Shown: positions 1 to 26,646 of the stretch, piece by piece
How positions within the stretch are numbered: position 1 is the stretch's first letter
How the letters are laid out: each line of letters starts with the position of its first letter
Source: a virus
Direction: 5' to 3' (one strand)
Length of the DNA: 26,646 nt
IMG/VR virus record: IMGVR_UViG_3300027736_000217
Location: 1-26,646 of that record
The notes under the pieces: model-generated
Told to the model about the DNA's origin: nothing
What the model saw: only the letters and a program-made list of their open reading frames with translations
Databases searched by the model: none
Translations under genes and position numbers: made by a program

Positions 1-61
1 TAAGAACGCGCCAAACAGAATTTGATTGATTTTGTACGAAAAAGGCTTAATATCACGCAAT

Positions 62-81
62 GGACAGTCGGGAGACTGACC
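62..81 (+). other. Short hairpin upstream of first gene
   Basis: CAGTC (65-69) and GACTG (74-78) form a perfect stem around the tetraloop GGGA, which fits the stable GNRA class. Two outer G-C pairs follow after an A/A mismatch. No T-run follows, so it is a weak terminator candidate. It could equally be a processing or regulatory hairpin in the leader of the gene at 101. The rest of 1-100 holds only stop codons in the three forward frames and perhaps the tail end of an upstream gene. Confidence 0.3.
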
Positions 82-100
82 GTAATTTCAGGAGGCGCGT

Positions 101-373
101 ATGGCGCAAGTACAGCAAGGTGGCACCCCGGTACTTCTAACGTCCAGCGGGGTTGTCTCTATCGCCGCCGGCACAATGATTGGCTATCATGTCAATTCAA
201 CCAGTTCTGGCACCATTGTTTTTGGCAATGGAACTGCTGCAAGCAATACGGCGGTTAGCGGCACCATTACCCCATCAGCCGGGTTCAATGCGTTTCCTGC
301 TTATTTTCCTGCAGGTTGCTATGCCACTATCGGCGGCACGCTGAATGTGACGTTCTTCTTTTCGGCGGGTTAA
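101..373 (+). CDS. Small phage structural-type protein, 90 aa
   Basis: A strong Shine-Dalgarno site (AGGAGG, 7 bases before the ATG) fixes the start. The protein is Gly/Ala/Ser/Thr-rich with alternating hydrophobic residues, has no charged helices and ends in a Phe-rich stretch (VTFFFSAG). This resembles the beta-rich small proteins that recur downstream between portal and scaffold (4363-7818). I do not recognise a specific family. Its position at the head of a packed structural cluster suggests a virion component such as a decoration or head-completion protein, but this is inference only. Confidence 0.7.
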   Translation: MAQVQQGGTPVLLTSSGVVSIAAGTMIGYHVNSTSSGTIVFGNGTAASNTAVSGTITPSAGFNAFPAYFPAGCYATIGGTLNVTFFFSAG

Positions 374-496
374 ATGATCCCTACATTACAAACAAATACT
401 AATACTGCTCCCGCCGCGACCTCGGCAATCATCCAAGAGGGCAGTGCTTTTTACATCTTGCTTGAAGATGGCGTAAGCAAAATACTTCTGGAGTAA
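374..496 (+). CDS. Hypothetical small protein, 40 aa
   Basis: The ATG follows the TAA of the previous gene immediately (TAAATG), and the stop lies 3 bases before the next ATG, so the frame fills the gap exactly. The product begins MIPTLQTNTN and ends EDGVSKILLE. It has no membrane segment. Upstream GGCGGG is a weak ribosome site, so expression probably relies on re-initiation from the 101-373 gene. The exact fit between neighbours is the main evidence; function is unknown. Confidence 0.5.
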   Translation: MIPTLQTNTNTAPAATSAIIQEGSAFYILLEDGVSKILLE

Positions 497-499
497 AGC

Positions 500-1633
500 A
501 TGGCTGATACCTCGATTTCCAATCTAACAGCAACGTCCCCGGCAACGGCAGCGCATCGGATTCCGATTGCCATTACTCCGTTTGGCTCGGGTAACAACGG
601 TTACATCACCCCGGCGCTGATTCTGAGCTACGGGACGAGTCCTATTACCGGCACCACGATCACGGCGACGACGCAATTGGTCGGTGCAAAAGTCTCTGAG
701 AGCGTAACGGCGGGTGCAGGCTGGACGATCACCGCAGGCACCGCCACGACTGCTGTATCCGCGCTGAGTGTCACCCGCACAAACAACAATGCGCTTGTAA
801 CCAACGTAGTAAGTATTGCCGCAACGGAAACAACGCAGGCGGCATTCGGAACCTACAACAATTTCGCGGTATATGGTGGCGCGGCTGGTGCCGACCTTGC
901 ATTAGGTATTGGAAAGCATCCGCAGGCGGCGGGTTCTAGCTCTCCGTATATAACTATCGGCGGGTATCTTGGAAACTCAACTATAGGGTCATACGCGGGG
1001 CAACTTACCGTTGGCAATGCTGCAGCGACTGCCGTTGGGTACATGTCGCACGCGCAAATATCCCTTATATCGACTGCGACAATCGGGTTTGCAGTTGGAT
1101 CAAACGGAATCGCGTCAACAGACACCGCTATATCTCGCATCTCCGCAGGCGTAATCGGTGTCGGCACTGGTGCGGCGGGGAGTTTCGCTGGGACGCTGCA
1201 ACTTGAACAACTTACCGTTGGCAACGGGGCCAGCATTAACCACAATGCAAACCGGCTGCAGTTCAATAGCAGCACTGAGCGTGCGATGCAGATTTCTAAC
1301 TACAATCAATCCATTTCGTTCTTTAATACATACATACTCGCGTGGGCGTCTACTGGGGATGCAAATGGAACTCTTGACACCTCCTTGTCGCGCATTTCTG
1401 CAGGTCTTGTTGGAATAGGAACGGCAGCAGCTGGATTTGCCGGCAGGTTAAAGCTCACAAGTACCATCGTTGCAGCGACAACCGTAGCGGCACTTAACGC
1501 ATCCCCAACGGTGGGCGAAATATCTACAGTCAACGACGCGCTTGCCGTGACTGCCAAAGGTGCGACTGTAACTGCCGGTGGGTCTGCTATAGCGGTGCTT
1601 GTCTGGAACGGCACTAACTGGGTAGGAATTTAA
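500..1633 (+). CDS. Tail-fibre-like structural protein, 377 aa
   Basis: GGAG lies 6 bases upstream of the ATG. The N-terminus (MADTSISNLTATSPATAAHR) is of a type common in phage tail-fibre or appendage proteins. The body is an Ala/Gly/Thr-rich beta-repeat chain. Two copies of an SRISAG(V/L)(V/I)G(I/V)GT(A/G)AAG motif lie at about residues 212-231 and 297-313, and the C-terminus (about 345-377) ends in a WNGTNWVGI motif seen at the ends of phage fibre proteins. An exact 17-nt repeat at 1001-1017 and 1208-1224 reflects internal duplication. It is probably a trimeric fibre or appendage; its place upstream of the portal rather than with the other fibre at 23731 is unusual. Receptor binding is not shown. 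Confidence 0.65.
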   Translation: MADTSISNLTATSPATAAHRIPIAITPFGSGNNGYITPALILSYGTSPITGTTITATTQLVGAKVSESVTAGAGWTITAGTATTAVSALSVTRTNNNALVTNVVSIAATETTQAAFGTYNNFAVYGGAAGADLALGIGKHPQAAGSSSPYITIGGYLGNSTIGSYAGQLTVGNAAATAVGYMSHAQISLISTATIGFAVGSNGIASTDTAISRISAGVIGVGTGAAGSFAGTLQLEQLTVGNGASINHNANRLQFNSSTERAMQISNYNQSISFFNTYILAWASTGDANGTLDTSLSRISAGLVGIGTAAAGFAGRLKLTSTIVAATTVAALNASPTVGEISTVNDALAVTAKGATVTAGGSAIAVLVWNGTNWVGI

Positions 1634-1642
1634 GGAAAAATC

Positions 1643-1921
1643 ATGATCAAACTGAAACCCGTAACAATCAACACGCTCCCCGGCGAAGTCACGATTGACC
1701 GCGCCCAAAGCTCTCTTATCTATATCCAGATGGCAACATCGGCAAAAGAACGCACTGCCAACGGGGAAGTGCAACTCGGAACTGAAGATGCAGAAGGCAA
1801 TTTTGTTCCTGCTATCAGCAAGACCGCAGCAATGACCCCGGAGCAGTACGCGGCATGGGGAACCGACGATGCTTATGCAACAGAAGTTCTGTGTATCAAC
1901 CTTGGATTGGAGCCAGTATGA
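1643..1921 (+). CDS. Hypothetical phage protein, 92 aa
   Basis: The start follows an AAGGA site 7 bases upstream. The protein has a basic N-terminal strand (MIKLKPVTIN), a middle beta-rich segment and an acidic C-terminal helix with a PEQYAAWGTDD motif. No membrane segment or known domain is visible. It follows the tail-fibre-like gene closely and overlaps the next gene by ATGA, which suggests co-translation. A fibre-associated or assembly-factor role is possible only by position. Confidence 0.65.
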   Translation: MIKLKPVTINTLPGEVTIDRAQSSLIYIQMATSAKERTANGEVQLGTEDAEGNFVPAISKTAAMTPEQYAAWGTDDAYATEVLCINLGLEPV

Positions 1922-2088
1922 ACGAACGTGTCTCAGATGCAGAAATTGATGGTCGATTCAAAGCCCTGACCATTCAGCGCGACAACGCAATGAATCAGGT
2001 AGTCCTACTGATGGGCAACATCGCCACGCTGGAAGCGAAAATTCAGGAACTGGAAACGGCTAATGAGCCTGCAAACGAATCAAAGTAA
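1918..2088 (+). CDS. Small coiled-coil protein, 56 aa
   Basis: The start is the ATG at 1918, which overlaps the preceding stop as ATGA. An upstream in-frame ATG at 1855 would lie deep inside the previous gene and is rejected. The product is almost one helix, with heptad-like hydrophobics through LTIQRDNAMNQVVLLMG and ATLEAKIQELETANE. The last 26 bases overlap the portal gene start. It may be a small chaperone-like or structural helper; no family is recognised. Confidence 0.6.
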   Translation: MNERVSDAEIDGRFKALTIQRDNAMNQVVLLMGNIATLEAKIQELETANEPANESK

Positions 2089-4363
2089 TGCGCAAGAGCC
2101 AGACCCGCTGATTGCGAGTTTGACAGGCATCATTGCGCAATATGACCGTGAGTTCGATAAATGGAAAAAACGAAGCAAAAAAATCATTGAACGCTATCGT
2201 GATGACAACCGAAGCGCGAACAATGGAGGGGCATCAGTAAGATTTAATATCCTCTGGTCAAATGTTCAGACGCTTGTGCCGGCGACGTTTGCTCGATTGC
2301 CTGAGCCTGATGTATCTAGGCTTTTTCTAGATAATGACCCTGTTGGTCGTGTTGCTGCGCTGATACTTGAGCGCGCATTGAAATATGAGATTGGTCATTA
2401 TCCAGACTACGCAGCGAGTATGCGGCAATGCGTGTTTGATCGGTTTCTCGGTGGGCGTGGAACTTCGTGGGTACGTTATGAGCCACATTTCAAGGCGGCT
2501 CAGTCGGGTTTGCCAACTGATGGCGTTGAGATCAGCGAGGACATTGATGAGCCAGGAGAGGAACTGGATTACGAGTGTTCTCCTGTTGATTATGTTCATT
2601 GGGAAGATTTTGGGCATTCGGTAGCGCGTACTTGGGAAGAAGTTACGCACGTTTGGCGTGTTGTGTATCTGAATGAGGACGCTGTTGAGGAACGCTTTGG
2701 CGAAGAAATGGCTAAAGAGATTCCTTATGATTCATCGCCTGAGAAAAAAGAACGGGCTGTATCAGGAGAGAAAAATCCTAAGCAGGCAAAGATTTACGAG
2801 ATTTGGGACAAGGACAAAAAACGCGCCTATTGGTATTCAAAGTCATTAACCAAGATTATTGACCAGCGCGATGACCCGCTTGGTCTATCTGAGTTTTGGC
2901 CGTGTCCGAAACCGCTATTTGCAACAATCACTAATGAGACATTGGTTCCAGTTCCTGACTACACGTTATATCAGGATCAGGCGCGTGACTTGGATGTGCT
3001 GTCTGACCGTATTGATGGACTGATTAAGGCAATGCAGGTCAAGGGCGTCTATGATGCGTCTGTTCCTGAACTGGCAAGGCTTTTCACTGAGGGCGGTAAT
3101 ACTGATTTGATTCCGGTCAAAAACTATCAGGCATTCTCGGAAAAGAACGGGCTGCGCGGAGCAATCGACATTGTTGATCTATCTCCGTTTGCTGACGCTC
3201 TCAAGCAATGCTATTTGGCATTTTCGCAGGTCAAGGAATACATCTACGAGATTACCGGCATCAGCGACATTGTGCGCGGGCAGACCAATCCAAACGAGAC
3301 TTTGGGCGCACAGCAGATCAAGCAAAACTTCGTCGGCCTGCGATTAAAGGACATGCAGCATGGCGTAGCAAAATTCTGCGCTGAGGCAATCTGCATAAAA
3401 GGTCAGATTATCTGCGCTAAGTATTCCCCAGAAACAATTTTGAGAATTTCGGCTGCAGAGCAACTATCTGAATCAGACAAACCGCTTATTCCGCAAGCAA
3501 TGGCACTGTTGATTGGGCCTGAACGTATGGCCAATCCAGAAGCAAGCCAAGGCCCAAATCCTACGCGAGAATTTAGGATTGATATTGAAAGTGATTCGCT
3601 TGTGGAAATGGACGAGGCGACCAACAAGCAGGATCGTCTTGAATTTCTTAAAGCAACTGGCGCATTTATCAAAGAAGCGTTTCCCGTCATTCAAGCATCT
3701 CCTGCCGCTGCACCATTGCTTGTTGCAATGTTGAAATTTGGCGTGACCGCATTCAAGGTTGGGCGCACGATTGAGGGGGATTTTGATCTTGCGCTGGATC
3801 AGTTGAAACAGCAGGCCGCGCAGCCACAACAACCCAAACCTGATCCTGAGATGGAGCGCGTTAAGGCTGATACGCAGATACAACAAGCGCGAGTCCAGGC
3901 TGATCAGCAAACCAATCAAATGAAGATGCAGGCTGCGCAGCAGGAAACGCAAGTGAAAATGCAGGCTGACGCGCAGATGGAGCAGATGCGTATGCAAGCT
4001 GAATCTGAGCGGCACATGCGCGAGCTACAGGCTAACGCTGCTGAGAGTCAGCGAACTGCGGCTATGCAGCAAGACACTGAACTGAAAAAGGCTGCGTTGC
4101 AGATTGCGGGGCAGATCGAAGTTGCTCGCATTACTTCTGCCGCGCAAGAGCGGGCTGCTGCTCGTAATGCTGAAGTGGAAAGCGAGAATGAGGCAAAAGA
4201 ATCTGCTGAATCGGAAGCCAAAGAACAGGCAGGCGCACAAACGCAAGAAGTTATGAATCGCTTGCTTGAAACGCAAGCCGAGTTGCTAAAAACGATGTCA
4301 CTGCCCAAGCAAGTCATGCGCGATGGCGAAGGCCGCATCATTGGCATGCAGGTAGTCAAGTAA
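2063..4363 (+). CDS. Portal protein, 766 aa
   Basis: The dodecameric portal forms the DNA channel at one capsid vertex and the docking site for terminase and tail. The N-terminal region shows the pattern I associate with podovirus portals: a helix rich in charged residues (QYDREFDKWKKRSKKIIERY), then RFNILWSNVQTLVPA, then NDPVGRVAALILERAL, then FLGGRGTSWVRYEPH. A conserved ITGISDIVRGQTNPNETLGAQQIK motif lies near the middle. The last ~170 residues are a Gln/Met-rich helical repeat (MQAAQQETQVKMQADAQMEQ), a likely coiled-coil crown or barrel. The length fits P22-like and similar large portals. The start overlaps the previous gene by 26 nt, and the stop overlaps the next start as TAATG. Confidence 0.9.
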   Translation: MSLQTNQSNAQEPDPLIASLTGIIAQYDREFDKWKKRSKKIIERYRDDNRSANNGGASVRFNILWSNVQTLVPATFARLPEPDVSRLFLDNDPVGRVAALILERALKYEIGHYPDYAASMRQCVFDRFLGGRGTSWVRYEPHFKAAQSGLPTDGVEISEDIDEPGEELDYECSPVDYVHWEDFGHSVARTWEEVTHVWRVVYLNEDAVEERFGEEMAKEIPYDSSPEKKERAVSGEKNPKQAKIYEIWDKDKKRAYWYSKSLTKIIDQRDDPLGLSEFWPCPKPLFATITNETLVPVPDYTLYQDQARDLDVLSDRIDGLIKAMQVKGVYDASVPELARLFTEGGNTDLIPVKNYQAFSEKNGLRGAIDIVDLSPFADALKQCYLAFSQVKEYIYEITGISDIVRGQTNPNETLGAQQIKQNFVGLRLKDMQHGVAKFCAEAICIKGQIICAKYSPETILRISAAEQLSESDKPLIPQAMALLIGPERMANPEASQGPNPTREFRIDIESDSLVEMDEATNKQDRLEFLKATGAFIKEAFPVIQASPAAAPLLVAMLKFGVTAFKVGRTIEGDFDLALDQLKQQAAQPQQPKPDPEMERVKADTQIQQARVQADQQTNQMKMQAAQQETQVKMQADAQMEQMRMQAESERHMRELQANAAESQRTAAMQQDTELKKAALQIAGQIEVARITSAAQERAAARNAEVESENEAKESAESEAKEQAGAQTQEVMNRLLETQAELLKTMSLPKQVMRDGEGRIIGMQVVK

Positions 4364-4788
4364 TGGCTTCCTACGTCAAATATCAGATTGGCACAGAGGT
4401 ACTACTAGAGGCAGGCAATGCCGCAACGGATACTTGGCAGTTGATCCTATCGAACACCGCGCCTGTGGTCGCTACCGATACCACGGCTGCGAGTGCTACC
4501 GAATTGGGTACGGCTGGCGGTTATACGGCTGGCGGGGTGAACTGCACCATCACCTCAAGCACGCAAACTGCTGGTGTGTACAAGTTGATTCTCGCGGCTC
4601 CGGCATCCCCGACTTGGACAGCTTCGGCTGGTGGTTTCACTTTCCGCTACGTGATTCTGTACAACCTGACGCGCACACAATGTATCGGGTATTGGGATTA
4701 CGGTTCTGCTTTAGCTCTCAACGGAACCAACGGCGACACCTTCACCCCGACCCTTGATGCTTCGGGTGGAACGTTCACGGTGTCTTAA
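4363..4788 (+). CDS. Phage structural-type protein, 141 aa
   Basis: The start codon overlaps the portal stop (TAATG), implying translational coupling. The protein is beta-rich with Thr/Ala/Gly repeats and a central FTFRYVILYN strand, then QCIGYWDYGSAL. Proteins with a YVILYN...CIGYWDYG core are common in tailed phages next to portal or capsid genes but have no settled function. It is likely a virion component. It belongs to the run of eight small genes separating portal from scaffold. Confidence 0.65.
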   Translation: MASYVKYQIGTEVLLEAGNAATDTWQLILSNTAPVVATDTTAASATELGTAGGYTAGGVNCTITSSTQTAGVYKLILAAPASPTWTASAGGFTFRYVILYNLTRTQCIGYWDYGSALALNGTNGDTFTPTLDASGGTFTVS

Positions 4789-5831
4789 TGCTCCTTCTTA
4801 CTTCAGCGACTGATGTAATACAGATTGTCACGGGGTCGGCTACCGCGCTGGATGTTCACGCGTCTTGGGTGGACAACGCCTCCGGGACAATCACGCCGGG
4901 TAGGACAAACACTGAGATAACGACCGCCACTACCACGACGGTAGTAACTAGTCCTGCTGCGGCCACCCAGCGCAACGTTCAGACGATGCTGGTAACGAAT
5001 CTAAGTGCTTCGGCGGGACAGGTAACAATCAACTACTTTGACGGCACTGCAACAGTAACTTTATTCAGCTTGTCATTGCTGGCTGGATACACAGTCCAGT
5101 TTGCAGCGGGTAGCGGGTTCACGGTATTCACTTCTGCTGGTGTGATCCTGAGTGCGGGTGCTACGGGTGCAATAGGGCCGACTGGCCCCGCAGGGCCGCA
5201 GTTGGTTTCGGTGATGCAGGGTGACCAAGGCGATGAGGGCGCTCCAGAATGGGGCACACCTACGGTTGGCGCGAACATGGGGACAACCAGATCGCAGTGC
5301 GCCGCTGATGCTAAGAACTGGGCGTTCCTTGGTCGAGGAACTTCTGGTGCCGCAGTACGGACGGGGGTTGTTGTTTGGACTGGAACATACGCACAACTAA
5401 TGGTCGAATATTTTATTGCTGGGTATGCCGGTAACGGTATTGGTCGAATTCTGTGCGGTAACACTGCTCCAAACGAAGCTGCAACGGACTGCTGCACAGC
5501 ACTGATCGAAGGCGTAACGCCTACCACTACATCGGTGTCCGTTACTGGATGGCCCACTGCGGTTAACGTAGCTGCGGCTGCACGGTATGGGGTCATGTTC
5601 ATCAACAACCAAGCTACGTTTGTTAAACGGATGACTGGCAACGGTCAATATGCTGGAACTGCACCGACAGTAGTGCCGACGATGATTCAACACGCGGGGA
5701 TGTACAATAATTCTGCCACCTCCATACAGCAGATGTCGTTCGTGTCTTTTGCCACTATCACTACAAACGTAATAGGCGCGGCTTTTACCACAGGCACATA
5801 CTTCAACGTCTGGGGCCGGAACAACGACTAA
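4788..5831 (+). CDS. Virion protein with collagen-like stretch, 347 aa
   Basis: Coupled to the previous gene by TAATG. Residues 1-120 form a beta-rich module (start MLLLTSATDVIQIVTG, with TPGRTNTEITTATTTTVV) that I recognise as a recurring phage module. Five Gly-X-Y triplets follow at about residues 124-138 (GATGAIGPTGPAGP), a collagen-like linker that typically trimerises phage fibres. The C-terminal ~200 residues are a separate beta-rich domain containing several Cys. The architecture is head-binding module, short collagen linker and globular tip, which suits a head or tail appendage. The receptor is unknown. Confidence 0.6.
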   Translation: MLLLTSATDVIQIVTGSATALDVHASWVDNASGTITPGRTNTEITTATTTTVVTSPAAATQRNVQTMLVTNLSASAGQVTINYFDGTATVTLFSLSLLAGYTVQFAAGSGFTVFTSAGVILSAGATGAIGPTGPAGPQLVSVMQGDQGDEGAPEWGTPTVGANMGTTRSQCAADAKNWAFLGRGTSGAAVRTGVVVWTGTYAQLMVEYFIAGYAGNGIGRILCGNTAPNEAATDCCTALIEGVTPTTTSVSVTGWPTAVNVAAAARYGVMFINNQATFVKRMTGNGQYAGTAPTVVPTMIQHAGMYNNSATSIQQMSFVSFATITTNVIGAAFTTGTYFNVWGRNND

Positions 5832-5839
5832 GGAACAAC

Positions 5840-6037
5840 ATGGCTACCAAAACAAAAACATGGGTTGTGCTGTGCCTTCAGGACACGCCGACCACCGAGT
5901 ACCCGAGTCAGGCGTCGGCGTTTGCCGCTGCACAGACCAATGCGGAAGCTGTCTCAGGAACGCGAAACTTTCTGGTGTTTGAACTTGTGGGCGGGTTTTC
6001 TCCGGTTAACGATGCCGCGCCAATTGAAATTATCTAA
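5840..6037 (+). CDS. Hypothetical small protein, 65 aa
   Basis: AAGGA lies 6 bases before the ATG. The product is a compact alpha/beta-sized protein with a strand (TWVVLCLQ), a helix (SQASAFAAAQTNAEAV), another strand (RNFLVFELVGGF) and an IEII end. No catalytic motif or membrane segment is visible. It is sandwiched between two virion-type genes and is probably co-transcribed with them; its function is unknown. Confidence 0.6.
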   Translation: MATKTKTWVVLCLQDTPTTEYPSQASAFAAAQTNAEAVSGTRNFLVFELVGGFSPVNDAAPIEII

Positions 6038-6046
6038 GGAGTAGTC

Positions 6047-6457
6047 ATGGCAGCGAACAAACTCATACGGATTGGCCCGGTTTCTTTGACCGCCACCACC
6101 ACCACGAACCTCATCAACCCTCCAACGGTTACGGGTGGCACAAACCCCCCGCTGACGAGTACCGCCACATATATTATCCTGCGCCACATCCGCGTCAGTA
6201 ACACCACCACGGGTGCGTTGACGTTCGCAATATGGCTGGGCACCACGGGCATCAACACACAAGCTGCCAGCTTTGCTTTCAGCGGGCAAGCCGCTGCCGG
6301 GGCACTTACAGCCTCAACGGGCGTGTCTGTTGCGGCGCAGTCCTATGTGGACTGGTATGGGCAAGTGCGGTTGGACACGGCGGATTTCCTTGTGGGTGGT
6401 GCGAGTGCCACGGGGCTGACGCTTAACGCGGAAGGCGAGATCGGCATCGCCGGGTAA
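6047..6457 (+). CDS. Putative head-decoration-type protein, 136 aa
   Basis: A strong AAGGAG site precedes the ATG. The sequence is a series of short beta strands (ATYIILRHIRVSNTTTGALTFAIWLG, then SYVDWYGQVRLDTADFLVGG). The IILRHIRVSN...AIWLG pattern is typical of small beta-sandwich proteins of tailed phages encoded near head genes. I infer a capsid or tail surface protein. The protein has no transmembrane helix or signal peptide. Confidence 0.55.
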   Translation: MAANKLIRIGPVSLTATTTTNLINPPTVTGGTNPPLTSTATYIILRHIRVSNTTTGALTFAIWLGTTGINTQAASFAFSGQAAAGALTASTGVSVAAQSYVDWYGQVRLDTADFLVGGASATGLTLNAEGEIGIAG

Positions 6458-6479
6458 TACTTGAACATGGGGTACTGCA

Positions 6480-7169
6480 ATGGCAGCAAAGTATCTATAT
6501 GTTCCGGTATATGTAGATAAGGGCTGGTTCAGTGTAACCCTCACCGATCAGGGTTGGTTCTTTGATGAACTGACCACGACCGGCGGCGGGGCGGTCAACT
6601 ACACGCTGGTCTGTGCTAGTGGTTCGTATGTGTACACAGGGCAGGCGGCGACGCTTGGACTGGCAAGGAAGTTAAGTCTAGCCGTTGGTGCTTACGTCTA
6701 CACAGGCCAAGCGGCGACACTGACGGTAGCAAGACGGTTGGCGCTAGACGCAGGGGCATACATTTATGTAGGAAACGACGCCACGCTAGACTATGTTCCA
6801 GGCGGCGTTGACTACACGCTAGTTTGCGAGGCCGGAGCATACGTCTACACCGGGCAAGACGCCACGCTTAATTATCAGCCTGTCTATGCGGTCATTGATA
6901 CGCATGACGGCGGCAAGAAACGCAGGCATGAAAACCCGTTTGAGGACAAGAGCAGAAAAGAATTGCGGGTTTTGCTGGAAAAGGCTATAAGGGTTGGAAA
7001 AGCAACGGAAAATACTGAAGTTGTTGCGCAGCCGGTTGAGGCTCAAAAAACCGCTGATTTGAGCAGGGAACAGGTTAGACAAATCATTGCAGACATTTAC
7101 ACAAATGTTGCAATGCAAAAAGCAGCAAAAGAATTTGATGATGAAGAAGTGGTTTTACTCCTCTTATAA
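6480..7169 (+). CDS. Protein with four G-Y-V-Y-T-G-Q repeats, 229 aa
   Basis: GGGG lies 8 bases before the ATG. After a Trp-containing N-terminus with a doubled GWF motif (residues 15-17 and 25-27), the protein carries four imperfect copies of a 14-residue unit, (A/G)xYVYTGQxATL, at about residues 46-59, 68-81, 90-103 and 117-130. Copies one to three are spaced 22 residues apart. The C-terminal third switches to a charged helical tail (KSRKELRVLLEKAIRVGKA) and ends EEVVLLLL. The repeat part could form a beta-solenoid or surface strip, and the tail an oligomerisation helix. The function is not known. Confidence 0.6.
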   Translation: MAAKYLYVPVYVDKGWFSVTLTDQGWFFDELTTTGGGAVNYTLVCASGSYVYTGQAATLGLARKLSLAVGAYVYTGQAATLTVARRLALDAGAYIYVGNDATLDYVPGGVDYTLVCEAGAYVYTGQDATLNYQPVYAVIDTHDGGKKRRHENPFEDKSRKELRVLLEKAIRVGKATENTEVVAQPVEAQKTADLSREQVRQIIADIYTNVAMQKAAKEFDDEEVVLLLL

Positions 7170-7183
7170 ATGAAAGGCACATC

Positions 7184-7573
7184 ATGACTACTGCAAATGA
7201 GTTGGTTCGGGTCGGGATTGCTCCTGGCGCTGCGAGTGTTATGCCAAGCGGCACGATTGCTGCCGTTACCGCAATCGGTTCCTCGACGCAGGCAACTGCT
7301 GTTGAGCTTGCCGCTGGCGTCAATCGCATAACCAGTGCTGACGGCGTGAAGTTGCCTGCGGCAAACCCAGGCGATGCCTTTATCTGCATCAACGACACTG
7401 GCTCCACCATTAAGGTATGGCCTCCGACTGGTGGCGCGATTCAAGTCCCTGGAACTAGCTTTGCGGCTGCTGTAGCTAATGCCGCTGGCAACTTGACTAC
7501 CTACAGCACGGCGACCTACACCTGTGTTATCGGCGGCTCGGCAAGTCTTTGGGCTGTGAACAAGTCTGCCTAA
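7184..7573 (+). CDS. Phage structural-type protein, 129 aa
   Basis: AAAGG lies 7 bases upstream of the ATG. The chain is rich in Ala/Gly/Thr and contains a GVNRITSADGVKLPAANPGD segment, then FICINDTGSTIKVWPPTG. This resembles small beta-barrel phage proteins with a recurrent loop-strand pattern. It is coupled to the next gene by TAATG. It is probably a virion or decoration protein; I cannot name a family. Confidence 0.6.
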   Translation: MTTANELVRVGIAPGAASVMPSGTIAAVTAIGSSTQATAVELAAGVNRITSADGVKLPAANPGDAFICINDTGSTIKVWPPTGGAIQVPGTSFAAAVANAAGNLTTYSTATYTCVIGGSASLWAVNKSA

Positions 7574-7818
7574 TGGCTGAAGTACGCGCATCGTCAGGGG
7601 TTCCAGTAGCCGCAGCCTTTGTTGGCTATGGTGCTCCTACGCCATGCGCTCCGGTCATTGTGGATAGTGTGACTGGGTATCTGTACACGTTAAAGTCGGA
7701 CAATTCAGTGATTGAATTCAAAAATGCAACAACTGGATACACAGGCACCATTACAACTGCGTCATTGGTGGGAAAAACTATTACTGTAGCAAACGGCGTC
7801 ATTACGGGATTTGCATAA
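7573..7818 (+). CDS. Hypothetical small phage protein, 81 aa
   Basis: The start is the ATG at 7573, which overlaps the preceding TAA (TAATG); an in-frame ATG 24 bases earlier lies inside the previous gene and has no ribosome site. The product is beta-rich, with GYLYTLKSDNSVIEFKNATT followed by a C-terminal strand pair ending GVITGFA. It is coupled to the next gene in the same way. Its function is unknown. Confidence 0.55.
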   Translation: MAEVRASSGVPVAAAFVGYGAPTPCAPVIVDSVTGYLYTLKSDNSVIEFKNATTGYTGTITTASLVGKTITVANGVITGFA

Positions 7819-8192
7819 TGCGAAGCAGATACATTTATAACCCACAAGGAGAGTTGATCTACGCTATTGAACGCGGCGTAGTGACTTGCGACAAACGTGA
7901 TTGCGAAGTTGATCCTGGCTACATGGTTATGCCGGACATTCAACCGTATCAAAACATGGTCAATGGCGGGATTATTACCTCACGCTCAAAACACCGCGAA
8001 TTCCTGAAACAGCATAACCTTGTTGAGATTGGTAACGAAAAGCAAAAGTCTGTTGCTGATTTGCGGAAAACCGGCGTAAAAGAATCGCTTGTTGCATCAA
8101 TGCAGCGGGCAAAAGAGCAATATGGTACAAGACACGTTGAAAAGGCAATTTCTGAAACTTTGAATAGGGCTTACGAGTTGCGAAGAAGGTAA
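7818..8192 (+). CDS. Conserved phage protein preceding scaffold, 124 aa
   Basis: The start overlaps the previous stop (TAATG). A central segment reads MVMPDIQPYQNMVNGG, then IITSRSKHREFLKQHNLVEIGN. I associate this DIxPYxS/NMVxGxxITSRxxHREFLKQHxxxEIGNE pattern with conserved phage proteins encoded directly ahead of scaffold and capsid genes. The C-terminal half is a basic helix (residues about 95-124). It is likely an assembly or head-associated factor; no biochemical role is known to me. Confidence 0.65.
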   Translation: MRSRYIYNPQGELIYAIERGVVTCDKRDCEVDPGYMVMPDIQPYQNMVNGGIITSRSKHREFLKQHNLVEIGNEKQKSVADLRKTGVKESLVASMQRAKEQYGTRHVEKAISETLNRAYELRRR

Positions 8193-8261
8193 TTTAACCG
8201 CGATCACCGGGATGGTGAACGTACCGTCAGATAACTCTGGCGTCCCTTTGTGGAGATTTAC

Positions 8262-9353
8262 ATGGAACAAGTTGAAGGCGCACAGGATACCCTGCGTGAC
8301 ACCATTCAAGCCAGTATTGTCGCCGTAACGCAGGAAAATGAGCCTGCGGAAATAGTCACGCCTGAACCGTCCGAATCAGCCGCTCAACGCGCCCGCGATG
8401 AAGTGGGTCGCTTTGCTAAAACTTCCGCTGACGCAGGACAAAAAGCCCTTAACGATGCAAAGGGCCAGCCTGCGCCTGTTGTCACGGAACCAAATGAGCC
8501 GGCAGCACAACCAATCCCGCGCCCCTCAAGCTGGTCTAAAGAAATGTGGCCGTTGTGGGACAAGCTAAACACCGGCGCAGCATTGACCGCACAAGAGGCG
8601 CGTCAGGTCGCTGAATACAACGCCAAGCGCGAGACTCAGTTTGCTACTGGTGTATCCACCTACAAGCAGATTGCAGACAACGCCAAGCCGCTTTTGGACG
8701 CAATTCAGCCATTTCAAGAGGACATGCAGCGTCACGGCATCCAAGCACCGGAAATGGTGCATCGGCTCATGTCAGCGCACAAGTCGCTGTCTATGGGTAG
8801 CCCGCAAGAAAAGTTGCAGCAGTTTGCAACTCTGGCGCAGCAATACGGAATACCTCTGCAGGCGTTCTACGATCAGGCCGCTCAACAGCAGTACCTGGCA
8901 ACGCCGCATCAACCGCAGCAACAAGCACCACAACAGCCTCCAAACTTTGAGGCAATAATCGAAAAGACGCTGCAACAACGAGAACTCAACCAAACAATTG
9001 AGTCTATGCAGCGTGATACAACGAAGTACCCGTTTTTCAATTATGTCAGAAGTACGATGGCTCAACTCCTTGAGACAGGCGCAGCTAATGACCTTGACGA
9101 TGCTTACCAGAAGTCACTTGATGCACCGGAACACGCAATGCTCTCTACCGCGATGGCTACACAGCAATCACAGGCAGCAGAAGCTCAGCGCGTAGCGGCA
9201 GCACAAACGACTGCAAGGATAGCTCGTGCCAATACCATATCTCCCCGCTCGTCAACACCGGCGGTTCCGGCAGCATCTGGTAACGGTAAAAAAAGTGTGC
9301 GCGAAAGTCTTTCTGAAGCGATGGAAATGCATCGCTCTAGCGCACGTATTTAA
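8262..9353 (+). CDS. Capsid scaffolding-like protein, 363 aa
   Basis: The ATG at 8262 has a GGAG site 7 bases upstream; the in-frame ATG at 8250 lies ahead of that site and is rejected. The protein is highly helical and Gln/Ala-rich, with a SSWSKEMWPLWDKLNTG motif and a GVSTYKQIADNAKPLLDAIQ segment typical of scaffold proteins of N4-gp56-capsid phages, then a Gln/Pro-rich linker (about residues 205-235). The C-terminus is basic and helical (KSVRESLSEAMEMHRSSARI), as expected for a capsid-binding end. It lies directly upstream of the major capsid gene. It would direct procapsid assembly and leave the mature head. Confidence 0.75.
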   Translation: MEQVEGAQDTLRDTIQASIVAVTQENEPAEIVTPEPSESAAQRARDEVGRFAKTSADAGQKALNDAKGQPAPVVTEPNEPAAQPIPRPSSWSKEMWPLWDKLNTGAALTAQEARQVAEYNAKRETQFATGVSTYKQIADNAKPLLDAIQPFQEDMQRHGIQAPEMVHRLMSAHKSLSMGSPQEKLQQFATLAQQYGIPLQAFYDQAAQQQYLATPHQPQQQAPQQPPNFEAIIEKTLQQRELNQTIESMQRDTTKYPFFNYVRSTMAQLLETGAANDLDDAYQKSLDAPEHAMLSTAMATQQSQAAEAQRVAAAQTTARIARANTISPRSSTPAVPAASGNGKKSVRESLSEAMEMHRSSARI

Positions 9354-9371
9354 TTTTTCAAGGAGCCAATT

Positions 9372-9410
9372 ATGGCATTTGCAAACAGTGCTGTGACGGA
9401 CATCATCGCT
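9372..9410 (+). CDS. Major capsid protein, exon 1 (13 codons)
   Basis: AAGGAG precedes the ATG by 6 bases. This exon encodes MAFANSAVTDIIA and is followed at once by an in-frame TAA that belongs to the intron. Family knowledge of N4-gp56-type capsid proteins says that a DIIA motif continues directly into TTIQSR, and TTIQSR is exactly what exon 2 encodes at 10231. The last base is the U required before a group I 5' splice site, and bases 9404-9410 pair with the internal guide at 10005-10011. Without splicing only this 13-residue peptide is made. Confidence 0.85.
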
Positions 9411-9425
9411 TAACAAAAAATGATG

Positions 9426-9983
9426 CTACAAGTCACTTTCGGTAATCCTATTTTTCTTCTTCCGGTTTTCGGTAGGGGTGAGGTATTGCAAGTTCCAAGG
9501 AACATGCAAGCCAGTAACGGGGCGACCGTCAATGATTCCGCGAAGCGGGATGATGTGATCGACTTCCATTCCTTTAGGGCATTTAGCATAAATTTCCAAA
9601 AGTTCTTTTTTGGATGTTCCTTTTGGAGTTTTGTCTTTTACGTCTTTTCGTCGATAGTACAGTCTGGCAGGAAAGTATGGATCAGTTTTCCATCTAATTC
9701 TGCGCGCCTCATTGATTGCGTCTTTATGTTTTTCATAAACTGCTTTCTTTTGCTGCGCGATTTTCTTTCTGTACTTTGCATCAGAGGCATAGCGATTACT
9801 TCTCCAGTCATTTTGATATTCAGAATACTTGCCAAAATATTTATGGGCTCGTTTATGAATATCAGCAAGAGAACAAGGCTTGCATTTATGGCTGACTGTT
9901 GCGCCTTTTTTGTAGTAATCGGAACGCGGCTTATCAATGCCACATTGAGGGCAGACTTTGCTCAAAAATGGTTGTCTAGGCAT
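9426..9983 (-). CDS. HNH homing endonuclease inside the intron, 185 aa
   Basis: The chosen start is the ATG at 9983, just ahead of a zinc-ribbon pattern (C11, C14, C34, C37). A longer frame to 10064 would run through the catalytic intron RNA and is rejected. A basic helical middle (residues about 40-115) is followed by an HNH motif at 141-177: VDHIIPLRG (D142, H143), then [10 protein letters not shown] (N164) and ENRKKKN. Such enzymes cut intronless alleles and spread the intron. The gene reads opposite to the capsid gene, so it is expressed from its own promoter rather than with late mRNA. No Shine-Dalgarno site precedes the ATG. Confidence 0.85.
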
Positions 9984-9989
9984 AGTGAC

Positions 9990-9998
9990 ATTATAGCA
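9990..9998 (-). promoter_or_regulatory. Extended -10 promoter of the intron HNH gene
   Basis: On the minus strand this reads TGCTATAAT, a perfect TATAAT hexamer with the TGn extension that can replace a -35 box. A -35 match is weak (TGTTTT at 17-base spacing). The expected start of transcription, 6-8 bases downstream, falls on or next to the ATG at 9983, so the mRNA would be leaderless. This agrees with the absence of a ribosome binding site. The site abuts the P10 and P1 guide strand of the intron. Confidence 0.6.
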
Positions 9999-10230
9999 CG
10001 TTGGGGCGATGTAAAACAGGGTGAATTCGGTGGACGCTGAAATGCCAATACCGAGCCGATCCATACAGGAATGTATGGCGGGTGTAACGACTAGGTCATG
10101 GAGTCCAGAACGGACAGTAAAGACCCACGAGCCCCCTGCACGTTTTTATAAACGTGATGAGATAGTCTGCTCTGCATCAAAACGAAAGATGCAGAAGTGT
10201 CGGATAAAGAGCCGGCGCGATAACAACTGG

Positions 10231-11220
10231 ACAACGATTCAAAGTCGTACGCGAGCCCTCGCAGATAATTTCACAAACAATAACGCACTCGTTCAGCGCC
10301 TGAACGAACGCGGGAACGTCAAGCCGTTTAGCGGCGGAAACGTGATATTGCAGGAACTGGCGTACAACGACTCAAATACCGCAAACGTCAACTCGTACAG
10401 CGGTTTTGAGTTAATCAACATTCAGCAAAACTCCCCAATCAGCGCAGCGCAATTCTCGATTGCACAATACGCGGCTGCTGTGACGATGAGCGGACTTGAA
10501 ATGTTGCAAAACTCAGGCGAGGAAGCATTCATCGACTTGATGGAAGGCCGACTCGAAGTTACTGAGGGTCAACTGCTTAACCGGATTGGTTCCGATATTT
10601 ACGGCACTGGCTCTGGAAACGGCGGTAAGAATCTGACTGGATTGGGTACTGCTGTGCCTGATACTGCAACCACTGGAACGTATGGCGGGATTTCTCGTTC
10701 TTCGTTCTCGTTCTGGCAGTCAAAGTCATATTCCGGTGTGACTAATGGTGGCGCTGCTGTTTCGGCTGCAAACATCGTTGCTTATATGACCGCGTTAGCC
10801 GTTCAGTTGGTGCGCGGTTCAGACAAGACCGATTTGATTGTGGCTGATAACACCTACTATCAGTATTACATCAACGCACTTCAAGCAATTCAGCGTGTGT
10901 CCAGCGATGGAACCGGAAAAGCGGGAAGTGGCTTTGCTGCCGTGAAGTTCTACGCGGGCGGTATGGCGGCTGATGTGGTGCTTGACGGTGGTGTGTACAC
11001 CGGCGGCGATAGCGTGGGAAGTTGGACAGGTGCAACGAGCAGCCATATGTGGTTTCTCGACACTAAGTACTGCTTCTTGCGTCCACACAAAGACAGAAAT
11101 TTTGTCCCGATCGGCGGCGAACGGCAAGCCGTTAACCAAGACGCGGTTGTGAAACTCATTGGATGGGCTGGTAACTTCACCATGTCCAATAGTTTCCTCC
11201 AAGGCGTTTTGATAGCGTAA
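10231..11220 (+). CDS. Major capsid protein (N4-gp56 family), exon 2
   Basis: This encodes residues 14-342 of the major head protein, beginning TTIQSRTRALADN and continuing NNALVQRLNERGNVKPFSGG, then VILQELAYNDSNTANVNSYSG and AVTMSGLEMLQNSGEEAFIDL. These are hallmarks of the N4-gp56-type HK97-fold capsid family. The frame stays open upstream to an ATG at 10021, but that extension ([14 protein letters not shown]...) is intron core RNA and not protein. The composition is GC-rich compared with the intron (38 G+C of 60 at 10921-10980). The gene follows the scaffold, as is usual for this family. Confidence 0.92.
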   Translation, partial: TTIQSRTRALADNFTNNNALVQRLNERGNVKPFSGGNVILQELAYNDSNTANVNSYSGFELINIQQNSPISAAQFSIAQYAAAVTMSGLEMLQNSGEEAFIDLMEGRLEVTEGQLLNRIGSDIYGTGSGNGGKNLTGLGTAVPDTATTGTYGGISRSSFSFWQSKSYSGVTNGGAAVSAANIVAYMTALAVQLVRGSDKTDLIVADNTYYQYYINALQAIQRVSSDGTGKAGSGFAAVKFYAGGMAADVVLDGGVYTGGDSVGSWTGATSSHMWFLDTKYCFLRPHKDRNFVPIGGERQAVNQDAVVKLIGWAGNFTMSNSFLQGVLIA

Positions 11221-11235
11221 CCAAGGAGAAAAAAC

Positions 11236-11787
11236 ATGGCCTACACTATCGCAAATCCGCAAATTGGGCAGCTTCCGATCAATCAGTTTGATTCGGGAAT
11301 TGTTTCTCCTTACAACGTAGTAACTGGCAGCGCAACAACCATTCCGACGCCTCCTTTGTCGCCGGGTATGATTGTTACTGCCAATGATCCGACCTATGGC
11401 GCAGGCGAATTTATCCTGTTGCCGGGGTGCGCTTCAACCATTGTTGGTTCGTTGGTTCGTTACAACGCAACCAGCTTTGCGACTACTTTGTTGGTAAACA
11501 CTACGGTTCAGGTTATGCCTGTTGCTGTAGCAATGTCAGCAAACATTGTTGCAACTACGTGGGGTTGGTATCAAATCGCGGGTCAGGCGCTTATTGCCAA
11601 GACAGCGGTTATCCTGCTTCCAAACGTGGCGGTTTATATTTCCGCTACGGCAGGCAAGATCAAGGCGCTGGCTTCGGCTGGATTGCAGATCATGGCTGCA
11701 AGAACGGGTTCGGCTACTACGGCCAGCGCGTCTGGTACTGTTGTTGTGTTTATCAACAGGCCTCACGCACAAGGCCAAATAACCTAA
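11236..11787 (+). CDS. Post-capsid virion protein, 183 aa
   Basis: A strong AAGGAG lies 8 bases upstream, 15 bases after the capsid stop. The protein is beta-rich: an N-terminal segment with PINQFDSGIVSPYNVVTGSA, several hydrophobic strands (PVAVAMSANIVATTWGWYQI, AGQALIAKTAVILLPNVAVYI) and no charged helices. Its position directly after the major capsid gene and before a strong terminator suggests a capsid decoration (cement) protein made in similar amounts. The family is not certain. Confidence 0.65.
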   Translation: MAYTIANPQIGQLPINQFDSGIVSPYNVVTGSATTIPTPPLSPGMIVTANDPTYGAGEFILLPGCASTIVGSLVRYNATSFATTLLVNTTVQVMPVAVAMSANIVATTWGWYQIAGQALIAKTAVILLPNVAVYISATAGKIKALASAGLQIMAARTGSATTASASGTVVVFINRPHAQGQIT

Positions 11788-11800
11788 CTAGGTGTTATTT

Positions 11801-11832
11801 AATTCCCTCTGGATTAAACTCCAGGGGGAATT
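11801..11832 (+). terminator. Intrinsic terminator after capsid operon
   Basis: A 13-bp stem (11801-11813 with 11820-11832) has a single U.G wobble around the loop TTAAAC. The closing AATT and following ATTTC give only a modest U-tract on the plus strand. The upstream TTATTTAATT gives a similar one on the minus strand, so it may work in both directions. It separates highly expressed capsid genes from the AT-rich sugar-modification cassette. Confidence 0.75.
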
Positions 11833-11856
11833 ATTTCAACTTGATTGGGATTTTAA

Positions 11857-13050
11857 ATGTTTCAAAAACGGTTTTCTTGTGCATTTTGCGGGAATCATAC
11901 AATAGAGATTCTTGACTATGGAACCGTTGCATTAGCTGGTGGATTTTTAAAGCCAGAACAATTTGCAACTGAAGAAAAATATCCGCTTTCTTTACATTTT
12001 TGTGAGCGGTGTTATGCGGTTCAAATTCCGCAACATATTCCCCCTGAAAAAATGTTTTCAAACTATTTTTATTTTACTTCGGCAACTAATACAATGCGCA
12101 AGCATTTTGTTTCTTATGCCAATGAAATAGTTAGATTGTTTAATCCAAAATCTGTTGTTGAAATTGGCTGTAATGATGGTGGTTTGTTATCGTCATTGGC
12201 AGATCATGGGGTAAAAGTAACTGGTATTGATCCTGCGTCAAATGTAGTGAAATCAATTACTGATAAACGAATTAAAGTTATTAACAGTTTTTTGAACGAA
12301 ACAATATCAAAAGAAATTGGCAAAGTTGATGTTGTCATTGCAAACAACGTATTTGCGCATATTTCAAAAATACATGAAGCAACTTTGTGCATTTCAAACA
12401 TGCTTACCGATAATGGCGTATTTATATTAGAAGTTAATAAGTTGCATAGCATGATTACTGACCTGCAATATGATTGGGTCTATCACGAACATTTGTATTA
12501 TTACTCAACCATTGCTTTGCAAAGGCATTTGCGAAATCACGGACTTGAGATTTTTGATATGCAGAATTTGCAAACACATGGAGGGTCTGCAAGATATTAT
12601 GTATGCAAATCAAAAAAACGACCAATAACGAAATCCGTTACTACGCAAGTTGAACGCGAATTATGGATGGGGTTAGATAAAATTGATCGGTTTATGAAGT
12701 TTTCTGATTCAGTAAAACAACATCGCGTATCTATGCGTGAGTTTATGGGTCAGATAGATAAAAAAAGAGTTGCTGGATATGGGGCTTGTGGACGCACCAA
12801 TACCATGATTCAATATTGCAACTTGGAATTAGATTACATCGTTGATGATGCCAAAGCAAAACAGGGATTTTATACACCGGGATCACACATTCCGATTGTC
12901 GATAGGGGCGTAATGGACAAAGCAAATCCTGATGTTGTAATTGTGTTTGCGTGGAGTTTTATTGATGAAATTTCATCCAAAGTTTCTAATAGCCGATTAG
13001 TTGTTCCATTGCCGTACATTTATGATGTAAAAGAATGGGCGGTAGCATGA
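11857..13050 (+). CDS. Sugar C-methyltransferase-like SAM protein, 397 aa
   Basis: The architecture matches the three-part family of sugar C-methyltransferases (TylC3/NovU/TcaB9 type). An N-terminal zinc-binding part carries C8/C11 and C49/C52. A Rossmann SAM-binding domain has motif I VVEIGCNDGGLL (100-111) and GIDPA acid D125. A conserved YHEHLYYYS (209-217) corresponds to the catalytic His/Glu region. A C-terminal domain has VAGYGACGRTNTM (305-317) and VDDAKAKQGFYTPG. Members methylate nucleotide-linked deoxysugars. The ribosome site is weak (GGGA). G+C is very low (14 of 60 at 12241-12300, 19 of 60 at 12061-12120) against its neighbours, which suggests recent transfer. It overlaps the glycosyltransferase gene by ATGA. 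Confidence 0.85.
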   Translation: MFQKRFSCAFCGNHTIEILDYGTVALAGGFLKPEQFATEEKYPLSLHFCERCYAVQIPQHIPPEKMFSNYFYFTSATNTMRKHFVSYANEIVRLFNPKSVVEIGCNDGGLLSSLADHGVKVTGIDPASNVVKSITDKRIKVINSFLNETISKEIGKVDVVIANNVFAHISKIHEATLCISNMLTDNGVFILEVNKLHSMITDLQYDWVYHEHLYYYSTIALQRHLRNHGLEIFDMQNLQTHGGSARYYVCKSKKRPITKSVTTQVERELWMGLDKIDRFMKFSDSVKQHRVSMREFMGQIDKKRVAGYGACGRTNTMIQYCNLELDYIVDDAKAKQGFYTPGSHIPIVDRGVMDKANPDVVIVFAWSFIDEISSKVSNSRLVVPLPYIYDVKEWAVA

Positions 13051-15149
13051 TTTCTTTAATTTTGCCGTATTGGGACAGACAGGTTGCGGCGGATAAGGCT
13101 TTGCTGCAATTGGCGCAAACTTATCCTGATTTAGATATGGAAGTTATTGTCGTTGATGATGGCAATCTGGTTCCATTCCAAACGCCGGATGTTGCTCTGA
13201 ATATCCGCGTCATTCGGTTACCGAAAAAGACGATACCGAAATGCCCAACTTTGGCATGGAATGTTGGCGTTGAATATGCTATTGGCGACATTGTTGTTTT
13301 AAGTTGCATTGAAATACTTCACACTCAGCCAGTTATTGAGAAATTAGTAGAATCGGTGCGCAACATTGGGCCGTTAGGTTATGTTTTAGCTGCTGCGTGG
13401 AATCCAGAAACAGATACATGGCAATGCCATAGCGCAGTAAAAACACCTCGCAATCCAACCGGAACTGGATTGTCTTTTTGTGGAGCAATGCACAAATCGC
13501 TTTATTTAAAAGCGGGTGGATTTGACGATGAGTACCGCAATAATGGTGGCGCAGGATACGAGGACAATGATTTTATCAATCGAATGCTAATTGCTGGTGC
13601 AAGATTTGTAATCCGCGATGATTTAATAGTGATTCATCCAAAATCAGACGCTACAATTAGTTGGGGGCCTGGTCGATTTACTATTAACGAAAAGTTGTAT
13701 TACAAAAAATGGCCTAATGAACTGCGTTTGAACTCCATAACTTTCTGCTGTGTCAATGCGGGCGATTACCTTGGACGCGGGCGGGAGTACGTTGAAAAGC
13801 TCTATGCAATGCTGTTGTGTTGCCTTCCTGATGGGCTGGCATTCAAGTTTGTCTGCTTTACTGATGATCCGTTTGAAAAGGAAGGGATTGAGTGCCGACC
13901 TTTGATTGATGGCATTGAAGGTTGGAATCAGAAGATTGCGCTATTTAAGCCAGGTGTATTTGAGGATGGCGAAAGAATCATCTATCTTGACTTGGATACC
14001 CTGCTAATTGGCAGGATTGACAAGATTTTGGATTATCAGGGCGAATTTGCTGTGTTGCGGGATTTCTGGAGGCCGGAAGGATTTGGGCCGGCAGTCATGT
14101 TGTGGCGGGCAGGTTTTGGTGATTGGATATGGAATGACTATGCCAGAGCAGGAATGCCAGAACTTGATAGAGGAGATCAGGAATGGCTTGAAACGGTATT
14201 TTCTGCTCATGGGTACACGCCCAATATCCTGCAAGATATGTATCCGGGATTCTTTTGCTCGTTCAAAGGAGACTGCAAGCCGCATCCCCCACAAGGAACC
14301 CGCGTAGTCTGCTTTCATGGCTTACCTAGACCGCACGACTGCGGTGACTGGATGGCGGAAGTTTGGAATGGCCGCGTAACCGGATCGGCTGTTGAACTGC
14401 TGTGCAACGTGGAAATGGCGAAAATAGCTGAAAACATCAAATCGGCGTGTTTGCGGGATATTCCAATGCTGGATCAGTTGCCGGCCAATAATGGTGACGT
14501 AATGCTTGTGGGTGGCGGGCCGTCTATGAAAGACGAATTAGACTTTATCCGCGCTAAATGGAAAACCGGGACGCCAATTATTGCCATGAACGGAACGGCT
14601 GACTTTCTTGCTGATAACGGCATTATTCCTGATATGCAAATTGCCATTGATGCGCGAAAAGAAAACCTACGATTTTTGAAGCGTAGAAGTGCAAAACAAT
14701 ACTTTTTTGCATCCCAATGCCATCCGGCGCTATTTGACTATATTGGCAACCCTACGTTGTTCCATATCGCTTTGGTTGATTGGGAAAAATACGTTCCACA
14801 AGATACTAGGGCAATGGTGCTTGGCGGTGGGCATTCCGTAGGCATGTTTGCCATGAGCCTAGCCTATGTACTTGGATTTCGGAAGATGCACCTTTACGGG
14901 TATGATTCAAGCTATGCCAATGACAGCCATCATGCTTATGAGCAAAAGTCTAATGATGATGACGCTATTGTTGAGGCGCACGTTCAAGGTAGAACATTTA
15001 AAACTACTGCTTGGATGGTTACTCAAGTGAATGAGTTTCAGGAATTATCCGGGCAATTGTCCCAAATGGGATGCATGATTACGACACACGGCCAAGGGCT
15101 GCTGCCGTATGTGGCTTGGCAACGAGCCGCATTAGCCAAAGCAGCCTAA
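13047..15149 (+). CDS. Three-domain glycosyltransferase / DUF115-like fusion, 700 aa
   Basis: The start is the ATG at 13047 overlapping the upstream stop (ATGA); an ATG 12 bases earlier is less likely. Residues ~1-225 resemble a family 2 glycosyltransferase: ISLILPYWDR, VIVVDDGN (35-40), CGAMHKSLYLKAGGFD and GGAGYEDNDF (167-175). Residues ~230-445 resemble a GT8-like GT-A domain: ITFCCVNAGD, FVCFTDDP and the metal-binding DxD in YLDLDTLL (D315, D317). Residues ~483-700 resemble the DUF115/MptE-like fold: VMLVGGGPSM (485-494), IAMNG, AIDAR, HLYGYDSSY (615-623). DUF115 domains occur in flagellin (Maf) glycosylation. The protein probably builds or transfers sugar chains, coupled with the methyltransferase. 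The target is unknown. Confidence 0.8.
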   Translation: MISLILPYWDRQVAADKALLQLAQTYPDLDMEVIVVDDGNLVPFQTPDVALNIRVIRLPKKTIPKCPTLAWNVGVEYAIGDIVVLSCIEILHTQPVIEKLVESVRNIGPLGYVLAAAWNPETDTWQCHSAVKTPRNPTGTGLSFCGAMHKSLYLKAGGFDDEYRNNGGAGYEDNDFINRMLIAGARFVIRDDLIVIHPKSDATISWGPGRFTINEKLYYKKWPNELRLNSITFCCVNAGDYLGRGREYVEKLYAMLLCCLPDGLAFKFVCFTDDPFEKEGIECRPLIDGIEGWNQKIALFKPGVFEDGERIIYLDLDTLLIGRIDKILDYQGEFAVLRDFWRPEGFGPAVMLWRAGFGDWIWNDYARAGMPELDRGDQEWLETVFSAHGYTPNILQDMYPGFFCSFKGDCKPHPPQGTRVVCFHGLPRPHDCGDWMAEVWNGRVTGSAVELLCNVEMAKIAENIKSACLRDIPMLDQLPANNGDVMLVGGGPSMKDELDFIRAKWKTGTPIIAMNGTADFLADNGIIPDMQIAIDARKENLRFLKRRSAKQYFFASQCHPALFDYIGNPTLFHIALVDWEKYVPQDTRAMVLGGGHSVGMFAMSLAYVLGFRKMHLYGYDSSYANDSHHAYEQKSNDDDAIVEAHVQGRTFKTTAWMVTQVNEFQELSGQLSQMGCMITTHGQGLLPYVAWQRAALAKAA

Positions 15150-15174
15150 CTTTGAATACTCAAAGGAATTAAAA

Positions 15175-15879
15175 ATGCTTGCTTCAGACCTAAATAACAC
15201 TGATTTCGTCAATGCCCGCAATCCCGACTCCGGGCTGCATGTGGAGTTCTATTGGCATGAGCCTGTTGATGCTTGGGCATCGCGGGAAGCATCTGCCGTA
15301 GCGCAGCGTAATGTCGTCGTAAAAGGGCCAAAACAGCCTTTTGTTCGCATTATGGTTCCTGGCATTAAAGAAACGATTTGGGAGGAATCAGTTGCGGAGC
15401 GCCACAAGCAGCGTTTCCCTCAACATTGGTTGGCGTGGCAGATGGCGGAAGGTTTGATTGATGGCGACGGTGATATTCCTGGCTGGAAACTTTCAGAATG
15501 GAACGAGCTAAACGAGGAACTTGTGCGGGAACTGCGTTATTTGCGATTCCAGACCGTCGAGCAGCTTGCAGGAGCGAATGACAAACAAATCCAAGGCATC
15601 GGTATGGGCGGCGTCAGTTTGCGCGAGAAGGCCCGCGTAGCACTCCGCAATCGCATGGGCGATGAAACCCGCGAAGCATTGGCTGAAAGTGAGAAGGAAA
15701 AGCAGGAACTGAAGGCGCGACTTGAGCGGATGGAAGCGATGATGGCGAAAATGATGCCGCCTGATCCAATTTCACCGGATTTGATACCGCCAAACCCAAC
15801 TGAAGAAGGTCTGCCATTGGTTGCGCCCGAAAAGCGCGCGCCAGGCCGTCCTCCAAAGGCTGAAGCGGCGGCAATTTAA
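15175..15879 (+). CDS. Phage protein with HhH-like motif and coiled coil, 234 aa
   Basis: AAAGGAA lies ahead of the ATG. The N-terminal ~100 residues are an alpha/beta part (HVEFYWHEPVDAW, PFVRIMVPG, ERHKQRFPQHWLAW). Residues 118-155 (RELRYLRFQTVEQLAGANDK, then QIQGIGMGGVSLREKAR) resemble a helix-hairpin-helix DNA-binding motif. A charged coiled coil follows (164-194), then a Pro-rich tail with an AT-hook-like RAPGRPPKA. I associate this kind of protein with phage head-tail regions, where it may touch packaged DNA, but no function is established. Confidence 0.65.
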   Translation: MLASDLNNTDFVNARNPDSGLHVEFYWHEPVDAWASREASAVAQRNVVVKGPKQPFVRIMVPGIKETIWEESVAERHKQRFPQHWLAWQMAEGLIDGDGDIPGWKLSEWNELNEELVRELRYLRFQTVEQLAGANDKQIQGIGMGGVSLREKARVALRNRMGDETREALAESEKEKQELKARLERMEAMMAKMMPPDPISPDLIPPNPTEEGLPLVAPEKRAPGRPPKAEAAAI

Positions 15880-15888
15880 GGATTAATC

Positions 15889-16791
15889 ATGTCAATGACG
15901 ATGCTCCAAATAATGCAACAGGCGGTTGGTGAAATGGGGAGCGGCGCGGTTCCGACTTATGTAGCCGGGAACACGCAGCAGGACACCGTTCAGCAGCTGT
16001 ACCTATTGAATGGTTTGGGGCAGAGTCTTTCGCGGGATTTCATCTGGCAGGGGATGACCAAGCAATATATTGTCACGGTGTCTTTTACGACGCTGGTGGG
16101 CAGCACGACTATCAACTCGACTACGCTGACAGTCAGTTCAACATCCACAATTGACAATACCTATGGCGTATCAGGCACCGGAATTAATCAGGCTTGCTAT
16201 GTCAATTCCATTGACTCTTCTACAACGCTGACGCTTTCGCAACCGGCTACGGCAACATCATCGGCGCAGACATACACCTTTACCAAGGTCAAGTATGCAA
16301 TGCCAACTGACTATGACCGGCAGATTGACCGAACGCATTGGGACAAAACGAAGCATTGGGAAATGCTTGGGCCGGAAACGGCGCAGCAATGGGAATGGCT
16401 AATTAGCGGGTATATTTCTACCGGGCCGCGCATTCGATACCGTATTTTTGGCAATTTCTTCCAGATTTGGCCGTTTGTTGCGTCAGCGGAAACGATTGGT
16501 TTTGAATACATTAGTACCGCATGGGCGACATCTGCTGCTGGTGTAGGATTAAGCAACTTTGCTGCTGATACTGACACTTGCCAATTCCCCAACCGGCTAA
16601 TGGTCGCAGGGCTGAAACATCGCTATTTTCAAGTCAAGGGCTTTGGCGATGTGTTCCGCGAAGAATACGAGCGAGAATTGCAGATTGCGTTTGCCAATGA
16701 TGCAGGGTCGCAGACGTTGAGCTTTGCGCCAAGGGTAAGCGGGATACTGATTACTCAAGCCAACATCCCGGACAGCGGGTACGGCTCATAA
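15889..16791 (+). CDS. Head-tail adaptor-like protein, 300 aa
   Basis: AAGGA precedes the ATG. The N-terminal helix (MLQIMQQAVGEMG...QQLYLLNGLGQSLSRDFIWQ) and the C-terminal region (QFPNRLMVAGLKHRYFQVKG, EEYERELQIAFANDA) match the helical pattern of podovirus adaptors (P22 gp4 / T7 gp11-type). A Thr/Ser-rich beta insertion lies between about residues 62 and 132 (TTLTVSSTSTIDN, SSTTLTLSQPATA). Such proteins form a ring under the portal and carry the nozzle. The stop overlaps the next start. Assignment is by pattern and order. Confidence 0.65.
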   Translation: MSMTMLQIMQQAVGEMGSGAVPTYVAGNTQQDTVQQLYLLNGLGQSLSRDFIWQGMTKQYIVTVSFTTLVGSTTINSTTLTVSSTSTIDNTYGVSGTGINQACYVNSIDSSTTLTLSQPATATSSAQTYTFTKVKYAMPTDYDRQIDRTHWDKTKHWEMLGPETAQQWEWLISGYISTGPRIRYRIFGNFFQIWPFVASAETIGFEYISTAWATSAAGVGLSNFAADTDTCQFPNRLMVAGLKHRYFQVKGFGDVFREEYERELQIAFANDAGSQTLSFAPRVSGILITQANIPDSGYGS

Positions 16792-18359
16792 TGATCCGCA
16801 GCCGAAAACAGCCACCAATGCGCGCCAGATCAACGGCGCTGACCATTCCTGCGCCCACTTTAGGCTGGAATGCTAGGGATGCTTTGGCGAATATGGCACC
16901 GCAAGATGCTGTTACGCTGCAAAACTTTTTTCCTTCGCCTACGTCTGTGCAGGTTCGTTTAGGCTATACGCAATGGCTGACTGGATTTAGCGGGCAGGCT
17001 GAAACATTAATGCAGTATGCCGGCGGGACGACCAAGAAACTGTTTGTCATTGCGGGCAACAAGATTTACAACGCCACAGCAAGCGGGGCGGCTCCTGCTG
17101 CCGATGTGACCGGGCTTACCAATTCCCGTTGGCAGTATGTGAACAACACTACGGCAGGCGGAAATTATATCCAATGCGTCAATGGCGCAGACAAGATGCG
17201 GATATATGACGGAACCAACTGGCATACCGATGGAGATGGCGTTCCGTATGACGTAACGGGCGTGAATACTAATACCTGCATCGGCATAACGCTTTCTCAC
17301 AATCGCGTCTGGTTCGTGCAAACAAATACCCTTAAGGCGTGGTATCTGCCAGCAGGTGCGATTGGTGGCGCGGCAAGCGCCTTAGACCTATCCTCGTTTG
17401 CTACTCGCGGCGGCTATTTAATGGCTGTAGCAACTTGGACAATGGACGCAGGCTACGGCATGGACGATATGACCGTGTTCATTACATCCAATGGCGAAGT
17501 ATTGGTTTATCGCGGGACTGACCCTGCAAGCGCGGCTACCTGGTCACTGATTGGCGTCTATTGGATAGGTTCTCCGATTGGCCGGCGTTGTTATATTAAA
17601 TACGCGGGCGATCTGTTGTTAATTACGCAGGATGGCGTGGTTTCAATGGCTGCTGCGCTGCAGTCCTCTCGCGTTAATCCAAAGTCGGCACTATCAAACA
17701 AGATTCAATATGCAATATCCACTTCAATTAGCTCATATGGGACTAATTACGGGTGGCAGTTGATGCAGTTCCCTCGTGAAAACATGCTGATTTTGAATGT
17801 GCCGATTGCAGAGGGTAGCAGTCAGCAGCAATATGTCATGTCCACCATCAAGCGCGGCAACGGTGATTGGGCTTGGTGCAATTTCACCGGATGGACTGCT
17901 AATTGTTGGGAATTGTGGAAGGATGATATTTATTTTGGCGGGAATGGCTTTGTTGGCAAGGCATGGAATGGTTTAGACGATAACGGGACAAACATCGTTG
18001 CCAATGGGCTACAGGCATTCAATAACTTCGGCAACGACCGTATTCAGAAGCGATTTACCATGATGCGGCCTATCTTTCAAACAGATGGCGCACCGGCTAT
18101 TACGGTTCAAATGAATGTGGACTTCGATGAGTCTGATCCGACTACAACCGCCAGCTTCAACCCCGTTACGTATTCATCTTGGGATTCTGCGGTATGGGAT
18201 TCAGGAGTTTGGGGCGGCGGATTGAACGTGCTGAAAAACTGGCAGGGATGCACAGGAATTGGCTATTGGGCTGCTCCGCATGTGGTTACGGCATCTAAGG
18301 GGATTAACACTTCTTGGGTGAATACAACTGTGGTCTGGGAAGGCGGCGGAATTCTCTAA
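16791..18359 (+). CDS. Tail nozzle / stabilisation-like protein, 522 aa
   Basis: The ATG overlaps the previous stop (TAATG). After a basic N-terminus the sequence reads PAPTLGWNARDALANMAPQD, then AVTLQNFFPSPTSVQVRLGY, an opening I associate with podovirus nozzle or stabilisation proteins (P22 gp10-like role). The rest is a chain of beta-blade-like repeats (NRVWFVQTNTLKAWYLP, GDLLLITQDGVVSMAA) with a WDSAVWDSGVWGGG motif near the C-terminus, consistent with a propeller. Together with the adaptor gene it would close the portal channel and form the short tail. Placement after the adaptor supports this. Confidence 0.7.
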   Translation: MIRSRKQPPMRARSTALTIPAPTLGWNARDALANMAPQDAVTLQNFFPSPTSVQVRLGYTQWLTGFSGQAETLMQYAGGTTKKLFVIAGNKIYNATASGAAPAADVTGLTNSRWQYVNNTTAGGNYIQCVNGADKMRIYDGTNWHTDGDGVPYDVTGVNTNTCIGITLSHNRVWFVQTNTLKAWYLPAGAIGGAASALDLSSFATRGGYLMAVATWTMDAGYGMDDMTVFITSNGEVLVYRGTDPASAATWSLIGVYWIGSPIGRRCYIKYAGDLLLITQDGVVSMAAALQSSRVNPKSALSNKIQYAISTSISSYGTNYGWQLMQFPRENMLILNVPIAEGSSQQQYVMSTIKRGNGDWAWCNFTGWTANCWELWKDDIYFGGNGFVGKAWNGLDDNGTNIVANGLQAFNNFGNDRIQKRFTMMRPIFQTDGAPAITVQMNVDFDESDPTTTASFNPVTYSSWDSAVWDSGVWGGGLNVLKNWQGCTGIGYWAAPHVVTASKGINTSWVNTTVVWEGGGIL

Positions 18360-18790
18360 TGCTAATGGTAGGTAAAGGCGTAGTTGAATGGGTAGCAAGT
18401 AAAACAGGCGAATTTAACGGTTTTGGCACTGATATAGGCATCGGATGGGCAAAAAACGGTCAGTTAGTCGCTGGTGTAGCGTATGCGAATTGGAACGGTG
18501 CCAATGTGGAGTGTCATATCGCCTCCGATGGCAGCAGGTCTTGGCTGACGAGGCGCTACTTGTGGACGATCCTAGATTATCCTTTCAACCAATTAAAGTG
18601 CAAAAGAATCACGGCTTGCGTAGTAGAGTCAAATAAAGATTCCGCTAGATTTGTCAAACATTTAGGGTTTATACTAGAAGCAAGATTAAAGGACGCGCAC
18701 CCTACAGGTGACATTCTGATATTTTGTTTGAAAAGGCAAAACTGCCGATTTTTACAAATGAGGATTCACCATGAGAAGTTGGCTGCATGA
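18359..18790 (+). CDS. GNAT-family N-acetyltransferase, 143 aa
   Basis: The start is the ATG at 18359 overlapping the previous stop (TAATG); an in-frame ATG 45 bases upstream is inside the nozzle gene. The core shows GNAT features: VAGVAYANWNGANVECHIAS (strands 2-4), ITACVVESNKDSARFVKHLGF (motif A-to-B region with the N-K-D-S-A cofactor helix) and FILEARLKDA. Phages often carry this kind of acetyltransferase among tail genes. The substrate is unknown; candidates are a virion protein or a host protein. The last 20 bases overlap the next gene. Confidence 0.8.
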   Translation: MLMVGKGVVEWVASKTGEFNGFGTDIGIGWAKNGQLVAGVAYANWNGANVECHIASDGSRSWLTRRYLWTILDYPFNQLKCKRITACVVESNKDSARFVKHLGFILEARLKDAHPTGDILIFCLKRQNCRFLQMRIHHEKLAA

Positions 18791-19661
18791 ACCAATACAC
18801 TTTGCCCCTGTAGCTAAACTCGGCGGTGGTTGGATAGTCTTTAAGAGCGCACCTTCGCAACCTGCTGCCCCTGATTATACGGGTGCTGCTCAAGCTACTG
18901 CAGCAGGTAATCTCGCTAACGCGCAGCAAGCGCAGCAGGCGAACATGGTCAATCAATACACGCCTTATGGCTCATTGACCTATAGCCAAGACCCGACCAG
19001 CAGATTTGGCAGTAACCCTTCATATAGCTCAAACGTCAATTTATCGGACACCGGGCAGCAGTTGCTTGATGCGAATAATCAATCGGCGCTCGGATTGGCA
19101 GGGCTGCAAAGCGGCGCAGAGCAGCGGGTGGCGCAAACAATGGGTCAGCCGATGGATCAAACATCGGTGCAGGATACGGCGGATCGTGCCTATCAGAATT
19201 ACACCAGCAGGCTTGATCCTCAGTGGCAACAGAATCAGGCGACGACTGAAACGCAATTGCGCAATCAAGGCTTAGTGCCTGGTGGCGAGGGTTACGACAA
19301 CGCCATGCGGAATTTCAACAATGCCCGCAATGATGCCTATACGCAGGCAAATACTGCATCAATCAACACGATGCCGCAGACGTATCAGCTTGCCAATGCT
19401 CAATACAATCAGCCGCTAAATACACTGAATGCAATCCGTACTGGTTCGCAGGTTCAGAATCCGACGTTTAGTTCAACGCCGCAGCAGCAGACAGTGCCGG
19501 GGGCGAATTACAGTGGGGCTGCTCAAAGCCAAGGCACATATGACCAAGGTTTGTATAACGCTGGTGTTGGACAAGCTAATGCGTTTAATAGCGGGTTAGC
19601 TTCGCTTGCTGGTGCAGGCATGGGGATGTATGGAATGCTTAACGCTCCGGTTAAACCCTAA
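18771..19661 (+). CDS. Internal virion / tail protein, 296 aa
   Basis: GAGG lies 7 bases before the ATG, inside the end of the acetyltransferase gene. After a short hydrophobic N-terminus the sequence becomes Ala/Gln/Asn/Tyr-rich and low in charge (AAGNLANAQQAQQANMVNQY, TPYGSLTYSQDP, LRNQGLVPGGEGYDNAMRNF). The C-terminus is a Gly/Ala/Met-rich hydrophobic helix (GLASLAGAGMGMYGML), a possible membrane-active segment. This composition and its place before two large helical proteins fit an ejected virion protein (role of P22 gp7, gp20 or gp16), but sequence identity with those is not claimed. Confidence 0.6.
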   Translation: MRSWLHEPIHFAPVAKLGGGWIVFKSAPSQPAAPDYTGAAQATAAGNLANAQQAQQANMVNQYTPYGSLTYSQDPTSRFGSNPSYSSNVNLSDTGQQLLDANNQSALGLAGLQSGAEQRVAQTMGQPMDQTSVQDTADRAYQNYTSRLDPQWQQNQATTETQLRNQGLVPGGEGYDNAMRNFNNARNDAYTQANTASINTMPQTYQLANAQYNQPLNTLNAIRTGSQVQNPTFSSTPQQQTVPGANYSGAAQSQGTYDQGLYNAGVGQANAFNSGLASLAGAGMGMYGMLNAPVKP

Positions 19662-19663
19662 TC

Positions 19664-21475
19664 ATGGCTACTCAAAACCCATCCTTCGGAATGACTGACT
19701 ACGGCTCAGAATCAGCCGACATTGAGCGTCGCCGCAAGTACGCGGAAATGCTCCGTGAGCAGTCTATGAAGCCGCTTGAGGGCGGTATGGCGGGAGGGTG
19801 GGCTATCCCTATCAGCCCGACTCAGGGGCTTGCCAAGATGCTGCAGGCTTATGCTGGCGCTAAGGGGATGCAGCAGGCAACTGATGAACAAAAGGCATTG
19901 GGCGGAAGGTATCAATCCGACTTGGCAAAAGCGTTGCAAGCAGCAGACTTGGCTAGGACAGGACGTGCTGCAATGCCATCAAAAACTGTTGGCGATCCTT
20001 TATATGAAGGGGAAATGACCACGCCAGCAACGCCAGAGGTTAAACCGGATAAAGGCGCTGAAATTCAGGCATTAATGAGCCATCCTTTAACGCAATCTTT
20101 AGGAATGCAGGAATACCAAAAGAATGCAGAGGAAGCAAGACGGAAAATGACGCTGCAATCTTTAGGATTTGGCGCACAGCAAGCAAATCCACAGCAAGCG
20201 TTATCTGCTGAGTCTATGGGTGGTGGACAAGCAGGGCCAACTAATGCAGCCGCATCTAGGATTGGACAACCGAATGCAGGTATGTCTGTTAGTCCAATGA
20301 CAACGCAATTACTAATGGCTGGAACAGCAGACCCATTCCCGAAATTGGCAGAATTCCAAAATGCTAATGAAATAGAAAAACGTAAAGTTACTGCAGGTCG
20401 CGCTGGCGCTCCAATGTGGGGGCAGGATGCCAATGGGAACCCGGTTATTGTAGGATTTAATCCGAAACTGGAATCAGGTCAAACAATGTCACCGCAAGGG
20501 AATGTTTCTACTGTTCCAGGATATTTGCAATCTCAATCAGAACTAGGACTTACTCCATATCAGGAAGTAAAAAACCCGGATCAGACAACTTCTTATATAC
20601 CAAGAAATCAGCTATTACAGCCACAAGGACAGCAACAACCTCAACAGCCTGGACAACCACAAACAGGGGCAATGGGAGTTACGCCGTTCAACGAATTGCC
20701 CCCTAATGAGCAACAGTTGGCTAGATCGGTTCAATCTGCAGCAGATCAAGGTCAACCATTGACTTTGCGTGGGCCGCAGCCTGGGCCTGCTAGATATGGG
20801 CAAACGCAACAACAGCAAATTCAACAAAAGGAAGCTGAAAAGGTTGCCACTGTTTCTGGCGAAGGGGTTGGGAAGATATATAACGATATTCAAGAATCTT
20901 CGTTTAGCGCAAACCGTAGGAAACTGAATATTGATCGACTTGGGGATTTGTTGTCTAAGTTGCAAACTGGAAAACTTACTCCAATTGGAACCGAACTTTC
21001 TGCTTGGGCTAAGTCATTTGGTATTCCTGTTGATGAAAATGTTGGTAATGCACAAGCCGCTACTGCTATTGCGAATGAATTAGCGTTGCAATTACGAAAT
21101 CCGCAAGGTGGCGCTGGAATGCCTGGGGCATTGTCTAATTCAGATAGAGACTTCCTTGTTTCAATGCTCGCAAGTATTGGAAAAGACCCGCAAGCCAACA
21201 CAATTTTGCTTGATGGGATGAAGAAACTGGCAGATCGCGACCAGCAAATTGCAAAACTGGCGCGAGATTATAAAAAGAAAAACGGTGGTTTTGATGAAGG
21301 TTTTTTGAGTGAGGTTGAACAGTTCGCTAACGAAAACCCATTATTTGATCAACCTAATAAGCCTACTTCTCAACAGCCTTTGCCTGGAATGCCTGCTGGT
21401 TCTGTGAAAATTGGCAAAACCCTAGATGGTCGCGCTGTGTATAAAGCCCCTAACGGAAAGCAATACGTCGAATAA
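19664..21475 (+). CDS. Large internal virion (ejection-like) protein, 603 aa
   Basis: The start is 2 bases after the previous stop, with no clear Shine-Dalgarno site, so translation is probably coupled. An N-terminal charged helix (DIERRRKYAEMLREQSMKPL) and GLAKMLQAYAGAKGMQQATD are typical of large phage internal proteins. A long Gln/Pro/Gly-rich middle (about residues 315-385) follows. A helical C-terminal half ends in the motif VKIGKTLDGRAVYKAPNGKQ. It contains no lysozyme or transglycosylase motif that I can see. It is likely carried in the head and ejected with DNA. The stop overlaps the next start (TAATG). Confidence 0.6.
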   Translation: MATQNPSFGMTDYGSESADIERRRKYAEMLREQSMKPLEGGMAGGWAIPISPTQGLAKMLQAYAGAKGMQQATDEQKALGGRYQSDLAKALQAADLARTGRAAMPSKTVGDPLYEGEMTTPATPEVKPDKGAEIQALMSHPLTQSLGMQEYQKNAEEARRKMTLQSLGFGAQQANPQQALSAESMGGGQAGPTNAAASRIGQPNAGMSVSPMTTQLLMAGTADPFPKLAEFQNANEIEKRKVTAGRAGAPMWGQDANGNPVIVGFNPKLESGQTMSPQGNVSTVPGYLQSQSELGLTPYQEVKNPDQTTSYIPRNQLLQPQGQQQPQQPGQPQTGAMGVTPFNELPPNEQQLARSVQSAADQGQPLTLRGPQPGPARYGQTQQQQIQQKEAEKVATVSGEGVGKIYNDIQESSFSANRRKLNIDRLGDLLSKLQTGKLTPIGTELSAWAKSFGIPVDENVGNAQAATAIANELALQLRNPQGGAGMPGALSNSDRDFLVSMLASIGKDPQANTILLDGMKKLADRDQQIAKLARDYKKKNGGFDEGFLSEVEQFANENPLFDQPNKPTSQQPLPGMPAGSVKIGKTLDGRAVYKAPNGKQYVE

Positions 21476-23145
21476 TGGCTACTGAATATAACGGGCCAGT
21501 CATTCCAGAGGAGTACACCGGGCCTATTGTTCCTGATTCTCCCCCACAATCACAGCAGGGATCAGCACGTAAATTCAGCACACCTGACGGGCGTCTTTTC
21601 CCACCTGAAAAGCAGCATATTAGAGATTTGGCAAGGAATTCCGTTGTAGAAGGATTGGCGGGTGTTCCTGATATGTTTTTGAATGCGCCAACTAATCTTT
21701 GGAATCTTGGAAAGGCTGCATTTGGAAGTGCTGCTATTGCATCAGGGCACCCAAATTTAGCCCCTGATATTACGCCAACACCTAACTTGGCTTTAAGGGG
21801 TGCTAATGCCGCTGGATTAACCGTTCCTAATGTTGAACCACAGAACACTAAGGAGCGATTGATTGCAGCCGCATTAAGGGCAGGCTCTGGAATGGCATTA
21901 GCTCCGGGGGCGGCTATACCCAACATGGCTGCAGGCGCAGCATCCGGGGCTGTAGGTCAGGGAGTATCTGACATTACCGGAAGCCCTATGGCTGGAATGG
22001 CCGCATCACTAGCAACGCCATTCGCAATGCAGGGGGGTGGGAATTGGGCTAGAGGGAAAATAGCTGATACAAATGCTAGGCAACAGGCAAACTCAGTAGA
22101 AGATGCAACGCTAACGGACGCAAGAAATGCCGGGTTTAAAATCCCGGTATCAATGGTTGATCCTGGCGGGGTGCGTGGGTATATAAATGACAGATTGGAA
22201 AGTTTTGGCGGAAAGGCTGCAATTAAAAATACTGCGTCGTTGAATAACGCAGAAATTAGAAAGCAACTTGCGGCAAAAGAATTGCAAATGCCACCAGAAA
22301 CGGCATTGACCATTATGAAGTTAGACGAATACAGGAATAGGGAGTCAGTCCCTTATAGGGACGTTTCTAGCCTTCCTACGATGCAACCTGTTCGCACAAT
22401 GGTTAATACAAATCCAAATAGGAACGCATATCCAATCCTGACGCCGCAGCAATCAGCGGCAGAGGCTTTGCGTGATCTGAAGCAGGCTCGGTATGACGCA
22501 AACAATAAATGGATGGAATACAACAAGGTCGGCGGTGGCGAGGTTTCTGTTTTAGAACAGGCTAAGGCGCTAAGTCAAAAAGTAGATGCACTTGAGCAGC
22601 ATTTGCAAAATACTGCAATTGCTGCGGGTAAGCCAGAGTTAGCCGACGCGCTTTCATCAGCTAGAACAAAGATTGCGAAATCTTATGATGTAGAGCAAGC
22701 CCTGAATCAAGGGGATGCAAATATATCTGGAGCACCATTTGCTGCAAAATTAAAGGCACAAAGGCCATTGACAGGTTGGCTGGATTTAATCGGAAGAACT
22801 CAGCAGGCATTCCCGCAAGTAATGGCAGAAGGACAGCGCCTACAATCTTCCGGCGTAAGCAATACAGATATGATGACTTCTGCTGCTTTAGGCGCGATAG
22901 GCCATGCTACTTTTGGGCTGCCTGGTACTGCGGCGGCAGTAGCGCCGTTCATAGTCCCTGCTGCAAGGTCAGGAGCAAGGGCGCTTACAGCAAATCCTAC
23001 ATATCAGCAATTGATGGCGCGATCTTATGAGCCTTCAATAATATCGAAGATTCTTGAAAAAACGACAACAAATCCAAAAGATACTGCATACCGCGCTGCT
23101 TTGATTAGCGCACTTAAAATGCAACAAGCAGGAGAACAACAGTGA
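21475..23145 (+). CDS. Large membrane-active ejection-like protein, 556 aa
   Basis: The start is coupled by TAATG. The N-terminus repeats a YxGP(V/I)(I/V)P motif twice (YNGPVIPEEYTGPIVPDS). Residues ~130-195 are Ala/Gly/Met-rich with glycine-zipper spacing (GMALAPGAAIPNMAAGAASG, AVGQGVSDITGSPMAGMAAS), suggesting helices that can enter a membrane. A second small hydrophobic block lies near residues 470-505. The remainder is charged and helical. This mix is usual for podovirus ejection proteins that build a channel across the host envelope. No enzymatic domain is visible. A minus-strand HNH gene begins 3 bases after the stop. Confidence 0.6.
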   Translation: MATEYNGPVIPEEYTGPIVPDSPPQSQQGSARKFSTPDGRLFPPEKQHIRDLARNSVVEGLAGVPDMFLNAPTNLWNLGKAAFGSAAIASGHPNLAPDITPTPNLALRGANAAGLTVPNVEPQNTKERLIAAALRAGSGMALAPGAAIPNMAAGAASGAVGQGVSDITGSPMAGMAASLATPFAMQGGGNWARGKIADTNARQQANSVEDATLTDARNAGFKIPVSMVDPGGVRGYINDRLESFGGKAAIKNTASLNNAEIRKQLAAKELQMPPETALTIMKLDEYRNRESVPYRDVSSLPTMQPVRTMVNTNPNRNAYPILTPQQSAAEALRDLKQARYDANNKWMEYNKVGGGEVSVLEQAKALSQKVDALEQHLQNTAIAAGKPELADALSSARTKIAKSYDVEQALNQGDANISGAPFAAKLKAQRPLTGWLDLIGRTQQAFPQVMAEGQRLQSSGVSNTDMMTSAALGAIGHATFGLPGTAAAVAPFIVPAARSGARALTANPTYQQLMARSYEPSIISKILEKTTTNPKDTAYRAALISALKMQQAGEQQ

Positions 23146-23147
23146 TG

Positions 23148-23675
23148 CTATTTGGCATCCTTTTTTCTTCGGCCTGGTTTTCCGGCAGGATAGAAAAATT
23201 CTTCAATTGGCCTAGTACCACCATAGTAATAAAACCGATCTTTTGCTCTACGGCATATTTTGCAAGTTCTATTTCCTCTGCCATCAACATACGTATTTTC
23301 TTTTGTAAACTCATGTCCCCATTTGCAATGCGTTTTGTTTCGCATGTTTTGCGCGTGAGTTGCGACCGCTTTCGCAAGAGATTCTTTAAATCTACTATTA
23401 AGAGTTTGTTGGCTTCTACTAGCCCACCTACAATTTTCTGGAGTGTAATTTCCGTCGTTGTTAGTTCTATCCAAACTGTAATGCGGAGGACGATCTCCCA
23501 TATCGGCAACAAAAGCCTTAAATCCAGAGCCTTTAGGAATTACACATCTCCACCTTTCGCAAACAGTTATCCCCCTTCCTCCCCAATGTTTATAGTCTGG
23601 TCTGTTTGGGTTGGTGCATCTTTGGATCATGTTTGCCCAAGTGTTGTAAAGAGATTGCTTCGTTTTATCTCTCAT
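23148..23675 (-). CDS. Free-standing HNH endonuclease, 175 aa
   Basis: The start is the ATG at 23675, with AAAGGAG 8 bases upstream on the minus strand. An open extension to 23975 would run into the tail-fibre gene and is rejected. Residues ~7-40 hold LYNTWANMIQRCTNPN and YKHWGGRGITVC, and 67-86 hold SLDRTNNDGNYTPENCRWAS, the signature of a large phage HNH family. A C-terminal zinc-finger-like part has C117, H121, C138 and C141. The gene is inserted antisense between an ejection gene and the tail fibre, 3 bases from the former. No intron core is visible around it, so it looks like a free-standing homing enzyme. Confidence 0.85.
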   Translation of the reverse strand: MRDKTKQSLYNTWANMIQRCTNPNRPDYKHWGGRGITVCERWRCVIPKGSGFKAFVADMGDRPPHYSLDRTNNDGNYTPENCRWASRSQQTLNSRFKESLAKAVATHAQNMRNKTHCKWGHEFTKENTYVDGRGNRTCKICRRAKDRFYYYGGTRPIEEFFYPAGKPGRRKKDAK

Positions 23676-23700
23676 TTTTGGCGCTCCTTTAATAGATTTA

Positions 23701-23709
23701 ATTATATCA
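23701..23709 (-). promoter_or_regulatory. Extended -10 promoter of the second HNH gene
   Basis: The minus strand reads TGATATAAT, again a perfect TATAAT with a TGn extension; no good -35 is evident. Transcription would start near 23694, leaving a leader of about 19 bases that contains AAAGGAG. It lies in the 55-base gap before the tail-fibre gene and fires against late transcription. Confidence 0.55.
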
Positions 23710-23730
23710 CAGTAAACATGGGGAATTGTC

Positions 23731-24588
23731 ATGGCGTATAATGGTTCTGGGACATTTAACCTGTATACTCCGGGAAACCCCGTAATAACAGGTAGCACCA
23801 TCAGTTCAACCTGGGCGAACGCAACCCTATCTGACCTAGCAACCGGCCTGACCACGGCGATAACGAAGGACGGGCAGACGGTCACAACCGGCTCGATACC
23901 GTTTGCTGCTGGAGCTAGTTTCGGCGCTGCATTTGTTCTCGACTCCAGCGGCAATTTAGCGGTAACGACGAACAAGTTTACCGTTACGGCAGCGAGTGGG
24001 AATACTGCTGTTGCTGGAACGCTTGCGGTTACAGGTCACACGACATTTGAAGGCGTAACCTCGATCGGCGCAACGGGAACCGGGAAACTGGTCTATGACA
24101 CGTCGCCAACGCTGGTAACGCCCATACTGGGCACCCCTGCGTCAGGAAACCTTTCCGCATGCACATCACTCCCAATCAGTACTGGTGTTCAAGGTCTCGG
24201 TACCGGAGTAGCAACGGCCCTTGCGGTGAATGTAGGTTCGGCTGGCGCTCCTGTTTTGTTTAACGGGGCGGCGGGGACGCCTACCAGCGGCGTACTTTCA
24301 AACTGTACCGTTTTTGGTTACGGGCAGACGTGGACAGACGTTACTGGTAGTAGGGCGATTGATTCAACGGTGTACACGAACTCCACGGCTCGACCGATTA
24401 GCGTTGTGATTACGGCGGTGAATAACGGCTTTGACTTCTATATTGATTCGGTAAAAATAGCTGCTGTTAGTGGATATGGCGGTGTTGGTGGTTTTAATTA
24501 TAGTTGCAACTTTATTGTTCCTGCGGGAAGCACATACAAAGCAGTTAATAGTAGTGCAACAAAAGTATCTTGGTTTGAACTTCGATAA
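23731..24588 (+). CDS. Tail fibre protein, 285 aa
   Basis: GGGGA precedes the ATG. The N-terminus (SGTFNLYTPGNPVITGSTIS) and the middle (AGTLAVTGHTTFEGVTSIGA, then TGTGKLVYDTSPTLVTPILG) match the shaft of many phage tail fibres. The C-terminal ~90 residues (YGQTWTDVTGSRAIDSTVYT...ARPISVVITAV) form a compact beta domain that would be the receptor-binding tip. It is the last virion gene before lysis. The preceding HNH insertion could promote exchange of this host-range gene. Confidence 0.75.
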   Translation: MAYNGSGTFNLYTPGNPVITGSTISSTWANATLSDLATGLTTAITKDGQTVTTGSIPFAAGASFGAAFVLDSSGNLAVTTNKFTVTAASGNTAVAGTLAVTGHTTFEGVTSIGATGTGKLVYDTSPTLVTPILGTPASGNLSACTSLPISTGVQGLGTGVATALAVNVGSAGAPVLFNGAAGTPTSGVLSNCTVFGYGQTWTDVTGSRAIDSTVYTNSTARPISVVITAVNNGFDFYIDSVKIAAVSGYGGVGGFNYSCNFIVPAGSTYKAVNSSATKVSWFELR

Positions 24589-24602
24589 AAAGGGAAATAA
24601 CC

Positions 24603-24878
24603 GTGTCAGACGAAATCAAGTTTTTAGCAACAGCGCTGGATTATGCCTGGGTCGCAGTATTGGGGCTGGTAGGTATTGTTTATAAATCCAATTCGCAACG
24701 ACTCGACGAGGTTGCTAAAACAGCAGCGGCGGCACTGACACGCAAAGAGTTCGAGGTATATGCGGAGTCCACTAAATGCTCTCGGCGTAGTATGAAAGAA
24801 AGTGTGCATGTGCTGAACGAAGGCCAAGCAAAATTGCTAGAAGCGATTTCACGCATTGAAGGCAAGTTGGAAAAATGA
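24603..24878 (+). CDS. Single-pass membrane protein with coiled coil, 91 aa
   Basis: The start codon is GTG with AGGGA 8 bases upstream. A hydrophobic segment at residues 13-27 (DYAWVAVLGLVGIVY) is followed by a long amphipathic, mostly helical tail (QRLDEVAKTAAAALTRKEFE...LLEAISRIEGKLEK). It overlaps the endolysin start by ATGA. The layout fits a lysis-cassette membrane protein, such as an i-spanin-like or holin-partner protein. I cannot tell which, and no outer-membrane lipoprotein partner (Rz1-type lipobox) is seen. Confidence 0.6.
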   Translation: MSDEIKFLATALDYAWVAVLGLVGIVYKSNSQRLDEVAKTAAAALTRKEFEVYAESTKCSRRSMKESVHVLNEGQAKLLEAISRIEGKLEK

Positions 24879-25306
24879 AAATTGGGCCTAAAGGGATGGC
24901 GTTAATCCAAGAATTTGAGGGTTGCAAGCTAACGTCATACCTTGATTCTGTTGGAATCTGTACAGTCGGATGGGGCAGCACAGGGAGTGATGTAAAGCCC
25001 GGTATGACCATCACACAGTCAGAGGCCGATCAGCGCTTACGCGACCATCTGGCCGGAGTAGAGGCGCGTATAGAAGTCTTGGTGAAGGTTCCCCTGACTC
25101 AGAATCAATTCGACGCGTTGTGCAGCTTTACCTACAATCTTGGCGCAGGGGCGTTACGTACATCCACCTTGTTGCAACTGGTTAATCTTGGCGACTTCGC
25201 CGCTGCGTCAAAACAGTTTTTAAGGTGGGACAAGGCAGGCGGGAAACCGTTGGCAGGGCTGACCCGGAGAAGGCGGGCTGAAATGGCATTGTTTGAGGAG
25301 AAATAA
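24875..25306 (+). CDS. Endolysin, GH24 (T4-type) lysozyme, 143 aa
   Basis: This muramidase cleaves the MurNAc-GlcNAc bond of peptidoglycan. The catalytic triad pattern E-x8-D-x5-T is intact: E15, D24 and T30. Other family motifs are VGWGST (32-37), QNQFDALCSFTYNLG and GLTRRRRAEMALF. The N-terminus (MKIGPKGMALIQ) carries no signal peptide or SAR anchor, so the enzyme should stay in the cytoplasm until a holin opens the membrane. The length is normal for the short form. The start overlaps the upstream membrane gene by ATGA. Confidence 0.92.
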   Translation: MKIGPKGMALIQEFEGCKLTSYLDSVGICTVGWGSTGSDVKPGMTITQSEADQRLRDHLAGVEARIEVLVKVPLTQNQFDALCSFTYNLGAGALRTSTLLQLVNLGDFAAASKQFLRWDKAGGKPLAGLTRRRRAEMALFEEK

Positions 25307-25307
25307 G

Positions 25308-25739
25308 ATGGCACTCGATCCGCTCACGGCAGTCTTGGACATTGGCAGCAAAGTCATTGATCGACTTTGGCCTGATCCATCCACTAGGGACGCGGCCAAG
25401 CTGGAACTTTTCAAGGCTCAACAGGCCGGGGATTTGGAAGAAGCGCGGCAGGTCTTTGAACTTGCCAAGGGTCAACAGAACATAAACAAGCAGGAAGCCG
25501 CTTCTAGCTCCGTATTCGTGGCCGGGTGGCGTCCGTTCGTCGGTTGGGTATGTGGTGTGGCATTCGCTTATGCGGCCATTGGAGAGCCTATGGCGCGGTT
25601 TGTGGCGACTGTCTTTTATCACTACACCGGGACATTCCCGCAGATCGATACGGCGCTGACCATGCAAACTCTGTTCGGCCTGCTTGGGCTTGGTGCCATG
25701 CGCTCATGGGAGAAGGGAAAGGGCGTGGCAACTAAGTAG
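25308..25739 (+). CDS. 3TM holin-like protein, 143 aa
   Basis: GAGGAG lies 7 bases before the ATG at 25308; an ATG 15 bases earlier lies ahead of that site. The N-terminal ~65 residues are a charged helix. The VFVAGWRPFVGWVCG motif (69-83) and three hydrophobic segments (about 77-92, 93-108, 116-133) match the three-membrane-pass holin family also seen in gene-transfer agents. It is encoded after the endolysin and would release it. Its last 8 bases overlap a small convergent minus-strand gene. Confidence 0.8.
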   Translation: MALDPLTAVLDIGSKVIDRLWPDPSTRDAAKLELFKAQQAGDLEEARQVFELAKGQQNINKQEAASSSVFVAGWRPFVGWVCGVAFAYAAIGEPMARFVATVFYHYTGTFPQIDTALTMQTLFGLLGLGAMRSWEKGKGVATK

Positions 25740-25818
25740 CACTCCACCTTTGGATGCGTATGTGGATCAAGTGGGCGAGTGTTACCCACGCGAGGAAGGC
25801 CAGCCACAAGTCCATCAT
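25732..25818 (-). CDS. Micro membrane protein, 28 aa
   Basis: Two adjacent ATGs (25818, 25815) overlap the stop of the upstream 77-residue gene (ATGA), with AGGAAG a few bases before. The product MMDLWLAFLAWVTLAHLIHI followed by RIQRWSAT is one hydrophobic helix with a basic end. It converges with the holin gene and overlaps its 3' end. Length is at the limit of what sequence alone can support; the perfect coupling is the argument for it. Confidence 0.4.
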   Translation of the reverse strand: MMDLWLAFLAWVTLAHLIHIRIQRWSAT

Positions 25819-26048
25819 TTCTTCCTTGCCGCGTCGATTGCTGCGTCAAGTGACTCTAGCGACCAGATGCTTATCCCTGATAGGCCATAGCCACCTTTTG
25901 CAACCCAAAACGATTCACGCGAAGTTGGATGCGCTTGTTTTCTCAACCACCGATACCTCTCCGCATCCACACGAAGCTCGGCGCACTCGGCTTCGAGTTC
26001 CGCTATCCGCGCATTGGCTTTAGCATAGTCCTCTGCGTCACTACTCAT
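25815..26048 (-). CDS. Ea22-like early phage protein, 77 aa
   Basis: GGAGG lies 6 bases before the ATG at 26048; a GTG one codon upstream is too close to that site. The protein has an N-terminal coiled coil (ANARIAELEAECAELRVDAE), a RYRWLR motif and a C-terminal SLDAAIDAA, a combination I know from small early-region phage proteins of unknown function. The start overlaps the previous minus-strand stop as TGATG. The gene is convergent with the lysis genes. Confidence 0.7.
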   Translation of the reverse strand: MSSDAEDYAKANARIAELEAECAELRVDAERYRWLRKQAHPTSRESFWVAKGGYGLSGISIWSLESLDAAIDAARKK

Positions 26049-26116
26049 CACACACCTCCAATAGATTTCATGGATTCATTCCCGCATTCCTGTAGTGGGT
26101 CACTGTAATCTTTCAT
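26048..26116 (-). CDS. Possible 22-residue linking ORF
   Basis: The ATG overlaps the upstream stop (ATGA), and the stop overlaps the downstream ATG (TGATG). GGGGAAAG precedes the start. The product is MKDYSDPLQECGNESMKSIG plus GV, polar, with no domain. It may be a real microprotein. It may instead only keep ribosomes moving between two longer genes. Confidence 0.3.
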   Translation of the reverse strand: MKDYSDPLQECGNESMKSIGGV

Positions 26117-26400
26117 GCTTTCCCCTTCAGGTAGGCATCCAGCCTCTCAAGCAACCCGTTGTACTCGCCTGCTGCCGGTCGCCAGATTGACGCTATCTCA
26201 CGCAGCAACTTATCCGCACTCTCAATTTCTCTTGCATGATCTGCTAACAGCGATTGATACATCGACTTGTAATCAACTTCGTTCTCTGACGCAGGGGAAA
26301 GGGTGGGAGCGTCCGTGTGCGACACGGTTAGTCCCTGCTTACTTTGCCCATGCATAGGCGAGGGATTACTATTAAACTCCCGGTGATCTTCGGTCAGCAT
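26113..26400 (-). CDS. Hypothetical early phage protein, 95 aa
   Basis: The start is the ATG at 26400, which sits 4 bases before the end of the upstream microgene; the longer open frame to 26475 would overlap that gene fully and lacks a start site. The N-terminal half is polar and disordered-looking. The C-terminal half is helical (VDYKSMYQSLLADHAREIES, then ADKLLREIASIW), with a LLERLDAYLKGKA end. It is likely a small regulatory or accessory protein of the early region; no family is recognised. Confidence 0.6.
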   Translation of the reverse strand: MLTEDHREFNSNPSPMHGQSKQGLTVSHTDAPTLSPASENEVDYKSMYQSLLADHAREIESADKLLREIASIWRPAAGEYNGLLERLDAYLKGKA

Positions 26401-26510
26401 ATCACCAGCCCCCTTAAAACCCATCCGGTGGCAAGCGCACCAAGGATTACTAGCGCGACCCTTAGATATTCCCACTGGCTAGGAGCTTCGATGATAGTGT
26501 GATCTTTCAT
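26394..26510 (-). CDS. Small single-pass membrane protein, 38 aa
   Basis: GGGGAGG lies just before the ATG at 26510, and that ATG overlaps the upstream stop (ATGA). The product starts MKDHTIIEAPSQWEYLR and then has a hydrophobic segment VALVILGALATGWVLRGLVI ending in Cys. It has one membrane pass and an N-terminal polar part. It overlaps the next gene by 7 bases. Function is unknown. Confidence 0.55.
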   Translation of the reverse strand: MKDHTIIEAPSQWEYLRVALVILGALATGWVLRGLVIC

Positions 26511-26635
26511 TTCCTCCCCTTGCTCTGCAGCCATGCCGTAAGCACAGGCGTGTCATGCGGCTTCCATTGCGATCCAGGCTCGAAGCTAAACGGCTTCCCA
26601 TGGCGTTGACGCGCCTGCAATACCTGCTGGCTCAT
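26507..26635 (-). CDS. Small basic protein, 42 aa, possibly partial
   Basis: The first ATG in the window is at 26635, but the frame is open to the window edge, so the true start could be upstream. The product reads MSQQVLQARQRHGKPFSFEP, then GSQWKPHDTPVLTAWLQSKG and RK. It is basic with two Trp. Its stop overlaps the next start (ATGA). It is the first visible member of the minus-strand chain; no function is recognised. Confidence 0.5.
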   Translation of the reverse strand: MSQQVLQARQRHGKPFSFEPGSQWKPHDTPVLTAWLQSKGRK

Positions 26636-26646
26636 ATTCTTTGGAT

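Follow-up and report, generated by a model that had tools for sequence, protein, structure and literature searches.

How does a phage make its major head protein when the gene for that protein is broken after only thirteen codons by a stretch of sequence that itself carries a gene on the opposite strand? The question is raised by a single uncultured virus contig of 26.6 kb, record IMGVR_UViG_3300027736_000217, with 26,646 nt (hereafter the window). A Shine-Dalgarno sequence, AAGGAG (9360-9365, plus strand), recognizable from its sequence, precedes exon 1 of the capsid gene, MAFANSAVTDIIA (9372-9410, plus strand). The remaining 329 residues, beginning TTIQSR, are encoded by exon 2 (10231-11220, plus strand), which matches the Mx8-type major head protein family phrog_9953 (PHROG, E=3.9e-86) and has relatives among the capsids of Mx8, Bradyrhizobium and Stenotrophomonas phages. 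The insert between them (9411-10230, plus strand, 820 nt) splits the gene after codon 13, and the first bases after exon 1 are an in-frame TAA. It had been proposed from the sequence alone that the exons join as DIIA-TTIQSR, and alignment to intronless capsid homologues bears this out: the closest relatives, L002, L003 and L004, share 98-99% identity with the window, are missing precisely those 820 nt and read DIIA|TTIQSR unbroken, and most of the approximately 80 homologous capsid loci read DIIA|T[TN]IQ without a break. A pattern scan for the splice junction returned the known loci together with four unrelated stretches in which a gene ends in DIIA.

The insert has the anatomy of a group I intron. 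The last seven bases of exon 1, CATCGCT (9404-9410, plus strand), pair as P1 with an internal guide sequence, GGCGATG (10005-10011, plus strand), the U of the U.G pair being 9410, and the last base of the insert is the terminal G (omega-G) present at the 3' splice site of group I introns. This 7-bp P1 is exactly as the sequence-only reading had drawn it, and P1 with U.G at the splice site is conserved in 13 of 13 introns compared. There is no P2, since P3 (10017-10023, pairing with 10132-10138) follows the guide almost directly. The core continues, on the plus strand, with P4 (10027-10032 with 10049-10054), the P6 hairpin region (10055-10085), P7 (GACTA at 10089-10093 with TAGTC at 10163-10167), a P7.1/P7.2 region between P7 and the 3' strand of P3 (10094-10126), a short P8 hairpin without an ORF (10139-10156), the P9 hairpin (10172-10194) and a second 3' hairpin with the conserved loop ATAAAGAG (10197-10218). 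The two hairpins between P7 and P3' suggest subgroup IA.

The claimed P3-P9 core is backed both by covariance models and by covariation among relatives. The Rfam group I model RF00028 covers 9953-10194 with 33.5 bits (E=1.4e-6), a score below the gathering score of 50, at which Rfam gives no match in the insert, and the core was also found with model R1. We then counted over 11 aligned homologous cores and 50 named pairs, including the P3/P7 pseudoknot. In these 11 introns 95.4% of cells are paired, against 29-42% when the partners are slid, and both partners have changed in 32 of the 50 pairs (shuffles, 17.3 +/- 2.3); sliding the partners by 1-3 bases leaves only 4-9 such pairs. Compensatory changes affect five of the six pairs of P4, and in one relative, L094, P7 has changed on both strands, to GATCA/TGATC, while the exon has become CTC and the guide carries the complementary GAG. 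The insert is thus confirmed by sequence comparison as a group I intron, with an Rfam match below the gathering score, and is predicted to be spliced from the capsid message. Of the structural features proposed from the sequence, P10 (9999-10003, plus strand, with 10232-10236 in exon 2) is the only one that stands less well as a general feature when homologues are compared: the window has 5 bp, L085 has 6 and two others have 4, with at most 3 in 7 of the 11 introns tested.

We present evidence that this intron has moved recently. Near the junction the window differs from L002-L004 at positions -7, -4, -1, +3, 6, 18, 21, 24, 30, 36, 42 and 51, and all 12 differences are silent and lie at third codon positions; nine fall in the first 51 nt of exon 2 (10231-10281, plus strand) and three in 9404-9410, and the next upstream difference is found only at -424. 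The excess of differences in these 58 nt has a probability of approximately 3e-7 when compared with the rest of exon 2, and a second pairing of genes, L069 against L070 and L073, likewise has an elevated number of differences over the first 50 nt of exon 2. As we read it, this cluster is the co-conversion footprint of a recent homing event. Among the sequences compared none proved to be the donor of this tract; L083 matches 8 of the 12 sites, which is not decisive. The distribution of the intron is patchy in keeping with mobility: fifteen contigs including the window carry it at this site (site 1), and in the capsid tree the intron-bearing genes are scattered among intronless ones, with the window beside L002, L085 beside L070, and L082 and L093 among intronless genes and genes interrupted elsewhere (site 2, below).

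Co-conversion may be more than a by-product of this movement. Exon 1 ends in GCT in all intron-bearing genes, whereas the base at -1 is T in 8 of 75 intronless genes and the other 67, in a sample with many near-copies, have GCG, GCA or GCC. Because the guide demands U at -1, the pairing rules imply that most recipients could not splice an intron that arrived without its flank, and we infer that co-conversion is needed to make the recipient's exon end spliceable.

Inside the P1 loop lies a gene for a predicted HNH homing endonuclease of 185 aa (9426-9983, minus strand), which is the only conserved ORF in the insert. Its position and antisense orientation, noted in the sequence-only reading, are the same in all fifteen contigs. 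A sense ORF across the same region (9420-10040, 206 aa, P0003) was considered as a real gene and rejected, as it contains stops in most homologues and is not conserved. Differences between the HNH gene and its relatives are concentrated at third positions of its own frame; by this measure the frame is intact and under purifying selection. The catalytic residues of the DH-N-N type are present (H143, N164 and N173) and are invariant in 13 relatives, as are CxxC pairs. The best PHROG match carries the name 'endonuclease VII' (E=1.3e-13). We do not adopt that name as a family assignment: the DHHRN/endonuclease VII family has a DHDH motif without a central N (PMC6083498), and here the motif reads VDHIIPL and the central N164 is conserved. 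A Pfam HNH match was marginal (best E=0.09, in 2 members), the protein gave no significant Pfam or fold match (best fold Hpy99I, probability 0.87, E=1.2), a sequence search of solved structures gave nothing meaningful, and a search of genome contigs gave only distant HNH relatives.

Could the HNH gene be simply a free-standing gene that landed by chance in a long-established intron and has no role in its mobility? Relatives of this kind do exist. In L092 (57% identical) and L088 (63%) an intact HNH gene lies antisense and immediately upstream of an uninterrupted capsid gene, and neither contig shows an intron core or remnant with Rfam or model R1. We nevertheless consider chance entry improbable, since every one of the site-1 introns found carries the gene in the same loop and orientation, its frame is under purifying selection, and the co-conversion in the flanks is centred on the insertion site. 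The enzyme is predicted to cleave the empty site. The free-standing relatives bear on how introns gain endonucleases, for which both invasion of introns by homing endonuclease genes and collaborative homing are recognized routes (reviewed in PMC3984707); the capsid locus may be a natural example of intron mobility arising by such routes. In L088 and L092 the free-standing gene adjoins the presumed target, the capsid gene, as expected in collaborative homing, and the endonuclease F-CphI of the psbA system likewise adjoins the gene with the targeted site (PMC6083498). F-CphI differs in that it lies beside an intron-bearing gene, whereas the copies in L088 and L092 lie beside intronless genes and the related gene is intronic elsewhere. 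The HNH tree, star-shaped and with long outgroups, gives no order between free-standing and intronic copies. We note that on the reverse complement of L092, at approximately 2975-3015 and to the left of the free-standing HNH gene, a Shine-Dalgarno-like AAAAGGAGC is followed by a sequence resembling the intron 5' end; this stretch is perhaps the trace of a lost first exon.

How is the antisense gene expressed? Six nucleotides before its ATG is a predicted -10 box, TATAAT (9990-9995, minus strand), extended as TGCTATAAT. Of 14 HNH genes, 13 have a -10-like box 6-9 nt ahead of the start, 11 of these boxes being exactly TATAAT; L342 has its box farther from the start. Among the site-1 introns with an aligned HNH start the box is TATAAT in 10 of 11 and TATGAT in one, usually as TGCTATAAT, and the free-standing genes have TATAAT (L092) or GATAAT (L088), again 6 nt before the ATG. 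TATAAT occurs seven times on the two strands of the whole window, and few distant HNH relatives (7 of 134) have it so placed before the start. With so short a distance to the ATG the HNH message is probably leaderless, an antisense transcript from a promoter of host type. No terminator for it was found downstream of the HNH gene. A more speculative reading, which we consider less likely than not, is that the HNH gene and its leaderless -10 promoter form a movable module, found free-standing in L088 and L092 or lodged in the P1 loop. Its antisense orientation would then go back to the free-standing state, and co-conversion would give the recipient a spliceable exon end. If this is true, the two states of the HNH gene form a natural series for the capture of a homing endonuclease by an intron.

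The promoter region may have a second role. The P1 loop is 594 nt long, which should slow P1 formation, and 15 nt at the HNH -10 box (9984-9998, plus strand, overlapping the box and the 6-nt gap to the ATG) can form pairs with the start of the intron (TGCTA..GTCACT, 9424-9437, plus strand, overlapping the last HNH codons and stop), extending P1 and looping the gene out. Of 13 introns, 12 pair more strongly here than the shuffle mean, with z between -1.1 and -5.0; there is no column-wise covariation in it, and the register shifts between introns. On these energies, a P1 extension might compensate for the long loop. We also note that GACATTATAGCA (9987-9998), before the HNH start, resembles the end of exon 1, GACATCATCGCT (9399-9410), at 9 of 12 positions. 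The likeness could mark a site of self-repression, or be due to chance; operators of T4 endonucleases resemble their own homing sites.

Might the intron instead be dead or unneeded, with exon 2 translated alone from a start inside the insert? The window's exon-2 frame is open back to a GTG at 10021, giving 399 aa, and at least 70 codons of it upstream of exon 2 are free of stops in the window, L082, L084, L085 and L093. We consider this very unlikely. Six of 11 homologues have this frame shut within 3-8 codons and without a start, on which ground we reject an internal start for exon 2, and a dead intron would not keep the compensatory changes of its core or a P1 that covaries with the exon, as in L094. 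The two accounts differ in the N-terminus that they predict for the capsid protein, that of the spliced gene being (M)AFANSAVTDIIATTIQSR. An assembly chimera, or a frameshift or pseudogene artefact, of what is a single uncultured virus contig can be practically dismissed, as fourteen other contigs agree with it in 5' boundary, core and HNH position.

We are therefore highly confident in an account in which the insert is a mobile group I intron on whose splicing capsid synthesis depends, with an antisense HNH gene under its own promoter and homing accompanied by the copying of flanks. The end of exon 1 and the guide would pair as P1, the core would then fold, and two transesterifications would join GCU|ACA, restoring the capsid frame. 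The UAA beside the 5' splice site would halt translation of unspliced mRNA, so that capsid synthesis would depend on splicing. The HNH gene would be read on the other strand from its host-type promoter just inside the loop, as a leaderless mRNA. Use of this promoter would presumably set the timing of HNH expression apart from late capsid transcription and keep the ribosomes on its message off the ribozyme. In co-infecting phages the enzyme would cut capsid genes that lack the intron, at or close to codons 13/14, and repair would copy the intron with short exon flanks. These flanks would matter: in most recipients exon 1 ends in GCG, which gives no U.G, whereas the copied flank ends in GCT. An essential, highly expressed structural gene would thus have been made dependent on a selfish ribozyme. 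The near-identical phages with and without the intron make homing, its cost and the need for co-conversion directly testable.

The element is not of a new kind, because mycobacteriophage LittleE (JF937101) has an 819-bp insertion in its capsid gene that is spliced in vivo, as established by RT-PCR and N-terminal sequencing (PMC3706429). Like the window it has a group I intron of approximately 820 bp in the major capsid gene, an endonuclease on the bottom strand, and intronless relatives (PMC3706429). The two differ in that the LittleE ORF (1065-1598 in L167) lies 3' of the core match (859-1062) and not in the P1 loop, in that its endonuclease matches other PHROGs and is called LAGLIDADG-related, and in that the capsid and host group are unrelated. 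Homing endonuclease genes in P1, and antisense ones, are known from nuclear rDNA introns (PMC3679873); in Didymium S956-2 and L2066 the gene is antisense or in P1 and has its own transcription (PMC9548176, PMC3679873). These are eukaryotic rDNA introns with His-Cys endonucleases, and the antisense example is in P9. The arrangement had been called unusual for a phage. That view is to be softened, given the precedents just described for each of its elements; for the combination of antisense orientation and P1 loop, a limited search of the open-access literature found no report in a phage intron. The layout of the window is an unusual variant of a known element, common to 15 virus contigs. The T4-type introns of td, nrdB and nrdD, with I-TevI, II and III, share mobile endonucleases, co-conversion of flanks and the separation of endonuclease expression from splicing (PMC2988022). 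T4 achieves this with regulated promoters and a translation-blocking hairpin, whereas here orientation and an antisense promoter within the loop appear to serve, a different way of producing an endonuclease while leaving splicing undisturbed.

The same capsid family is interrupted by introns after codon 27 (site 2) in L075, L078, L079 and L315. The first three have a related core (78-84 bits with model R1), the same 3' hairpin and a possible U.G at the splice site. In L075 and L078 the P1 loop is approximately 7-9 nt and a sense GIY-YIG-like ORF lies in P8, unlike the window. Set against these relatives, the site-1 intron is distinguished by extra sequence inserted exactly at the P1 loop. More distant Mx8-type capsid genes have introns near codons 56, 72, 105 and 136. 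Introns have repeatedly targeted the Mx8-type capsid gene (L075, L078, L079, L315, L252, L272, L284, L323, L294, L295 and L316), and two introns are apparent in each of L315, L295, L316, L284 and L323.

Elsewhere in the window, 11857-15149 holds methyltransferase-like and glycosyltransferase genes (phrog_1962, E=5.6e-30) inside the structural module and is partly low in GC (33-43%); L005 and L006 have at the equivalent place a shorter stretch with no DNA match to it. Many intron cores were also seen in L291, L290, L263, L299, L302 and L330. Lastly, on the minus strand of a 279-kb contig (IMGVR_UViG_3300044846_005229; L277:24-5347) we find 13 intron-core matches in 5.3 kb of one gene, probably representing about 11 introns. 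An ORF in it (907-1494) matches major head proteins (phrog_1005, E=1.6e-24), and two of the introns carry same-strand homing endonucleases.
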